Shown: piece by piece, positions 1 to 64,000 of the stretch
Layout of the letters: every line of letters begins with the position of its first letter
Position numbering within the stretch: the stretch's first letter is position 1
Assembly (NCBI RefSeq): GCF_014644455.1
Contig: NZ_BMKS01000006.1
Location: 62,001-126,000 of the forward strand
Source: Caldovatus sediminis
GTDB lineage: Bacteria > Pseudomonadota > Alphaproteobacteria > Acetobacterales > Acetobacteraceae
DNA: 64,000 nt
Direction of reading: 5' to 3'
Translations under genes and position numbers: made by a program
The notes under the pieces: model-generated
Seen by the model: only the letters and a program-made list of their open reading frames with translations
What the model was told of the DNA's origin: nothing
Database searches by the model: none

Positions 1-945
1 GGTGCCGGCTGGGAGCCAGCGCTCGAGCCGGGGCAGCAGCTCGCGGATGCCGTCCACCACCTCGATGACGTTGGCGTCGGCCTGCTTGAAGACGATGACG
101 AGCACCGCCGGCCGCCCGTCGAAGGAGCCGCCCTGCCGCCGGTCGCGCACGTCGAGCACGACATCCGCCACGTCCGAGAGCCGCACCACCGCGCCCCCCG
201 CGGCGCGGAGGATGATGGCGCCGAATTCCTCAGGCGCGGTCAGGCGGTCGTTCACCGCGATGGCGGCGGCATGGTCGCGCCCGTCCACCAGACCGGTCGG
301 CTGGGTCACGTTGGCGGAGCGGATCGCCTGGCGGATGTCCGCGAGCGAGACGCCCGCCGCGTGCGCCGCCGCCGGGTTGACCGAGACGCGGACCGCCGGC
401 TGCTCCGCCCCGCCGATCACCACCTGGGAGACGCCGGGCACCCGCGCGATGTGCTGCGCGAGGATGGTGTCGGCCGCGTCATAGACGGCGCCCGGCGCGA
501 CGGTGTCCGAGGTCATCGCCATGATCAGCACCGGTGCGTCGCCCGGATTGGCCTTGCGGAAGCGTGGCGGGTTCGGCAGGTCGGCCGGCAGATCCGAGCC
601 GGCGGCGTTGATCGCCGCCTGCACGTCGCGCGCGGCGCCCTCGATGCTGCGGCCGAGGTCGAACTGCACGACGATCGAGGTGCTGCCGAGCGAGGAGGTG
701 GAGGTCATCTCCGTCACGCCGGCGATCGCGCCGAGCCGCCGCTCGAGCGGTGCCGCGACGGAGGAGGCCATCGTCTCGGGGTCCGCCCCGGGCTGGTTCG
801 CTGAGACGACGATGGTCGGCAGGTCCACGCGCGGCAGCGGCGCGACGGGCAGCGCGAAGTAGGCGACGATGCCGGCGAGCGCGACGCCGATCGCGAGCAG
901 CGCCGTCGCGATAGGCCGGCGGATGAAGGGCTCGGAGACGGACAC
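1..945 (-). CDS. mdtC: RND efflux pump inner-membrane subunit MdtC-like (5' 315 codons, cut by window edge)
   Basis: This is the second RND permease of a proton-driven multidrug efflux complex in the inner membrane. Only the first 315 codons are in the window. The protein opens with the RND signature FIRRPIATALL followed by the first membrane helix (about residues 12-30). The periplasmic porter domain contains MASSVAAPLERRLG, GAARDVQAAINAA and RKANPGDAPV, which match the MdtC rather than the MdtB branch. Translation starts at a GTG; the upstream mdtB stop codon lies 10 bases away, so the two are almost certainly co-translated. MdtB and MdtC of enterobacteria form a heterotrimer, and the presence of two distinct permeases here suggests the same. 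It is the last visible gene of the operon. Confidence 0.9.
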   Translation of the reverse strand, partial: MSVSEPFIRRPIATALLAIGVALAGIVAYFALPVAPLPRVDLPTIVVSANQPGADPETMASSVAAPLERRLGAIAGVTEMTSTSSLGSTSIVVQFDLGRSIEGAARDVQAAINAAGSDLPADLPNPPRFRKANPGDAPVLIMAMTSDTVAPGAVYDAADTILAQHIARVPGVSQVVIGGAEQPAVRVSVNPAAAHAAGVSLADIRQAIRSANVTQPTGLVDGRDHAAAIAVNDRLTAPEEFGAIILRAAGGAVVRLSDVADVVLDVRDRRQGGSFDGRPAVLVIVFKQADANVIEVVDGIRELLPRLERWLPAGT

Positions 946-955
946 CGCGGCGCCG

Positions 956-3900
956 CTATTCCGCCGGCGCGACCGCGCCGCGGCCGCCGCCCGCCAGGGC
1001 CTCGCGCAACCGCTCCAGCGCGAGGTAGATCGCCGGCGTCGTGTAGAGCGTGATCACCTGCGAGAGCAGCAGCCCGCCGATCACCGACACGCCGAGCGGG
1101 ATGCGCAGCTCCGACCCCGCCCCGTGCGCCAGCACCAGCGGCACCGCGCCGAGAAGCGCGGCCATGGTCGTCATCATGATCGGCCGAAACCGCTTGATCG
1201 CCGCCTCGACGATCGCCGCGCGCGGCGTGAGGCCGCCATCGCGCTGCGCCTCGAGCGCGAAGTCGATCATGATGATCGCGTTTTTTTTCACGATCCCCAT
1301 CAGCAGTACGATGCCGATCAGCGCGACCACGGACAGGTCGAGCCCGAACAGCCCGAGCGCGAGCAGCGCGCCGATGCCGGCCGAAGGGAGCGTGGAGAGG
1401 ATGGTGACGGGGTGGAGTACGCTCTCGTAGAGCATGCCGAGCACGATGTAGATCACCACCACCGCCGCGAGGATCAGCCATGGCTGCCCGGCGAGCGCGC
1501 GCTGGAACTCCGCGGCGTCGCCGGCGAAGCTCCCGGTCGTCGTTTCGGGCATGCCGAGCTCGGCCTCGGCCGCGCGGATCGCCGCCACCGCCTGGCCGAG
1601 TGAGACGCCCGGCGCGACGTCGAAGCCGAGCGTCACTGCCGGGAACTGCGCCTGCCGCGTCACCGTCAGCGGCCCCGCCGCGCGGCCGATGCGCGCGATC
1701 TCGGCGAGCGGCACCTGCGCCGCGCCGCCCTGGGCAGGGACGCGGAGCTGGCCGAGCAGCGCCGGGTCGTCGCGCAGCGTCGGCGTCGCCTCCAGCACCA
1801 CGCGGTACTGGTTCGCCTGGCCGTAGATGGTCGAGATCTGGCGCTGGCCGAAGGCACTGTAGAGCACGTCGTCCACCGCCTGCATGGTCACGCCGAGGCG
1901 GCCGGCGCGGTCGCGGTCCACCTCGACGACGATGCGCAGGCCGCCGTCGCGCTGGTCGGAGGCGACGTCGCGCAGCTCCGGCAGCGCAGCGAGCCGCGCC
2001 CGCAGCCGCGGCGCGAAGTCGGCGAGCGTCGCCGGGTCGGGGTCCATCAGCGTGTACTGGTAGGGCGCGCTGCCGGCCCGCGCGCCGATCGTGATGTCCT
2101 GCACCGGCTGGAGGTGCACGACCACCCCCGGGATGGCGTCGAGCACCGGCTGGAGCCGCCGGATCACCGCGCGGACGTCCTCCGCGCGCTCGTCGCGCGG
2201 GCGCAGCACGGCGGTGATCCGGCCGGTGTTGGGCGCCAGGTTCACCGTCCCCGCGCCCACCACCGAGGCGGTCGCCGCGACCGCCGGATCGGCGCGGATC
2301 GCGTCCGCCACCTCGCGCTGCAGCGCTGCCATGCGGGCGAAGGAGGCGTCCTGCGGCCCCTCGGCGGTCGCGACGATCAGCCCGGTGTCCTGCACCGGCA
2401 GGAAGCCCTTCGGCATCGCGACGTAGAGCCACACCGTGATGCCGAGGGTCAGCGCGGCGAAGGCCAGCGTCAGCCCCTGCCGCCGGAGCGTCCACGCCAG
2501 GCTGCGGCCGTAGGCGTCGCGCAGCGCGTCCAGGGCGCGCCCCGTCGCGCGCGCGATCCGCCCCGGCCTCTCCTCCTCCGCCGGGCGCAGCATCCGGCCG
2601 CACATCATCGGCGTCAGGGTCAGCGAGACCGCCATGGAGACGATGACGGCGATCGAGAGCGTCATCGCGAACTCCTGGAACAGCCGCCCCACCACGCCCG
2701 GCATGAACAGCAGCGGGATGAACACCGCGACCAGCGAGACGGTGAGCGAGACGATGGTGAAGCCGATCTGCCGCGCGCCGTCGAAGGCGGCCTCCCGCGG
2801 CTTCTTCCCCTCCTCGATCAGCCGGACGATGTTCTCGATCATCACGATCGCGTCGTCCACGACGAAGCCGGTCGCGATGGTCAGCGCCATCAGCGAGAGG
2901 TTGTTCAGGGAGTAGCCGGCGAGCGCCATCACCCCGAAGGTGCCGAGGATCGAGAGCGGCAGGGCGAGGCCCGGGATCAGCGTCGCCCGCAGGCTGCGCA
3001 GGAACAGGTAGATCACCGTCACCACCAGCCCGACCGCGAGCGCGAGGGTGATCTGCACCTCCCGCACGCTGGCGCGTATCGTCTCGGTCCGGTCGGCGAC
3101 GACGGACAGGTTCGCGCCCGGCGGCAGCGCGCGCTCCAGCTCGCGGAGCTGCGCGCGCACGCGCGCCACCGTGTCGACGATGTTGGCGCCGGGCTGGCGC
3201 TGCACGTCGATCAGCACCGCGGGCCGCCCCTCGTACCAGGCGCCGTTCACCGTGTTCTCCAGGTCCTCGACCGCGGTCCCGACGTCGCGCAGCCGCACCG
3301 GCGCGTCGTTGCGCCAGGCGACGATCAGGTCGCGGAAGTCCGCGGCCGAGCGGATCTGGTCGTTGGCCATGATCGTCGAGGCCTGCCGCGGCCCGTCCAG
3401 GCTGCCCTTCGGCGTCGCCACGTTCGCCGCGGCGACCGCCTGCCGCACCTCCTCGAGCGACAGGCCGTAGCCGGCGAGCCGCGTCGGGTCCACCTGCAGC
3501 CGCACCGCCGGGCGCATGCTGCCCTGGACCAGCACGCGCCCAACCCCGCTCACCTGAGCCAGGCGCTGCGCCAGCAGCGTATCCGCCGCGTCGCTCAGGC
3601 GGTGGACCGGCAGCGTCTCCGAGGTCAGCGCCAGCGTGATGATCGGCGGGTCGGCCGGGTTCACCTTGGAGTAGGTCGGCGGATAGGGCAGGCCGGCCGG
3701 CAGGGTGCCGCGCGCTGCGCTGATCGCCGCCTGCACGTCCTGCGCCGCGTCGTCGATGTTCCGGTGCAGCGCGAACTGCAGCGTGATCCGGCTGATCCCG
3801 GGCCCGCTGACCGAGATCACGTCGTTCAGCCCGGGGATCTGCGCGAGCTGCCGCTCGAGCGAGGCGGTGACCAGCACCGCGACCGTCTCCGGCGAGGCGC

Positions 3901-4057
3901 CGGGGAGCTGCGTCGTCACCTCGATGGTCGGGAAGTCCACCTCCGGCAGGGACGAGACCGGCAGGCGCAGATAGCCGAGCAGCCCCGCGAGCAGCACCGC
4001 GATCGCGAGCAGGCTGGTCGCGATCGGCCGGCGGATGAAGGGCGCGGAGACGTTCAC
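956..4057 (-). CDS. mdtB: RND efflux pump inner-membrane subunit MdtB-like
   Basis: Full-length RND permease of 1033 residues, the usual family size. It exports drugs or other amphiphiles from the periplasm and inner membrane using the proton gradient. Visible family features are FIRRPIATSLL at the N-terminus, the paired proton-relay aspartates D401-D402 in the helix FVVDDAIVMIENIVRL, and LTPMMCGRML further on. The stretch VYSKVNPADPPI-like (here TYSKVNPADPPI) and QRQPGANI are typical of MdtB. The GTG start overlaps the mdtA stop (GTGA), so the two are translationally coupled. A run of eight A residues on the coding strand (window positions 1281-1288) encodes the conserved VKKNA segment near residue 924 and is unusual in such GC-rich DNA. 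The reading frame is intact across it. Confidence 0.93.
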   Translation of the reverse strand: MNVSAPFIRRPIATSLLAIAVLLAGLLGYLRLPVSSLPEVDFPTIEVTTQLPGASPETVAVLVTASLERQLAQIPGLNDVISVSGPGISRITLQFALHRNIDDAAQDVQAAISAARGTLPAGLPYPPTYSKVNPADPPIITLALTSETLPVHRLSDAADTLLAQRLAQVSGVGRVLVQGSMRPAVRLQVDPTRLAGYGLSLEEVRQAVAAANVATPKGSLDGPRQASTIMANDQIRSAADFRDLIVAWRNDAPVRLRDVGTAVEDLENTVNGAWYEGRPAVLIDVQRQPGANIVDTVARVRAQLRELERALPPGANLSVVADRTETIRASVREVQITLALAVGLVVTVIYLFLRSLRATLIPGLALPLSILGTFGVMALAGYSLNNLSLMALTIATGFVVDDAIVMIENIVRLIEEGKKPREAAFDGARQIGFTIVSLTVSLVAVFIPLLFMPGVVGRLFQEFAMTLSIAVIVSMAVSLTLTPMMCGRMLRPAEEERPGRIARATGRALDALRDAYGRSLAWTLRRQGLTLAFAALTLGITVWLYVAMPKGFLPVQDTGLIVATAEGPQDASFARMAALQREVADAIRADPAVAATASVVGAGTVNLAPNTGRITAVLRPRDERAEDVRAVIRRLQPVLDAIPGVVVHLQPVQDITIGARAGSAPYQYTLMDPDPATLADFAPRLRARLAALPELRDVASDQRDGGLRIVVEVDRDRAGRLGVTMQAVDDVLYSAFGQRQISTIYGQANQYRVVLEATPTLRDDPALLGQLRVPAQGGAAQVPLAEIARIGRAAGPLTVTRQAQFPAVTLGFDVAPGVSLGQAVAAIRAAEAELGMPETTTGSFAGDAAEFQRALAGQPWLILAAVVVIYIVLGMLYESVLHPVTILSTLPSAGIGALLALGLFGLDLSVVALIGIVLLMGIVKKNAIIMIDFALEAQRDGGLTPRAAIVEAAIKRFRPIMMTTMAALLGAVPLVLAHGAGSELRIPLGVSVIGGLLLSQVITLYTTPAIYLALERLREALAGGGRGAVAPAE

Positions 4058-5355
4058 GGCGAGGGCGCGGCGGGCAGCGGCGCGGCGTCCGCCGCCTGGC
4101 GCGGGCGGCCGCGGCGCGGCGGCGGCGCCTCCTCGCCCGGATGCGGCGGGTCCTCGGCGGCGACGCTGACGCGCGCGCCGTCGTGCAGGCGCAGCGCGCC
4201 CGAGGTCACCACGCGCTCGCCGGGCCGCAGGCCGCGCCGCACCACCGCGATCTGCTCCGTCTGCACGCCGAGCGCCAGGGGGCGCTGTTCCACCGACGCC
4301 CCGTCGGGCCTCAGGACGAAGGCGTAGGGTCCGTCCGGTCCGCGCTGCACCGCCACCAGCGGCACGGTGGTCACGCCGTCCAGCGTGTCCAGGCGCAGCC
4401 TGACGGAGACGAAGGTGCCGGGCCATAGCCGCCCGTCCTCGTTGGGGAATTCGGCCTTCAGCCGGATCGTCCCGGTCGCCGGGTCGACCTGGTTGTCGAG
4501 CGTCAGCAGCACGCCTTCCGCGACCGTCCCCCCGCCGGCCTGCATCCGCGCCGCCACGCGCACCGGGCCGCGGTCCATCGCCTCCAGCACCCGCCCGATC
4601 TCCTGCTGCGGCAGCGTGAAGACGACGTTGATCGGACGGAGCCGCGCGACGTTGACGATGCCCGTTGCGTCGCCCGCCCGCACCAGGTTGCCCGGGTCCA
4701 CCAGCCGGATCCCCACGCGGCCGTCGATCGGCGAGCGGATCTCGGTGAAGGAGAGCTGGGTCCGCGCGTGGTCGATCGCCGCCCGGGCGGCCACGATCTG
4801 CGCCTCGAGCTGCGCCACCAGCGCGCGCTGCGTGTCCTGCTGCTGGCGCGAGACGCCGTCGTTGCGGGCGAGCCGCGTGTAGCGCTCGAGGTCGAGCCGC
4901 GCATTCTCGAGCTGCGCCTCGTCCTGGGCCTTCTTCGCCAGCGCCTGGTCGAGCGCCGCCTGGTAGATCCGGGGGTCGATCCGCGCCAGGACCTCGCCCT
5001 GGCGCACCTCCTGCCCCTCGCGGAACAGGACCTCGAGGAGCTGGCCGTCCACCTGCGCCCGGACCGTGACGCTGGCCGAGGCCTGCACCGTGCCGAGCGC
5101 GTCGAGCATGATCGGGACGTCCTGGCGGGCCGCCGCCGCAACCGTGACGGGCACGGCGGGCCCGGCGCCGCCGCCCGGCGCGCCGCGGCGCGCGCCGCCG
5201 CCGGCCACGGCGCCGCGGCCGGCCGCCGGGGCGCCGGGAACGACGGCCGCCGCCTCGGCGCCCGCGTTGCGCTGCTGCAGCAATCGCCAGCCGCCGTAGC
5301 CGGCGCCGGACAGCCCGAGCAGGGCGAGCGCGATCAGGACGAAGCGGCGCGGCAT
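4054..5355 (-). CDS. mdtA: RND efflux periplasmic adaptor (membrane fusion protein) MdtA-like
   Basis: Periplasmic adaptor of 433 residues linking the RND permeases to the outer-membrane channel. An N-terminal signal anchor (about residues 4-20) is followed by a low-complexity Ala/Gly linker to about residue 66. The lipoyl half-motif around VRAQVDGQLLEVLF, the helical hairpin (roughly 120-185) and the second half-motif IRSPIDGRVGIRLV lie in the expected order, then beta-barrel and membrane-proximal domains. The C-terminal tail is proline/arginine-rich and probably disordered. The ATG has a GAGGAG ribosome site about 12 bases upstream. The stop codon overlaps the mdtB start. The operon order and co-translation fix its role; the exported substrates cannot be read from sequence. 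Confidence 0.93.
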   Translation of the reverse strand: MPRRFVLIALALLGLSGAGYGGWRLLQQRNAGAEAAAVVPGAPAAGRGAVAGGGARRGAPGGGAGPAVPVTVAAAARQDVPIMLDALGTVQASASVTVRAQVDGQLLEVLFREGQEVRQGEVLARIDPRIYQAALDQALAKKAQDEAQLENARLDLERYTRLARNDGVSRQQQDTQRALVAQLEAQIVAARAAIDHARTQLSFTEIRSPIDGRVGIRLVDPGNLVRAGDATGIVNVARLRPINVVFTLPQQEIGRVLEAMDRGPVRVAARMQAGGGTVAEGVLLTLDNQVDPATGTIRLKAEFPNEDGRLWPGTFVSVRLRLDTLDGVTTVPLVAVQRGPDGPYAFVLRPDGASVEQRPLALGVQTEQIAVVRRGLRPGERVVTSGALRLHDGARVSVAAEDPPHPGEEAPPPRRGRPRQAADAAPLPAAPSP

Positions 5356-5430
5356 GGAAGGCTTCAGCGGCTCCTCTCGACGACGCGGACCTCGGCCCGC
5401 GCCCGGGCGGCGCGAGGCGGCCGCCCGGGT

Positions 5431-6885
5431 TCATCTGGGGACTGTCTGTCCCGATCCCCACCCCCCGCCCAGCGCGCGGAACAGGCCGACCGCCGCCTGC
5501 AGCCGCGCCAATCGGGCCTGGACCAGCAGGTTGCGCGCCGTGAATAGGCTCTGCTGGGTCAGGAGCAAAGTAACCAAGTCTATCGTTCCGGCGCGCAGCT
5601 GCTCCTCGGCGATCGCGTTCGCCCGCTCCGCGGTCGCCACCGCCGCGGCCTGCAGGCGCTCCTGCTCGGTGGTCAGGCGCAGCGCGGCGAGGGCGTTCTC
5701 GGTGTCCACCAGCGCGTCCACGATGGCGCGGCGGTAGAGCGCGAGCAGCTCCTCCTGCCGCGCCCGTTCCGCCGCCACCTGGGCGCGCAGCGCGCCGCCG
5801 CGGAAGATCGGCTCGGTCAGCCCGGCGGCGAGGCTGAAGATCTGCGATTCGGGCCGCAGCAGCGCCTCCAGCGCCAGGCTCTGGAAGCCCCCCGAGGCGG
5901 TCAGGCGGATGCTCGGGAACAGCGCCGCGCGGGCCACCACGACGCTGGCCTGCTGCGACGCCAGCGCCGCCTCCGCGGCCAGCACGTCCGGCCGGCGGAT
6001 CAGCAGCTCCGACGGTAGGCCGGGCGACACCGGCGGCACCCGGAGGCGACTGAAGACCCCGCCCCGGACCTCGATCGCCTGCGGCACGCGTCCGGTCAGC
6101 AGGCCGAGGGCGTTGCGGCCCTGCTCCACCTGCAGGAGGAAGCCCGGGATCTGGGCGCGCTGCTGCGCGACCACCTGCTCCTGCTGCGCCACCTCAAGCC
6201 CGGTCGCCGTGCCGGCCGCCAGCCGGTCGCGGAGGATGCCGAGCACCCGCGTGGCGGCGTCGAGGTTCGCCCGCTGGATCGCCACCTGCTCCTGCGCCGC
6301 GAGCAGCGCGAAGTAGGTGTTCGCCACCGCCGCCTGGGTCGCCAGCGCCACCGTCCCGAGGTCGAAGCGGCGCGCCACGGCCGCCAGCTCGGCGGATTCC
6401 AGCGCGGCGCGGTTGCGGCCCCAGAAGTCGATCTCGTAGCTGGCGGCGAGACCGAGATCCACCGCCGAGCCGACCCGGCGCCGCGCCACCGCGCCCGACG
6501 CGGGCGATTGCGACCGCACCGCCGCGGCCGAGGCGTCCACGGCGGGCAGCAGCGCGCCGCCCACCACGCGGGCCAGCGCGTCGGCCTCGCGAATCCGGGC
6601 GGTGGCGGCGGCCAGGTCGAAATTCTGCGCCATCGCCGCGGCCACCAGGCCGTCGAGCTCCGGCGCGCCGAAGCCGCGCCACCAGTCCGGCTCCGGCCAG
6701 CGCGCCGGCTCCGCCGGGTCCTCCGCCGCGCGCAGCCGTGCGGGCAGGGCGATGCCCGTGGTGACCGGATCGGGCCGCAGCAGGTCGCAGCCCGCCGCGA
6801 GCGGCGCCAGCAGAAGGAGCAGCGCGACGGGCGCCGGGGCCGCGCGCGGCGGCGCGCGCTCCCGGGAGACGCGGGGAGGGGGCAT
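5431..6885 (-). CDS. Outer-membrane efflux lipoprotein, NodT/OprM (TolC-like) family
   Basis: Outer-membrane channel subunit of 484 residues, first gene of the efflux operon. A signal peptide with a hydrophobic LLLLLAPLAAG core ends in a lipobox with Cys33, so the mature protein should be lipid-anchored. Two repeated coiled-coil/OEP halves follow, with landmarks YEIDFWGRNRAALE, LIRRPDVLAAE and LFPSIRLTASGGF that are diagnostic of the NodT/OprM family. I chose the ATG at 6885. A TTG 15 bases upstream would only lengthen the signal peptide, and neither has a strong ribosome site. The mdtA start is 75 bases downstream. In E. coli the mdtABC locus has no outer-membrane gene of this type, so this operon encodes a complete tripartite pump. 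Confidence 0.92.
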   Translation of the reverse strand: MPPPRVSRERAPPRAAPAPVALLLLLAPLAAGCDLLRPDPVTTGIALPARLRAAEDPAEPARWPEPDWWRGFGAPELDGLVAAAMAQNFDLAAATARIREADALARVVGGALLPAVDASAAAVRSQSPASGAVARRRVGSAVDLGLAASYEIDFWGRNRAALESAELAAVARRFDLGTVALATQAAVANTYFALLAAQEQVAIQRANLDAATRVLGILRDRLAAGTATGLEVAQQEQVVAQQRAQIPGFLLQVEQGRNALGLLTGRVPQAIEVRGGVFSRLRVPPVSPGLPSELLIRRPDVLAAEAALASQQASVVVARAALFPSIRLTASGGFQSLALEALLRPESQIFSLAAGLTEPIFRGGALRAQVAAERARQEELLALYRRAIVDALVDTENALAALRLTTEQERLQAAAVATAERANAIAEEQLRAGTIDLVTLLLTQQSLFTARNLLVQARLARLQAAVGLFRALGGGWGSGQTVPR

Positions 6886-6931
6886 CGGACCGTTCCGCAA
6901 GGAACCACGCCGCGGCGCCGACGGGAAGCGC

Positions 6932-7738
6932 TCAGAGGCGCGCGGCGCCGATCAGGTAGTCCGTCAGCAGCGCCGCCTGGGCCTCGAACATCGCGACGCC
7001 GGTGGCGGCGGGGCAGCCCCGCGCCCGCGCCGCGGCGATCAGCGGCGTCGCCTCGGGCGCGGTCACGACGTCGCCGACCGCCGCGTCCGGCCCGATGCGG
7101 TCGAGGCGCAGCGGCGGCGGGTCCGCCGCGCGCATCCCGAGGGGCGTGGCGTTGGCGAGCAGGGTGAACCCCGCCGGGTCGTCCCCGCCCGCGGAGACGG
7201 GCACGTCCGGCCACGCCGCCCGCAGGCGCGCGATCAGCGCGTCGCGGCGCGCCGGGTCGGCGTCGTGGACGGCGAGCGCGGCGACGCCGCTCGCCAGCAG
7301 CTCCGCCCCGATCGCCGAGCCCGCGCCGCCGGCGCCGACGAGCAGCGCCCGCCGCCCGGCGGGCTCGCCCCCCGCCTGGCGCAGCGCGGCGACGAAGCCG
7401 GCGCCGTCGAGCATCTCGCCGGCCCAGCGCCCGTCCGCCTCGCGCCGCAGCACGTTGACCGCGCCGAGCAGGCGCGCCCGCCCGGACAGCCGGTCGCAGT
7501 GCCGCGCCGCGGCGAATTTGTGCGGCACGGTGACGACGATGCCGTCGAGGTTGCGCAGCCGCTTCGCCGCGGCGACGAAGGCGTCGAAGTCCCCGGCCGC
7601 GACATGGCCCGGCACGACGACGCCGTTGTGGCCGCGCGCCGCCATCCGCCGCGTCAGCCCGGCCGGCGACTTCACCTGCGCGATCGGGTCGCCGAGGATC
7701 AGGCAGAGCCGCGTCGCGCCGTCGAGGTGGCCGAGCAT
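6932..7738 (-). CDS. Shikimate/quinate dehydrogenase-like NAD(P) oxidoreductase (AroE fold)
   Basis: Protein of 268 residues with the AroE two-domain fold. Seen: an N-terminal GDPIAQVKSP segment, catalytic-type Lys74 in VPHK, Asn95 in GAVNVL, Asp111 in MLDGAG, and a Rossmann dinucleotide loop GAGGAG at 135-140. In true shikimate dehydrogenases the substrate segment usually reads HSxSP. Here the first serine position is Val22 while Ser24 is kept, so carboxylate recognition may differ. The gene follows an acyl-CoA dehydrogenase with only 8 bases between them and is not near other aro genes. I infer a catabolic or quinate/SDH-like role rather than the biosynthetic aroE, but an ordinary shikimate dehydrogenase cannot be excluded. 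Confidence 0.8.
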   Translation of the reverse strand: MLGHLDGATRLCLILGDPIAQVKSPAGLTRRMAARGHNGVVVPGHVAAGDFDAFVAAAKRLRNLDGIVVTVPHKFAAARHCDRLSGRARLLGAVNVLRREADGRWAGEMLDGAGFVAALRQAGGEPAGRRALLVGAGGAGSAIGAELLASGVAALAVHDADPARRDALIARLRAAWPDVPVSAGGDDPAGFTLLANATPLGMRAADPPPLRLDRIGPDAAVGDVVTAPEATPLIAAARARGCPAATGVAMFEAQAALLTDYLIGAARL

Positions 7739-7746
7739 CCCGCCCC

Positions 7747-8883
7747 TCAGCCCAGCAGCGCGCGCGCGATCTGGATGCGCTGCATCTCCGACGTGCCCTC
7801 GCCGATGCGGAAGCCGCGCGCGTCGCGCCACAGCCGCTCGACCGGCAGGTCGCACGTGAAGCCGGCGCCGCCGAAGACCTGCAGCACGCGGTCGGTGACG
7901 CGCCCCGCCATCTCGCTCGCGTAGAGCTTCGCGCGCGAGGCGGCGACGCGGAAGCCCGGATCGCCGGCGTCGCCGAGCCGCGCCGCCTTCTCCGTCAGCA
8001 GCCGCGCCGCCTCCAGCTCCACGTCGCTGTCGGCCAGCGCGAACTGGATCGCCTGGTGCTCCGCGAGCGGCCGGCCGAAGGTCCGCCGCGCGCGCACCCA
8101 GGGCAGCGCGAGGTCGAGCGCCGCCCGCGCGATGCCGAGGCAGCGGCCGGCGACCATCACGCGGTCGGCGTTCACCGTCGCCATGATCGTCTCGAAGCCG
8201 CGCCCCGGCTCGCCCAGCACATGCGTGTCCGGCACGAAGCAGTCGTCGAGCGTGAAGGCCGAGAGGTGGTAGCCCCGCCAGCCGAGCTTGCGGAACCGCC
8301 GCGTGATCGCGAGCCCGGGCGCGCCGCGCGGCACGACCAGCGTGGTGAAGCGCCGGGTCAGCCTCGCCTCCGGGTCGCTCACCGCGAGGACGAGGATGTG
8401 GTCCGCGCTGTCGGCGTGCGAGACGAACTGCTTGCTGCCGCTCACCACCCAGCCGCCCGCGGCCCTGCGCGCGCGGGTGCGCAGGCCGCCGAGGTCGGAG
8501 CCGGCGTCGGGCTCGGTCAGCGCGTAGGCGATCGTCGTCTCGGCGCGCATCAGCGGCCCGACCAGCCATTCGCGCTGCGCCGCGTCGGCGAAGCGGAGCG
8601 AGCCGGGCAGGCGGCCGAACGCCTCCGCGAGCGGCATGCTGGTGCGCCCGCTCTCCTCGGCGATCACCGTCTGCGCGACCATGGAGAGGCCGGGCCCGCC
8701 GAGCTCCGCCGGCAGGTTGTAGCCGTAGAGGCCGAGCGCCATCGCCTCGCGCCTGAGCCGCGCCATCACCGCGGGGTCCACGGCATCGGCCGCGTCCACC
8801 TCCGCCTCCAGCGGCGCGAGGTGGCGGGTGACGAAGCCGCGCACGGTGCGGCGCAGCTGGTCGAGCGCCTCCGGGTCCTCCAT
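7747..8883 (-). CDS. Acyl-CoA dehydrogenase family flavoprotein
   Basis: FAD-dependent acyl-CoA dehydrogenase of 378 residues, the common family length. It would introduce an alpha-beta double bond into a CoA thioester. The FAD/substrate signature AYALTEPDAGSDLGG and the C-terminal QVFGGAGFTCDLPVERLWRD region are present. Glu362 in IGEGTSEMQR aligns with the catalytic base of the medium-chain enzymes. The ATG at 8883 gives a natural N-terminus (MEDPEALDQLRR). It is co-transcribed with the AroE-like gene. Its promoter region faces the UPF0173 gene and contains a perfect palindrome. The acyl chain is unknown; a short or branched substrate would fit the nearby CoA-dependent genes, but that is inference. 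Confidence 0.9.
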   Translation of the reverse strand: MEDPEALDQLRRTVRGFVTRHLAPLEAEVDAADAVDPAVMARLRREAMALGLYGYNLPAELGGPGLSMVAQTVIAEESGRTSMPLAEAFGRLPGSLRFADAAQREWLVGPLMRAETTIAYALTEPDAGSDLGGLRTRARRAAGGWVVSGSKQFVSHADSADHILVLAVSDPEARLTRRFTTLVVPRGAPGLAITRRFRKLGWRGYHLSAFTLDDCFVPDTHVLGEPGRGFETIMATVNADRVMVAGRCLGIARAALDLALPWVRARRTFGRPLAEHQAIQFALADSDVELEAARLLTEKAARLGDAGDPGFRVAASRAKLYASEMAGRVTDRVLQVFGGAGFTCDLPVERLWRDARGFRIGEGTSEMQRIQIARALLG

Positions 8884-8925
8884 GCGGGGATCCTAAGGGC
8901 CGCCTCCCCGGCGGCGCAATCCGCC

Positions 8926-8947
8926 GCGAACGCGCGGGCGCGTTCGC
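8926..8947. promoter_or_regulatory. Perfect 10-bp inverted repeat in divergent intergenic region
   Basis: Arms GCGAACGCGC and GCGCGTTCGC are separated by GG. They lie between the divergent acyl-CoA dehydrogenase and UPF0173 genes, about 10 bases upstream of a possible TTGACC -35 box (8958-8963). Size and symmetry suit a dimeric repressor such as a TetR-family protein. No regulator gene is adjacent, so the assignment is inference. Confidence 0.45.
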
Positions 8948-9021
8948 CGTTTCCCACTTGACCGTGCCGCCGCGCGGGGGATTCTCCCGCCCGCGACGCA
9001 TCATCCCCAGGAGCACCAGCG

Positions 9022-9732
9022 ATGAAGATCACCTGGTTCGGCCATTCGGCCTTCCGGCTGGAGTTCGGCTCGTCGGTCGTGATGATCGACCCCTTCCTCA
9101 CCGGCAACCCGGCCTTCTCCGGCGACCCCAAGGCCGCCGCGGCGGGCGCGACGCACGTCCTCCTCACCCACGGCCACTCGGACCATGTCGGCGATGCCGT
9201 CGCCATCTCGAAGCGCACCGGCGCCAAGGTGGTGGCGAACTACGACCTCTGCATGTGGCTCGGCCGGCAGGGCCTCGAGAAGATGGACCCGATGAACACC
9301 GGCGGCACCACCGACCAGGGCGAGTTCGCCGTCTCGCTCACCATCGCCTTCCACTCCTCGGGCGTGCTCGAGCAGAACGGCATGTCGCAGCACCTCGGCC
9401 TGCCGAACGGCATCGTCGTGACGCCGAAGGCGAAGGGCGAGCCGGTCGTCTACCACATGGGCGACACCGAGATCTTCTCCGACATGGCGCTGATCGGGGA
9501 GCTGTACCAGCCGACGGTGGCGATGGTGCCGGTCGGCGACCGCTTCACCATGGGCCCGCGCAGCGCGGCGATGGCGGTGAAGCGCTTCCTGCCGAGCGTC
9601 ACCACCGCGATCCCCTGCCACTACGCCACCTTCGGCCTGCTGCTGCCCGACGCCTCCGGCTTCGTCGCCGAGATGCAGGGCGCCAGGGCGCGCGTGCTGG
9701 TGCCCGAGAAGGGCGCGCCGGTCACGCTCTGA
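9022..9732 (+). CDS. UPF0173 metallo-beta-lactamase-fold hydrolase
   Basis: Metal-dependent hydrolase of 236 residues, matching the UPF0173 family length. The N-terminus [15 protein letters not shown] and the zinc motif HGHSDH (His50, His52, Asp54, His55) are clear. Later metal ligands are likely in [10 protein letters not shown] and PCHYATFG. The physiological substrate of this family is not established. The start is supported by an AGGAG ribosome site 9 bases upstream of the ATG. It stands alone: the gene upstream is divergent and the gene downstream is convergent, with a strong hairpin in between. A role in thioester or lactone hydrolysis is possible but not demonstrable here. Confidence 0.93.
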
Positions 9733-9743
9733 CCGCCGCGTCG

Positions 9744-9775
9744 CGCGCCCCGCGGCGCCGTCGCGGCGGGGCGCG
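9744..9775. terminator. Hairpin between convergent genes
   Basis: A perfect 10-bp stem CGCGCCCCGC / GCGGGGCGCG with a 12-base loop fills the short gap between the UPF0173 stop and the stop codon of the convergent carboxymuconolactone-decarboxylase-like gene. No T-tract follows on either strand, so it may act bidirectionally or with Rho. Confidence 0.55.
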
Positions 9776-10327
9776 TCAGTCCCTCGGCAGCGGGTACTTC
9801 TCCAGATAGGGCATGTACTCGGGCTCGACGTCGATCCGGAGCGTCGCGAGCAGCCGTACCACGGCGCAGTAGAAGCTGATGGTGATGACGAGGTCCACCA
9901 GCCGCTCGTTGTCGAAATGCGCGCGCAGCGCCTCGAAGGTCGCCTCGCTGGCGCCGGGGCCGGCGGCGATCTCGCGCGCCGCGCGCAGCACCAGCTTCGC
10001 CACCGGCTCCAGCGCCGTCGGCCGGCCGGCGGTGTCGTCGATGATCGCCCGGATGTCGGCGTCGGTGACGCCGAAGTCGTAGCCGATCTTGATGTGGTGC
10101 GACCACTCGTAGGGCGAGCGCGCCACCCAGCCGACTTGCAGGATCGCCATTTCGCGCAGCCGCGGGTCGAGCCTGCTCTTGTGCCGGATGTAGTGGCCGA
10201 GGACGTGCTGCGCCCGCGCCCCGCCGGGGCTGTGCACCAGGCAGCGGAACAGGTTGATGTTGCGCGCCAGCAGGTCCTGGTCCGACGGCGCCAGGTCCGC
10301 CTTGTCGAGATAGGGCAGTCGCGCCAT
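9776..10327 (-). CDS. Carboxymuconolactone decarboxylase / AhpD-like family protein
   Basis: All-alpha protein of 183 residues. The central segment LDPRLREMAILQVGWVARSPYEWSHH (residues about 54-78) is the signature of the carboxymuconolactone decarboxylase family, with Glu74, His77 and His78 in the usual acid/base positions. There is no CxxC pair, so peroxidase activity of the AhpD type is unlikely. Family members decarboxylate lactones or act as uncharacterised helpers in aromatic and CoA-ester catabolism. The gene is divergent from the hydratase/CoA-transferase/lyase cassette at 10569. The intergenic DNA carries a perfect 25-base inverted repeat that could control both. Substrate unknown. 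Confidence 0.88.
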   Translation of the reverse strand: MARLPYLDKADLAPSDQDLLARNINLFRCLVHSPGGARAQHVLGHYIRHKSRLDPRLREMAILQVGWVARSPYEWSHHIKIGYDFGVTDADIRAIIDDTAGRPTALEPVAKLVLRAAREIAAGPGASEATFEALRAHFDNERLVDLVITISFYCAVVRLLATLRIDVEPEYMPYLEKYPLPRD

Positions 10328-10466
10328 CGCTCGATTCCTCCCGCGATCGGATCGCGCGCGGAGCTTGGGTGGCGGCGGCGCGCCGGGTCAACCCCCGGGC
10401 GCGGCCTCGCCGCCCGCCGCGCCCGTGCGGGGAAGGCGCGGCAGCCCGGCCATGCGGGGACACGGC

Positions 10467-10495
10467 TTGACGCGGCCCGCGCCAGGGCCTGCGAT
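10467..10495 (+). promoter_or_regulatory. Possible sigma70-type promoter for the CoA cassette
   Basis: TTGACG (10467-10472), a 17-base spacer and TGCGAT (10490-10495) precede the hydratase gene. The -35 is good and the -10 weak. The inverted repeat at 10497-10521 begins at the expected transcription start, where a bound repressor would block initiation. Confidence 0.3.
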
Positions 10496-10496
10496 G

Positions 10497-10521
10497 GGCG
10501 CGCACGGGCCGCGTGCGCGCC
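10497..10521. promoter_or_regulatory. Perfect 10-bp inverted repeat upstream of the CoA cassette
   Basis: Arms GGCGCGCACG and CGTGCGCGCC with a 5-base centre GGCCG. The element ends 47 bases before the hydratase ATG and lies in the divergent region shared with the carboxymuconolactone-decarboxylase-like gene. It may be an operator or, once transcribed, a leader hairpin. No regulator gene is adjacent. Confidence 0.5.
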
Positions 10522-10568
10522 GCGGCGGCGCGGCCCGCCCGCCATCGCGAGACAGGGATCGGAAGAGC

Positions 10569-11444
10569 ATGGCTGAGCAGGATTTCGACACGGCGATCGC
10601 CGCCGTCCAGCGCGAATGGGTCGGCCGCAGGCGCGTCCAGGAGGACGAGATCGGCCTGACCACCGTGCGCCGCGTCGCCGGCATGCTCGACCTCGACCCG
10701 GACTCCTTCCAGCTCGGCACGCCGCTGCCGCCGCACTGGTTCACGATCTTCTTCGGCCCGATCTTCCGCCAGTCCGACATCGGCCCGGACGGCCACGCCC
10801 GGCCCGGCGTCGTCCTGCCGCCGATCCCGCTGCCGCGGCGCATGGGCGCGGGCCGGCGCGTGCGCATCATGGGCCGCCTGCGCGCCGGCGAACCCGCGCG
10901 GCAGACCACCGAGGTCGTCGCGATCACGCCGAAGAAGGCGCGCACCGGCCAGATCGCCATCCTCACCCTGCGCCAGACCGTCGAGGCGCGCGGCCAGACC
11001 ATCGCCGTGGACGAGTTCGACGCGATCTACCGCGAGGCCGTCCCCCCCGGCCAGAAGGGCCCCGCGGCGACGCCGACCCCGGCGCCGACCGACGCCGCCT
11101 GGTCGGACGAGATCGTGCTCACCAACCCGCTGATCTTCCGCTACTCCGCGATCACCTGGAACGCGCACCGCATCCACTACGACGCCGACTACACGCGCAA
11201 CGTCGAGGGCTACCCGAACGTCGTGCACAACGGCGGCCTGACGATGCACCTGATCCTCGACGCCGCGCTGAAGCGCGCGCCCGGGGAGCTCACCGGCTAC
11301 ACGGCGCGGCTCGTCCATCCGCTCTTCGCCGGCGAGACCCTGGTCATGGCCGGCCACGCGGCGCGCGAGGGGAAGATGAGCGTCTGGGGCGCCAACAAGG
11401 CCGGCGCCCTCTGCGCCCAGCTGGAGCTGGAGTTCGCGAAGTGA
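10569..11444 (+). CDS. Acyl-CoA hydratase with FAS1-like dehydratase and MaoC hot-dog domains
   Basis: Double hot-dog hydratase of 291 residues. The N-terminal half (to about 150) resembles the FAS1-like dehydratase domain. The C-terminal half holds the active-site-like segment TWNAHRIHYD with Asn198, His200 and His203. This variant of the MaoC motif is typical of mesaconyl-C4-CoA and itaconyl-CoA hydratases and of mitochondrial HTD2. The gene overlaps the next, a family III CoA-transferase (GTGA), and a CitE-like lyase follows. That trio matches the steps activate, hydrate and cleave for a C5 dicarboxylate. The ATG at 10569 was chosen because a longer upstream reading frame is arginine-rich and not family-like. 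Exact substrate (itaconyl- or mesaconyl-CoA) is inference. Confidence 0.85.
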   Translation: MAEQDFDTAIAAVQREWVGRRRVQEDEIGLTTVRRVAGMLDLDPDSFQLGTPLPPHWFTIFFGPIFRQSDIGPDGHARPGVVLPPIPLPRRMGAGRRVRIMGRLRAGEPARQTTEVVAITPKKARTGQIAILTLRQTVEARGQTIAVDEFDAIYREAVPPGQKGPAATPTPAPTDAAWSDEIVLTNPLIFRYSAITWNAHRIHYDADYTRNVEGYPNVVHNGGLTMHLILDAALKRAPGELTGYTARLVHPLFAGETLVMAGHAAREGKMSVWGANKAGALCAQLELEFAK

Positions 11445-12658
11445 CCGGAGGCCCGCTGGAGGGTGTGCGCGTCGTGGATCTGACGACCGTCGTCGTCGGC
11501 CCGGTCGCCTCGCGCACCCTCGCCGACCAGGGGGCGGAGGTGATCAAGGTGGAGGCGCCGGAGGGGGACATCCTCCGCCACCTCGCCCATGGCAGCCGCA
11601 CGCCGGGCATGTCCGGCAAGTTCATGAACTTCAACCGCAACAAGCGCGGCGTCTGCCTGAACCTCAAGCACCCGGACGGGCTCGCCGCGATGAAGCGGCT
11701 GCTCGCGCGCGCCGACGTCTTCGTCAGCAACGTCCGCCCGCCGGCGCTCGCGCGGCTCGGCCTCGACCACGCCTCCCTGTCGCGGGAGAACCCGCGGCTG
11801 ATCGTCTGCAACATCGTCGCCTTCGGCCGCGGCGGGCGCTACTACAACCGCCCGGCCTACGACCCGATCATCCAGAGCCTCTCCGGCGTCGCCGGCACCT
11901 TCGAGCGCGCGATCGGCGAGCCGCGCTTCGTGCCGATGGTGATGACCGACCACGTCACCGGCCTGATCGCCGCGCAGTGCATCGGCTTCGCCCTCTACCG
12001 CCGCGAGCGCACCGGCGTCGGCGAGGCGATCGAGGTGCCGATGTTCGAGAACATGGCGGGCTTCGTCGCCTCCGAGCACCTCGGCGCCGCCACCTTCGAC
12101 CCGCCCTGCGGCCCCTCCGGCGACGGCCGGCTGCTGAGCCCGGACTACCGGCCGCTGCCGACGAAGGACGGCTACATCACCGTCGCGCCGAACAACAACG
12201 CGCAGGCCTTCGCCTTCTTCGACGCCATCGGCCGGCCGGAGCTGAAGACCGATCCGCGCTTCTCCACCGCCGCGGCGCGCACCGCGCATCCGGAGGAGTA
12301 CTTCAAGGTCCGCACCGAGGGCCTCGCCCGGAAGACCACCGCCGAGTGGCTGGAGATCTTCGCCGCGCTCGACGTGCCCGCCGCGCGCTACAACACCATT
12401 GACGACCTGCTCACCGACCCGCACCTCGCCGACGTCGGCTTCTTCTTCCCCGAGGAGCACCCGACCGAGGGCCGCATCCGCCGCACCCGCGTCGCCAACC
12501 GCTTCTCCGGCGGCATGCGCGAGGACACGCTCCCCGCGCCGCGCCTCGGCCAGCACACGCGCGAGGTGCTGGCGGAGCTGGGCTACGGCGCCGCGGAGAT
12601 CGCCCGCATGGTGGAGACCGGCGCCGCCGTTGACCGCCACCGGACCGAGACCGTCTGA
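11441..12658 (+). CDS. Family III (CaiB/BaiF) CoA-transferase
   Basis: Class III CoA-transferase of 405 residues that moves CoA between carboxylic acids. The N-terminus GVRVVDLTTVVVGP and DQGAEVIKVEAPEGD are classic. Asp170 in MVMTDHVTG corresponds to the aspartate that forms the acyl-anhydride intermediate in formyl-CoA transferase. The GTG start overlaps the stop of the hydratase gene, and the lyase gene starts 24 bases after its own stop. In known pathways enzymes of this family load CoA from succinyl-CoA onto itaconate or move CoA within mesaconate. The gene order makes one of these roles likely here. The donor and acceptor cannot be read from sequence. Confidence 0.9.
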   Translation: MTGGPLEGVRVVDLTTVVVGPVASRTLADQGAEVIKVEAPEGDILRHLAHGSRTPGMSGKFMNFNRNKRGVCLNLKHPDGLAAMKRLLARADVFVSNVRPPALARLGLDHASLSRENPRLIVCNIVAFGRGGRYYNRPAYDPIIQSLSGVAGTFERAIGEPRFVPMVMTDHVTGLIAAQCIGFALYRRERTGVGEAIEVPMFENMAGFVASEHLGAATFDPPCGPSGDGRLLSPDYRPLPTKDGYITVAPNNNAQAFAFFDAIGRPELKTDPRFSTAAARTAHPEEYFKVRTEGLARKTTAEWLEIFAALDVPAARYNTIDDLLTDPHLADVGFFFPEEHPTEGRIRRTRVANRFSGGMREDTLPAPRLGQHTREVLAELGYGAAEIARMVETGAAVDRHRTETV

Positions 12659-12682
12659 GACATCCCCGGAGCCCCGACCCCG

Positions 12683-13561
12683 ATGACCCGACGCGCCCCG
12701 CTCCCCACCTGGCGCTCGCTGCTCTTCGTCCCCGCCACCGCCGAGCGCTTCGTCGCCAAGGCCCACACCCGCGGCGCGGACGCGATCATCCTCGACCTCG
12801 AGGACTCGATCCCGCCGGCGGAGAAGGAGGCGGCGCGCGCCGCCCTCGCCGGCGCCGCGCGCATTGTCGGCCAGGCGGGCGCGGACGTGGTGGTGCGCAT
12901 CAACCGCCCGCTCGAGCTCGCCGTGCCCGACATCGCCGCGGCGGTGATGCCGCAGGTCGCCGCGCTGATGCTGCCCAAGGTCATGGGGCCGGAGCACGTG
13001 CGCCTGCTCTCCGAGGTGGTCGCGGCGCGCGAGGCCGCGCTCGGCATGCCCATCGGCCACACGCGCTTCCTCGCGCTGGTCGAGACGCCGGCGGCGCTGC
13101 CGCACCTCAACGCCATCGCCGCGGCCGACCCGCGCATGGTCGCGCTCGGCGCCGGCGGCGAGGACATGGCGACCGAGCTCGAGAGCCAGCCGACGCCGGA
13201 TGCGATGTACGTCTTCGCCATGCTCGCGGTCGCCGCCGCCCGTGCCGCCGGCATCCTGCCGATGGGCGTGCTCGGCCCCTTCGCCGACTTCAGGGACCTG
13301 GAGGCCTACCGCGCCGGGCTGCGGCGCTCCCGCGCCCTCGGCTTCGCCTGCGCCGCCTGCATCCACCCGGTGCACGTGCCGATCATCAACGAGGAATACG
13401 GCGTCAAGCCCGAGGAGCTGGAGCGCGCGAAGCGCCTCGTCGCCACCTTCGAGGACGCGGTCGCGCGCGGCCTCGGCGCCGTCGCCTTCGAGGGGGCGAT
13501 GATCGACCTGCCGATCGTCGAGCGCGCGCGCCGCCTCATCGCGCGCGCCCGTCCGGGCTGA
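12683..13561 (+). CDS. CitE/HpcH-family acyl-CoA lyase (malyl-/citramalyl-CoA lyase-like)
   Basis: TIM-barrel lyase of 292 residues. Seen: RSLLFVPAT at the start, LDLEDS (38-43), VRIN with Arg73, LVETPAAL with Glu134, and GGEDMATEL with Asp161. The Arg, Glu and Asp are the CoA-thioester and Mg2+ ligands of the CitE/HpcH family. Enzymes of this type cleave malyl-CoA or citramalyl-CoA to acetyl-CoA plus glyoxylate or pyruvate. As third gene of the hydratase/CoA-transferase/lyase set it would perform the final C-C cleavage. There is no citrate lyase alpha or gamma subunit nearby, so it is not part of citrate lyase. Its 3' end overlaps by 26 bases the end of a small convergent reading frame. Confidence 0.9.
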   Translation: MTRRAPLPTWRSLLFVPATAERFVAKAHTRGADAIILDLEDSIPPAEKEAARAALAGAARIVGQAGADVVVRINRPLELAVPDIAAAVMPQVAALMLPKVMGPEHVRLLSEVVAAREAALGMPIGHTRFLALVETPAALPHLNAIAAADPRMVALGAGGEDMATELESQPTPDAMYVFAMLAVAAARAAGILPMGVLGPFADFRDLEAYRAGLRRSRALGFACAACIHPVHVPIINEEYGVKPEELERAKRLVATFEDAVARGLGAVAFEGAMIDLPIVERARRLIARARPG

Positions 13562-13904
13562 GCGCGGCGCCGGCCGTGCCGCTCGGCCGCGCGGCATGGT
13601 CCTGTCCGCGGCGGTCGAGCGCGACGTCCACCGGCTGGCCGTTGCGCATCGCCCGTCCGCGCCGGATGCCCCGCCCGTCCGGCCGCAGGCCGGTGAGAGG
13701 GGCGCAGCCGGTCTCCTCGATGCGGCTGCGGGCCTGGCCCTCGCTGAGGCGGTTCGCGTCGGGCCGGGCGGCGGCGCCTGCCCGGGCGCCGCGCCCCCGG
13801 TTCGCACCCGGGGCTCGTGGGCATCGTCGGGGCGCATCGGGACGGGACCGGGGGGCCGGACCTGCGCCCGCGCCGCCGGGCGTGCCGAGCCGAGGGCGTC
13901 GCAT
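13536..13904 (-). CDS. Small protein with a degenerate repeat-like C-terminal domain; possibly decaying
   Basis: Reading frame of 122 residues preceded by a good AAGGAG ribosome site 10 bases before the ATG. Residues about 54-100 (LSEGQARSRIEETG, then TGLRPDGRGI, then RGRAMRNGQPVDVALD) resemble a domain I know from small secreted proteins of Acetobacteraceae, where it usually reads ARxRIEEAGYxxVxGLRKDxxGxWRGxAxRxGxxVxVALDYQG. Those proteins carry a signal peptide. Here the first 50 residues are Arg/Pro/Gly-rich with none, and the domain is followed by a 22-residue tail. The protein could be a diverged or frame-damaged copy. The 3' end overlaps the CitE-like gene. Assignment rests on motif memory only. 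Confidence 0.5.
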   Translation of the reverse strand: MRRPRLGTPGGAGAGPAPRSRPDAPRRCPRAPGANRGRGARAGAAARPDANRLSEGQARSRIEETGCAPLTGLRPDGRGIRRGRAMRNGQPVDVALDRRGQDHAARPSGTAGAALSPDGRAR

Positions 13905-14056
13905 CGTCGGGGATCTCCTTGCCGGCCCGGAGTCGCGGCGGCCCGGCGGCCGCGATCCCGCCCCTGACGGCCGGGCCGGCGCGGCGTTGCCGTTGCGCGG
14001 GCGGTCGGTTCCTCGGCGCGCTTCCCACCCGCCCCCCGCGGGCGTAAACCCGCCCC

Positions 14057-14683
14057 ATGGACGCCTCCCCGCCCGCCCCGACCGCCGCGCGCCGCCGCGC
14101 GGAGCTCCACCGGGCCACCGCCGAGACCGACATCCGGATCACCCTCGACCTCGACGGCTCGGGCACGGCCGAGGTCGCGACCGGCATCGGCTTCCTCGAC
14201 CACATGCTGACCGCGCTCGCCCGCCACGCCCTGTTCGACCTCACGGTGCAGGCGCGCGGCGACCTGCACATCGATTTCCACCACACCACGGAGGACGTCG
14301 GCATCGTCCTCGGCCAGTGCCTGCGCCGCGCGCTCGGCGAGCGCCGCGGCGTCCGGCGCTTCGGCCACGCGGTGGTGCCGATGGACGAGGCGCTGGCGGA
14401 ATGCGCGGTGGACCTCTCCGGCCGCCCCTTCCTCGCCTGGTCGGTGCCCTTCGCCCGCGACAAGGTCGGGGAGATGGACACCGAGCTGTTCGAGGAGTTC
14501 TTCCGCGCCCTCGCCTTCAATGCGGGCCTCACCCTCCACCTCGCCCTGAAGGCGGGCGGCAACGCCCACCACGTCGCGGAGGCGTGCTTCAAGGCCGCGG
14601 CGCGCGCGCTGCGCGCCGCCTGCGAGCCCGATCCGCGCGCCGCGGGCGCGATTCCCTCGACGAAGGGCATGCTGGAGGGCTGA
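14057..14683 (+). CDS. hisB: Imidazoleglycerol-phosphate dehydratase
   Basis: Monofunctional HisB dehydratase of 208 residues that converts imidazole-glycerol phosphate to imidazole-acetol phosphate in histidine biosynthesis. The metal-binding motif HHTTED (75-80), GIGFLDHMLTALARH and the C-terminal GGNAHHVAEACFKAAARALR are all intact. It lacks the histidinol-phosphatase domain of the enterobacterial bifunctional enzyme, as usual outside enterobacteria. It opens a tight cluster (DUF2628, hisH, GNAT, hisA). The next start is 7 bases after its stop. The N-terminal ten residues are Pro/Ala-rich; the ATG is the first plausible start. Confidence 0.97.
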   Translation: MDASPPAPTAARRRAELHRATAETDIRITLDLDGSGTAEVATGIGFLDHMLTALARHALFDLTVQARGDLHIDFHHTTEDVGIVLGQCLRRALGERRGVRRFGHAVVPMDEALAECAVDLSGRPFLAWSVPFARDKVGEMDTELFEEFFRALAFNAGLTLHLALKAGGNAHHVAEACFKAAARALRAACEPDPRAAGAIPSTKGMLEG

Positions 14684-14690
14684 CCCGGCC

Positions 14691-15077
14691 ATGCGCGTCT
14701 GGACCGTCCACGCCCCGCCGGAGGCCGCCCCCGCGCGCCGCCCCCGGGCGCCGGTCCTGCTGCGCGAGGCGTTCTCCTGGACCGCCTTCCTCTTCGGCGC
14801 CCTCTGGTTCCTCTGGCACCGGATGTGGCTGGTCCTGCTGATCTACCTCGCGGTCGCGGCGCTGATCGCAGCGCTGCTGCCGGAACGCGTCGCGCCCTAC
14901 GCCGCCTTCGCGCTGCAGCTCCTCGTCGGCTTCCACGCGCGCGACCTGCGCCGCTGGACGCTGGAGCGGCGCGGCTGGCGCCTCGCCGCGATCGTCGCCG
15001 CGCGCGACGAGGACGCCGCCTGGGCGCGCCTGCTGGCGGAGCGCCCCGACCTCGCCCGGGCCGCCGCCCGCGCATGA
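14691..15077 (+). CDS. DUF2628 small membrane protein
   Basis: Protein of 128 residues with a DUF2628-type core. Residues about 24-50 ([28 protein letters not shown]) and 50-80 form two or three closely spaced membrane helices, and the C-terminal third is charged and cytosolic. DUF2628 has no assigned function. In alphaproteobacteria a copy often lies between hisB and hisH, as here, with 7 bases after hisB. The location suggests simple co-expression rather than a catalytic role in histidine synthesis. An ATG overlapping its stop codon could serve as an alternative start for hisH. Confidence 0.88.
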
Positions 15078-15115
15078 CCGGCCGCCGCCGTGCCGCCTCC
15101 GGGAGTCCCCCGCCC

Positions 15116-15772
15116 ATGAAGGTCGCCGTCATCGATCCCGGCTCGGGCAACCTCGCCTCGGTCCGCCGCGCGCTCGAGCGCGTCGCGCGCGAGGCGGAGC
15201 GGGAGGTGCGGGTCGGCGTCACCACCGACCCGGCCGACCTCCGCGCCGCCGACCGCATCATCCTGCCCGGCCAGGGCGCCTTCGCCGCCTGCCGCCGCGG
15301 GCTCGACGCCCTGCCCGGCATGGTCGAGGCGCTGGAGGCGCGGGTGCGCGGCCAGGGCGTGCCCTTCCTCGGCATCTGCGTCGGCATGCAGCTCCTCGCC
15401 GAGCGCGGGCTGGAGCACGGCGTCACCTTCGGCCTCGGCTGGATCCCCGGCACGGTCGAGGTCATGGACCCGCGCGGGCCCGACGGCGCGCCGCTGCCCC
15501 TGCCGCAGATGGGCTGGAACGCGCTCGACTTCGCGCCCGGGCTCGACCACCCGCTGCTCGACGGGATCGCGCCGGGCGACCACGCCTATTTCGTGCACTC
15601 CTACGCCTTCCGGGCGCTCGATCCGGAGGACGTGCTGGCGACCACCGACTACGGCGGCCCGGTTGCGGCGATCGTCGGGCGCGCCAACTACGTCGGCACG
15701 CAATTCCATGTCGAGAAGAGCCAGGCCGTCGGCCTGCGCTTCCTCGCCAACTTCCTGCGATGGGAACCATGA
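15116..15772 (+). CDS. hisH: Imidazole glycerol phosphate synthase glutaminase subunit
   Basis: Glutamine amidotransferase of 218 residues that supplies ammonia to HisF. Nucleophile Cys88 sits in [11 protein letters not shown], and His198 and Glu200 in QFHVEKSQ complete the triad. The N-terminus [12 protein letters not shown] is the conserved one and has a GGGAG ribosome site. An in-frame ATG at 15074, overlapping the previous stop, would add 14 low-complexity residues. The stop overlaps the start of the GNAT gene (ATGA). Its partner hisF is not in this window, although hisA follows. Confidence 0.96.
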
Positions 15773-16380
15773 GCAGCGGCACCGCCGATCCGCAGGCCCC
15801 CGCGCACGGGGGGCACATCCTCGAGGTCGAGCGCTGCGAGCGGCAGCTCACCGACGCCGAGCTCGCCGAGCTGTGCGAGGCGACCGACGCCGCGATCATC
15901 GAGGGCGGCGGCTTCGGCTGGATCGAGCCGCAGGGCCGCGCCGCGCTCGAGCGCCACTTCCGCGGCGTGCTGCTGGTGCCGGAGCGCGAGCTGTTCATCG
16001 CCCGCCTCGACGGCCACGTGGTCGGCTCCGCCCAGCTCGTCCGCCCGCCGCGCAACAACGAGGCGCAGGCCTTCGCCGCCCAGCTCACCCACGCCTACAT
16101 CGCCCCCTACGCGCGCGGCCACGGCCTGGCGCGCCTGATGGTGCGGCGGGTGGAGGAGCGGGCGGCGGCGCTCGGCCACCGCGTGCTCAACCTCGACGTG
16201 CGCGAGACGCAGACCACGGCGATCGCGCTGTTCGAGTCGCTCGGCTATGTCCGCTGGGGCACGCACCCGGCCTATGCGCGGGTGCGCGGCCAGACGGTGG
16301 CCGGGCACTACTACTACAAGCTGATCGAGCCGTCGCGCGGCCGGCGCAGCAACCACGCCCGGCCCTGGGCGCCGCAATGA
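15769..16380 (+). CDS. GNAT-family N-acetyltransferase
   Basis: GNAT-fold acetyltransferase of 203 residues. The acetyl-CoA pyrophosphate loop is RGHGLA (116-121) in [23 protein letters not shown]. Core strands [17 protein letters not shown] and [22 protein letters not shown] are typical. Start (ATGA with hisH) and stop (with hisA) both overlap neighbouring genes, so it is fully embedded in the histidine operon. A second in-frame ATG lies 9 bases upstream. The acceptor is unknown: small molecule, peptide or protein N-terminus are all possible. No histidine-pathway step needs an acetyltransferase, so it may simply ride in the operon. Confidence 0.9.
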
Positions 16381-17117
16381 CGCTCACCCTCTATCCGGCG
16401 ATCGACCTCAAGGCCGGCGCGGTGGTGCGGCTGCGGCGCGGCGAGATGGCCGAGGCCACGGTCTATTCCGCCGATCCCGCCGCGCAGGCGCGCGCCTTCC
16501 TCGCCGCCGGCTTCGCCTGGCTGCACGTGGTGGACCTCGACGGCGCCTTCGCCGGGCGGCCGGCCAACGCCGCGGCGGTGGAGGCGATCCTCGCCGCGGT
16601 CGGGCCTGCGCTCCGCGTGCAGCTCGGCGGCGGCATCCGCGACATGGCGACGGTCGAGGCCTGGCTCGGGCGCGGCGTGCGGCGGGTGATCCTCGGCTCC
16701 GCCGCGGTCAAGGACCCCGCCTTCGCCCGCGCCGCCTGCCGCGCCTTCCCCGGCCGCGTCGCGCTCGGCATCGACGCCCGCGACGGCCGCGTCGCGACCG
16801 AGGGCTGGGCGGAGACCTCCACCGTCACCGCCCGCGAGCTGGCGCTGCGCTTCGAGGACGCCGGCGCCGCGGCGATCATCTACACCGACATCGAGCGCGA
16901 CGGCATGCTGGGCGGCCTCAACCTCGAGGCCACGGTGGCGCTGGCGCGCGCGGTGCGGACGCCGGTGATCGCCTCGGGCGGCGTCGCCTCGCTCGACGAC
17001 CTCGCCGCGCTCAAGGCGGTGGCGCATGAGGGCATCGAGGGCGTGATCGTCGGCCGCGCCCTCTACGACGGGCGGATCGACCCCGCCGCCGCCCTCGCCC
17101 TGCTCGCCGCGCCGTAG
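16377..17117 (+). CDS. hisA: 1-(5-phosphoribosyl)-ProFAR isomerase
   Basis: HisA isomerase of 246 residues, a (beta-alpha)8 barrel that isomerises ProFAR to PRFAR. The catalytic aspartates are Asp10 (YPAIDLKAG) and the one in [10 protein letters not shown]. The phosphate loops GGGIRD (84-89), LGSAAVKD and [11 protein letters not shown] are intact. The ATG overlaps the stop of the GNAT gene. The cluster ends here: a hairpin follows and the next gene is on the opposite strand. In many alphaproteobacteria hisF and hisE come directly after hisA, so their absence marks a break in the usual order. Confidence 0.97.
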
Positions 17118-17123
17118 CGGGGG

Positions 17124-17142
17124 GGCCGGCCCCCTGCCGGCC
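17124..17142. terminator. Hairpin after the histidine cluster
   Basis: A 7-bp stem GGCCGGC / GCCGGCC with a 5-base loop starts 7 bases after the hisA stop and sits between hisA and the convergent MFS gene. No T-tract follows. Confidence 0.5.
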
Positions 17143-17182
17143 GGTCGGGGACGGCGACGGTCCGCGCCCCCGCCGGCCCGCA

Positions 17183-18460
17183 TCACGCGAAGGCTGGCCG
17201 CCCGCGCCGCGACTGCCGCAGCACCAGCCAGGCGGCGATCGCGATCGTCACCAGGTTCCACAGCAGCCCGTTAGCGATCGCCGCGTCATACGACCCGGTC
17301 GCGTCGAAGATCGCCCCCGACAGCCACCCGCCGAGCGCCATCCCCGCCAGCGTCGCAGACATGACCAGCCCGATCCGCGTCCCCGCCTCGCGCGCCGGGA
17401 ACAGGGTCCGGGTAATCATCGCGTAGCTCGGGATGATGCCGCCCTGGAACAGCCCGAACAGCGCGGAGATCACGTAGAGCGAGACCAGCCCGTCGAACGG
17501 CAGGAACAGCGCCAGCGCCGCCGCCTGCAGCGTCGCGCCGAGCAGCAGCGTCGCCGCCCCGCCGATCCGGTCCATGATCCAGCCGGAGGCGAGCCGGCTG
17601 ACGACGCCGAAGCCGAGCATCAGCGCCAGCATCTCCGCCCCGCGCGCCGCGCCGTAGCCGAGGTCCACGCAGTAGGCGACGATGTGCACCTGCGGCATGG
17701 ACATCGCCACGCAGCAGGAGACGCCGGCGAGCATCAGCATCCCCTGCAGGACGTTCGGACGGATGCCGGCCGCCTCGCGCGTCGGATCCAGCCGCGCCTC
17801 GGCGCCGGACGGCGCGGCGGGCGCCGGATGCGCCGCCGGCACCGGCCGGCGCAGCGCCAGCGCCAGCGGCAGCATGGTCGCCAGGCAGAACAGCCCAACG
17901 CCGAGATGCGTCTGCCGCCACCCCGCGGTGTCCACGAAATGCTGCAGCACCGGCGGCCAGAACGCCCCCGCGACGTAGTTCCCGCTGGCGCAGAGCGCGA
18001 CCGCCATGCCGCGCCGCCGCGTGAACCAGTGCGAGACGTCCGCGATCAGGGGCCCGAACACCGCCGAGGTGCCGAGCAGGCCGATCAGCAGGCCGTAGAT
18101 GGCCGCGAAGGCGGTCAGGCTCTCCGCCTGCGCGACCAGCACGTAGCCGAGGCCGAGCGAGAGCGCGCCGAGGATCACCGGGACGAGGACGCCGAACCGG
18201 TCGGCGAGGCGCCCCATCAGGATGCCCCCGAAGACCAGTCCGAGGGCGACGAGGGTGTAGGGCAGCGAGGCGCCGGCGCGTGCCACGCCGAACTCCGCCT
18301 GCACCGCGGGCAGCACCACCACCATGGACCACATGCCGACGCCGCCGATGGCGCCGAGCGCCATCGCCGCCGCAAGGCGCCACCAGGCATAGGCGGACTC
18401 GATGCCGCCGCCGTCGCGCGCTTCCCCTCGTGGCGCTGCGGAGCCGGCATGGCTGGGCAA
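17183..18460 (-). CDS. MFS transporter (OFA/monocarboxylate-like)
   Basis: Major facilitator permease of 425 residues with about twelve hydrophobic helices in two halves joined by a loop around residues 220-245. The motif-A-like GRLADRFGVLVPVILG follows helix 2, and a similar SGWIMDRIGGAATLLLG lies in the second half. I start it at a TTG (18460) that has a GAGGAG ribosome site 8 bases upstream; the first in-frame ATG lies inside helix 1. The gene is divergent from an Lrp/AsnC regulator across 220 bases, a layout that usually means the regulator controls the transporter. An amino acid or organic acid is a likely substrate. Direction of transport is unknown. Confidence 0.88.
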   Translation of the reverse strand: MPSHAGSAAPRGEARDGGGIESAYAWWRLAAAMALGAIGGVGMWSMVVVLPAVQAEFGVARAGASLPYTLVALGLVFGGILMGRLADRFGVLVPVILGALSLGLGYVLVAQAESLTAFAAIYGLLIGLLGTSAVFGPLIADVSHWFTRRRGMAVALCASGNYVAGAFWPPVLQHFVDTAGWRQTHLGVGLFCLATMLPLALALRRPVPAAHPAPAAPSGAEARLDPTREAAGIRPNVLQGMLMLAGVSCCVAMSMPQVHIVAYCVDLGYGAARGAEMLALMLGFGVVSRLASGWIMDRIGGAATLLLGATLQAAALALFLPFDGLVSLYVISALFGLFQGGIIPSYAMITRTLFPAREAGTRIGLVMSATLAGMALGGWLSGAIFDATGSYDAAIANGLLWNLVTIAIAAWLVLRQSRRGRPAFA

Positions 18461-18595
18461 GGGCTGCGCTCCTCGGTCTCGCGTTGCAGAGATGCCCGCT
18501 GAGCGGAGCCATCCGCGGGGGAGGCTATGGGTCGGCGCCGGCACGGGCAACGCCCCGCTCCGCCGCGCCGGCCGGGCGGCGCCCGAAGGCCGGAG

Positions 18596-18622
18596 AATTC
18601 CGATCTTCCCGACAGCGGAAAT
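18596..18622. promoter_or_regulatory. Imperfect inverted repeat, candidate Lrp/AsnC site
   Basis: AATTCCG and CGGAAAT, with 13 bases between, form an imperfect dyad (6 of 7 positions) in the most A/T-rich part of the divergent region. It lies 58 bases before the GTG start of the AsnC-type gene. Position and symmetry suit autoregulation and control of the divergent transporter. Confidence 0.35.
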
Positions 18623-18680
18623 CTCGCCAGGAAGAGAACGGCATGCTACGCAGGACGCCGATTCACACGGAACCTCGCCC

Positions 18681-19151
18681 GTGGCCGCACAGGCCGAACT
18701 GGACCGCACCGATCGCGCGATCTTGCGCCTGCTCCAGCAGGACGCCTCCCGCTCGCTCGCCGAGATCGCGGCCGAGGTCGGGCTCACCCCGACGCCCTGC
18801 TGGAAGCGCATCCGCCGCATGGAGCAGGCGGGCATCATCACCGGCCGGGTCGCGCTGGTGGACCCGGCGCGGGTCGGCCTGCCGATCTCGGTCTTCGTCG
18901 CGCTCGAGACGGGCGACCACTCCGCCGCCTGGATCGCCCGCTTCGCCGAGGCGGTCGAACGCATGCCCGAGGTCGTCGAGTGCTGGCGCCTCGGCGGCGA
19001 CGTGGACTACCTGCTGCGCGTCGTGGTCCCGGACATGGCGGCCTTCGACGCCTTCTACCGCCGCCTGACGGCGGAGGTGCCCTCGCTGCGCAAGGTCACC
19101 TCCCGCTTCGCCATGGAGCGGGTGAAGGCGACCACCGCGCTGCCGATCTAG
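18681..19151 (+). CDS. Lrp/AsnC-family transcriptional regulator
   Basis: Feast/famine-type regulator of 156 residues. The N-terminal helix-turn-helix spans about residues 6-55 (LDRTDRAILRLLQQDASRSLAEIAAEVGLT, then CWKRIRRMEQAGII). The C-terminal RAM ligand-binding domain includes VVECWRLGGDVDYLLRVVVPD. The GTG start puts LDRTDRAIL at the usual distance from the N-terminus; longer reading frames upstream are low-complexity. Members bind amino acids and act as octamers on DNA. It is divergent from the MFS transporter, its probable target. The effector cannot be read from sequence. Confidence 0.92.
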   Translation: MAAQAELDRTDRAILRLLQQDASRSLAEIAAEVGLTPTPCWKRIRRMEQAGIITGRVALVDPARVGLPISVFVALETGDHSAAWIARFAEAVERMPEVVECWRLGGDVDYLLRVVVPDMAAFDAFYRRLTAEVPSLRKVTSRFAMERVKATTALPI

Positions 19152-19453
19152 GCACCGGGCGTGGCGGCCGCGCCGCCTCCGCGCGCGAGGCCGTCCACGA
19201 TCGGGCCGCCGGCATGCCGCAGGGGACCCGCCGCCGTGACCGCACCCGTGTCAACAGGCCCGCCGCCGGCGCCGCCGCGGCGGAGCGCCTGCCGGCCGAG
19301 GCATCCCCCGCCGCGCCCGGCCATCCCCGGCACGCGCGCTGACGCGCCGGGGCGGCAGGCATCGGCCCGCCGTCCCCGGCGGCAGGACCGGAGCCGGGAA
19401 TTTGCACCACCACCACGGTTGTCCGGCCCCGGCCGTTGCGGCAGAACCGTGAC
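19152..19453. other. Intergenic stretch without a visible gene
   Basis: About 300 bases between the AsnC-type regulator and rpe. Frames here are Arg/Pro/Ala-rich with no family motif. No tRNA or clear promoter is visible, although an rpe promoter should lie in the last 100 bases. Confidence 0.5.
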
Positions 19454-20146
19454 GTGGCCCGCCCCGCCGTCCGCATCGCCCCCTCGCTCCTCGCCGCCGA
19501 CTTCGCCCGCCTCGGCGAGGAGGCGCGCGCCGCCGCCGCCGCCGGGGCGGACTGGCTGCACCTCGACATCATGGACGGCCATTTCGTCCCCAACATCAGC
19601 TTCGGCCCGGTGGTGGTGAAGGCGCTGCGCCGCCACGTCGCCATTCCCTTCGACGTGCACCTGATGATCGCCCCGGCCGACCCCTACCTCGCCGCCTTCG
19701 CCGAGGCCGGGGCCGACCTGATCTCGGTGCATCCCGAGGCCGGGCCGCATCTCCACCGCACCCTCCAGACCATCCGGGGCCTGGGCAAGCGGGCGGGCGT
19801 CGTCCTCAATCCCGCGACGCCGGTGCAGGCGGTGGAGCACGTGCTCGACCTCGCCGACCTGGTCCTGGTGATGACGGTGAACCCCGGCTTCGGCGGCCAG
19901 TCCTTCCTCGAGAGCCAGCTCCCGAAGATCGCCGCGCTGCGGCGCATGATCGAGGCGACCGGGCGCGCGATCGCGCTCGAGGTGGATGGCGGCGTCACGG
20001 CGGAGACCGCGCCGCGCTGCATCGCCGCCGGCGCCGACGTGCTGGTCGCCGGCACCGCGGTGTTCGGCGCGTCCGACTACGCCGCGGCGATCGCCGCGCT
20101 CCGGGGAGGCGCAGCGCCGCCGCGCCGCGCGGGAGAGGCGCCCTGA
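19454..20146 (+). CDS. rpe: Ribulose-phosphate 3-epimerase
   Basis: TIM-barrel epimerase of 230 residues in the pentose phosphate and Calvin-type pathways. Signature segments are [34 protein letters not shown] with Asp38, [20 protein letters not shown] and [11 protein letters not shown] with the second catalytic aspartate. The GTG at 19454 gives a normal N-terminus; an in-frame TTG lies 18 bases upstream and neither has a strong ribosome site. The last 15 residues form an Arg/Ala-rich tail. Its stop overlaps by one base the start of the heparinase gene, so they share a transcript. Confidence 0.95.
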
Positions 20147-21813
20147 TGGAAGGCCTGTTCCGCTCCGCCCGCCGCCGCCTCGCCCAGCTCCGCCCGATTC
20201 GCGTGCCGGAGGCGCCGGCGCGCGCCTTCCGCGACCTCTGGCCCGGCGACGCCGCGCGCGGCGCCCGCCTGTTGCGCGGCGAGTTCGAGGTGGCCGGCAC
20301 CGCCCGCCGCCTCGCCCCGGCGGAGGACGGGGGCGCCGGCGGTGGCGGCTGGGACGCGCGCGGCGGGCCGCCGTACTGGCGCGCCGCGGCCCACGCCTTC
20401 GCCTGGCTGCGCGACCTGCGCGCCCTCGGCACCGATCCCGCCCGCCTGCGCGCCCGGGCGCTCACCGCCGATTGGCTCGCCCGCGGCGCACAGGAGCGGA
20501 TTGCCGGGGCGCCCGAGGTCGCCGGCGCGCGGATCTCCGCCTGGCTCGGGCACTGGGAGTTCCTCGCGGCGACCGCGGAGGACGGCTTCCGCCGGCAGCT
20601 CATGCAGCGCCTGGCCCAGGACGCCCGCGACATCGTCGCGGCGCTGCCGGCCGAGGCGGAGCACCGCGGCGCGCTGGTCGCGCTGAAGGGCGCGATGGCG
20701 GCCGCCGTCGCGCTCGAGGAGGAGCCCTGGCTCGCCCGCTGCGTGCGCTTCCTCCCGGCCGAGCTGGAGCGCCAGTTCCTCGCCGACGGCGGCCATGTGG
20801 AGCGCTCGCCGGGCCAGCAGCTGCTCGCCCTGCAGGACCTGGTCGAGATCCGCAACCTGCTGCACGGCGCGGGCGCGGAGGCGCCGCCGCATCTTGGCGC
20901 GGCGCTCGATCGCGCGGCGCCGGCGCTGCGGCTGTTCCGCCATGGCGACGGCGGCCTCGCGCTGTTCAACGGCACGCGCGAGGAGGGCTCCTCGCTGCTC
21001 GACGTGGTGCTGTCGCAGGCCCAGGCGCGCGGCCGCGCGCCCGCGGCGCTGCCGGAGACCGGCTTCCACCGTCTCCAGGCCGGGCGGACGCTGGTGATCG
21101 TGGAGTGCGGCACGCCGCCGCCGGGGCGCGCCGCCGCGGCGCTCGCGCCGGACGCGCTGCCGCGCGGCGCGGACCGATTCGCCCATGCCGGCACGCTCTC
21201 CTTCGAGATGTCGGTCGGGCGCGACCGGCTGGTGGTGAATTGCGGCGCCGCGCCGAGCGCCGATCCGGCCTGGCGCGACGCGCTGCGCGCCACCGCCGCG
21301 CACTCGACCCTGGTGCTCGCCGACACCAACAGCGCCGAGCTGCGCGAGGAGGGCCTCGGCCGCCGCCCGGAGCGGGTCGAGGTCGAGCGGCACGAGGCGA
21401 ACGGCGCGCAGTGGCTGGAGGCGAGCCACGACGGCTGGCGCCGCCCCTTCGCCGCGATCCACCGCCGGCGCCTCTACCTCAGCGAATCCGGCGACGACCT
21501 GCGCGGCGAGGATGTGGTGGAGGCGGCCGATCCGCCGGCCTTCGCGCTGCGCTTCCACCTGCACCCGGCGGTGGTGGCGGGCCCGCAGCAGGACCCGAGC
21601 GCGGTGCTGCTGCGCCTGCCCAGCGGCGCCGGCTGGCGCTTCCGCGCGAAGGGCGGCCGCGTGGCGCTGGAGGAGAGCCTCTACCTCGCCGGCGAGCCGC
21701 GGCGCACCACCCAGCTGGTGGTGCACGCCGAGGCGGGGGTGGGCGCGGTGCAGTGGGCGATCTCGCGCGTCAGCCTGCCGGCGCCCGGCGGCGGCGCGCC
21801 GGGCGAGGGGTAG
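20146..21813 (+). CDS. Heparinase II/III family protein
   Basis: Protein of 555 residues with the heparinase II/III layout. An alpha-helical toroid (about residues 90-300; FRHGDGGLALFNGTREEGSS at its end) is followed by a beta-sandwich (from about 340) holding FAHAGTLSFEMSVGRDRLVVNCG and an AHSTLVLADTNSAEL segment. These proteins are related to polysaccharide lyases. In alphaproteobacteria a copy is conserved beside rpe and purH, and its true substrate is not known to me. No signal peptide is visible, which is odd for a polysaccharide lyase and suggests an intracellular or non-lyase role. It overlaps rpe by one base; the glycosyltransferase follows after 16 bases. Confidence 0.87.
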   Translation: MEGLFRSARRRLAQLRPIRVPEAPARAFRDLWPGDAARGARLLRGEFEVAGTARRLAPAEDGGAGGGGWDARGGPPYWRAAAHAFAWLRDLRALGTDPARLRARALTADWLARGAQERIAGAPEVAGARISAWLGHWEFLAATAEDGFRRQLMQRLAQDARDIVAALPAEAEHRGALVALKGAMAAAVALEEEPWLARCVRFLPAELERQFLADGGHVERSPGQQLLALQDLVEIRNLLHGAGAEAPPHLGAALDRAAPALRLFRHGDGGLALFNGTREEGSSLLDVVLSQAQARGRAPAALPETGFHRLQAGRTLVIVECGTPPPGRAAAALAPDALPRGADRFAHAGTLSFEMSVGRDRLVVNCGAAPSADPAWRDALRATAAHSTLVLADTNSAELREEGLGRRPERVEVERHEANGAQWLEASHDGWRRPFAAIHRRRLYLSESGDDLRGEDVVEAADPPAFALRFHLHPAVVAGPQQDPSAVLLRLPSGAGWRFRAKGGRVALEESLYLAGEPRRTTQLVVHAEAGVGAVQWAISRVSLPAPGGGAPGEG

Positions 21814-21829
21814 GCGCGGCCCGTCCCGC

Positions 21830-22942
21830 GTGAAGATCGCCCAGGTCACCAACGTGGACTTCTCGCTGCGGCACTTCCTGCTGCCGCTGATGCGCGGCGC
21901 GCGCGCGCGCGGGCACGAGGTGGTGGGGATCTGCGCCGAGGGTCCGCTGCTCGACCTGCCGAGGCGGGAGGGCTTCCGCATCCTGCCGGTGCCGATGGCG
22001 CGCAGCCTGAGCCCGCTCGCCCAGGCCCGCGCCTTCGCCGCGCTCCTCGCCGCCTTCCGCGCCGAGCGCTTCGACCTCGTGCACGCCCACATGCCGATCT
22101 CCGGCCTGCTCGCCCGTGCCGCGGCGCGGGCCGCCGGCGTGCCGCGCATCGCCTACACCGGCCACGGCTTCCTGTTCAACCAGCCGGGCCCCTGGTGGCG
22201 CCGCGCGCTCTCGCTGCGCCTCGAGCGCCTCGGCGGCCGGATCACCGACGTCTTCCTCACCGTCTCGGAGGAGGAGGCGGCGGACGCGCGCCGCCTCGGC
22301 ATCCACCCGCGCGCCGTCGCGGTGCGCAACGGCCGCGATCCCGCCGTCTTCCGCCCCGACCCGGCGGCGCGCGCGGCGCTGCGCGCGGAACTCGGCGCGC
22401 GCGAGGGGGACTGCGTCGTCATCGCCGTCTCGCGCCTGGTCCGCCACAAGGGCCATCCGGAGCTCCTGCGGGCGATGGAGAGCGCGCCGCCCAACGCCGT
22501 GCTCTGGGTGGTCGGCGAGCGCCTGCCCTCCGACCACGGCGAGGACCTGGAGCCGCACTTCGCCCGCGCCGCCGCCGCGCTCGGGCCGCGCCTCAAGCGC
22601 CTCGGCTACCGGCACGACGTCGCGCGCCTGCTCGCCGCGGCGGATGTCTTCGCCCTGCCGAGCCATTTCGAGGGCCTGCCCATGTCGGTCATCGAGGCGA
22701 TGCTCACCGGGCTCCCCGTCGTCGCTACCGACATCCGCGGCCCGCGCGAGCAGGTGGTGCAGGGCGAGACCGGCCTCCTCGTCCCGCCCGCCGCGGTCGC
22801 GCCGCTGGCCGAGGCGATCGCGCGCCTCGCCGCCGACCCCGCATTGCGCGCGCGGATGGGCGCGGCCGGCCGGGCGCGCGCGCTGGAGCGCTTCACCGAG
22901 GCCGCGGTGGTCGCGCGCACCCTCGACCTGCTCGGGCTGTAG
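21830..22942 (+). CDS. Family 4 glycosyltransferase (GT-B fold)
   Basis: Retaining glycosyltransferase of 370 residues. The N-terminal acceptor domain includes VHAHMPISGLLAR, which is typical of capsular and lipid-linked sugar transferases. The donor domain has ISRLVRHKG-like AVSRLVRHKGHPELL, and an EX7E motif with Glu281 and Glu289 (HFEGLPMSVIEAML). It should transfer a nucleotide-activated sugar at the cytosolic face of the inner membrane. Start is a GTG 16 bases after the heparinase stop, so it is probably co-transcribed with rpe and the heparinase gene. No other exopolysaccharide genes are nearby. The sugar and acceptor are unknown. Confidence 0.9.
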   Translation: MKIAQVTNVDFSLRHFLLPLMRGARARGHEVVGICAEGPLLDLPRREGFRILPVPMARSLSPLAQARAFAALLAAFRAERFDLVHAHMPISGLLARAAARAAGVPRIAYTGHGFLFNQPGPWWRRALSLRLERLGGRITDVFLTVSEEEAADARRLGIHPRAVAVRNGRDPAVFRPDPAARAALRAELGAREGDCVVIAVSRLVRHKGHPELLRAMESAPPNAVLWVVGERLPSDHGEDLEPHFARAAAALGPRLKRLGYRHDVARLLAAADVFALPSHFEGLPMSVIEAMLTGLPVVATDIRGPREQVVQGETGLLVPPAAVAPLAEAIARLAADPALRARMGAAGRARALERFTEAAVVARTLDLLGL

Positions 22943-23112
22943 CCCCCACCGCGCGGGCGGGGCGGCCCCGCTCCGGGAGGCTGCGCTCTCCTCCTCTTGA
23001 ACCGGCCCCGGCCGGCTTCCTACCTGGGGTTCCGTGGCCGGCCGGGACCGCACCTTCCGGTCGCGGCCGGCCGTCGTGCCCGCAAGCGATCCTGACCCGA
23101 CCGTTTACGGCC

Positions 23113-23295
23113 ATGACGACGAGACCGACCACCAGAACCACCCGATCCGCCCCGCTGCGAGGCCGGATCTCCCTCCTGCCCGATTCCCCGATCGTCGCCG
23201 ATACGCTCTCGATGCTCGCCCGCACCGCGGCGATCGGCCTCGTCCTGCTCGCGCTGCTGCTCGGCCTCGACCTCGCCGGCGCGCCGCCGCGCTGA
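23113..23295 (+). CDS. Small single-helix membrane protein, hypothetical
   Basis: Reading frame of 60 residues. A Thr/Arg-rich N-terminus (MTTRPTTRTTRSAPLRGR) is followed by one strong hydrophobic helix at about 36-57 (LARTAAIGLVLLALLLGLDLAG). The basic N-terminus and helix suggest a cytosol-in anchor. Ribosome site is weak. It occupies the gap between the glycosyltransferase and purH, in the same direction. I do not recognise the family. Confidence 0.5.
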   Translation: MTTRPTTRTTRSAPLRGRISLLPDSPIVADTLSMLARTAAIGLVLLALLLGLDLAGAPPR

Positions 23296-23316
23296 GGGGG
23301 CGCCGGCCATGCCCGG

Positions 23317-23344
23317 TTGAAGCGGTGCCGGGGCGGGGCTAGAG
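23317..23344 (+). promoter_or_regulatory. Probable purH promoter
   Basis: TTGAAG (23317-23322), a 16-base spacer and CTAGAG (23339-23344) lie 31 bases before the purH ATG. The same -10 word and spacing occur before metZ (45168-45195). Confidence 0.45.
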
Positions 23345-23375
23345 CACGCGCCCACGCCTCGCCCGGGTGCCCGCC

Positions 23376-24953
23376 ATGACCGATCTCGTTCCCGTCCGCC
23401 GCGCGCTGCTCTCCGTCTCCGACAAGACCGGGCTCGTGGAGTTCGGCCGCTTCCTCGCCGCGCAGGGGGCGGAGATCCTCTCCACCGGCGGCACCGCCCG
23501 CGCGCTGCGCGAGGCGGGCGTGCCGGTGAAGGACGTCTCCGAGCACACCGGCTTCCCGGAGATCCTCGACGGGCGGGTCAAGACCCTGGTGCCGCAGGTG
23601 CATGGCGGCCTGCTCGGCCGGCGCGACCTGCCCGAGCACCGCGCGCAGATGCGGGCGCACGGGATCGCGCCGATCGACCTCGTCGCGGTCAACCTCTACC
23701 CCTTCGAGGCGACGGTCGCGCGGGGCGCCGGCTTCGAGGACTGCATCGAGAACATCGACATCGGCGGCCCGGCGATGATCCGCAGCGCCGCGAAGAACCA
23801 CGCCCACGTCGCCGTCCTCACCGAGCCCGCGCAGTTCGACGCCGTGCGCGCCGAGATCGAGGCCCGGGGCGGCACCACCCTCGCGCTGCGACGCCGGCTC
23901 GCCGCCGCGGCCTATGCGCGCACCGCGGCCTACGACGCGGCGATCGCCGCCTGGTTCGCGCGGCAGGAGGGCGAGGCGTTCCCGCCGCGCCTCGTCCTCG
24001 CCGGCGCGCTGCGCCAGACGCTGCGCTACGGCGAGAACCCGCACCAGCGCGCCGCCTTCTACACGGACGGCACGGACCGCCCCGGCATCGCGACGGCGGT
24101 GCAGGTGCAGGGCAAGGAGCTCTCCTACAACAACCTCAACGACACCGACGCCGCCTTCGAGTGCGTCGCCGAGTTCGACCGGCCGGCGATCGTCATCGTC
24201 AAGCACGCCAATCCCTGCGGCGTCGCGGTCGCGGACGACCTCGCCGCCGCCTGGGACCTGGCGCTGCGCTGCGATCCCGTCTCCGCCTTCGGCGGCATCG
24301 TCGCCGCGAACCGGCCCCTCGACGCCGCGGCCGCCGAGCGGATCGCGGCGATCTTCACCGAGGTCGTCGTCGCCCCCGACGCCGACGAGGCCGCCCGGGC
24401 GGTGTTCGCGGGCAGGAAGAACCTGCGCCTGCTGCTGACCGGCGGCCTGCCCGACCCGGCCGCGCCGGGCATCGCCGTCCGCAGCGTCGCCGGCGGCTTC
24501 CTCGCCCAGTCGCGCGACGCGGGGCGCGTGACGGAGGCCGACCTCAAGGTGGTGACGAAGCGCGCGCCGACCGCGGCCGAGATGGCGGACCTGCTCTTCG
24601 CCTTCCGCGTCTGCAAGCACGTCAAGTCGAACGCCATCGTCTACGCCAGGGGCGGGGCCACGGTCGGCATCGGTGCCGGACAGATGAGCCGCGTGGATTC
24701 CGCGCGCATCGCCGCGTGGAAGGCCGAGGAGGCGGCGAAGGCCGCCGGCCTCGCCGAGCCGCTGACGCGGGGCTCCGTGGTCGCCTCCGACGCCTTCTTC
24801 CCCTTCGCCGACGGGCTGCTGGCCGCGGCCGCGGCGGGCGCGACGGCGGTGATCCAGCCCGGCGGCTCGATCCGCGACGCCGAGGTGATCGAGGCGGCGG
24901 ACAAGGCGGGGCTCGCCATGGTGTTCACCGGGATGCGACATTTCCGGCACTGA
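23376..24953 (+). CDS. purH: Bifunctional AICAR formyltransferase / IMP cyclohydrolase
   Basis: PurH of 525 residues, catalysing the last two steps of IMP synthesis. The N-terminal IMP cyclohydrolase domain (to about 195) carries [45 protein letters not shown] and [17 protein letters not shown]. The C-terminal transformylase domain has [26 protein letters not shown] and the catalytic Lys276-His277 in VKHANPCG. The ATG at 23376 is preferred over a GTG three codons upstream. It has its own likely promoter. Confidence 0.97.
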
Positions 24954-24955
24954 GC

Positions 24956-24981
24956 GCGGGGGCGAATCGGGCCACCCCCGC
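24956..24981 (+). terminator. Hairpin after purH
   Basis: A 7-bp stem GCGGGGG / CCCCCGC with a 12-base loop begins 3 bases after the purH stop and ends 14 bases before rmuC. No T-tract. It may attenuate rather than end transcription. Confidence 0.4.
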
Positions 24982-24995
24982 CGAGGGGGGACCCG

Positions 24996-26045
24996 ATGCC
25001 CGACTGGCTGCTGCCCCTGCTGGTGCCGGCCGCCGCGGCGCTCGCCGCCGGGCTGCTGGTCGCCGCGTTCCTGCTCGCCCGCCGCCGGCGCGGCGGCGTG
25101 GGCGAGGCGCTGGCGATGCTCGCCGGCCGGCTGGAGGCGCTCGCCGCGACGCAGGAACGCCTCGCCGCCGCCACCGCGGACCGGCTGCGCGCGCAGGAAC
25201 GCCTGATCGCCGACCGGCTGGACGAGGCGGCGGCGCGCACCCAGGCCCAGGCGGCGCGCATCCACGAGCGCCTCGCCGTGATCGACAGCGCCCGCGCCAA
25301 CATCGAGGCGCTCGGCGCCCAGGTGGGGACCCTGGAACGGATCCTCGGCGACAAGCAGGCGCGCGGCGCCTTCGGCGAGGTGCAGCTCCGCGAGCTGGTC
25401 GAGGACCGCCTGCCGCCCGGCGGCTTCGCCTGGCAGCACGTGCTCTCCAACGGCACGCGCTGCGACTGCCTGATCCGCCTGCCCCACCCGCCGGGCCCCA
25501 TCGTGGTGGACAGCAAGTTCCCGCTCGAGGCCTGGAACGCGCTACGCGCCGCCGCCGAGGCCGAGCGCCCCGCCGCGGCGCGCCGCTTCGCCGCCGATGT
25601 GCGCCGGCACGTGGAGGCGATCGCCGCGAAATACGTCCTGCCCGGCGAGACCGCCGAGGGCGCGCTGATGTTCGTCCCGTCCGAGGCGATCTGCGCCGCG
25701 CTGCACGCCGAGCACCCGGCGCTGGTCGCCGAGGCGGCGCGGCGCGGCGTCTGGATCGTCTCGCCCAACACCATGTGGGCGGTGCTGACGACGATGCGCG
25801 GGCTGATGCGCGACCTGCGCCTGAAGGCGGAGGCGCACCGCATCCGCGTCGAGGTGGACCGGCTGATGGAGGAGCTCGGCCGGCTCGACCGTCGCGTCGC
25901 CGCCCTGCGCGGCCATTTCGCGCAGATGCAGCAGGACGTGGCGGAGATCGAGACCACCAGCCGCAAGATCGCCCGCCGCGGCCAGGCGATCCAGCTCGTC
26001 GAGCTGCCGGAGGACGCGCCGCCGCCGGCGCGGGCGGCCGGATGA
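24996..26045 (+). CDS. rmuC: DNA recombination protein RmuC
   Basis: RmuC-family protein of 349 residues. An N-terminal membrane anchor (about 4-26, [23 protein letters not shown]) is followed by a coiled-coil region (to about 120) and the RmuC domain. The domain's signature strings are [40 protein letters not shown] and [18 protein letters not shown]. The domain belongs to the restriction-endonuclease-like superfamily, and rmuC limits recombination at inverted repeats in E. coli. A GAGGGGGG-type ribosome site precedes the ATG. The stop overlaps the next start (ATGA), so it is co-translated with the CNT transporter. Confidence 0.93.
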
Positions 26046-27295
26046 GCGCGCTCCAGCTCCAGTCCGCCGCGGGTCTCCTCGCCCTCGCCGCCCTCGCCTG
26101 GGCGCTCGGCGGCTTCCGGCGCGGCGTGTCCTGGCGCGTCGTCGCCGCCGGGCTCGGCCTGCAGGTCCTGCTCGCCGCGCTGATGCTGCACCTGCCGCCC
26201 TTCCGTGCCGCCTTCGCCCTCGCGGGCGGCGCGGTCGAGGCGCTGCACCGCGCCACCATCGCCGGCACCAGCCTCGTCTTCGGCTATCTCGGCGGCGCGC
26301 CGCTGCCCTTCGCCGAGATCCGGCCGGGCGCGAGCTTCATCCTGTTCTTCCAGGCCCTGCCGCTGGTCCTCGTCGTCGGCGCCCTCTCGGCCGTGCTCTA
26401 CCACTGGCGCGTGCTGCCGGTGGTGGTGGCCTTCCTGGCGCGCGGGCTGCGCCGCGCCTTCGGCCTCGGCGGCGCCTGCGGCTTCTCCGTCGCGGCCAAC
26501 GTCTTCGTCGGCATGGTCGAGGCGCCGCTGCTGATCCGCCCCTGGCTCGCCCGCCTCTCGCGCGCCGAGCTGTTCGCGGTGATGACCGCGGGCCTCGCCA
26601 CCATCAGCGGCAACACGCTGGTGGTGTACGCCGCCCTGATCGCCCCGGTGGTGCCCGACGCCGCCGGCCAGCTCCTCACCGCCAGCCTGGTCTCCGCCCC
26701 CGCCGCCGTGCTCGTCGCCCTGCTGATGATCCCGCCCGCCCCCGGCGGCCCGGCGACGCCGGTCGAGGAGGAGGTCCGCGCCCCGCGCCTCTACGATTCC
26801 ACCATGGAGGCGGTGGTGCGCGGCACCGGCGACGGCCTTTCCCTGCTGCTCGGCATCATGGCGGCGCTGATCGTCTTCGTCGCGCTGGTCGCGCTGGTCA
26901 ACCAGGTGGTCGAGCCGCTCGCCGGCCTCACCCTGCAGCGCCTCGCCGGCTGGCTGTTCTGGCCGCTCGCCGTCGCGATGGGCGTGCCGGCGGAGGAGGC
27001 GGGCGCCGTCGCCCGCTCGCTCGGGGTCAAGGTCGTGGTCAACGAGTTCGTCTCCTACCTCGAGCTCGCCCAGTCCGGCGGCGCCGGCCTCGCGCCGCGC
27101 TCGCGCCTCGTCCTCACCTACGCGCTGTGCGGCTTCACCAATTTCGGCTCGGTCGGGATCATGGTCGGGGGCATGACGGCGATGTGCCCGGAGCGGCGGG
27201 CCGAGATCGTCGCGCTCGGCCTGCCGGCGCTGGTCTCGGCCACGATCGCCTGCTGCATGACCGGCGCCGTCGCGGGCATGCTGACCCCGCCATGA
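26042..27295 (+). CDS. Concentrative nucleoside transporter (CNT/NupC-like)
   Basis: Polytopic membrane protein of 417 residues with about ten helices. Family landmarks include [63 protein letters not shown] and [27 protein letters not shown]. These are the core motifs of CNT proton- or sodium-coupled nucleoside importers, with the asparagine/glutamate in the nucleoside-binding region. It is sandwiched by start-stop overlaps between rmuC and the DUF4336 gene. A role in salvage of nucleosides fits the adjacent purine gene but is not proof. Confidence 0.93.
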
Positions 27296-28035
27296 GCGCC
27301 GATGTGGTCTATCCCCCGCTCGACGTGCCGAAGCCGGTGGCGGAGGACGTCTGGATCGTGGACAGCGGGCCGCAGACGGTCTTCGGCGTGCTGCACCTGC
27401 CGGTCCGCATGACCGTGCTGCGCCTGGCGGACGGCCGCCTCTGGCTGCACGCGCCGACGCGCTGGCGCTCCGTGCTGGTGGACGCGCTCGAGGACCTGGG
27501 GCGCATCCGCCACCTGGTCGCGCCGAACGGCGCGCACTGGACGCACCTGTTCGGCTGGCACAACGCCTGCCCCTCCGCCCTGGTCTGGGCGGCGCCCGGC
27601 GTGGCGCGCAAGCTCCGCCGCGCGCGCCAGCCGGTGCCGATCCACGCCGAGCTCGGCGACGCGCCGCCCGGGGACTGGGCCGGGCAGATCGAGCAGGCCG
27701 CCTTCCGCGGCCGCGGCGGCTTCACGGAGATCGCCTTCTTCCACCGGGCGAGCGGCACCCTGGTCCTCGCCGACACGGCGCAGGCGCTGGAGCCGGCGCG
27801 GCTCGATCCGCCGACGCGCCTCTTCGCCCGCGCCGTCGGCGCGACGCGGGGCGAGACGCCGGCCCATCTGCGCCGGGTGCTCGGCGGCGCCGCGCACCGC
27901 GCGGCGAACCGCGCGGCGGCGGAGTGCCTGCTCGCCTGGGCGCCGCGGCGGGTGATCCTCGCCCACGGCGCCTGGTTCCGGGACGACGCGCCGGCGAGGC
28001 TGGAACGGGCCTTCGCCTGGCTGCTGCGGGGCTGA
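27292..28035 (+). CDS. DUF4336 domain protein
   Basis: Protein of 247 residues with the DUF4336 pattern: [35 protein letters not shown] and [15 protein letters not shown] near the N-terminus, and [23 protein letters not shown] centrally. The fold resembles metallo-beta-lactamases but the HxHxDH motif is degenerate ([12 protein letters not shown]), so hydrolase activity is uncertain. The start overlaps the CNT stop (ATGA). A hairpin follows its stop, so it likely ends the rmuC transcript. Function unknown. Confidence 0.85.
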
Positions 28036-28045
28036 GGCAGGCGGC

Positions 28046-28068
28046 GGGGCGCGGTTGTCTCGCGCCCC
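28046..28068 (+). terminator. Hairpin after the DUF4336 gene
   Basis: A perfect 8-bp stem GGGGCGCG / CGCGCCCC with the loop GTTGTCT starts 10 bases after the stop codon. No T-tract follows. Confidence 0.5.
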
Positions 28069-28116
28069 CGTCCGTGGAACCCTGGCGGCGACGCCATCCC
28101 AGGGACGCCGCCCGTC

Positions 28117-29448
28117 ATGAGCCACCTCGTCCACCGCAGCCTGCGCAGCGATCCGCCCATCGCCGTCTCCGGCCGGGGGATCTACCTCTACGACGCCGAG
28201 GGCCGCGAGGTCATAGACGGCTCCGGCGGCGCCGCCGTCGCCTGCCTCGGCCACGCCCACCCGAAGGTGCTCGCGGCGATGAAGGCGCAGATGGAGAAGC
28301 TCTGCTACGCCCACACCGCCCTCTTCTCCTGCGAGAGCGCGGAACGGCTCGCCGACATCATGGTCGGCCACGCCCCCGGCGGCCTGACCCACGCCTATTT
28401 CTGCTCCTCCGGCTCGGAGGGGAACGAGGCGGCGCTGAAGATGGCGCGGCAGTACTTCCTCGAGATCGGCCAGCCGCAGCGCACGAGGTTCATCGCCCGG
28501 CGCCAGAGCTACCACGGCAACACCCTCGGGGCGCTCGCCGCCGGCGGCAACGCGATGCGCCGCAAGCCCTACCTGCCGATCCTCTCCGACGCCTTCAGCC
28601 ACGTCTCGCCCTGCTACGCCTACCGCGACCGGCGCGACGACGAGTCGGACGAGCAGTACGTCGCCCGCCTCGCCGCCGAGCTGGAGGCGGAGTTCCAGCG
28701 CCTCGGCCCCGACACCGTCATCGCCTTCATCGCCGAGACGGTGGTCGGCGCGACGCTCGGCTGCGTCGCCGCCCTGCCCGGCTACTTCAAGGCGGTGCGC
28801 GAGATCTGCGACCGCCACGGCGCGCTGCTGATCCTCGACGAGGTGATGAGCGGCGTCGGCCGCTGCGGCACCCTGCACGCCTGGGAGCAGGAGGGGATCG
28901 CGCCCGACATCCAGGTGGTGGCGAAGGGGCTCGGCGGCGGCTACCAGCCGATCGGCGGCATCCTCGTCTCCGGCCGCGTGATCGAGGGGCTCGCCGCGGG
29001 CAGCGGCGCCTTCATGCACGGCCATACCTACCAGGCGCACCCGGTGGCCTGCGCCGCCGCCGTCGCGGTGCAGGAGGTGATCCGCGAGGAGAACCTGCTC
29101 GAGAACGTCAGGCGCATGGGCAAGCGGCTGGAGGAGCGGCTGACCGAGCGCCTCGGCAACCACCGCCATGTCGGCGACATCCGCGGCCGCGGCCTGTTCT
29201 GGGCGGTGGAGCTGGTGCGGGACCGCGCCGGCAAGGAGGTCTTCGACCCGGCGCTGAAGCTGAACGAGCGCGTCAAGATGGAGGCCTATGCGCGCGGCCT
29301 CGCCTGCTACCCGATGGGCGGCACGATCGACGGCCGGCGCGGCGACCACGTCATCCTCGCGCCGCCCTACACCGTCACCGCCGGGCAGATCGACACGATC
29401 GTCGAGCGGTTCGGCGACGCGGTGGAGGCCGCGGTCGCGGGGGTCTGA
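28117..29448 (+). CDS. Class III aminotransferase (PLP-dependent)
   Basis: Fold-type I aminotransferase of 443 residues. The PLP-phosphate segment CSSGSEGNEAALKMARQY, Asp241 in LILDEVMSGVGRCGTLHAWE and the Schiff-base Lys270 in VVAKGLGGGYQPIGGIL are all in place. GHTYQAHPVACAAAVAVQ and GRGLFWAVELVRDRAG are typical of omega-aminotransferases that act on beta-alanine, taurine, polyamines or similar amines. The gene appears to be monocistronic; a CsbD gene follows after 59 bases. No partner dehydrogenase is next to it, so the amino donor is open. Confidence 0.9.
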   Translation: MSHLVHRSLRSDPPIAVSGRGIYLYDAEGREVIDGSGGAAVACLGHAHPKVLAAMKAQMEKLCYAHTALFSCESAERLADIMVGHAPGGLTHAYFCSSGSEGNEAALKMARQYFLEIGQPQRTRFIARRQSYHGNTLGALAAGGNAMRRKPYLPILSDAFSHVSPCYAYRDRRDDESDEQYVARLAAELEAEFQRLGPDTVIAFIAETVVGATLGCVAALPGYFKAVREICDRHGALLILDEVMSGVGRCGTLHAWEQEGIAPDIQVVAKGLGGGYQPIGGILVSGRVIEGLAAGSGAFMHGHTYQAHPVACAAAVAVQEVIREENLLENVRRMGKRLEERLTERLGNHRHVGDIRGRGLFWAVELVRDRAGKEVFDPALKLNERVKMEAYARGLACYPMGGTIDGRRGDHVILAPPYTVTAGQIDTIVERFGDAVEAAVAGV

Positions 29449-29507
29449 ACCCGCGCCCGGCCGCGGGCGTTCTTCCCCCGGCAACGCATCGCAGAGGGAG
29501 ACGCCCG

Positions 29508-29705
29508 ATGGTGGACAAGGACCGCATCAAGGGCTCGACGAAGCAGGCGAAGGGCTCGGTGAAAAAGGCCGTCGGCGAGATCACCGGTGACGCCAAGACG
29601 GAGGCCGAGGGTCGCGCCGAGAAGGCCGCGGGCAAGGTCCAGAACGCGGTCGGCGGCGCCAGGGACGCCGTCCGCGACGCGCTGCGGGACAAGGACCGCG
29701 CCTGA
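29508..29705 (+). CDS. CsbD family stress-response protein
   Basis: CsbD-type protein of 65 residues, hydrophilic and rich in Lys, Ala, Gly and Asp. The pattern MVDKDRIKGSTKQAKGSVKK, then AVGEITGDAKTEAEGRAEKAAGKVQNAVG, is the family repeat. Such proteins are induced by general or envelope stress in many bacteria and have no known enzymatic activity. A GAGGGAGA ribosome site lies before the ATG. A long hairpin follows the stop. Confidence 0.93.
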   Translation: MVDKDRIKGSTKQAKGSVKKAVGEITGDAKTEAEGRAEKAAGKVQNAVGGARDAVRDALRDKDRA

Positions 29706-29716
29706 CGCGCGGCGCG

Positions 29717-29744
29717 GGCCCTCCCCGCCGAGGCGGGAAGGGCC
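29717..29744. terminator. Hairpin between convergent csbD-like and GMC genes
   Basis: Stem GGCCCT/AGGGCC continues after one C-A mismatch into CCCGC/GCGGG with a 4-base loop. It begins 12 bases after the CsbD stop and may serve both strands. No T-tract. Confidence 0.55.
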
Positions 29745-29785
29745 TCGCTCCCCATTTCCCGCCTCCGCCTGCCGGCCGGGGCAGG

Positions 29786-31396
29786 TCAGGCGGCATCGGC
29801 GAGGATCATCTCCGACGCCTTCTCGGCGATCATGATCACCCCGGCATTGGTGTTGCCGCTCAGCACGGTCGGCATGATCGAGGCGTCCACCACGCGCAGC
29901 CCCGCCATGCCGTGCACCCTCAGCGCCGCGTCCACCACCGCCAGGGGATGGCTCCCCATCATGCAGGTGCTGGTCGGGTGGAAGGTGGTGCCGCCGGTGT
30001 TGCGCGCGTGCTCGAGCAGGTCCTCGTCGCTCTGCGCCGCCGGGCCCGGCATGAACTCCTCGGTGACGAGGCGCCGCATCGCGCGCGTCTCGAACACGCG
30101 CCGCGCGACGCGCAGCCCGGCGACGATCGTCTCCCGGTCGGCGCGGGTCGCGAGGTAGTTCGGCTGGATCGCCGGCGGCACCGCGGGGTCGGGCGATCGG
30201 ATCCGCAGCCAGCCGCGGCTCTCCGGCCGGCAGGGGATGGCGACCAGGGTGCAGCCGGGGAAGTCGTGCATCGGCGCGCCGCTGTAGGGCGCGCTGCCGG
30301 CGAGGAACTGGTACTGCACGTCCGGGCTCGCCAGCTCCGGCCGCGTGCGCACGAAGAGCCCGATCGGCGCCGCCCCCATCATCAGCGCCCCGCGCCTGAG
30401 CAGCGCCCACTCGAACCCGGCGCGCCCCTGGCGCAGCCGGCTGTGGTAGACGTCGTTCAGCGTGTTGGCGTTGCGGCAGCGGTAGATGACGCGCGCGCCG
30501 AGGTGGTCCTGCAGGTTCTCCCCCACGCCCGGCAGGTCGTGCACCACCGCGATGCCGAGCGACTGCAGCAGCGCCCCCGGCCCGATGCCCGAGACCTGCA
30601 GCAGCTGCGGCGAGGCGATCGAGCCGCCGGCGAGCAGCACCTCCCGCCGCGCCCGCGCGCGCCGCACCGCGCCGCCCTGCACGTACTCCACGCCGACCGC
30701 GCGGCGGCCCTCGGCGAGGATGCGCCGCGCCGGGGCGAGGGTCTCGACGCGCAGGTTGGGCCGCCGCATCGCCGGGCGCAGATAGGCGACGGCGGCGCTG
30801 CACCGCCGCCGGCCGCGGACCGTGAGCTGCAGCGGCCCCACGCCCTCCTGCACCGCGCCGTTGAAGTCGGGGTTGCGCGGGTATCCCGCCTCCACCGCGC
30901 CCTCGATGAAGGCGTCGTGCAGCTCGTGGCGCGCGCGCAGGTCGCTGACGCCGAGCGGGCCGCCGGCGCCGTGGTATTCGTCGGCGCCGCGCTCGTTGTC
31001 CTCCGCCTTGCGGAAGTAGGGCAGCACGTCGGCGTAGGACCAGCCGGGATTGCCCATCTGGCGCCAGAGGTCGAAGTCCTCCTTCTGGCCGCGGATGTAG
31101 ATCAGCCCGTTGATCGAGGAGGAGCCGCCGAGCACCTTGCCGCGCGGCCAGGGGAGGCGGCGGCCGTTCATGTGCGGCTGCGGCTCGGTCTCGAAGTGCC
31201 AGGCGACCTTCGGGTTGTAGATGTTGCGGTAGAAGCCCGCCGGGATGTGGATCCAGGGATCGCGGTCCGGCCCGCCGGCCTCGATCAGCAGCACGCGGTG
31301 GCGGCCGCTCTCGGTCAGCCGGTGCGCCAGCACGCAGCCGGCCGAGCCGGCGCCGACGATGATGAAGTCGTACTCCGCATCCGCGTCTGCCCGCAT
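29786..31396 (-). CDS. GMC-family FAD-dependent oxidoreductase (choline/alcohol dehydrogenase-like)
   Basis: GMC oxidoreductase of 536 residues that oxidises an alcohol using FAD. The dinucleotide loop is GAGSAG (15-20). [21 protein letters not shown] is GMC signature 1 and [19 protein letters not shown] signature 2. The C-terminal active site has His473 in [12 protein letters not shown] and Asn515/Asn517 in [15 protein letters not shown]. The ATG follows a GAGGGGAC ribosome site. The LLM monooxygenase gene lies 50 bases upstream on the same strand, so they probably form an operon. No signal peptide is seen. Substrate unknown; choline is less likely because no betaine-aldehyde dehydrogenase or transporter is nearby. 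Confidence 0.92.
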
Positions 31397-31446
31397 CCCC
31401 GTCCCCTCTGTGCGCCCGCGGTCCCGTCCGTCCCCCGGCCTCTCCC

Positions 31447-32586
31447 TCACCCCGCCGCGACGAGCGGCGCGGCGCCCGGCAGCGCGCCGTGCCGGGCGCG
31501 GAAGGCGGAGGAGAAGGCCGGCGCCACCTCCGTGGCGAAGCGCGCCAGGCTCTCGCGCTGCAGCGACTTCGGGAAGCCCGGCGTGGTCGAGCCGACCAGG
31601 AAGTAGTCGAAGCCCAGCGCGGCCAGCGCCGCCACCCGCGCGCGGATCGTCCCCGGGCTGCCGACCAGGTTCATCGCCAGGTAGGGGCCGAGCGCCTCCG
31701 GGTCGGTCAGCTTGCGCAGGTTGGCGAACATGCGGCTGAAGTCCTTGTAGTCCTCGATCCCCTCCCAGGGGTTGCGGTCCACCTCGTAGTGCCGGCATTG
31801 CAGCTCGAAATAGGCCGGGAAGTAGCGCCGGCCGAGCGCCTGCGCCTCCGCGTCCGTGTCCGCCACCAGCAGCTTGATCGAGACCGGCAGGTGCACGCCC
31901 GCCGTCGCCCGCCCCGTCTCCTCCGCCCGCGCGCGCCAGGTGTGGAGGATCCTCGCCAGCAGGTGGTCGGGGAAGGTGGAGAGGCAGAGCGGCGGCAGGC
32001 CGAGATCGGCCATGATCGCCGCGCTGCCCGGGCTGCCGATCGCGCCGTAGAACCGGACCGGCTTCTCCGCCAGCGGCGTCGGGCGCAGCGTGATCGGGTC
32101 GGGCACGCGGTAGTACCGCCCTTCGAAGGTGAAGGGCTCGCCCGAGAGCGCGGCGCGGATGATCCGCACCGCTTCCGCGAAGCGGCCGCGCGCCTCGCGC
32201 ATGTCCACGCCGAAGGCGTCGTATTCCAGCTTCGCCGTGCCGCGCCCGACGCCGATGTGCAGCGTGCCGCGCGTCAGGATGTTGAGCATGGCCAGCTCCT
32301 CGGCCACGCGCAGCGGGTGGTGCCAGGGCAGCACCAGCACCGCCGTGCCGAGGCCGAGGTCGGGGCACGCGCGCGCGACGTGGGAGAGCAGCAGCAGCGG
32401 GCTCGGCGTCGGGAAGTAGTCGCTGAAGTGGTGCTCCAGCATCCAGGCCGCTTCGAAGCCGAGCCCCGCGCCGAAGGCGCAGAACTCCACCACGTCGTCG
32501 TAGAGCGCGCGGTCGGGCTCCGGCCGGTCGGAGGCGGGCGACGCCTGGAAGGCGAAGGTGGGCTCGCGGCGGGACGGTTCGGCCAT
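31447..32586 (-). CDS. LLM-class flavin-dependent monooxygenase (luciferase-like)
   Basis: Luciferase-like TIM-barrel oxidoreductase of 379 residues. Seen: [58 protein letters not shown] and [19 protein letters not shown], the usual FMN-binding pattern of this class. It would use reduced FMN (or F420) to oxygenate or oxidise an organic substrate. The ATG at 32586 gives [13 protein letters not shown]; longer starts upstream add unrelated sequence. It is first of a two-gene minus-strand unit with the GMC oxidoreductase and is divergent from an SDR gene. A shared catabolic pathway is plausible but the substrate is unknown. Confidence 0.9.
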
Positions 32587-32759
32587 CGGGGACGGTTTCC
32601 TCCAGGCGGCTTCGGCGCCGGGACGAAGGGTGGCGCAGCGGCGCGGCGCTGCCAACCGCCGCCGGCCCGGCGCCCCCCGGCCGTCCCCCTGTCGGACGCG
32701 CCCCGGCGATGGCAGGCTGGCGCCCCCGGATCGCCGCGACCGCGCGGAGGGAGGATCGG

Positions 32760-33494
32760 ATGGGACGCTTCGACGGCAAGGTGGTGCTGATCTCCGGCGG
32801 CGCGCGCGGCCAGGGCGCGGCCGAGGCGCGCATGCTGGTCGCCGAGGGCGGCCGGGTCGTGCTCGGCGACCTGCTGGAGGCGGAGGGCCGGGCGCTGGCC
32901 GCCGAGCTCGGCCCCTCCGCCCTGTTCCTCCGCCAGGACGTGACCGAGGAGGCCGACTGGGCGCGCGCCGTCGCCGCCGCCGTCGAGGCCTTCGGCGCGC
33001 TGCACGGCCTCGTGAACAACGCCGGCATCTACGTCCCGAGGACGCTGATGGAGACCGACGCCGCGCTGTTCGAGCGGCACATGCGGGTCAACCAGCTCGG
33101 CTGCTTCCTCGGCATGAAGGCGGTGGTGCCGGCGATGGAGCGCGCGGGCGGCGGCGCGATCGTGAACATCTCCTCCGTCGCCGGGCTGCGCGGCTCGCCC
33201 GGCGCCATCGCCTACAGCGCGACGAAATGGGCGCTGCGCGGCATGACCAAGGCCGCCGCCCTCGACCTCGCGCCGCGCGGCATCCGCGTGAACTCGGTCC
33301 ACCCGGGGCCGATCGACACCGAGATGCTGAAGGTGCGCACGCCGGAGCAGAACCGCGCCCGGGTGGAGCTGGTGCCGATGAAGCGCATGGGCACGGCGGA
33401 GGAGGTGGCGAAGCTGGTGCTGTTCCTGCTCTCCGACGACAGCGCCTACATCACCGGCGCCGAGGTCGCGATAGACGGCGGCGCCACCCTGTAG
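32760..33494 (+). CDS. Short-chain dehydrogenase/reductase (classical SDR)
   Basis: Classical SDR of 244 residues. The cofactor loop SGGARGQG (12-19), NNAG (86-89), Ser139 in NISSVAG, and Tyr152/Lys156 in AYSATKWAL form a complete active site. The closing [15 protein letters not shown] is typical of the 3-alpha/20-beta-hydroxysteroid or acetoin-type subfamily. The ATG follows GAGGGAGGA. It is divergent from the LLM/GMC pair, and a DUF1194 gene begins 29 bases after it. The alcohol or ketone substrate is not readable. Confidence 0.93.
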
Positions 33495-33523
33495 CGCCGA
33501 CCCCGCCGGGAGGAGACGGAGCG

Positions 33524-34240
33524 ATGCGCCGCAGGATCCTTCTCGCCGCCGGCGGCGCCGCCGCCCTCGGCGCCCCCCGCCGCGCCGCCGCGGAGGAGGC
33601 GGTGGACGTCGCGATCGTGCTGGCCGTGGACGTCTCCCGCTCGATCGACGAGGACGAGGCGCGGCTGCAGCGCGAGGGCTACCGGCGGGCGGTGAGCGAC
33701 CCGCGCATCGTCGCCGCCATCCGCGGCGGCATGATCGGCGCCGTCGCCCTCGCCTACGTCGAGTGGGCCGGCATCGAGTACCAGCGGCTCGTCATCCCCT
33801 GGACCCGCGTCGCGACGCAGGCCGACGCGAACGCCTGGGCGGAGGCGCTGGAGCGCGCGCCGCGCGTCGCGGAGCGGCGGACCTCGATCTCGGGCGGCAT
33901 CGCCTTCTCGCAGGCGGTGCTCGCCGCGGTGCCGTGGGAGGCGACGCGCCGGGTGATCGACGTCTCCGGCGACGGGGTGAACAACAGCGGCCCCCCGGTC
34001 GAGGAGGCGCGCGACCGCGCCGTCGCGGAGGGCATCACGATCAACGGGCTGCCGATCCTGAACGATCGTCCCCCCCTCGGCGTCGGCCCGGCGCTCGAGG
34101 CCTACTTCCGCGATCGGGTGATCGGCGGCCCCGGCGCCTTCGTCATCGCCGCGGAGGACTTCGACAGCTTCGGCCAGGCGGTGCGGCGCAAGCTGCTGCG
34201 CGAGATCGCGGCGCGGGGCGACGCGCCGGCGGCGGGCTGA
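33524..34240 (+). CDS. DUF1194 secreted von Willebrand factor A-like protein
   Basis: Protein of 238 residues. A signal-peptide-like N-terminus (MRRRILLAAGGAAALGAPRRAAA) suggests export. The core has a metal-ion-dependent adhesion site DVSRS (Asp36, Ser38, Ser40), and later RTSISGGIAFSQA and VIDVSGDGVNNSGPP. This layout matches DUF1194, which I place in the VWA superfamily. Function is unknown; a metal-dependent protein-binding role in the periplasm is plausible. GGAGGAGA precedes the ATG. It probably shares a transcript with the SDR gene. Confidence 0.88.
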   Translation: MRRRILLAAGGAAALGAPRRAAAEEAVDVAIVLAVDVSRSIDEDEARLQREGYRRAVSDPRIVAAIRGGMIGAVALAYVEWAGIEYQRLVIPWTRVATQADANAWAEALERAPRVAERRTSISGGIAFSQAVLAAVPWEATRRVIDVSGDGVNNSGPPVEEARDRAVAEGITINGLPILNDRPPLGVGPALEAYFRDRVIGGPGAFVIAAEDFDSFGQAVRRKLLREIAARGDAPAAG

Positions 34241-34574
34241 GGGGGCGCGCGCACGCCCCACCGCCGAAGCGCCGCGACCGGGCATATGGCATCCGGATGC
34301 CGGCCGTGCTCGCGGCGGTTCCCTGTTCGGGCGACGGCGGTGGCGGTGGATCGGCCCCGGCCGGCGTCCCCCTGGCGTGGCCAGGTCCGGCGCGGTCGGC
34401 GGCTTGCGGCGCGGGGGACCGCACGTGCATCACGCGCCCGACGACCGTTCCCGGCCGTCCGCGATCGGCCCGCGGGGCGGACGCATGCATGGGCGACCCC
34501 TGCGTCCGGCGGCCCCCGCAAGGGCGGCGCTGCGTTGATCAGGCGGGCTTCCCCGGCACCGGCGGGGCCGCGCG
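34241..34574. other. Intergenic stretch between convergent genes
   Basis: About 330 bases between DUF1194 and the hydantoinase B gene. Apart from the hairpin at 34242-34259 I see no gene, tRNA or repeat; frames are low-complexity. Confidence 0.5.
34242..34259. terminator. Hairpin after DUF1194
   Basis: A 6-bp stem GGGGCG / CGCCCC with a 6-base loop directly after the stop codon. Short and without T-tract. Confidence 0.4.
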
Positions 34575-36281
34575 TCAGGGGTCCGTGACGCCGTAGTCGC
34601 GCGCCGCGGCCTCGGGGGTCACGTAGCCGTCCAGAAGGTCCTCGCGCAGCGCGGCGCGGTCGCGGCCGGAGGGCGGGCCGTAGCCGCCGGCGCCCGGCGC
34701 CTCCACCGTCACCAGCGCCCCCTCGGGGGCGGTGTAGGCGCCCTTGCCGGGGACGCGGCAGCGGGTACCGTCGGGCAGTTCCATCCAGACGCGCCCGGGT
34801 GCGCCAGGCTTGCCGCCGGCCAGGCCGAAGGGGGGTGTCACCAGCCGCTCGAAGCACATGGCGCCGCGCAGGTCGCCGCCCAGGATGCGCCAGGACCGCC
34901 GGGCGCCCAGGCCGCCGCGCCAGGTGCCGGCGCCGCCGCTGTCGGGCACCAGGGAATACTCCTCGACGCGCAGCGGCGCGCTCATCTCCAGCACCTCGAT
35001 CGGGGTGTTGAGCATGTTGGAGATGACGGAGGCGATGGCGTTGATGCCGTCCTTCACCGGCCGCGCGCCGAAGCCGCCCTTGGTGCTCTCGTAGCTCACG
35101 AAGGGCTCGCCGGTGCGGTAGTCCACGCCGCCGAAGGTGGTGACGCCGCTGGTGCCCTGGGAGCCCGCCATCACCCGGTCCGGCGCGATCCGGAACATCG
35201 CCGCGAAGACCATGTCGGAGACGCGGTGCGACATCTCGTGGTTGGCGTAGACCACCGGCGAGGGTTCCTGCGCGTTCACCACGCTGCCCGGCGGGGCGGT
35301 GACCGAGACCGGGCGCCAGCAGCCCGAATTCGGCGGGATCAGGTTGGTCGGGTCCACGATCATCTTCAGCGCCGCGTAGACGCCCGAGGCGGTGACGCTG
35401 AGCGGGGCGTTCATCGGCCCGGCCACGGCGGGGTCGGACCCCGCGAAGTCCGCCGCGATCGCGTCGCCGCGCTTGCGGAGGGCGACACGGACCCTGAAGG
35501 TGCGGTCCTCGGCCTCGCCCGCCTCGACCACGCCGTCGCCGTCGAGGACGTCCTCGAACGCCGCCTCGCCGTCGGGCAGGGCGCGCAGGGCCTGGCGCAT
35601 CATCGCCTCGGAGTAGTCGAGGATGGCGTCCATGATGCGCAGCAGCTCGTCCGTGCCGTACTTCACGGCCAGGCCCACCATGCGCTCCACCGCGCGACGG
35701 TTGGCGGCGACCTGGGCCCGCAGGTCGCCCAGCCGCTCGGAGGGCGTGCGGACATTGGCGAGGATGATGGCCTCGATGCCCGGATCCGGCTCGCCGTTGC
35801 GGTAGAGGCGCACGGGCGGCAGGCGCAGCCCCTCGCCGTAGATCTCGGTGGTCGCGCCGTAGCTGCCGGGCGTGGCGCTGCCCACGTCCGGCCAGTGCGC
35901 GCGGACGCAGCCGAAGCCGAGCAGGCGCCCGCCGTGGAAGGCCGGCATCACCACGTTCACGTCGGGCAGGTGCGAGCCGCCGCGGTAGGGATCGTTGTGG
36001 ATGAAGACGTCGCCCTCGGCCACGTCCGGAAAGGCCTGCGCCACGCTGCGCACCGCGTCGGGCATGGAGCCGAGATGGATGGGCAGGTCGGGGCCCTGGG
36101 CCACCATCTCCCCGCGCGCGTTGAAGATGCCGCAGGAATAGTCGCCGGCGACCTTCAGCAGGGGGGAATAGGCGGTCTTCGCCAGGACGATCTTCATCTC
36201 CTCGGCGGCGGAGAGCAGGGCGTTCTTCACCACCTCGAAGCGGGCGGGGTCGATGCCGCGCAGGACGGGGTTCTCGGCCAT
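34575..36281 (-). CDS. Hydantoinase B/oxoprolinase family protein (subunit B)
   Basis: Subunit of 568 residues belonging to the HyuB/oxoprolinase-B family. Typical strings are VVKNALLSAAEEMKIVLAKTAYSP, AQGPDLPIHLGSMPDAVRSV, GDVFIHNDPYRGGSHLPDVNVVMPAF and GGFGARPVKDGINA, with the HNDPY metal-site motif intact. With subunit A it should catalyse ATP-dependent opening or carboxylation of a cyclic amide, lactam or ketone (5-oxoproline, hydantoin or acetone-type substrates). It starts 5 bases after the stop of the A-subunit gene. No gamma subunit, racemase or carbamoylase is adjacent, so the substrate is open. Confidence 0.93.
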   Translation of the reverse strand: MAENPVLRGIDPARFEVVKNALLSAAEEMKIVLAKTAYSPLLKVAGDYSCGIFNARGEMVAQGPDLPIHLGSMPDAVRSVAQAFPDVAEGDVFIHNDPYRGGSHLPDVNVVMPAFHGGRLLGFGCVRAHWPDVGSATPGSYGATTEIYGEGLRLPPVRLYRNGEPDPGIEAIILANVRTPSERLGDLRAQVAANRRAVERMVGLAVKYGTDELLRIMDAILDYSEAMMRQALRALPDGEAAFEDVLDGDGVVEAGEAEDRTFRVRVALRKRGDAIAADFAGSDPAVAGPMNAPLSVTASGVYAALKMIVDPTNLIPPNSGCWRPVSVTAPPGSVVNAQEPSPVVYANHEMSHRVSDMVFAAMFRIAPDRVMAGSQGTSGVTTFGGVDYRTGEPFVSYESTKGGFGARPVKDGINAIASVISNMLNTPIEVLEMSAPLRVEEYSLVPDSGGAGTWRGGLGARRSWRILGGDLRGAMCFERLVTPPFGLAGGKPGAPGRVWMELPDGTRCRVPGKGAYTAPEGALVTVEAPGAGGYGPPSGRDRAALREDLLDGYVTPEAAARDYGVTDP

Positions 36282-36286
36282 CGGTC

Positions 36287-38356
36287 TCAGCTCCCCCGGG
36301 TGATGCGCAGCAGGCCGTGCTCGGCGACGCGGGCGGTCCAGCCGGGCGGGACGACGGTGGTGGAATCCAGCGCCTCGATCACGGCAGGGCCGGGCACGGC
36401 GGCACCGGCGGCCAGGCCCTCGCGCCACAGCACGCGCGTCCGTTGCGGCACGCCGCCGAAGATGGCGGTGCGCTCGCGCGCCCCGCGCGCCCCGCCACCG
36501 GTGGGCTGGGCGAGCGTCAGCGCCGGCTGCCGCCCGAGCGCGGTGAGGCGCAGGTTCACGAGCTGCACCGGCTCGCGCTCGTTCGCGTGGCCGTAGGTCT
36601 GGCGGTGCTTCGCGTGGAAGGCGGCGGAGAGCGCGCGCAGCGTCTCCTCCGTCACCGGCCCGTCCTGCATGGGCACGGTCAGCTCGTAGGCCTGGCGACG
36701 GTAGCGGCAATCGGCCAGGCGCTGCAGGGCGCGGCGCCCGGGCGGCACGCCGGCGGCCTCCAGCATGGCCAGGCCGTCCGCCTCCATCGCCCGCACCGCC
36801 GCGGCGATGCGCGCCGGGTCGGCGCCCTCGAGCGACATGTAGAGCGTGCGCGAGAAGTCCCGCCGCAGGTCGGTCGCCACCAGCCCCAGCGCCGAGAAGG
36901 CGCCCGGCGCGGGCGGCACCACCACCTCCGGCACGCCCAGCTCCTCGGCCAGGAAGGCGGCGTGGACGGGGCCGGCGCCGCCGAACGCCATCAGGCTGAA
37001 CTCCCGCGGGTCGTGGCCGCGCTCGATCGAGACGATGCGCAGCGCGTCGCACATGCTGGCGTTCACCACCTCGACGATGCGCGCCGCGGCCTGCTGCACG
37101 GTCAGCCCCAGCGGGTTGGCCACGTGCTCGGCGATGGCGTGCTCGGCCGCCGCGCGGTCGATCTTCAGCCGGCCGTCCAGCAAGGCGTCCAGGTAGCCGA
37201 GCACGATGTCCGCGTCCGTCACCGTGGGCCGCGTGCCGCCACGGCCGTAGGCGGCGGGACCGGGCGTGGCGCCGGCGCTGTGCGGGCCGACCTTGAGCGC
37301 CCCGCCCGGGTCCACCCAGGCGATGCTGCCCCCGCCCGAGCTCACCTCCGCCAGGTCCACGACCGGCACGCGGATGGGGTGGCCGGTGCCGGCGATCCAG
37401 CGCTTGGCGTTGCTGCCGCCGCCCACCTCGTACTCGGCGGTGACGGTCACCTCGCCGCCCGCGATCACGCTGGCCTTGGCGGTGGTGCCGCCCATGTCGA
37501 AGGAGAGGATGTTCGTCATGCCGAGCTGGCGGCCGATCAGCGCCGCCGCCACCACGCCGGCGGCGGGGCCGCTCTCCACCACCGCGGCGGGCATGCGCAG
37601 GCATTCCGGCACGTCCAGCATGCCGCCGCTGCTGCCCATCACGTGCAGCCTCGGCAGGCCGAGGTCCGCCGTCGCCTCCTGCAGCCGCGCGAGGTAGCCG
37701 GCCAGCAGCGGGCCGACATAGGCGCAGACGGCGGTGGTGCTGGCGCGCTCGTACTCGCGGATCTCGGGCAGCACCTCGGAGGAGAGGAACACCCGCACGC
37801 CCGGCAGGGCCTCGCGCAGCATCGCGCCGAGGCGCCTCTCGTGGCTGTCGTTGAGGAAGGAGAACAGCAGCGAGACGCCGACCGTCTCCGCCCCGCTCGC
37901 GCGGATGGCCTCCACCAGGGCCGGCACCTCCTCCTCGGCCAGCGGCGTCACCTCCTCGCCCTGCGCGTCGATGCGGCCGGTGATCTCGAAGCGGCGGCGG
38001 CGCGGGATCAGCACGCTCGGCCCGTCCTGGAACAGGTCGTAGAGGTCGGCGCGGGCGCTGCGCCGCAGCTCCAGGATGTCGCGGAAGCCGCGGGTGGAGA
38101 CGAAGGCGGCCCTGGCCCCCTTGTGCTCGAGCAGGGCGTTGGTCACCACCGTGGTGGCGTGCGAGAGCAGGGTCACGGCGTCCGGCGCGATTCCCTGCTC
38201 GGAGAGGCCGCGCCTCAGCCCCTCGAGCACGCCCTCGGCGAAGTCCTGGGGGGTGGTGAGGACCTTGGCCACCGCCATGCGGCCGCTGCCTTCCTCGACC
38301 AGCGCGACATCCGTGAAGGTGCCGCCGATGTCCACGCCGATGCGCCAGGCCGCCAT
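36287..38356 (-). CDS. Hydantoinase A/oxoprolinase family protein (subunit A)
   Basis: ATP-binding subunit of 689 residues. The N-terminal phosphate loop WRIGVDIGGTFTDVALV and the second loop FDMGGTTAKASV mark the acetate/sugar-kinase-like fold of HyuA. VVESGPAAGVVAAALIGRQLG and LMAFGGAGPVHAAFLAEELG are strongly conserved family strings. It pairs with the B subunit 5 bases downstream. The likely promoter lies at 38440-38469 on the minus strand. ATP-dependent hydrolysis or carboxylation of a cyclic substrate is known for the family; the actual substrate is not identifiable. Confidence 0.93.
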   Translation of the reverse strand: MAAWRIGVDIGGTFTDVALVEEGSGRMAVAKVLTTPQDFAEGVLEGLRRGLSEQGIAPDAVTLLSHATTVVTNALLEHKGARAAFVSTRGFRDILELRRSARADLYDLFQDGPSVLIPRRRRFEITGRIDAQGEEVTPLAEEEVPALVEAIRASGAETVGVSLLFSFLNDSHERRLGAMLREALPGVRVFLSSEVLPEIREYERASTTAVCAYVGPLLAGYLARLQEATADLGLPRLHVMGSSGGMLDVPECLRMPAAVVESGPAAGVVAAALIGRQLGMTNILSFDMGGTTAKASVIAGGEVTVTAEYEVGGGSNAKRWIAGTGHPIRVPVVDLAEVSSGGGSIAWVDPGGALKVGPHSAGATPGPAAYGRGGTRPTVTDADIVLGYLDALLDGRLKIDRAAAEHAIAEHVANPLGLTVQQAAARIVEVVNASMCDALRIVSIERGHDPREFSLMAFGGAGPVHAAFLAEELGVPEVVVPPAPGAFSALGLVATDLRRDFSRTLYMSLEGADPARIAAAVRAMEADGLAMLEAAGVPPGRRALQRLADCRYRRQAYELTVPMQDGPVTEETLRALSAAFHAKHRQTYGHANEREPVQLVNLRLTALGRQPALTLAQPTGGGARGARERTAIFGGVPQRTRVLWREGLAAGAAVPGPAVIEALDSTTVVPPGWTARVAEHGLLRITRGS

Positions 38357-38439
38357 CGGTCAGCCATGTCTCGCGGCGAGAGCGAGGGGCGAAGGCAGCA
38401 TGCGCGCGATCCCGTCGTTCGTTGTGCAGGCCGGCGGGA

Positions 38440-38469
38440 ACGATGCTGCGGGCGCGACGCACCGGTCAA
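38440..38469 (-). promoter_or_regulatory. Possible promoter of the hydantoinase A-B operon
   Basis: On the minus strand TTGACC (38469-38464), an 18-base spacer and CATCGT (38445-38440) lie 84 bases before the subunit A start. The -35 is good, the -10 mediocre. Confidence 0.35.
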
Positions 38470-38566
38470 CCCCGCGGGCGGGGCCTTTCGCCGCGACGAC
38501 GCCCCGCACTAGCATCGCCGCGCACCGGCGGGCGACCCCCGGACGACGAGGGAGGAGACGCGCACC

Positions 38567-38683
38567 ATGCCCGACGCCATGGCCCCGGCCGTCGCGGTCG
38601 CCCGGCCCGGACCCGCCCGCCGACGCCACCCGCGCGCCCTTCTCGGCCTGCAGGGAGCGGCCGAGGTTCCGCCGGCCGGCTGA
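38567..38683 (+). pseudogene. 38-codon frame with strong ribosome site; leader or truncated gene remnant
   Basis: The sequence GAGGGAGGAGACGCGCACC precedes an ATG that opens a frame of only 38 codons (MPDAMAPAVAVARPGPARRR, then a short tail ending in EVPPAG). Such a strong translation start for so short and low-complexity a product suggests the head of a gene whose body has been lost, or a leader peptide. The next real gene starts 480 bases downstream. Confidence 0.3.
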
Positions 38684-39163
38684 TGCGGCGAGCGGGGCGC
38701 GCATCGGCCGTCGCCGGCCCGTCGCGGCGGGCGCGCGAGAACGGGGCGGGGCGGAACGAGGCCGGCCGCAGCCGGCCCGATGCCGAATTCCGGAGACCGC
38801 CCATGCCGCAGTGCATCCGGCGCCGCGGTCCTGGCGCGCGGGCCACGGTCTCGCCGACCGGCCCCAGCGCCCAGCACGCTCGGCCGAGGCCGCGCGCGGG
38901 GCCGGGCTCCGCGCGCGCCGCGCCCGTTCGCGCCCGGCATGCCCCGCGCCCGGGCCGGGGCCCGGCTGCGGGACGGGCCGCGGCGCCGCCGAACGACCGC
39001 CACGCCAAGGCCGCCGATCCGCCGAGAAGGTCGCGCGGGTCCGGGCGGCTCCCAGCCCGGACGGCGCGGCGAACGCGCCGGATCCGCCCGGCGGCGCCCG
39101 GGGCCGGCTCCAGGCCCCCGATGGCGGAAGTCCTTCCCTGTCATCCCCGAGGGATCGCATCGC

Positions 39164-41611
39164 ATGCCGTCACTCCCCGATCGGGCGCGCATCGTCATCA
39201 TCGGCGGCGGCGTCGTCGGCTGCTCGCTCGCCTACCATCTGGCGAAGCGCGGCGCCGGCGCCGACGTGCTGCTGCTCGAGCGGCACCGGCTCACGGCCGG
39301 CACCACCTGGCATGCCGCGGGCCTGGTCGGTCAGCTGCGCGCGACGCAGAACCTCACGCGCCTCGCGCAGTACACCACCGGCCTCTACCGCGGACTGGAA
39401 GCCGAGACGGGCCAGCCGACCGGCTTCCGCGAAAGCGGGTCGCTCGCCGTCGCGACGACGGCGGCACGCTTCGAGGAGCTGCGCCGTGGCGCCTCCATGG
39501 CGCGCCGCTTCGGGCTCGAGGTGCGGGTGCTCGGTCCGTCCGAGGCCGCGGCGATGTGGCCGCTCATGGAAGCCCGCGACATCGTCGGCGCCGTCCACCT
39601 GCCGCGCGACGGCTACGTGAACCCGATCGACGTGACGCAGGCGCTGGCCAGGGGCGCGCGCATGGGCGGCGCGCGGATCGAGGAGGGCGTCTCCGTCACG
39701 GCGATCCTGACCGGGAACGGCCGCGTCGCCGGCGTGATGACCGACCGGGGGCCGGTGCGCGCCGAGGCCGTGGCGAACTGCGCGGGCATGTGGGCGCACG
39801 GCCTCGCCGCCGCGGCCGGCGTCACCGTCCCGCTGCACGCGGCGGAGCACTTCTACGTCGTCACCGAGACGATCCCGGAGCTGCCGCCGGACCTGCCGGT
39901 GCTGCGCGACCCGGACCTCTGCACCTACGTCAAGCCCGAGCCGGGCAGGCTGCTGGTCGGCTGGTTCGAGACCCGGGCCAAGCCCTGGGGCATGGGCGGC
40001 GTGCCGCCCGACTTCAGCTTCGGCCACCTGCCCGACGACATGGAGCATGTCGCGCCGCTGCTGGAGGCCGCCTCGCGCCGCCTGCCCGTCCTGGAGCGCA
40101 CCGGCATCCGGCTGTTCTTCAACGGCCCGGAGAGCTTCACGCCCGACGACCGCTATCTGCTCGGCGAGGCGCCGGAGCTGCCCGGCCTCTATGTGGCGGC
40201 GGGTTTCAACTCCATCGGCATCCAGTCCGCCGGCGGCGCCGGGCGCGTGCTGGCCGACTGGATCCTCGACGGCCATCCGCCGATGGACCTGTGGGACGTG
40301 GACATCCGCCGCGCCATGCCCTTCCAGCGCAACGCGCGCTACCTGCGCGACCGCACGGTGGAGGCGCTCGGCCTGCTCTACGCCATGCACTGGCCGTTCC
40401 GGCAGCCCGAGACCGCGCGCGGCGTGCGCCGCTCGCCCATCCACGACAGGCTCGCCGCCGCCGGCGCCTGCTTCGGCGAGGTCGCTGGCTGGGAGCGCGC
40501 CAACTGGTTCGCGCCGCCGGGCATGAGGCCAGAATACGAGTACTCCTACGGCCGCCAGAACTGGTTCGCCGCCTCCGCCGAGGAGCACCGCGCCGTGCGC
40601 GAGGCGGCCGGCCTCTTCGACCAGACCTCGTTCGCGCAGTTCGTCGTCGAGGGCGCGGACGCCGAGGCCGCGCTGAACCGCATCTGCGCCAACGACGTCG
40701 CCGTCCCGCCCGGCCGCGTCGTCTACACCCAGTGGCTGAACGAGCGCGGCGGCATCGAGGCCGACCTCACCGTGACGCGCGAGAGCGAGACGCGCTTCCG
40801 CATCGTCACCGCCGCCGCGTCGCAGACGCGCGACTTCGCCTGGCTGAGGAGGCACCTGCCGCCCGAGGCGCGCGTCGCCGCGTGGGACGCCAGCTCCGCC
40901 TACGCCACGCTGTCGCTGATGGGGCCGAGATCGCGGCAGATCCTATCCGCGCTGACGTCGGAGGACCTCTCCAACGAGGGCTTCCCCTTCGCCACCGCGC
41001 GCGAGATCGACCTCGCCTACGCCCGCGTCTGGGCCACGCGCATCACCTACGTCGGCGAGCTCGGCTGGGAGCTGCACATGCCCGCCGAATACGCCCCCGG
41101 CGTCTTCGAGGCGCTGATGGAGGCGGGCGCGCCGCACGGCATGCGCCTCGCCGGCTACCACGCGCTGAACTCGCTGCGCATCGAGAAGGCCTATCGCCAC
41201 TGGGGCCACGACATCACGGACGAGGACGATCCCATCCAGGCCGGCCTCGGCTTCGCCGTCGCCTGGGACAAGCCCGGCGGCTTCATCGGGCAGCGAGCGC
41301 TGCTCGCGCGCCGCGGCTGCAGCCCGACGCGCCGCCTCGCCGCCTTCATCCTCGAGGACCCCGCACCGCTGCTCTACCACAACGAGCCGATCTGGCGGGA
41401 CGGCGTGATGGTCGGCCACATCACCTCGGGCATGTTCGGGCACACCGTCGGGCGCTCGGTCGGCCTCGGCTACGTCGGCTGCGAGCACGGCGCGGACGCC
41501 GCCTTCGTCACCGCCGGCCGGTACGAGATCGAGATCGCCGGCGAGCGCTTCGCCGCGCGGGTCACGCTGAAGCCGCCCTACGACCCCGCCGGCGCGCGCA
41601 TCCGCTCGTGA
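39164..41611 (+). CDS. Dimethylglycine/sarcosine dehydrogenase-like flavoprotein (DAO + GcvT domains)
   Basis: Fusion protein of 815 residues. An N-terminal D-amino-acid-oxidase-type FAD domain (about 8-390) has GGGVVG (14-19) and TTWHAAGLVGQLRATQNLTRLAQY, with His50 as the likely covalent FAD site by analogy with dimethylglycine dehydrogenase. A bridging FAO_M region leads to a C-terminal aminomethyltransferase-like (GcvT) domain (about 440-810) with LFDQTSFAQFVVEGADAEAALNRICANDV, YVGELGWELHMPAEYA and LRIEKAYRHWGHDI. The enzyme would oxidatively N-demethylate a methylamine and pass the one-carbon unit to tetrahydrofolate. No sarcosine oxidase subunits or folate genes are adjacent. Substrate unknown. 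Confidence 0.92.
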   Translation: MPSLPDRARIVIIGGGVVGCSLAYHLAKRGAGADVLLLERHRLTAGTTWHAAGLVGQLRATQNLTRLAQYTTGLYRGLEAETGQPTGFRESGSLAVATTAARFEELRRGASMARRFGLEVRVLGPSEAAAMWPLMEARDIVGAVHLPRDGYVNPIDVTQALARGARMGGARIEEGVSVTAILTGNGRVAGVMTDRGPVRAEAVANCAGMWAHGLAAAAGVTVPLHAAEHFYVVTETIPELPPDLPVLRDPDLCTYVKPEPGRLLVGWFETRAKPWGMGGVPPDFSFGHLPDDMEHVAPLLEAASRRLPVLERTGIRLFFNGPESFTPDDRYLLGEAPELPGLYVAAGFNSIGIQSAGGAGRVLADWILDGHPPMDLWDVDIRRAMPFQRNARYLRDRTVEALGLLYAMHWPFRQPETARGVRRSPIHDRLAAAGACFGEVAGWERANWFAPPGMRPEYEYSYGRQNWFAASAEEHRAVREAAGLFDQTSFAQFVVEGADAEAALNRICANDVAVPPGRVVYTQWLNERGGIEADLTVTRESETRFRIVTAAASQTRDFAWLRRHLPPEARVAAWDASSAYATLSLMGPRSRQILSALTSEDLSNEGFPFATAREIDLAYARVWATRITYVGELGWELHMPAEYAPGVFEALMEAGAPHGMRLAGYHALNSLRIEKAYRHWGHDITDEDDPIQAGLGFAVAWDKPGGFIGQRALLARRGCSPTRRLAAFILEDPAPLLYHNEPIWRDGVMVGHITSGMFGHTVGRSVGLGYVGCEHGADAAFVTAGRYEIEIAGERFAARVTLKPPYDPAGARIRS

Positions 41612-41912
41612 CGGGACGGGGGAGGGGGAGCCGGAGAGGCTGAGACTCCGGGAAGGCGGCACCGGCGCCCGCCGGCCGCCACGCTGCGCGAGGAAGGCGC
41701 GGACACCAGGCGCCGCGGGTCGGGGCACCCGCGGCGCCGCCGATCCGGCGCAGACGGCCGCCCCGGGCCCGATCGGCGGGGACGCTGCGGACGGGCGGGC
41801 GGTGCGTCAGGAGTCGCCGGGACGGGGCCGCGCGACGGCCCGCACGATCCCGACGGACCGGTCGTCGGCGGCACGGCCCCGCCGAGGGATGGCGCCACGC
41901 CTCGGGCGTCCG
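41612..41912. other. Intergenic stretch between convergent genes
   Basis: About 300 bases between the flavoprotein and the convergent SDR. Apart from the hairpin at 41631-41651 I see no gene or repeat. Confidence 0.5.
41631..41651 (+). terminator. Hairpin after the dimethylglycine-dehydrogenase-like gene
   Basis: A 6-bp stem CCGGAG / CTCCGG with a 9-base loop starts 20 bases after the stop codon. No T-tract. Confidence 0.4.
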
Positions 41913-42692
41913 TTACGCGGTCGCGCCGCCGTCCACCGGCAGGGCGACGCCGGTCACGTAGGAGGCCTCGTCCGAGAGCAGGAACAGCGCGGCGTTCGCC
42001 ACCTCCTCCGGCCGGCCGGGGCGGCCGAACGGGATCTGGCTGGCGCGTCGCCGGACGAGGTCCTCGACGGTCTGTCCGGCCGGCGTCTGCTGGTCCGGGC
42101 GCTTGACGAAGACCCGCAGCATCGGCGTGTCGATCGGCCCGGGGCAGATCGCGTTCGCCCGGATCCCCTCCGGCGCGAGGCGCTTGGCGAGCGACCGGAC
42201 GAAGCCGACCACGCCGAACTTCGCCATCGAGTAGATCGGGCTGTTCGGCGAGCCGACCAGTCCCGAGGTCGAGGCGGTGTAGAGCAGGCTGCCGCCGCCG
42301 CGCGCGCGCAGATGCGGGATGGCCTCCGCGGTGGTGACCAGCACCGTGCGCAGGTTGAGGTCGATCGCGAGGGCGAAGTCGTCCATGTCCACGCCCTCGA
42401 CCGTGCTCGGCCCCGGATGTCCGACATGGTTCCAGACGAAGTCGAGGCCGCCGAACCGGTCCACCGTCCTGCGGACGATCTCGCGCGCGAAGCCGTCCTC
42501 GCGCAGGTCGCCCGCGAGGGCGAGCGCCTGGCCGCCCGCGGCGGCGATCGCGCCCGCCGTCGCCTCCGCCGCCGCCGCGTCGAGGTCCACGACCGCGACC
42601 GCCGCGCCCTCGCGCGCGAAGCGGAGCGCGCCGGCGCGGCCCATGCCGGACGCCGCCGCGGTGACGATGCCGATCTTGCCCGCGAGCCTCAT
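41913..42692 (-). CDS. Short-chain dehydrogenase/reductase with atypical cofactor motifs
   Basis: SDR of 259 residues. The catalytic Ser141, Tyr154 and Lys158 (IYSMAKFG) and Asn113 are present, and the C-terminus SYVTGVALPVDGGATA is classical. Two usual motifs are altered. The TGxxxGxG loop reads TAAASGMG (11-18), missing the first glycine, and NNAG reads NHVG (88-91). Both can occur in active SDRs but are uncommon together. NAD preference is suggested by the acidic VVDLD after strand 2. It stands alone on the minus strand, upstream of degP. Substrate unknown. Confidence 0.9.
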   Translation of the reverse strand: MRLAGKIGIVTAAASGMGRAGALRFAREGAAVAVVDLDAAAAEATAGAIAAAGGQALALAGDLREDGFAREIVRRTVDRFGGLDFVWNHVGHPGPSTVEGVDMDDFALAIDLNLRTVLVTTAEAIPHLRARGGGSLLYTASTSGLVGSPNSPIYSMAKFGVVGFVRSLAKRLAPEGIRANAICPGPIDTPMLRVFVKRPDQQTPAGQTVEDLVRRRASQIPFGRPGRPEEVANAALFLLSDEASYVTGVALPVDGGATA

Positions 42693-43066
42693 CGCGCCGC
42701 CCCGCCCCGGAAGGCCGCGCGCCGCGGCCGACGAACCGTCGCCGGCGCCATGCCGGCGCCGTCCCTGCATTCCCGCATGCTGCCCCAATCCCCGAATCCG
42801 GTCGGCCGGCCCCTCCGCCGCGCCCGCGGCCCGGCGGTGTCGCCGCCACCCGGCGGCAGAGTGTCACGCGGTCCCCGGCGGGTCCACGGCCTTCCGGGGG
42901 CGACGCCCGCCGGCGCGGCCGGGCTCGTCGCCTCGACCCGGGTCCTCGCCCTCGCGCTCCGCGTCCGGCACGGCCGCGCGCGGCCGTGCGCGTTCCCGCG
43001 GATCCGGGCCGAGCCCGCCGGGCGCCGGGGCGCCGCGGCGGGCGTCGCCTGACCCGGAGGCGGGCC
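42693..43066. other. Intergenic stretch without a visible gene
   Basis: About 370 bases between the SDR start and the end of the HtrA gene. No gene, tRNA or repeat was seen; an SDR promoter should lie here. Confidence 0.5.
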
Positions 43067-44617
43067 TCAATTGCCGCTGCCCGTCTCCGTATCGGCAGCG
43101 CGTTCGCCCTGGCGCTGCTCCAGCGGCAGGGCGACGAAGGCGTGCGCCTCGCCCCGCTGGATCTGCAGGGCGATCGCCGGGCGGCCCGCCTCGCGCGCCG
43201 CGTTCACCGCCTCGGCGACGTCGCGCGGGCCCGCCACGGGGCGGTCGCCGGCGCGCAGGATCACGTCGCCCTGGCGGAGGCCCCGCTCCTCGGCGACGCT
43301 GCCGGGCCGGACGCGCGCGATCTCGGCGCCGCCCTGACTGGCCGGGCCGCCCGGGCGCGGGGCCAGGGCGAGGCCGAGGGCGCCGGCACCGGCAGCCTCG
43401 CGCCTTTCGCGCTCGCGGCGAGCGGCGGCGCGCGCATCCGGAGGCTCGCCGAGCGTCACCTGCCGCTCGCTGCGGGTGCCGTCGCGCGCGATGGTCAGCG
43501 CCAGCGTCGTGCCCGGCCTCGCGGCGGCGACCGCGCCGGCCAGGTCGCGCGGCCGCTCGACCGGGCGCCCTGCGGCCGCGACCACCACGTCGCCGGGGCG
43601 GAGATCGGCGCGCGCGGCCGGCGATCCCGGCTCGACCGCCGCGATCAGCACGCCTCCCGGCTCCTGCAGACCGAGCGCCCGGGCCAGCTCGGCGTCGAGC
43701 GGCTGGAGGGACACGCCGAGCCAGCCGCGCTCCACCCTGCCGCGGTCGCGCAGGTCGCCGGCGATCCGTTGCGCGAGGTTGGCGGGCACGGCGAAGCCGA
43801 TGCCGATGTTGCCGCCGGTCGGCGACAGGATCGCGATGTTCACGCCCACCACCTCGCCCCGCGTATTGAACAGCGGTCCCCCGGAATTGCCCGGATTGAT
43901 CGGCGCGTCCGTTTGGATGAAGTCGTCGTGCAGGCCGGCGCCGATCTGGCGCCCGTGCGCCGAGACGATGCCGGCCGTCGCCGTGCCGCCGAGGCCGAAG
44001 GGATTGCCCATGGCGAGCACCCATTGGCCGACCCGCAGCGCGTCGCTGTCGCCGAAGCGGACGTGGGGCAGCGGCTCGCCCGCGTCCACCTTGAGCAGGG
44101 CGATGTCGGTCTGCGGGTCGGCGCCGACGACGCGCGCCGGGAACTCGCGCCCGTCGGCGAGCTCCACGGTCACCCGCTCGGCGTTGCCGATGACATGGTG
44201 GGTGGTGACGATATGGCCCTCCGGATCGCTGATGAAGCCGGAACCGAGGCCGATGGCGCGGCGCCCCGGGAGCGGAACCTCGCGGCCCGGCCGGCCCTCG
44301 CCGAAGAACCGGCGCAGGAACTCCTCGAGGGGGGTGCCGCGCAGCTCGGGCGGCAGTTCCGGCGCGCGACTCGCCGCGGCGCGGCCGACGACGGCGACGC
44401 CGACGACCGAGGGAGCGACGCGCTCGACGAGGTCGGCGAAGTCGGCCGGGCCGGCAGGCGCAGCGAGGGGCGCGGCGAAGGCGCTTCCGCCGGCCGCGGT
44501 CTGGGCCGCCCCGCCCGCGGGTTGCAGCGCCAGGGCGGCGGCGAGCGCGAGAGCGGCGGAGCCGCGCGCGAGGGCGCGGCCGGCGCGGCGGCGTGGCGCG
44601 GGGATGGGCTCGGGCAT
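43067..44617 (-). CDS. Do-family periplasmic serine protease (DegP/HtrA-like)
   Basis: HtrA protease of 516 residues for periplasmic protein quality control. A signal peptide (about 1-39, ending near GGAAQ) is followed by a trypsin-like domain with His141 (TTHHVIG), Asp171 (QTDIALLKV) and Ser245 (INPGNSGGPLF). Two PDZ domains follow at roughly 290-385 (GWLGVSLQPLD) and 410-505. The motif before the catalytic His is usually TNNHV; here it reads TTHHV. A GAGGTGAT ribosome site lies just before the ATG. DegP, DegQ and MucD are not separable by eye, so no symbol is given. Confidence 0.94.
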   Translation of the reverse strand: MPEPIPAPRRRAGRALARGSAALALAAALALQPAGGAAQTAAGGSAFAAPLAAPAGPADFADLVERVAPSVVGVAVVGRAAASRAPELPPELRGTPLEEFLRRFFGEGRPGREVPLPGRRAIGLGSGFISDPEGHIVTTHHVIGNAERVTVELADGREFPARVVGADPQTDIALLKVDAGEPLPHVRFGDSDALRVGQWVLAMGNPFGLGGTATAGIVSAHGRQIGAGLHDDFIQTDAPINPGNSGGPLFNTRGEVVGVNIAILSPTGGNIGIGFAVPANLAQRIAGDLRDRGRVERGWLGVSLQPLDAELARALGLQEPGGVLIAAVEPGSPAARADLRPGDVVVAAAGRPVERPRDLAGAVAAARPGTTLALTIARDGTRSERQVTLGEPPDARAAARRERERREAAGAGALGLALAPRPGGPASQGGAEIARVRPGSVAEERGLRQGDVILRAGDRPVAGPRDVAEAVNAAREAGRPAIALQIQRGEAHAFVALPLEQRQGERAADTETGSGN

Positions 44618-44930
44618 GCGATCACCTCGTCGTTCCGCGCGCCGCCGGGGGTCGGGCGGCGCGGGCACCGAGGGAACGTCGGCCGCCCGCGCCGGCTTCC
44701 TGTCGCCGCTGGTCGCGGGCGAGCGGCGGGGCGGTCGAAGCCTCGCCCGTCGCCGCGAGCGGTCAACCGGCAGACGATCCGGGCCGCTCAAGGGGGCGGG
44801 CCGGGCGCGCCTTCGCCGCGCCCTCGGCAGCACGCCCTCCTGTCGGCCCCGGGACCGCGCGGGACTGCCCGATCAGACGGGATGCCCGCGCCAGGCGCCA
44901 GAAATCCGGGATTCGCGGAGGATCCGAGGG
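44618..44930. other. Intergenic stretch between tRNA-Gly and the HtrA gene
   Basis: About 310 bases, both flanking genes on the minus strand. It must hold the protease promoter, but I cannot pick one with confidence. No further gene is visible. Confidence 0.5.
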
Positions 44931-45005
44931 TGGAGCGGGCGATGGGAATCGAACCCACGACATTCAGCTTGGGAAGCTGACGTTCTACCTCTGAACTACG
45001 CCCGC
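44931..45005 (-). tRNA. tRNA-Gly (anticodon CCC)
   Basis: A complete 75-base cloverleaf on the minus strand. The acceptor stem is GCGGGCG/CGCCCGC, discriminator T, and CCA is encoded. D-arm GTTC/GAAC, anticodon stem TCAGC/GCTGA with loop TTCCCAA giving CCC, a 5-base variable loop, and T-arm GTGGG/CCCAT with loop TTCGATT (one G-T pair). It decodes GGG, a codon of some use in this GC-rich genome. Confidence 0.96.
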
Positions 45006-45167
45006 ATTCCGAGCGGGAAGAGTTAGCGCGGGGCGCCCGGAGCGGCAAGCGCCGGGCGCGGCGGCGGTCGCCACGCCGGCCGTTCCCGAGCCGGCGGCGC
45101 GGCGGCCCGCCTCCCGCCGCGCCCCGGTCCGGCCGGCCCCATGCCTGGCGAAGCCGGGCGCGCTCCC

Positions 45168-45195
45168 TTGCCGGCCACCGCGCCTCGGGCTAGAG
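45168..45195 (+). promoter_or_regulatory. Probable metZ promoter
   Basis: TTGCCG (45168-45173), a 16-base spacer and CTAGAG (45190-45195). Transcription from here would start about 25 bases before the SAM-II aptamer. The -10 and spacing equal those before purH. Confidence 0.5.
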
Positions 45196-45230
45196 GGCGC
45201 CCATCGTTCCGCCCGCGCCGGGCGGGGCGG

Positions 45231-45289
45231 CGCTCGCGATTTGTCCGGCCAGCTTGCGGCGAGCCTAAACAAGCGCGCTAAACGGCCGC
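45231..45289 (+). ncRNA. SAM-II riboswitch aptamer upstream of metZ
   Basis: An H-type pseudoknot of the SAM-II class. P1 is a perfect 6-bp stem GCTCGC (45232-45237) / GCGAGC (45259-45264). Its loop starts GATTTG, close to the consensus GATTTAA, and contains CGGCC (45246-45250). This pairs with GGCCG (45284-45288) to form the pseudoknot. TTGC precedes the 3' side of P1 and the invariant-type GCTAAA lies at 45277-45282. SAM-II RNAs control methionine genes, commonly metZ, metA or metX, in alphaproteobacteria by sensing S-adenosylmethionine. The pseudoknot is about 66 bases from the metZ ATG, so it does not cover the ribosome site itself. A GC-rich hairpin follows at once. Confidence 0.87.
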
Positions 45290-45324
45290 GGGGCGCGCCC
45301 TGGCGCGTCCCCGACCGCGAGGGG
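45290..45324 (+). promoter_or_regulatory. Expression platform with mutually exclusive hairpins
   Basis: GGGGCGCGCC (45290-45299) can fold on GGCGCGTCCCC (45302-45312, one bulged T). The same CCCC (45309-45312) can instead pair with GGGG (45321-45324). The first hairpin directly adjoins the SAM-II pseudoknot. No T-tract follows, so a simple intrinsic terminator is unlikely. Confidence 0.45.
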
Positions 45325-45354
45325 CCGGAATTCCGTTCCGAAGGTCCCCCGCCC

Positions 45355-46548
45355 ATGGCCAAGCCCCGCAGCGACCGCACGCTCCGCCCCGCCACGCTCC
45401 TCGTCCGCGGCGGACAGATGCGCAGCGGCTTCGACGAGACGGCGGAGGCGCTCTACCTCACCTCCGGCTTCGTCTACGCCAGCGCCGCGCAGGCCGAGGC
45501 GACCTTCGCCGGGACCGAGCGGCACTACCAGTACTCGCGCTTCGGCAACCCGACGGTGACGATGCTCGAGGAGCGGCTGGCGCTGCTCGAGGGCGCGGAG
45601 GCCTGCCGCGCCACCGCGACGGGCATGGCGGCGGTGCACGCCGCGCTGCTCTCCCACCTCAAGGCCGGCGACCGGGTGGTGGCGAGCCGGGCGCTGTTCG
45701 GCTCCTGCCACTGGATCGTCTCCACCCTGCTGCCGCGCTACGGCATCGCGGGCGAGTTCGTGGACGGCGCCGACCTCGCGCAATGGGAGCGCGCGCTGAG
45801 CCGCCCGGCGAGCCTCGTGCTGCTCGAGACGCCCTCCAACCCGATGCTCGAGATCGTGGACCTGCGCGCGGTCTGCGCGCTGGCGCACCGGGCGGGCGCG
45901 CTGGTGGTGGCGGACAACGTGTTCGCGACGCCGCTCCTGCAGCGCCCGATGGAGTTCGGCGCCGACATCGTCGTCTATTCCGCGACCAAGCACTTCGACG
46001 GGCAGGGGCGCGTGCTCGGCGGCGCGGTCCTCGGGCCGCGGAAGTGGGTCGAGGACACGCTGCAGCCCTTCCTCCGCAACACCGGCCCCTCGATCTCGCC
46101 CTTCAACGCCTGGGTGATCCTGAAGGGACTGGAGACGCTGCCGGCCCGGCTCTCCGCCATGTGCCGCTCGGCCGCGGCGGTGGCGGACTTCCTCGCCGGG
46201 CGGCGCGAGGTCGCGCGCGTGCTCTATCCCTTCCGCGCCGACCACCCGCAGCAGAAGCTCGCCATGGCGCAGATGCGCGCCGGCGGCACGGTCGTCACCT
46301 TCGAGCTGAAGGGCGGCAAGGAGGCCGCGTTCCGCGTGCTCGACGCGCTGCGGCTGATCGACATCTCGAACAACCTCGGCGACGCGAAGAGCCTGGTGAC
46401 GCATCCGGCGACGACGACGCACATGCGCATCGGGGCGGAGGAGCGGGCGCGCCTCGGCATCACCGACGGCACGGTGCGGCTCTCGGTCGGGCTCGAGGAC
46501 GTGGCGGACCTCATCGAGGACCTCGCGGCGGCGCTCGACGCGCTCTGA
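45355..46548 (+). CDS. metZ: O-succinylhomoserine sulfhydrylase
   Basis: PLP enzyme of 397 residues that makes homocysteine from O-succinyl- or O-acetylhomoserine and sulfide. Seen: QYSRFGNPTVTMLEERLALLEG, Asp187 (ALVVADNVFATP) and the PLP Lys212 in VYSATKHFDGQGRVLGG. The C-terminal GDAKSLVTHPATTTHMR and LSVGLEDVADL are typical of the Cys/Met metabolism family. The combination KHFDGQGRVLGGAVLG and the SAM-II leader favour MetZ over cystathionine lyases. The ATG has a GAAGG ribosome site 10 bases upstream. Expression should fall when S-adenosylmethionine is abundant. Confidence 0.93.
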   Translation: MAKPRSDRTLRPATLLVRGGQMRSGFDETAEALYLTSGFVYASAAQAEATFAGTERHYQYSRFGNPTVTMLEERLALLEGAEACRATATGMAAVHAALLSHLKAGDRVVASRALFGSCHWIVSTLLPRYGIAGEFVDGADLAQWERALSRPASLVLLETPSNPMLEIVDLRAVCALAHRAGALVVADNVFATPLLQRPMEFGADIVVYSATKHFDGQGRVLGGAVLGPRKWVEDTLQPFLRNTGPSISPFNAWVILKGLETLPARLSAMCRSAAAVADFLAGRREVARVLYPFRADHPQQKLAMAQMRAGGTVVTFELKGGKEAAFRVLDALRLIDISNNLGDAKSLVTHPATTTHMRIGAEERARLGITDGTVRLSVGLEDVADLIEDLAAALDAL

Positions 46549-46569
46549 GCGTATGCCGGTGCGCGCCCG

Positions 46570-46591
46570 GGCCGGCCGTCGGGGGCCGGCC
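46570..46591 (+). terminator. Hairpin after metZ
   Basis: Two copies of GGCCGGCC separated by GTCGGG can form an 8-bp stem. The DNA is also a 12-base direct repeat (GGCCGGCCGTCG at 46570 and 46584). It starts 21 bases after the metZ stop, without a T-tract. Confidence 0.5.
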
Positions 46592-46651
46592 GTCGAGGGG
46601 TGTGGACAGGCCCGGTCCGGCCGCCGACTATCCCCCCTCGGAAGGAACGCC

Positions 46652-47119
46652 ATGGCGAAACCACCGCCCGACCCACCGCCGGGCCCGCGCGGCGCGCGCC
46701 CGGGCGCCGGCCGTCAGGACGCCTTTGCGGAGACGACGCGCGGCATCCGCGTGACCGTGCGCGCCTTCTACCTGGCCGACCAGTCGCAGCCCGAGCGGGG
46801 CCACCATGTCTGGGCCTACCGCGTAACGATCGAGAACCTCGGTACGGAGACGGTGCAGCTCCTGCGCCGGACCTGGCACATCACCGACGGGCTCGGCCGC
46901 ACCCAGGTCGTGCACGGCGCCGGCGTGGTGGGCGAGCAGCCGGTTCTCGAGCCGGGCGAGAGCTTCGAGTACACCTCCGGCACGCCGCTCCCGACGCCCT
47001 CGGGCTTCATGCGCGGGCACTATCACATGGTCGTGACCGGCACCGGCGAGGCCTTCGACGTCGTCATCCCGGCCTTCAGCCTCGACAGTCCCCACCTTCC
47101 CTCGGGACAGGTCCATTGA
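46652..47119 (+). CDS. apaG: ApaG protein with an extended N-terminus
   Basis: ApaG of 155 residues; the family is usually near 125. The core from [36 protein letters not shown] through [30 protein letters not shown] is fully typical of this fibronectin-III-like fold. The first 25 residues are Pro/Gly/Arg-rich and extra. A good GGAAGGA ribosome site 6 bases before the ATG supports the long start. ApaG's role is unclear; in E. coli it is linked to cobalt tolerance and lies with apaH. Here it lies between metZ and folE on the same strand. Confidence 0.92.
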
Positions 47120-47153
47120 GCCGGGAGCACAGCGGCCAGGCCGGGCGCGATGG

Positions 47154-47180
47154 TTGCCGAGCCGTGGCGACACCTTATCT
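47154..47180 (+). promoter_or_regulatory. Possible folE promoter
   Basis: TTGCCG (47154-47159), a 15-base spacer and TTATCT (47175-47180) in the only A/T-richer part of the 150-base gap before folE. Spacer is short, so confidence is low. Confidence 0.3.
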
Positions 47181-47271
47181 CAGTTCGACCGACCGGGACC
47201 GAGCCGGGGGCGAACGGTGCCACGGCGGGCCGCCGCAACGGGGGCCCACGCCTTTGGGGACATCCGAGACC

Positions 47272-47910
47272 GTGAACATCCAGACCTTCCCGGCCGCGCC
47301 GTTCCGCGCCGAGCCCGCCGCGGACCGCCCGAGCCGCGAGGCGGCCGAGGCCGCCGTGCGCACCCTGATCCGCTGGGCCGGCGACGACCCGGACCGCGAG
47401 GGGCTGCGCGACACCCCCGCCCGCGTGGTGCGCGCCTTCGAGGAGTTCTTCTCGGGCTACGACGAGGATCCCGTCGCCCTCCTCGCCCGCTCCTTCGAGG
47501 AGACGGAGGGCTACGACGAGATGGTGGTGCTGCGCGACATCCGGCTGGAGAGCCACTGCGAGCACCACATGGTCCCGATCATCGGCCGCGCGCACGTCGC
47601 CTACCTGCCGGCGGGGCGGGTGGTCGGCATCTCCAAGCTCGCCCGCGTGGTCGAGGCCTACGCCAAGCGGCTGCAGATCCAGGAGAAGCTGACCGCGCAG
47701 ATCGCCAACACCATCCAGGACGTGCTCCAGCCCAAGGGCGTCGCGGTGGTGATCGAGGCGGCGCACCAGTGCATGACCACGCGCGGCGTCCACAAGCACG
47801 GCGTGAGCATGGTCACCAGCCGCATGCTCGGCGCCTTCCGCGACGACCCGAGCACGCGGCGGGAGTTCCTCGCCATGATCGGCGGCCAGCGCTGGCAGGT
47901 GGAGGGCTGA
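47272..47910 (+). CDS. folE: GTP cyclohydrolase I (type IA)
   Basis: FolE of 212 residues, first step of tetrahydrofolate synthesis: GTP to 7,8-dihydroneopterin triphosphate. Zinc ligands Cys96 and His99 (ESHCEHHM) and Cys167 ([12 protein letters not shown]) are present, as are [41 protein letters not shown] and the C-terminal [11 protein letters not shown]. The start is a GTG giving [11 protein letters not shown]; an in-frame TTG six codons upstream is possible. A hairpin covers the stop codon and the next gene is convergent. Confidence 0.96.
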
Positions 47911-47919
47911 GCGCCCTCC
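47901..47919. terminator. Hairpin over the folE stop codon
   Basis: A perfect 7-bp stem GGAGGGC / GCCCTCC with the loop TGAGC, so the folE stop codon lies in the loop. It separates folE from the convergent solute-binding-protein gene. Confidence 0.5.
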
Positions 47920-47941
47920 CCGGCCGGCGGCGCCGCCCGCC

Positions 47942-49549
47942 CTACCGTCCGACCCGCTCGATGTTCCACAGCACCGGGAAGCCGACCTCGAGGACGCCGC
48001 GCAGGTTGGCGCGGTAGACCGCGGGGCTCGCGAACTGCCCGAGCGTGACGATCGAGACGTTCTCGATGGCGCGCGCCTGGAGCTGGGCCGCGATCTCGCG
48101 CTGCTTCGCCGGGTCGCTCTCGGCGGCGAACCGCTGCAGCAGCGGCACCTGGCCCTCGTCGCACCACCAGCCCGGATAGACGTTGGCGCAGTTGTAGACC
48201 AGCGCCGGGTTGGCCATCGGGTTCTGCATGTCGAAGCCGGTCCAGACGATCGGCGTCAGGCTCCATCCGCCCTGCGCCACCGGCTCGCGCCGGGTGCGGA
48301 GCTGCGCCACCGTGCTCCAGTCGGTGGAGCGGACGTCGAGGTTGAAGCCGACGCGGCGAAGCTGCTCGATCGCCACCTGCGCGATCGGGTCTATCAGCGC
48401 CGAATCGCGCGCGTGCAGCACCACCACCGGCTGGTTGTCGTAGCCGGCCTCGCGCATCAGCGCGCGGGCGCGGTCCGGGCTGGGGTTGCGCAGCGATTCG
48501 GTCCCGGCGTCGGTCGCAAAGGGGCCGCCGCACATGAACAGCGTCAGGCACTGGCGGTGGACCATGTCCTCCGGCAGGCCGAGCGCGGCGACCACCTCGG
48601 ACTGGTCGATCGCCTGCTGCAGGGCGCGGCGCATCCGCACGTCGTTGAACGGCGGCTGGGTGTGGTTGATGGTGATGACGCCGTAGATCTCGCCCCCGCC
48701 GAGGCCGCGCGTCACGACGACGCGGCGGTCGCGGCGCAGCATGTCGATGAAGTCGAGCGGGGCGCGCTCGAGGTAGTCGATCTCCCCGCTCTGCAGCGCC
48801 GCGACCTTGGTCGAGTGGTCGGGAATGGAGACGAACTCGGCGCGCTCGAAGTGCACGCGCTTGCCGCCGGCGAGGCCGTCCGCCGGCTCCTGGCGCGGGC
48901 GGTAGTTGGGGTTGCGGCGGAAGACGACGCGGTCGCCCGGGCGCCACTCCTCGCGCCGGAACAGGTAGGGGCCGGAGCCGATCACCTCCTGGATCTGCTG
49001 GTTCGGCGGCGTCTGCGCGATCCGCGCCGGCATCATGAACGGGACCAGCGTCGCCGCCTTGCCGAGCGCCTCGAGGACCTGGCCGAAGGGGCGGGCCAGC
49101 TCGAGGACGAAGGTCCGCTGGTCCACCACGCGCAGCTCCTTCGCCGCGGCCATGAGCTGCCGGCCGAGCCCGTCGCGCGCGCCCCAGCGGCGGATCGAAT
49201 GCACGCAGTCCTCCGCCGTGACCGGCGTGCCGTCGTGCCATTCGAGGCCGGGACGCAGCCGGAAGGTCCAGGTCAGGCGGTCGTCGCTGACCTCCCAGGA
49301 CTCGAGCATCTGCGGGCGCATCACGCCCTGGCTGTCGGGCGCGACCAGCGTGTCCCAGACCATGAAGCCGAAGGCGCGGGTGACGACCGAGGGGGTGAAA
49401 ACCGGATCGAGGACCTGCAGCTCGGTGTTCATCACCAGGCGCAGCGGCTGCTGCTGCGAGGATTGCGCCGCCGCCGGTTGCAGCGCGGCGCCCGGGCCGG
49501 CGAGGAGCCCGCCGATCGCCGCCGCATGCAGGAATGCCCTGAACCTCAT
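47942..49549 (-). CDS. ABC transporter substrate-binding protein, family 5 (peptide/nickel type)
   Basis: Periplasmic binding protein of 535 residues. A signal peptide (about 1-28, cleavage near PAAAQ) is followed by the SBP_bac_5 pattern: LRLVMNTELQVLDPVFTPSVVTR, MLESWEVSDDRLTWTFRLRPGLEWHDGTPVTAEDCVHSIRRW and INHTQPPFNDVRMRRALQQAIDQ. Such proteins deliver peptides, opines, nickel or glutathione to a DppBCDF-type importer. No permease or ATPase gene is adjacent in the window, so it is an orphan that must use a distant transporter. The ATG has an AAAGGG site upstream. Ligand unknown. Confidence 0.92.
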   Translation of the reverse strand: MRFRAFLHAAAIGGLLAGPGAALQPAAAQSSQQQPLRLVMNTELQVLDPVFTPSVVTRAFGFMVWDTLVAPDSQGVMRPQMLESWEVSDDRLTWTFRLRPGLEWHDGTPVTAEDCVHSIRRWGARDGLGRQLMAAAKELRVVDQRTFVLELARPFGQVLEALGKAATLVPFMMPARIAQTPPNQQIQEVIGSGPYLFRREEWRPGDRVVFRRNPNYRPRQEPADGLAGGKRVHFERAEFVSIPDHSTKVAALQSGEIDYLERAPLDFIDMLRRDRRVVVTRGLGGGEIYGVITINHTQPPFNDVRMRRALQQAIDQSEVVAALGLPEDMVHRQCLTLFMCGGPFATDAGTESLRNPSPDRARALMREAGYDNQPVVVLHARDSALIDPIAQVAIEQLRRVGFNLDVRSTDWSTVAQLRTRREPVAQGGWSLTPIVWTGFDMQNPMANPALVYNCANVYPGWWCDEGQVPLLQRFAAESDPAKQREIAAQLQARAIENVSIVTLGQFASPAVYRANLRGVLEVGFPVLWNIERVGR

Positions 49550-49925
49550 TGTCCCAGCCCTTTCCTCGTTCCGCCCGCTTCGCGCGGGCCCTTCGCCGCC
49601 GCCGATGTCCGGCGCCTCGGCGCGGCCACGGCCCCCGGACGCCGCGCGCACCCGAGTGGCCGGCCGGTGTCGCGAACACCGACCTGCCATGCCGAATGCG
49701 CGACCCGCGGCAGCGTGCCGCGTCCGCGCGCCGCGTGCAACCGAGCGGGGGCCGATGCGCCGCGGCCACCGCGGCATCCGGGGCGCCGGCAAGGCAGGGG
49801 ATCGGAGGGCGGGCGCGGCGGGAGCGCCCGACAGTGCGGCGACCGGCCCGGCGCCGCGCGGCCGGGGCGCGCGCCGGGGACCGGCGGCGGCCGCGCCCTG
49901 CCGCGACGGCGCGCGTCGCGGCGCC
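49550..49925. other. Intergenic stretch between two binding-protein genes
   Basis: About 375 bases between the family 5 binding protein and the Bug protein, both on the minus strand. No gene, repeat or clear promoter is visible; frames are Arg/Ala/Pro-rich. Confidence 0.5.
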
Positions 49926-50912
49926 CTACTCCACGCGGATCCCGCTCTCGCGCACGATGCGCTTCACCACCTCGCGCTCGCGGCGGATGCGGGCGGCGAA
50001 TTCCGCCGGCGTGTCGGTCACCGCGTCGTTGCCGGTGAGCGCCAGGCGCTCGCGCACCGCCGGGTCGCCGGTCGCATGGCGCAGCGCGGCGGAGAGGCGC
50101 CCGATCACCGGCTCCGGCGTGCCGGCCGGCGCGAACAGGCCGTTCCAGCTCGTCATGTCGTAGCCGGGATAGCCGCTCTCGGCGATCGTCGGCAGGTGCG
50201 CGAGGCTGCCGCGGCGCTCGGCGCTGGTCAGCGCGATGCCGAGCGCGCGGCCGTCGTCTATGACCGGCTTGATCGAGTTCGCGGTGATCAGCACCGCCGC
50301 GATGTTGCCCGCGGCTAGGTCGCGCGCCGCCTCCGCGCCGCCGCGATAGGGCACGTGCTCCAGCCGGATGCCGGCGCGGCTCTCCAGCAGCGCGCCGGCG
50401 AGATGGCCCGGCGAGCCGACGCCCGGCGTGCCGTAGGTGACGCTGCCCGGCGCCGCCTTCGCCGCGGCGACGAAGCCCGCGAGGTCGCGCCCCGGGAAGT
50501 CGCGCCTCACCGCCAGCACGTAGGGCGCCGCCACCGCCTGGCCGACCGGGACGAAGGCGGTCTCGTGGTCGAAGGCGAGGCCGCGGACGATCAGCGGCGC
50601 GATCAGGAAGGCGATGCTCTCGAACAGCAGCGTGTGGCCGTCCGGCGGCGCCTGCGCGACGATCCCGGCGCCGATCGTGCCGCCGGCGCCGGTGCGGTTC
50701 TCGATCACGATCGGCTGGCCGAGGAACTCCGCCATCCGGGGCTGGAGCAGGCGGATCACCGTGTCGGACTGCCCGCCCGGCGCGTAGGGCGCGACGATGC
50801 GGACCGGGCGGCCGGGCCAGCGCTCGCCCCCCGCCTGCGCCGCCGCGGGCCCGGCGGCGGCGAGCAGCGATGCGGGGCCGGCGGCGAGCAGCGCGCGGCG
50901 GCGTGCGGTCAT
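49926..50912 (-). CDS. Tripartite tricarboxylate transporter substrate-binding protein (Bug family)
   Basis: Bug-type periplasmic binding protein of 328 residues. A signal peptide (about 1-26, ending AAAQA) leads into the family pattern WPGRPVRIVAPYAPGGQSDTVIRLL, VIENRTGAGGTIGAGIVAQAPPDGHTLL and LAHLPTIAESGYPGYDMTSWNGLFAPAGTP. These proteins bind carboxylates or other small acids. The membrane subunits TctA and TctB are not nearby, which is common for Bug genes. It is the last gene of an M20 peptidase-amidase-DUF6494-Bug unit, with 28 bases to the DUF6494 gene. That suggests it binds the substrate or product of those hydrolases. Confidence 0.93.
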   Translation of the reverse strand: MTARRRALLAAGPASLLAAAGPAAAQAGGERWPGRPVRIVAPYAPGGQSDTVIRLLQPRMAEFLGQPIVIENRTGAGGTIGAGIVAQAPPDGHTLLFESIAFLIAPLIVRGLAFDHETAFVPVGQAVAAPYVLAVRRDFPGRDLAGFVAAAKAAPGSVTYGTPGVGSPGHLAGALLESRAGIRLEHVPYRGGAEAARDLAAGNIAAVLITANSIKPVIDDGRALGIALTSAERRGSLAHLPTIAESGYPGYDMTSWNGLFAPAGTPEPVIGRLSAALRHATGDPAVRERLALTGNDAVTDTPAEFAARIRREREVVKRIVRESGIRVE

Positions 50913-50940
50913 GGCGGCGTGTCTCCTCCCCTCGCCCGGC

Positions 50941-51132
50941 TCAGTCGAGCGCGATCGTCTCCTCGACGACGTGCCGCAGCGGCGCGTCGTCGGAGGTGAG
51001 CGTCATCCGCAGCCTGAGCGTCCTGCCCTGCACCTGGCCCTCGCGCACCACGCGCTCGATCTCGCGCTGCGAGGTGACGCCGACCTGCTTGAGGAACTTG
51101 CGCACGGCCATGTTGAAGCGGTCCTCGTCCAT
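50941..51132 (-). CDS. DUF6494 family small protein
   Basis: Protein of 63 residues. The pattern MDEDRFNMAVRKFLKQVGVTSQREIERVVRE followed by LRLRMTLTSDD matches what I know as DUF6494: a short helix-turn-like N-terminal half and a beta C-terminus. Function is unknown. A longer start 16 codons upstream is possible but adds only a basic low-complexity stretch. It lies 96 bases after the amidase and 28 bases before the Bug gene on the same strand. Confidence 0.75.
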   Translation of the reverse strand: MDEDRFNMAVRKFLKQVGVTSQREIERVVREGQVQGRTLRLRMTLTSDDAPLRHVVEETIALD

Positions 51133-51228
51133 GGGCGCCTTCTCCCGCCGCGCCTTTGTCCGCGCGGCGCCGGAGAGCATAGCAGGAGGTCGGGCCGGCG
51201 TGTCGCCTTCCCTGGCGTCGCCGGCCGG

Positions 51229-52686
51229 TCAGGAGGGCGGCGGCACCGTGCCCGGGCGCGGGGCGATCGGCAGCAGCCGGTCGAGCCCGGTCAGCCGCTC
51301 GAACAGCGCGGCGGCCTGCAGGGCCCGCGCCTCCTGCCGCGGCGGCGCGACCACCTGCAGGCCGACCGGGCGGCCGTAGCGGTCGAAGCCGCAGGGCACC
51401 GCCACCGCCGGGCACCCGGCCAGCGTGATCGCGGCGTTGATCAGCGACGCCGCCATGTAGTTCCCGAGCCTCTTGCCGTCCACCGTCTCCGGGTGGCGCA
51501 GCATGACGTCGAAGGCGGGCGTCGCGGCGCCCGGCGTGACGAAGACGTCGTGGCGCGCGAACAGCGCGGCGACGCGGCGGTACCAGGCGGCGCGCTCGCG
51601 CTCCGCCCAGGCGAGGCGGGAGGGGGTGGCGGCGAGGCCGCGCTCGGTGTTCCAGATGATGTCGGGCTTGATCAGGTCGCGATGGGCCGCGATCTGCAGC
51701 TCGCGGTCCACGACGAACTGCTGCGAGCGCAGCACCAGGAAGACCTCCTCCAGCGGCCCGAGATCGGGCGCGGCGAGCTCCACGGTGCAGCCGAGCTCCT
51801 CGAAGCGCCGCACCTCGCGGGCGCAGATCTCCCGCGTCTCGCGGTCCACGGCGAGGCCGCCGTTGAAGTCGGGCGTGAAGGCGATGCGCAGCGGCAGGGC
51901 GCGCTCGGCCTCGGCGACGGCGCGCGCGTAGGGCACGGCGGGCGCCTCGTAGGTCAGCGGGTCGAGCAGGTCCCAGCCCGCCATGGTGTCGAGGAACAGC
52001 GCCACGTCCGGCACGTTGCGCGCCATCGGCCCCTGCACCGAGAGCGGGGAGAAGAGGGTGTTGCTCGTCCCGCGCGTCACCCGCCCCGGCGAGGGGCGGA
52101 GGCCGACCACGCCGCAATAGGTCGCCGGCCGGCGCAGCGAGCCGCCGTGGTCGGAGCCGTGGGAGAGCCAGCACTCCCCGGTCGCCAGCGCCACCGCGCC
52201 GCCGCCGGTCGAGCCGCCGCAGGTGAGCGCGGTGTTCCACGGGTTGCGCGTGCGCCCGAACACCTCGTTGAAGGTCGAGCCGCCGGCGCCGAACTCCGGC
52301 GTGTTGGACTTGGCGATGACGATGCCGCCCTTGCGCTCGATGCGCTCGACCAGCGGGTGCGACCGCTCCGGCACGTGGTCGCGGAAGATCGGCGAGCCGT
52401 AGGTGGTGCGCACGCCGGCGACGTCCACCAGGTCCTTGATCGTCACCGGCAGGCCGGCGAGCCAGCCCGGCTCGCCCTCGGCCTCGCGCCCCTCGCCGCG
52501 CATCAGCCGCTTCGCGTGGTCGCGCGCGCGGTCGAGGCAGAGGGTGGGCAGCGCGTTCACCGCCGGCTCGACCGCGGCGATGCGCGCCGCCGCCGCCTCG
52601 ATCAGCTCGAGCGGCGAGACCTCGCCGCGCCGGAGCCTCGCCACCGCCTCGGTGGCGGTCAGGCGGATCAGCGCCTCGTCGGACAT
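51229..52686 (-). CDS. Amidase signature family hydrolase
   Basis: Amidase of 485 residues with the complete Ser-cisSer-Lys triad: Lys84 in VTIKDLVDV, Ser159 in CGGSTGGGAVA and the nucleophile Ser183 in SDHGGSLRRPA. It would hydrolyse an amide bond in the cytosol. The substrate-facing C-terminal part is not diagnostic. GatA is unlikely: no gatB or gatC is adjacent, and the sequence around the active site (HGSDHGGSLRRPATYCGVVG) is of the general amidase type. It lies 63 bases after an M20 peptidase and upstream of DUF6494 and Bug genes. A shared pathway for an N-acyl amino acid or amide is likely. Confidence 0.93.
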   Translation of the reverse strand: MSDEALIRLTATEAVARLRRGEVSPLELIEAAAARIAAVEPAVNALPTLCLDRARDHAKRLMRGEGREAEGEPGWLAGLPVTIKDLVDVAGVRTTYGSPIFRDHVPERSHPLVERIERKGGIVIAKSNTPEFGAGGSTFNEVFGRTRNPWNTALTCGGSTGGGAVALATGECWLSHGSDHGGSLRRPATYCGVVGLRPSPGRVTRGTSNTLFSPLSVQGPMARNVPDVALFLDTMAGWDLLDPLTYEAPAVPYARAVAEAERALPLRIAFTPDFNGGLAVDRETREICAREVRRFEELGCTVELAAPDLGPLEEVFLVLRSQQFVVDRELQIAAHRDLIKPDIIWNTERGLAATPSRLAWAERERAAWYRRVAALFARHDVFVTPGAATPAFDVMLRHPETVDGKRLGNYMAASLINAAITLAGCPAVAVPCGFDRYGRPVGLQVVAPPRQEARALQAAALFERLTGLDRLLPIAPRPGTVPPPS

Positions 52687-52749
52687 GCCGGCTTCCTCCC
52701 TCGGACCCGGCGCATTGCAGCCCGGCCCGCGCGGCGCGGCAAGCGCCGG

Positions 52750-53889
52750 TCAGTCGCCCAGCGTCTCCAGCAGCGCGCAGAGGGTGGCGCCGCGCGGCGC
52801 CAGGTCGGGCCAGCGGATGTGCTCGTCCGGCGCGTGCGCGCCGGCGCCGGGGCAGCCGAGCCCGTCCAGCGTCGGCACGCCGAGCGCGGCGGTGAAGTTC
52901 CCGTCCGAGCCGCCGCCGCGGAAGGTCTTCGGCAGGTCGTAGCCCTCCGCCGCGGCCAGCGCCCGCGCCGTCTCCCAGAGCGCGAGGATCGCCGGCGTCT
53001 CGGCGAAGGGCGGGCGGTTCATGCCGCCGCTGACGGCGATCTCGATGCCCTCCTCCGGGCTGCCGGCCATGCCGAGGATCAGGCGCTCCAGCCGCTCGCC
53101 GTCCTCGGCGGTGGCGACGCGGAGGTCGATCTCGCAGGCCGCCTCGGGCGCGATCACGTTGGGGCGGGTGCCGCCGCGGATCGGGGCGACGTTGGTGGTG
53201 ACGCCGCGATCGAGGTCCACCAGCGCGTGGATCTCCAGGATCCGGCGCGCCAGGGCCACCACCGCGCTGCGCCCGTCTTGCCAGTTCCCGCCCGAATGCG
53301 CGCTGCGGCCGCGCACCCGCATCTCGAACCGGCCCACCCCCTTGCGCGCGGTGACGCAGGCGCCCTCGGGGCCCACCGCCGGCTCGGGGATCAGCACGGC
53401 GCAGGCGCCGCGCGCCTCGCGCTCGATGATGGCGCGGCTGGTCGGGCTGCCCACCTCCTCGTCGGGGGTGAGCAGCAGCACCACCGGCGCGCGCGTCGGG
53501 GTCTTCTGCCGCAGGATCTCGCGCACCGCGTGGAAGGCGAGGAAGCTGCCCGCCTTCATGTCGAAGATGCCCGGGCCGTAGGCGCGCTCGCCCTCCACCC
53601 GGAAGGGCATGGAGCGCGCCAGGGTGCCGTGGTCCCAGACCGTGTCGAGATGGCCGGCGACGACCACCGGGCGCCCTCGCCCGCCGGGCGTGCGGGCGAT
53701 CAGCGTGTCGCCGTAGCCGTCACGGCCCGGAATTCGCTCGATGGTGGCGCCAGCGGCGCACAGCTCGCCTTCCGCGACGTCGAGCAGCCGGTTCACTGCC
53801 CGTGGGTCGGTGGTCGGCGTCTCGTGCTCGACCCAGCGGCGCAGCTCCTCGAGCAGGCGTTCGGAGCGGCCGATCGCGGTCCGCGGCAT
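52750..53889 (-). CDS. M20 family metallopeptidase (glutamate carboxypeptidase-like)
   Basis: Zinc hydrolase of 379 residues. Metal ligands are His80 in VVAGHLDTVWD, the bridging Asp110 in GPGIFDMKAG, and Glu145 in TPDEEVGSPTSR, with Glu144 as catalytic base and Asp82 beside the first His. RKGVGRFEMRVRGRSAHSGGNWQDGRSA is the dimerisation domain start. This pattern is close to carboxypeptidase G2-type enzymes, which remove C-terminal glutamate from folates or peptides. No signal peptide is seen. It heads the minus-strand unit with the amidase and Bug genes. Its start faces the MaoC gene. Confidence 0.92.
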   Translation of the reverse strand: MPRTAIGRSERLLEELRRWVEHETPTTDPRAVNRLLDVAEGELCAAGATIERIPGRDGYGDTLIARTPGGRGRPVVVAGHLDTVWDHGTLARSMPFRVEGERAYGPGIFDMKAGSFLAFHAVREILRQKTPTRAPVVLLLTPDEEVGSPTSRAIIEREARGACAVLIPEPAVGPEGACVTARKGVGRFEMRVRGRSAHSGGNWQDGRSAVVALARRILEIHALVDLDRGVTTNVAPIRGGTRPNVIAPEAACEIDLRVATAEDGERLERLILGMAGSPEEGIEIAVSGGMNRPPFAETPAILALWETARALAAAEGYDLPKTFRGGGSDGNFTAALGVPTLDGLGCPGAGAHAPDEHIRWPDLAPRGATLCALLETLGD

Positions 53890-53939
53890 GGGGCGGTTCC
53901 TGTCCCGTGACGATCGGCTTCTGGCAGGGGGGGCGCGGC

Positions 53940-53967
53940 TTGTCCATTCGCCCGGGCGGAGCTAAGC
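53940..53967 (+). promoter_or_regulatory. Possible promoter of the maoC-LOG-ribF unit
   Basis: TTGTCC (53940-53945), a 16-base spacer and CTAAGC (53962-53967), 37 bases before the MaoC ATG. Spacing equals that of the purH and metZ candidates and the -10 begins with the same CTA. Confidence 0.35.
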
Positions 53968-54004
53968 GGCGCTTGCCGCAGTGCAGCATAGGAGCGCCCC
54001 CGGA

Positions 54005-54436
54005 ATGGCCGGAGCCGGCCTTTATTTCGAGGACCTGGAGCTCGGTCAGAGCGCGAGCTTCGCCAAGACCATCACCGAGGCCGACATCCTGCTCTTCGCC
54101 GGGGTCTCGGGCGACACCAACCCCGTCCACATCGATGCCGAGGCGGCGTCGCGGAGCCTGTTCAAGGAGCGGATCGCCCATGGGATGCTCAGCGCCTCGC
54201 TGATCTCCACCGTGCTGGGCACGCGGCTGCCCGGACCCGGAACGATCTACCTCGCGCAGAACCTCAGGTTCCGCGCGCCGGTGCGGATCGGCGCGACGGT
54301 GACGGCGACGGTCGAGGTCACCGGCCTCGATCCGGACCGGAAGCGCGCCATCCTCCGGACCGTCTGCACCGTCGAGGGCAGGCCGGTGATCGAGGGCGAC
54401 GCGACGGTGATGGTGCCGTCGCGGAACGGCGGCTGA
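54005..54436 (+). CDS. MaoC-type (R)-specific enoyl-CoA hydratase
   Basis: Single hot-dog hydratase of 143 residues. The catalytic Asp37 and His42 sit in FAGVSGDTNPVHIDAEAA, the hydratase-2 motif, and AHGMLSASLISTVLGTRLPGPG follows. PhaJ-type members feed (R)-3-hydroxyacyl-CoA into polyhydroxyalkanoate synthesis, but related proteins serve other CoA pathways. A GGAG site 9 bases before the ATG supports the start. The LOG gene begins 14 bases after the stop, so they are co-transcribed. It is unrelated in sequence to the two-domain hydratase at 10569. Confidence 0.9.
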   Translation: MAGAGLYFEDLELGQSASFAKTITEADILLFAGVSGDTNPVHIDAEAASRSLFKERIAHGMLSASLISTVLGTRLPGPGTIYLAQNLRFRAPVRIGATVTATVEVTGLDPDRKRAILRTVCTVEGRPVIEGDATVMVPSRNGG

Positions 54437-54450
54437 GCGGCACGCGTGCG

Positions 54451-55032
54451 ATGCGCCGCGTCTGCGTGTTCTGCGGCTCCGCGGAAGGGCGCAGGCCGGT
54501 CTACCGCGAGGCGGCGGCCGCGCTCGGCCGCGCCATCGCGGCGCGCGGGCTCGGCCTCGTCTATGGCGGCGGGGCGGTCGGGCTGATGGGCGTGGTCGCC
54601 GAGGCGGCGCTGGCCGCGGGCGCGGAGGTGACCGGCGTCATCCCCGGCGGCCTGCTGCGCCGCGAGGTCGGGCTGCGCTCGATCCCCGACCTGCGCGTCG
54701 TGGACACGATGCACGAGCGCAAGGCGCTGATGGCGGATCTGGCGGACGGCTTCGTCGTGCTTCCGGGCGGCTACGGCACGCTGGAGGAGGCGATCGAGAC
54801 GCTCACTTGGACGCAGCTCGGCATCCACGGCAAGGGCTTGGTCCTCCTCGACGTCGCAGGCTATTGGGGGCGCCTGCTCGCGCTGCTCGACCAGATGGTC
54901 GAGGAGGGGTTCCTGACGCCCGTGAACCGAAGCCTGGCCCTGCGCGCGGCGACGCCGGATGCGGCGCTGGACGCGCTGGCGGCGTTCCGGCCCCCGCCGC
55001 GGCCGCGCTGGCTCGGCGAGGAGGAGACGTGA
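54451..55032 (+). CDS. LOG family protein (TIGR00730-type nucleotide phosphoribohydrolase)
   Basis: Protein of 193 residues of the LOG/lysine-decarboxylase-like family. Seen: VCVFCGSAEG, the nucleotide loop GGGAVGLMG (39-47), MHERK (87-91) and PGGYGTLEE (105-113). Members release cytokinin bases or ribose 5-phosphate from nucleoside monophosphates; true lysine decarboxylase activity is not expected. Its stop overlaps the GTG start of ribF. In a non-plant-associated bacterium a general purine nucleotide role is as likely as cytokinin production. Confidence 0.94.
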   Translation: MRRVCVFCGSAEGRRPVYREAAAALGRAIAARGLGLVYGGGAVGLMGVVAEAALAAGAEVTGVIPGGLLRREVGLRSIPDLRVVDTMHERKALMADLADGFVVLPGGYGTLEEAIETLTWTQLGIHGKGLVLLDVAGYWGRLLALLDQMVEEGFLTPVNRSLALRAATPDAALDALAAFRPPPRPRWLGEEET

Positions 55033-55988
55033 CCGCTCCGGCGGCAGGCCCCGAGGTCGTCGCCACCTGGAAGGGCCTGCCGGAGGCGCTGCGCGGGGCG
55101 ACGGTGGCGCTCGGCAATTTCGACGGCGTGCACCGCGGCCACGCGGCGGTGCTGCGCGCGGCGCATGCGGCGCGGCCGGACCTCCCCCTCGCCGCGCTCA
55201 CCTTCGAGCCGCATCCGCGCGAGCATTTCCGCCCCGACGACCCGCCCTTCCGCCTGACCCTGCCGGAGGTGAAGGTGGCGCTGCTCGGCGCGATCGGAGC
55301 GCGGATCGTCTATGTGATCCCCTTCACCGCCGCCTTCGCGGCGATGCCGGCGGAGGCCTTCGTCGAGGAGGTGCTGCACCGGGGGATCGGCGCGCGGCAC
55401 CTCGCCTGCGGCGTGGACTTCGCCTTCGGCCACCGGCGCGGCGGCGACGTCGCCTTCCTCGCGCGCGAGGCGGAGCGGCGCGGGATCGGGCTGACCGCCG
55501 TGCCGCACCTCTCGGACGCGGGCGGGCCGATCTCCTCCACCCGCATCCGCCGCGCGCTGCAGGACGGCTATCCGGAACGCGCGACGGAGATGCTCGGGCG
55601 GCCCTGGGAGGTGCGCGGCCGGGTCGAGCACGGCGACAAGCTCGGCCGGGCGCTCGGCTGGCCGACGGCGAACATGTGGTTCGGGCGGCAGCTGGAGCCC
55701 GCGCGCGGGGTCTACGCGGTGCGCGTGGCGCTGCCGGACGGGACGCTGCGCGACGGGGTGGCGAACGTCGGGCGGCGGCCGACGCTCGGCGGCGACCCGC
55801 GGACCCGGCTGGAGACGCACATCTTCGATTTCGACGGCGACCTGTACGGCCGGGAGATCGGGGTGCGGCTGGAGCATTTCCTGCGGCCGGACGCGAAATT
55901 CGCCGATCTGGAGGAGCTGAAGGCCGCGATCGCGGCCGATGCCGAGGCGGCGCGGCGGCTCCTCGGCACCGGGTCGCCCGGCGGCTGA
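55029..55988 (+). CDS. ribF: Bifunctional riboflavin kinase / FAD synthetase
   Basis: RibF of 319 residues that makes FMN and FAD. The N-terminal FAD synthetase domain carries LGNFDGVHRGH (29-38), the nucleotidyltransferase HxGH-type motif, FEPHPREHF and ISSTRIRRAL. The C-terminal flavokinase domain has GRALGWPTANM and RDGVANVGRRPT. The GTG start overlaps the previous stop (GTGA). A hairpin follows at 55998-56014, and ileS has its own probable promoter, although the ribF-ileS-lspA order is common in proteobacteria. Confidence 0.96.
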   Translation: MTAPAAGPEVVATWKGLPEALRGATVALGNFDGVHRGHAAVLRAAHAARPDLPLAALTFEPHPREHFRPDDPPFRLTLPEVKVALLGAIGARIVYVIPFTAAFAAMPAEAFVEEVLHRGIGARHLACGVDFAFGHRRGGDVAFLAREAERRGIGLTAVPHLSDAGGPISSTRIRRALQDGYPERATEMLGRPWEVRGRVEHGDKLGRALGWPTANMWFGRQLEPARGVYAVRVALPDGTLRDGVANVGRRPTLGGDPRTRLETHIFDFDGDLYGREIGVRLEHFLRPDAKFADLEELKAAIAADAEAARRLLGTGSPGG

Positions 55989-55997
55989 GCGGACGCG

Positions 55998-56014
55998 GAC
56001 CGGCGCGGCCGGTC
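55998..56014 (+). terminator. Hairpin after ribF
   Basis: A 7-bp stem GACCGGC / GCCGGTC with a 3-base loop starts 10 bases after the ribF stop and 23 bases before the ileS -35. No T-tract. Confidence 0.45.
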
Positions 56015-56036
56015 GGGCCGGGCGCCCCCGGGACGC

Positions 56037-56066
56037 TTGACCCGCGCCCGGCGGGCTCCGCATATG
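56037..56066 (+). promoter_or_regulatory. Probable ileS promoter
   Basis: TTGACC (56037-56042), an 18-base spacer and CATATG (56061-56066), 124 bases before the ileS ATG. The -35 is near-consensus and the -10 is one of few A/T-rich hexamers nearby. No T-box leader is evident. Confidence 0.5.
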
Positions 56067-56189
56067 GCGGGGATGATCCGGCGGGCGCAGTTCCGAATTC
56101 CCGGCCCGGTCCTCCGCTGAGAGGGCCGGGACCCGACCGACGCGCGCCACCCCTGACGCCGCCCCCGAGGCGGCCCGAGACCTCCGCCG

Positions 56190-59039
56190 ATGACCGACGC
56201 CTCCGACGCAGCGACCGCCGCGCCCCGCGACTACCGCGCCACGGTCTTCCTGCCGACCACCCCCTTCCCGATGCGGGGCGACCTGCCGAAGCGCGAGCCG
56301 CAATGGCTCGAGCGCTGGGCGCGGCTCGACCTCTGGGCGCGGCTGCGCGCGAAGTCCGCGGGACGGCCGAAATTCGTGCTGCACGACGGCCCGCCCTACG
56401 CCAACGGCCACCTCCACATCGGCCACGCGCTCAACAAGATCCTCAAGGACGTGATCAACCGCGCCGCGCAGATGGCGGGGTTCGACGCCGACTACGTGCC
56501 GGGCTGGGACTGCCACGGCCTGCCGATCGAGTGGAAGGTCGAGGAGGAGTACCGGGCGAAGGGCCGCGACAAGGACGCGGTGCCGGTGCTCGACTTCCGC
56601 GCCGAGTGCCGCGCCTATGCCGAGCACTGGCTCAAGGTGCAGCGCGAGGAGTTCATCCGCCTCGGCTGCTTCGGCGACTGGTGGCGGCCCTACTCGACGA
56701 TGGACTTCGCCTCCGAGGCGGCGATCGCGCGCGAGCTCGGCAAGTTCCTGCTCAACGGCTCGCTCTACCGCGGGCTCAGGCCGGTGATGTGGAGCCCGGT
56801 GGAGAAGACCGCGCTCGCCGAGGCCGAGATCGAGTACCACGACCACGTCTCGCCGACGCTGCACGCGCGCTTCCCGATCCTGCGCGCGGGCGCGGAGGAC
56901 CTGGTCGGCGCGAGCGTCGTGATCTGGACCACCACGCCCTGGACCATCCCCGGCAACCGCGCCGTCGCCTACGGGCCGGAGATCGACTACGCGCTGGTGC
57001 ATGTGGAGGGCGTCGCGGACGGCTCGCTGCTCCGCGTCGGCGAGCGGCTGCTGGTGGCGCTGAAGCTGCTGCCGGAGTTCGAGAAGGAGGCCGGCCTCGG
57101 CGCCCACACCGTCCGCCGCGTGCTGAAGGGCGCGGAGCTCGCCGGCGCCGTCGCCGCGCACCCGCTGCGCGGCCGGGGCTACGACTTCGACGTCCCCCTG
57201 CTGCCCGGCGACTTCGTCACCACCGAGGCCGGCACCGGCTTCGTCCACATCGCCCCCGGCCACGGCGAGGACGACTTCAACCTCGGCCGCCAGCACGGCC
57301 TGCCGATCCCGGAGACGGTCAACGACGACGGCACCTTCACCGTCCAGGCGCCGGGCTTCACCGGCCTGCACGTCTTCAAGGCGCACGAGGCGATCTACGC
57401 GGCCATGCGCGAGGCCGGCACCCTCGTCGCCAGGGGCCGGCTGACCCACGCCTACCCGCATTCCTGGCGCTCCAAGAAGCCGGTGATCTTCCGCGCCACG
57501 CCGCAGTGGTTCATCGCCATGGACGACGCCAACCGCATCCGCGCCAGGGCGCTGGAGGCGATCGCCCGCACCCGCTTCATCCCCGAGGCCGGGCGCAACC
57601 GCCTCGCCTCCATGATCGCCGCGCGGCCGGACTGGTGCGTCTCGCGCCAGCGCGCCTGGGGCGTGCCGATCCCGGTCTTCGTCGAGAGGCGGAGCGGCGA
57701 GCCGCTGCGCGACCCGGCGGTGATCGAGCGCGTCTGCGCCGCCTTCGCCGAGGAGGGCGCCGACGCCTGGTACAGGCCCGGCGCCGCCGGCCGCTTCCTC
57801 GGCGCGGGGCGCGACCCCGCGGACTACGAGCAGGTGACCGACATCGTGGACGTGTGGTTCGAGTCCGGCTCGACCCACGCCTTCGTCCTGACGCCCGAGC
57901 GCGGCCTGCCCTTCCCGGCCGACCTCTACCTGGAGGGCTCGGACCAGCACCGCGGCTGGTTCCACTCCTCGCTGCTCGAATCGGTCGGCACGCGCGGCGT
58001 CGCCCCGTTCAGGGCGGTGCTGACGCACGGCTTCGTGCTCGACGAGCAGGGCCGCAAGATGTCGAAGAGCCTCGGCAACGTCACCGCGCCGCAGGACGTG
58101 ATGCGCCAGTACGGCGCCGACATCCTGCGCCTCTGGGTGATGAACTCCGACACCGCCGAGGACCTGCGCATCGGGCCGGAGATCCTGAAGCAGCAGGCGG
58201 AGCTCTACCGCCGCCTGCGCAACACGCTGCGCTGGCTGCTCGGCAACCTCGCCGGCTTCACCGACGAGGAGACGGTGCCCTACGCGGCGCTGCCGGAGCT
58301 GGAGCGCTGGGTGCTGCACCGCCTCGCCGAGCTCGACGCGCGCATCCGCCGCGCCGTCGAGACGCACGACTGGACCGGCGTCTATCCCGAGCTGCACGCC
58401 TTCTGCGCCACCGACCTCTCCGCCTTCTACTTCGACATCCGCAAGGACTCGCTCTACTGCGACCGGCCCGACAGCCACCGCCGGCGCAGCGCGCGCACGG
58501 TGCTCGACGCGCTGCACCGCTGCCTCTGCGCCTGGCTCGCGCCGGTGCTGGTCTTCACCGCGGAGGAGGCCTGGCTGGCCCGCTTCCCGGACGAGGAGGG
58601 CAGCGTCCACCTGCTCGACTTCCCGCTGGTGCCGGAGGGGTGGCGGGACGCGGCGCTGGCGGCGAAGTGGGAGCGGATCCGCGCGATCCGCGGCGCCGTG
58701 ACCGCCGCGCTCGAGACCCATCGGCGGGAGGGCGCGATCGGCGCCGGCCTGCAGGCCGCGCCGAGGCTCCGGCTGGCGCGCCAGGACCTCGGGCTGCTGA
58801 CGCCCGAGGAGTGGGCGGAGGTCTGCATCGTCTCGGCGATGGAGGTCGCGCCGCAGGACGGCGCGCCCGGGGAGGCGGCGCCCCCGGTCGTGGAATTCCG
58901 CCCCGCTCCCGGGGCGAAGTGCGAACGCTGCTGGCGCGTCCTGCCCGAGGTCGGCCGCAGCGCCGCGCACCCGACCCTCTGCCGGCGCTGCGAGGACGCC
59001 GTGGCGGCGCACCCGGCCTTCTCCCGCGCGGCCGAGTGA
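56190..59039 (+). CDS. ileS: Isoleucyl-tRNA synthetase
   Basis: Class I aminoacyl-tRNA synthetase of 949 residues. HIGH is at 76-79 ([14 protein letters not shown]) and KMSKS at 623-627 ([10 protein letters not shown]). The CP1 editing domain includes [13 protein letters not shown] and [16 protein letters not shown]. The C-terminal zinc site is CERCW (Cys911, Cys914) with a second CRRC pair near 930. This is the bacterial IleS1 type with the zinc tail, usually sensitive to mupirocin. It is transcribed from its own probable promoter and followed by lspA after 58 bases. Confidence 0.97.
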
Positions 59040-59097
59040 TGGCGGCGCCCGCCGCGCGCCGGGGCGGGAGCGGCCGCCTCCCGGCTGCCCCCGCCCC

Positions 59098-59595
59098 GTG
59101 AGCCTCCGCCTCGGCCTCCCCGTCGCCGCCGCCGTGCTCGCCGCCGACCAGGCGAGCAAGTGGTGGATCCTGGAGGTCCTCCGCCTGCCGGAGCTGCGCA
59201 ACGTCCCGCTCCTCGCCCTCGGCCCGGCGGGGATGGACCTCACCATGGTCTGGAACCGCGGCGTCACCTTCGGCCTGCTCGCGGGCGACACGGTCTGGCA
59301 CCAGCTCGCCCTCGTCCTGCTCGCCGCCCTCATCGCCGGCTTCCTGCTGCGCTGGATGGCCCGCGCCGAGACCCGGCTCGCCGCCGTCGCGCTCGGCGCC
59401 GTGGTCGGCGGGGCGGTCGGCAACCTGATCGACCGGCTGCGTTTCGGCGCCGTGGTGGACTTCGTGGACGTCTATGCCGGGTCCTGGCACTGGTACGTGT
59501 TCAACCTGGCCGACGCCGCCATCGTGCTCGGCGTCGCCGCCCTCGTCGCCGATGCCTTGTTCCGGCCCAAGGCGACGGCTAAGGAAGGCGCATGA
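59098..59595 (+). CDS. lspA: Lipoprotein signal peptidase (signal peptidase II)
   Basis: Integral membrane aspartic protease of 165 residues with four helices. It removes signal peptides from diacylated prolipoproteins. The catalytic aspartates are Asp112 in GNLIDRLRFGAVVDFVDVY and Asp139 in FNLADAAIVLG; Asp17 in ADQASKWW is also conserved. The segment NRGVTFGLL replaces the common NxGAAFGLL. Start is a GTG. The stop overlaps the start of a lipoprotein gene (ATGA), which is itself a likely LspA substrate. Confidence 0.96.
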   Translation: MSLRLGLPVAAAVLAADQASKWWILEVLRLPELRNVPLLALGPAGMDLTMVWNRGVTFGLLAGDTVWHQLALVLLAALIAGFLLRWMARAETRLAAVALGAVVGGAVGNLIDRLRFGAVVDFVDVYAGSWHWYVFNLADAAIVLGVAALVADALFRPKATAKEGA

Positions 59596-60191
59596 GGCAG
59601 CGATCCCTCTTCCGCGCCGCCGGCGGCGCCCGCCCCGCCGCGGCGGCCCTCGTCCTCGCCGCCGGCCTCGCCTCCGGGCTCGCCGGCTGCGGACCGGACA
59701 CCGCCCGCACCCTCGGCTTCACCCGCGACGCGCCGGACGAGTTCGCCGTCACCACCCGCGCACCGCTCTCCATGCCGCCGGACATGACGGTGCTGCCGCC
59801 GCCTCGGCCCGGGGCGGGGCGGCCGCAGGAGGCCTCCGTGCGCGAGCAGGCCGAGGCCGCGCTCCTCGGCGGCGCCGCGCTCGGCGGTCCGGCCGCCCCC
59901 GCGCGGCCGACCACCGGCGAGCTCGCCCTCGTCTCCCAGGCCGGCCCTGGGGCGCCGCCCGACATCCGCCGTCGGGTGGACGAGGAGTCGCTGCGGCTGG
60001 AGCAGCCGGAGCGCTCCTTCGTGGACCGCCTGATGTTCTGGCGCGCGCCGCCCGCGCCGGGCACCCCGGTGGACCCGCAGCGCGAGGCGCAGCGCCTGCG
60101 CGAGAACGCGGCGCTCGGCCGCGCGCCGACCGAGGGCGAGACGCCGATCATCCAGCCGCGCCGGCGCGGCCTGCTCGAGGGCCTGTTCTGA
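59592..60191 (+). CDS. DUF3035 family lipoprotein
   Basis: Lipoprotein of 199 residues. The signal peptide ends in a lipobox with Cys33 (GLASGLAGC). The mature part begins GPDTARTLGFTRDAPDEFAVTTRAPLSMPPDM, the DUF3035 signature, followed by a proline/alanine-rich stretch and a hydrophilic C-terminus. The order lspA-DUF3035-M16-M16 is conserved in Rhodospirillales. The family has no known activity; an envelope role is likely. It is translationally coupled to lspA. Confidence 0.92.
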   Translation: MRQRSLFRAAGGARPAAAALVLAAGLASGLAGCGPDTARTLGFTRDAPDEFAVTTRAPLSMPPDMTVLPPPRPGAGRPQEASVREQAEAALLGGAALGGPAAPARPTTGELALVSQAGPGAPPDIRRRVDEESLRLEQPERSFVDRLMFWRAPPAPGTPVDPQREAQRLRENAALGRAPTEGETPIIQPRRRGLLEGLF

Positions 60192-60258
60192 TTTTGAGGC
60201 CCCCTCGCGCGGCCGAGGGTTTGCGGATCGCGCGCGACGCCCCACCTGTGGCGCCGCC

Positions 60259-61686
60259 ATGCCTCCCGTGACCCGTCGCACCGCCCTCGCCACGGCGGCG
60301 GCGGCCGTTGCCACGGCCGCGCTCGCCGCTCCCCCCACCGTCGCCGCGCCGGCTGCCGGGGCGGAGACCGGCCCGCCCGTCCCGCCGCCCGAGCGCCCGC
60401 TGTTCGGCGCGCAGGTCTGGCGCCTGCCCCAGAACGGCCTGACCGTCGCCTTCGTCGAGAGCCGGCGGGCGCCGGTCGTCGCCCAGTACCTGTTCTACGC
60501 GGTCGGCAGCGGCGAGGACCCGGCCGGCCGCTCCGGCGTGGCGCATTTCCTCGAGCACATGATGTTCAAGGGCAGCCGGAACGTCCCCAACGGCGCCTTC
60601 TCGCAGATCGTCGCCCGCGAGGGCGGCAACGACAACGCCTTCACCTCGCGCGACGTCACCGCCTACTACCAGCACGTCGAGGCCTCGCGCCTGCCCCTCG
60701 TGATGGAGATGGAGGCCGACCGCGTCGCCGGCGCGCTCCTCGGCGCCGAGGAGTTCGAGGCCGAGCGCCAGGTGGTGCTGGAGGAACGCCGCACGCGCAC
60801 CGACAGCAACCCCCGCGCCCGCTTCCGCGAAGCCTTCGACGCCGCGCTGTGGGGCCCGCAGCACTGGCGCGGCCGGCCGATCATCGGCTGGGAGGAGGAG
60901 ATCCGCGCCATCACGCTCGACGACCTGCGCGGCTTCTACGCCCGCTGGTACGCGCCGGAGAACGCGATCCTGGTGGTCGCCGGCGACGTGCGCGAGGCCG
61001 AGCTCCGCCGTCTCGTCGAGCGGCACTACGGCGCCGTCCCCGCGCGCGAGGCGCCGCGCCGGGTGCGCGGCCCCGCTCCCGCCACGGCGCGCGAGCCGCG
61101 GCTGATCCGCCGCGACCCTGGGGTGCGCGAGGCGGCCTACGCCAGGGCGTGGATGGCGCCGACCCTGACCGCGGGCGAGACCGGGCACGCCTATGCGCTC
61201 GAGGTGCTGGCGCACCTGCTCGGCGGCGGCCAGGGCAGCCGATTGCACAAGGCGCTGGTCGAGGCCGGCCTCGCGGTCGCCGCCGCCGCGGGCTACGACG
61301 GCGACGCGCTCGGCGTCGGCGCCTTCTCGCTCTACGCCACGCCGCGGCGGGAGGTGGCGCCGGAGCGGCTGGAGAGCGCCGCCGACGACGTGGTGAAGCG
61401 GCTGCTCGACGAAGGGCCGAGCGAGGCCGAGGTTGCCCGCTCGATCCGGCAGTTGACGGCGGGGGCGCTGTTCGCCCTCGACAGCCTCGGCGCTGCGCCG
61501 CACATGATCGGCGGGGCGCTGGCGATCGGCCTGCCGATCGAGGCGGTGGAATTCTGGCCGGCGCGGCTGCGCGCCGTGACCCCGGCCCAGGTCGCCGAGG
61601 CGGCGCGGGCGGTGCTGGCGGCGGCGCCCAACACCGTCGGCTGGCTGCTGCCCGCCGACGCCCCGGCCGGGAGCGTCCGCGGATGA
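60259..61686 (+). CDS. M16 family zinc metallopeptidase (active-type subunit)
   Basis: Insulinase-family peptidase of 475 residues. The inverted zinc motif HFLEH (His96, Glu99, His100) and the distal glutamate in ERQVVLEER about 75 residues later form a complete active site. An N-terminal signal peptide (residues about 5-34, starting with RR) suggests export to the periplasm. The second half is the usual non-catalytic M16 repeat. It overlaps the next gene, an M16 homologue without the zinc motif (ATGA), so the two probably form a heterodimer like mitochondrial processing peptidase. Confidence 0.95.
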   Translation: MPPVTRRTALATAAAAVATAALAAPPTVAAPAAGAETGPPVPPPERPLFGAQVWRLPQNGLTVAFVESRRAPVVAQYLFYAVGSGEDPAGRSGVAHFLEHMMFKGSRNVPNGAFSQIVAREGGNDNAFTSRDVTAYYQHVEASRLPLVMEMEADRVAGALLGAEEFEAERQVVLEERRTRTDSNPRARFREAFDAALWGPQHWRGRPIIGWEEEIRAITLDDLRGFYARWYAPENAILVVAGDVREAELRRLVERHYGAVPAREAPRRVRGPAPATAREPRLIRRDPGVREAAYARAWMAPTLTAGETGHAYALEVLAHLLGGGQGSRLHKALVEAGLAVAAAAGYDGDALGVGAFSLYATPRREVAPERLESAADDVVKRLLDEGPSEAEVARSIRQLTAGALFALDSLGAAPHMIGGALAIGLPIEAVEFWPARLRAVTPAQVAEAARAVLAAAPNTVGWLLPADAPAGSVRG

Positions 61687-62951
61687 GCGACGCCGCCAAT
61701 ACCGCCCATCGCCTGCCGATCCGTGCCGTCGAGGCGCCCGGCGGCCTGACCGCCTGGCTCGTCGAGGACCATTCCGTGCCCGTCGTCTCCCTCGCCTGGG
61801 CCTGGGAGGGCGGCGCGTCGCTCGACCCGGCGGAGCGGAGCGGCGCGTCGGCGATGGCCGCGGCCCTGCTGACCGAGGGGGCGGGCGACCTGCGCGCGGC
61901 GGAGTTCGCGGACGCGCTGCGCGACTCCGCCATCGGCCTCGGCTTCGAGGCGCAGCGCGACGGCTTCGAGGGCGCCTTCCGCGCCCTCTCCACCGCGCTG
62001 CCCGAGGCGGTGCGCCTGGCGCGGCTGGCCATGACCGCGCCGCGGCTCGACGCCGACGCCGTGGAGCGGGTGCGTGCCCGCGCCGTCGCGGGCGTGCGGC
62101 AGGCGCTGGAGACGCCGCGCGGCCAGGCGGGCCGCGCCTTCTGGAGCGCGGCCTACCCCGACCATCCGGTCGGCCGCCCGGTCGGCGGCACGCCGGAGTC
62201 CCTCGCCGCCATGCCGGTCGAGGCGATCCGCGAAGCGATCGCGCGCCAGCTCCGCCGCGGCGGGCTGCTGGTCGCCGCCGCCGGCGACATCACGCCGGAG
62301 GATCTGGCGGGGCTGCTGCCCGCGCTGTTCGACGGGCTGCCCCCGGCCGCCCCGCCGCCGCCGCCGCCGCTGCCGCCCTTCCGCGCCTTCGGACGCAAGG
62401 TGGTCGAGATCGATTCGCCCCAGTCCACCGCGATCTTCGGCCAGCCCGGCCTCGGGGTGGACGATCCGGACTGGGAGGCGGCGCAGGTGGTGCTGCGCGT
62501 CCTCGCCGGCGGCGGGTTCACCTCGCGGCTGATGCAGGCGGTGCGCGTGCAGCGCGGGCTGACCTACGGCATCGGCGCCGGCCTCGATGTGATGTTCCGG
62601 CGCGCCCAGGTGATCGGCTCGGTGGCGACCGAGAACGGCCGGGTGGCGGAGACGCTGGCGGTCACGCAGGAGGAATGGGCGCGCATGGCCGCCGAGGGCC
62701 CGACGGCGGAGGAGGTCGACGAAGCGGTCGCCTACCTCACGGGCTCCCTGCCGCTGCAGTTCACCGACACCCGGCGGATCGCCGGCACGCTGCTGGCGAT
62801 GCGGCGCAACCGGCGGCCGATCGACTGGCTGGACGGGCGCACGGCGCGCCTGCGGGCGCTGACGCGCGACCGCGCGGCGACGGTGGCGGCACGCCTGCTC
62901 AAGCCCGAGGCGCTGTCGGTGGTGGTGGCGGGACGGCCGGTCGGGCTCTGA
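61683..62951 (+). CDS. M16 family peptidase homologue lacking the zinc motif
   Basis: M16-fold protein of 422 residues. At the place of HxxEH it reads SAMAAALLTEG, so it cannot bind catalytic zinc. The Arg/Tyr pair of the C-terminal half is kept in VQRGLTYGIGAG. An Ala/Pro-rich linker (PPAAPPPPPPLPP) lies near residue 223. No signal peptide is obvious, unlike its partner, so either it is exported by other means or both act differently from expectation. It overlaps the active subunit by 4 bases and probably forms its substrate-binding partner. Confidence 0.93.
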   Translation: MSDAANTAHRLPIRAVEAPGGLTAWLVEDHSVPVVSLAWAWEGGASLDPAERSGASAMAAALLTEGAGDLRAAEFADALRDSAIGLGFEAQRDGFEGAFRALSTALPEAVRLARLAMTAPRLDADAVERVRARAVAGVRQALETPRGQAGRAFWSAAYPDHPVGRPVGGTPESLAAMPVEAIREAIARQLRRGGLLVAAAGDITPEDLAGLLPALFDGLPPAAPPPPPPLPPFRAFGRKVVEIDSPQSTAIFGQPGLGVDDPDWEAAQVVLRVLAGGGFTSRLMQAVRVQRGLTYGIGAGLDVMFRRAQVIGSVATENGRVAETLAVTQEEWARMAAEGPTAEEVDEAVAYLTGSLPLQFTDTRRIAGTLLAMRRNRRPIDWLDGRTARLRALTRDRAATVAARLLKPEALSVVVAGRPVGL

Positions 62952-62976
62952 CGCGCGGCGCGCCAGCGGCGACCGT

Positions 62977-62995
62977 GCGCCGGCCCGGCCGGCGC
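62977..62995 (+). terminator. Hairpin between the M16 gene and pgi
   Basis: GCGCCGG / CCGGCGC around a 5-base centre, extendable to 9 bp on paper, starts 25 bases after the stop. No T-tract. Confidence 0.45.
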
Positions 62996-63025
62996 GCCCC
63001 GCCCGGCGGACGGAGGAGGACACGC

Positions 63026-64000
63026 ATGGGCGATGACGCCGCCCGGGCCTGGGCCGCGGTCGAGGCGCTCGGCGCGCGGCCGGAATCGCGCGCGATCCGC
63101 CCGCTGTTCGCCGCCGATCCGGGCCGCTTCGCGCGCTTCGCGCACCGCGCCGGCGACCTGCTGGTGGACCTCTCCAAGACCTCGGTGTCGGACGCGGCGC
63201 TGGCGGCGCTGCTCGACCTCGCCCGCGCCTGCGGGGTGGAGGCGCGGCGCGACGCCATGGCGCGCGGCGAGCCGATCAACGCCACCGAGCGCCGCGCGGT
63301 GCTGCACATCGCGCTGCGCGCGCCGCGCTCGGCGGGATTCCGCGCCGGCGAGGAGGACGCCTCGGCGGCGGTGCACGACACGCTCGACCTGATGCGCGCC
63401 TTCACCGAGGCGGTGCACGCGGGCGAGATCCGCGGCGCGACGGGGGAGCGCTTCACCGACGTGCTGAACATCGGCATCGGCGGCTCCGACCTCGGGCCGG
63501 CGATGGCGGCGCGGGCGCTGTGGCGCGAGGGGGTGTCGCCGCTGCGCGCGCACTACCTCGCCAACGTGGACGCGCATGCGTGGGAGGCGCTGCGGCCGCG
63601 GCTCGACCCGGCGCGGACGCTGGTGCTGGTCGCGTCCAAGACCTTCACCACGCAGGAGACGATGCTGAACGCGCGCCTGGTGCGCGCGTGGCTCGCCGCG
63701 GCGCTGGGCGAGGAGAGGGTCCGCCTCCACCTCGCCGCCATGTCCACCAACCTGGAGGCGACCGGGGCGTTCGGCATCGCCCCGGCGCGGGTGTTCGGCT
63801 TCCGCGACTGGGTGGGCGGGCGGTTCTCGCTGTGGTCGGCGATCGGCCTGTCGCTCGCCCTCGCGCTGGGGTGGGAGGCGTTCGCGCGGCTGCTCGCCGG
63901 CGCGCGGGCGATGGACGAGCACTTCCTCTCCGCCCCGCTCGAGCGCAACGTGCCGGTGCTGATGGCGCTGGTCGAGGCGTGGCACGTCAACGCGCTCGGC
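63026..64000 (+). CDS. pgi: Glucose-6-phosphate isomerase (5' 325 codons, cut by window edge)
   Basis: N-terminal part of Pgi, which interconverts glucose 6-phosphate and fructose 6-phosphate. Visible motifs are INATERRAVLHIALRAP, FTDVLNIGIGGSDLGPAM, ASKTFTTQETMLNA and VFGFRDWVGGRFSLWSAIGLSLALALG; the last contains the PGI signature. The protein starts at an ATG with a GGAGGA site 7 bases upstream and runs past the window end. A hairpin separates it from the M16 pair. Everything visible is intact. Confidence 0.96.
   Translation, partial: MGDDAARAWAAVEALGARPESRAIRPLFAADPGRFARFAHRAGDLLVDLSKTSVSDAALAALLDLARACGVEARRDAMARGEPINATERRAVLHIALRAPRSAGFRAGEEDASAAVHDTLDLMRAFTEAVHAGEIRGATGERFTDVLNIGIGGSDLGPAMAARALWREGVSPLRAHYLANVDAHAWEALRPRLDPARTLVLVASKTFTTQETMLNARLVRAWLAAALGEERVRLHLAAMSTNLEATGAFGIAPARVFGFRDWVGGRFSLWSAIGLSLALALGWEAFARLLAGARAMDEHFLSAPLERNVPVLMALVEAWHVNALG

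Follow-up and report, generated by a model that had tools for sequence, protein, structure and literature searches.

A SAM-II aptamer ahead of metZ in Caldovatus sediminis, with comparative evidence suggesting an indirect, long-range route to the ribosome site

How can a pseudoknot riboswitch govern a start codon that it does not reach? The SAM-II riboswitch, small and familiar from textbooks, has been studied in structural detail. In the window, by which we mean the whole 64,000-nt stretch of the Caldovatus sediminis genome that was analysed, a SAM-II aptamer lies directly ahead of metZ, and 66 nt separate the end of its P2 helix (45288) from the ATG at 45355, as the preliminary description had estimated. 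The covariance search with the SAM-II model that had been proposed there as a check gave a match to RF00521 that scored 56 bits, the cut-off being 36, with E 7e-10 for the window, and the gene behind it matches TIGR01325, so that the identification of a SAM-II riboswitch ahead of metZ holds. The 6-bp P1, GATTTG, TTGC, GCTAAA and the 5-bp pseudoknot were all read at positions of the kind described. The features of the aptamer and its gene are as follows.

45168 to 45195, + strand: promoter-like pair TTGCCG, 16 nt, CTAGAG, about 36 nt ahead of P1 (by eye).
45223 to 45301, + strand: SAM-II riboswitch match (RF00521), Rfam covariance model (cmscan).
45232 to 45264, + strand: P1, 6 bp, 45232-45237 with 45259-45264 (sequence reading and cmscan).
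45238 to 45243, + strand: loop start GATTTG (sequence reading).
45244 to 45250, + strand: loop strand UCCGGCC (sequence reading; conservation and pairing in relatives).
45246 to 45250, + strand: P2a, the 5' strand of P2, inside the loop strand UCCGGCC (sequence reading).
45254 to 45257, + strand: TTGC (sequence reading).
45277 to 45282, + strand: GCTAAA (sequence reading).
45284 to 45288, + strand: P2 3' strand, 5 bp with 45246-45250 (sequence reading and cmscan).
45355 to 46548, + strand: metZ, O-succinylhomoserine sulfhydrylase (TIGR01325, 574 bits).

With P1, the GATTTG loop start, the P2 pseudoknot and GCTAAA all present, and a methionine/SAM synthesis gene downstream on the same strand (metZ at 45355), the window leader is a genuine, complete SAM-II aptamer; binding of SAM by this copy is to be expected from its class membership. 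At E<=0.001 it is the single RF00521 match in the 4.8 Mb assembly (43 contigs, 98.55% complete). The closest named MetZ is that of Caldovatus aquaticus (95% identical), and the NCBI taxonomy places Caldovatus in the Roseomonadaceae, Acetobacterales.

A strict sigma-70 consensus scan of the window leader returned no promoter. By eye, a promoter-like pair stands some 30-40 nt ahead of P1 in the window and in its relatives: a CTTG box was seen in all 18 relatives inspected, and in most of them a plausible second box is similarly placed. For the Gluconobacter oxydans leader, the available part of PMC5756330 reports a start site 17 nt ahead of the Rfam match. Taken together, this start site and the promoter-like pair make a transcription start downstream of 45260 unlikely in the window. 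After metZ, on the same strand (46583-47910), come apaG and an ORF that by eye resembles GTP cyclohydrolase I, and it is possible that the three form an operon under the riboswitch. On the opposite (-) strand a tRNA-Gly (44934-45005) lies at most about 230 nt upstream of the aptamer. Nine relatives were scanned for this neighbour, and seven of them also carry a tRNA-Gly within about 230 nt upstream (L112, L113, L143, L146, L151, L161 and L174), with the anticodon CCC where ARAGORN called it; in L120 it lies about 1 kb from the aptamer, and none was found in L156.

We then compared the leader with those of its relatives, the surveyed family corresponding, by record names, to the Acetobacteraceae in the wide sense. 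Among 200 genomes of this broad family, RF00521 matched at E<=0.001 in 167 and above the cut-off in 141, and a class-wide search gave a match in 207 of 387 genomes. An earlier survey of about 200 genomes, in the part of PMC4239095 available to us, lists SAM_alpha solely in Rhizobiales and Rhodobacterales, the Rhodospirillales examined there being nine genomes. Our collection of 192 loci (the window included, some regions fetched twice, three unparsed) yielded 189 metZ leaders, 171 of them unique and most of these from the same broad family. Over the 171 unique leaders CGCTAAA and the start codon are 43 to 180 nt apart, with a median of 87, the window having 79; the minimum of 43 comes from a start-codon misassignment in L042, whose start was later set by hand. 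A long gap between P2 and the start codon is normal among the relatives, and the downstream platform, which had been called unusual, has a spacing typical of them. Removal of 43 near-duplicates left 128 nonredundant leaders, of which two lack a recognised Shine-Dalgarno sequence (SD), leaving 126, and a further 23 lack the core motif discussed below, leaving 103. A Roseomonas-like subset of 90 leaders was chosen by the P2 3' strand, with L039, L042 and L046 excluded by hand; 51 of the 90 are less than 80% identical.

The survey also contains longer aptamers, defined by a span of over 45 nt between GATTTG and CGCTAAA, in 61 of the 171 unique and 35 of the 128 nonredundant leaders (for example L059-L067 and many named loci such as L114-L142). 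In those inspected, the extra hairpins mostly follow the P1 3' strand and precede the A-rich stretch ahead of GCTAAA; L058 has its extra hairpin in the first loop. At its cut-off Rfam found none of nine longer-aptamer leaders and all of three compact ones, so annotation can miss the longer form.

By what route, then, might SAM binding reach metZ? P2 ends at 45288 and the SD lies at 45341-45344; P2 therefore cannot cover the ribosome site, and direct occlusion by P2 is ruled out by distance. We also rejected an intrinsic terminator for this leader, as a scan of 45010-45420 found no terminator-like site, meaning a stable hairpin with a U-tract ahead of the start codon. The platform of the window, common to its relatives, is neither of the direct-occlusion type nor an intrinsic terminator. 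The preliminary description had argued for a mechanism other than direct masking of the ribosome site, and this stands insofar as P2 cannot cover the site; masking of that site is still the likely output, albeit by an indirect path. The features of the spacer on which this reading draws are listed here.

45289 to 45313, + strand: hairpin H1, 10 bp with U45308 bulged (predicted minimum-energy fold).
45317 to 45352, + strand: predicted hairpin over the SD, 45321-45326 with 45343-45348 (minimum-energy fold; family support).
45323 to 45329, + strand: distal element GGCCGGA, the complement of 45244-45250, lying within the 5' arm of the hairpin predicted over the SD.
45341 to 45344, + strand: Shine-Dalgarno AAGG, whose GG pairs with CC 45325-45326 in the predicted fold.

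The window spacer, taken from P2 to the start codon, is predicted to be more stable than 100 dinucleotide shuffles of it (z -3.0, or -2.99 to two decimals), and over the 128 nonredundant leaders the mean z is -1.36. H1 is not in competition with P2, and the two Caldovatus leaders, compared from P1 to the start codon, differ in the H1 loop letters alone, flanking bases apart. A 10-bp hairpin had been described at 45290-45312: the hairpin is indeed predicted, with its ten pairs extending over 45289-45313 around the bulged U45308, and 45290-45312 alone holds 9 bp. A switch by exchange between H1 (45290-45312) and a second helix, CCCC 45309-45312 with GGGG 45321-45324, has in its favour that this CCCC is common to both helices and can pair as had been proposed; the minimum-energy fold, however, lacks the second helix and pairs 45321-45326 with 45343-45348 instead, and for this reason we rejected the exchange as the switch. 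Furthermore, the counterpart helix in L036, L044, L052 and L156 uses a strand of its own and forms alongside H1, and nothing links the exchange to any strand altered by SAM binding. We consider it very improbable that these two mutually exclusive pairings constitute the switch; a competition between the pairing of 45244-45250 with 45323-45329 and the SD hairpin is better supported.

The evidence for that pairing comes from the one conserved block of the spacer. Outside this block, which reads GGCCGGAC in many relatives and GGCCGGA in the window, the spacer of the Roseomonas-like leaders is divergent; the mean column entropy over the 51 Roseomonas-like leaders is 0.45 in the GGCCGGAC block versus 1.55 in the rest of the spacer. 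For its eight columns in turn, pairing with GUCCGGCC of the aptamer is possible in 43, 51, 51, 50, 50, 48, 47 and 49 of the 51 leaders. In the window seven of the eight pairs can form (UCCGGCC 45244-45250 with GGCCGGA 45323-45329), a match that taken alone is not significant (p 0.21). When the best complementary site of each leader was set against dinucleotide shuffles, p<=0.05 was reached in 57 of the 90 Roseomonas-like leaders and 9 of the 81 others, and in the first complementarity scan the best site lay elsewhere in the spacer for many leaders outside the subset. The element also fits its own P2a better than swapped ones: in the 30 family leaders with a P2a other than CCGGCC, z is -3.6 against -0.7 for a reversed decoy (kinship uncorrected). 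Over all 128 leaders the same comparison gives z -5.9, with the reversed decoy at -4.2 (permutation, kinship uncorrected), so base composition explains part of this signal. L053 and L190 show a correlated change: their P2a (GTCGGCC) is shorter by one base, and their distal element is without its CGGAC part. RNAalifold on a MAFFT alignment of 90 leaders gave essentially no consensus fold, probably owing to the wide sequence divergence of the hairpins.

The distal element also belongs to the hairpin predicted over the ribosome site. All seven of its bases are paired in the predicted SD hairpin of the window, and a hairpin that pairs the SD, as sequestor/antisequestor control requires, is present there as a prediction. 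Of the 126 nonredundant leaders with a recognised SD, 106 have a predicted fold that pairs two or more nucleotides of the SD core. The SD partner falls at +2 to +11 from the element start in 74 of the 103 core-motif leaders versus 26.0 in shuffles (z 11.5), the core-motif pattern being complementary to P2a and these 103 leaders hence selected on that property. At position core+6 the pairs of the core-motif leaders are AU (33), GC (15), CG (15), GU (3) and UA (1), a variety which means that both sides change. In L089, a leader without the core motif, the SD is masked by a different sequence in the predicted fold.

Comparison with relatives thus suggests a SAM-II switch that lowers metZ translation at plentiful SAM by an indirect long-range route, and this is the reading we favour, with modest confidence. 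Without SAM, UCCGGCC (45244-45250) would pair with GGCCGGA (45323-45329), dismantling the hairpin at 45317-45352 and exposing the SD at 45341-45344. With SAM bound, P2a would be locked in the pseudoknot with 45284-45288 and the distal element freed, allowing the hairpin to close over the SD and initiation to drop. H1 (45289-45313) would bridge part of the distance without competing. In such a scheme P2a would be contested by the pseudoknot and the long-range pairing, and the distal element by the long-range pairing and the SD hairpin. The SAM-free pairing, and the direction and size of its effect, are what we infer here.

Folding calculations in which the element was held speak to this scheme with mixed results. 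The ribosome footprint (-17 to +12) costs 17.0 kcal/mol to open in the free window leader, 10.7 with the element held and 17.7 with other 8-mers held, and the corresponding means over 105 leaders are 12.1, 10.4 and 12.1 kcal/mol (P 5e-8), the footprint being the third definition tried, after two narrow SD measures. Holding the element changed the footprint cost by more than 0.5 kcal/mol downwards in 63 of the 105 leaders and upwards in 21. By the first narrow SD measure the opening cost in the window rose from 1.5 to 5.2 kcal/mol, the opposite of what was expected; in a narrow SD window the probability of being unpaired in this leader went from 0.55 to 0.54, that is, no opening. Across the family the gain by the narrow measure is small: the unpaired probability goes from 0.34 to 0.41, against 0.36 in the control, with 52 of 103 leaders rising and 22 falling. 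Simple energies for the SAM-free state favour the masked form, by a median of +5.0 kcal/mol and by +8.9 in the window (pseudoknot terms excluded); folding during transcription may decide over such energies, yet they are a genuine weakness of the scheme.

Simple energies put the masked state first whether or not SAM is present, which would also suit an aptamer that serves as a roadblock or stabiliser, the pseudoknot and H1 acting on mRNA life or ribosome loading while the spacer hairpins are constitutive and exchange no pairings. The SAM-II leaders of Sinorhizobium meliloti, according to the available part of PMC9373788, stabilise their mRNAs at high SAM, which lends this alternative some precedent. 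It leaves unexplained, however, why the most conserved spacer block of the Roseomonas-like subset is complementary to P2a and why the fit is to the leader's own P2a over swapped ones, and we regard it as improbable.

The wider class supplies a second comparison. The preliminary description took direct masking of the ribosome site as the norm for SAM-II, which is only half the picture: terminators are the commonest platform of alphaproteobacterial SAM-II, according to the portion of PMC2258182 at hand. A hairpin with a T-run was found in 50 of 66 leaders of other Alphaproteobacteria versus 7 of 128 family leaders, the outside-family sample (70 loci fetched, 66 parsed, four unparsed) being biased to high-scoring matches and scanned for 130 nt past P2 regardless of the start, the family leaders up to the start codon. 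In the 50 outside-family leaders the 3' arm of the terminator fits its own rather than a swapped P2a (z -4.7, decoy -1.1; kinship uncorrected), as in CCGATC with GATCGG (three leaders) or CCGGTC with GACCGG (one leader).

Could SAM binding therefore cause premature termination in the leader, through Rho or a hairpin without a classic U-tract, with metZ translation not the primary target? Beyond the prevalence of terminators elsewhere (50 of 66), RNA-seq of G. oxydans 621H shows coverage of the SAM-II leader 20-fold that of the metZ ORF, which the authors, in the available part of PMC5756330, read as termination; a terminator/antiterminator structure has been predicted for that leader, as cited in the same part of PMC5756330, and masked ribosome sites can provoke Rho termination, as stated in the accessible text of PMC9373788. 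Uneven coverage, however, could also come from decay of untranslated mRNA, and the scan found no terminator-like site in the window leader, and a hairpin with T-run in 7 of 128 leaders of the family. Moreover, the excess of SD pairing beside the element (74 against 26.0 expected among 103 leaders) would be needless for a purely transcriptional switch. We judge termination as the primary output to be unlikely, though a stronger contender than the roadblock; translational masking and Rho termination may both hold.

The long-range translational scheme can be placed among known systems. The intrinsic-terminator type of SAM-II (SAM_alpha, RF00521) shares aptamer and gene class with the window, and its 3' arm tends to complement its own P2a; in the window, by contrast, a U-tract is absent and the element lies in the 5' arm of the SD hairpin. 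The metX SAM-II (crystal 2QWY), for which direct occlusion is described in the available part of PMC10907184, has the same pseudoknot aptamer and a proposed translational output, but there the ribosome site lies inside P2, whereas the window SD starts 53 nt past the P2 end and would be reached via a second pairing. In the S. meliloti metA SAM-II (PMC9373788, available part), as in the window, the start codon is far from the aptamer, and translation is controlled, as is proposed for the window; there the SD is located within the riboswitch and acts on an AUG 74 nt downstream, while the window SD is near its own AUG and in its own hairpin. Sequestor/antisequestor riboswitches of the translational kind follow the same logic, in that the ligand removes the antisequestor and a sequestor hairpin masks the site (PMC2258182, in the portion at hand); the putative antisequestor strand of the window lies in the P1 loop, where it forms the 5' side of the pseudoknot, and is not an outer P1 strand. 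In the titles and abstract openings returned by full-text searches of the open-access literature we found no anti-sequestor of this kind for SAM-II, and the terminator-type form of the distal-partner idea may already be in print. Effects of SAM-II on gene expression were unstudied before 2022, according to the available text of PMC9373788.

These comparisons lead to a broader proposal, to which we give about even chances: in alphaproteobacterial SAM-II, P2a would have two competing 3' partners, the P2 3' strand and a second, distal version of that strand. Most lineages would carry this copy within an intrinsic terminator; in the acetic-acid-bacterial/Roseomonas group it would have become the 5' arm of an SD hairpin, with the U-tract lost, the output translational and the sensor unchanged. 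If this distal-partner model is true, one rule would cover the terminator and translational members alike, and a leader would be seen to switch its output while keeping the complementary strand. The picture of SAM-II as a direct blocker of the ribosome site would then be unfit for a large group of bacteria.
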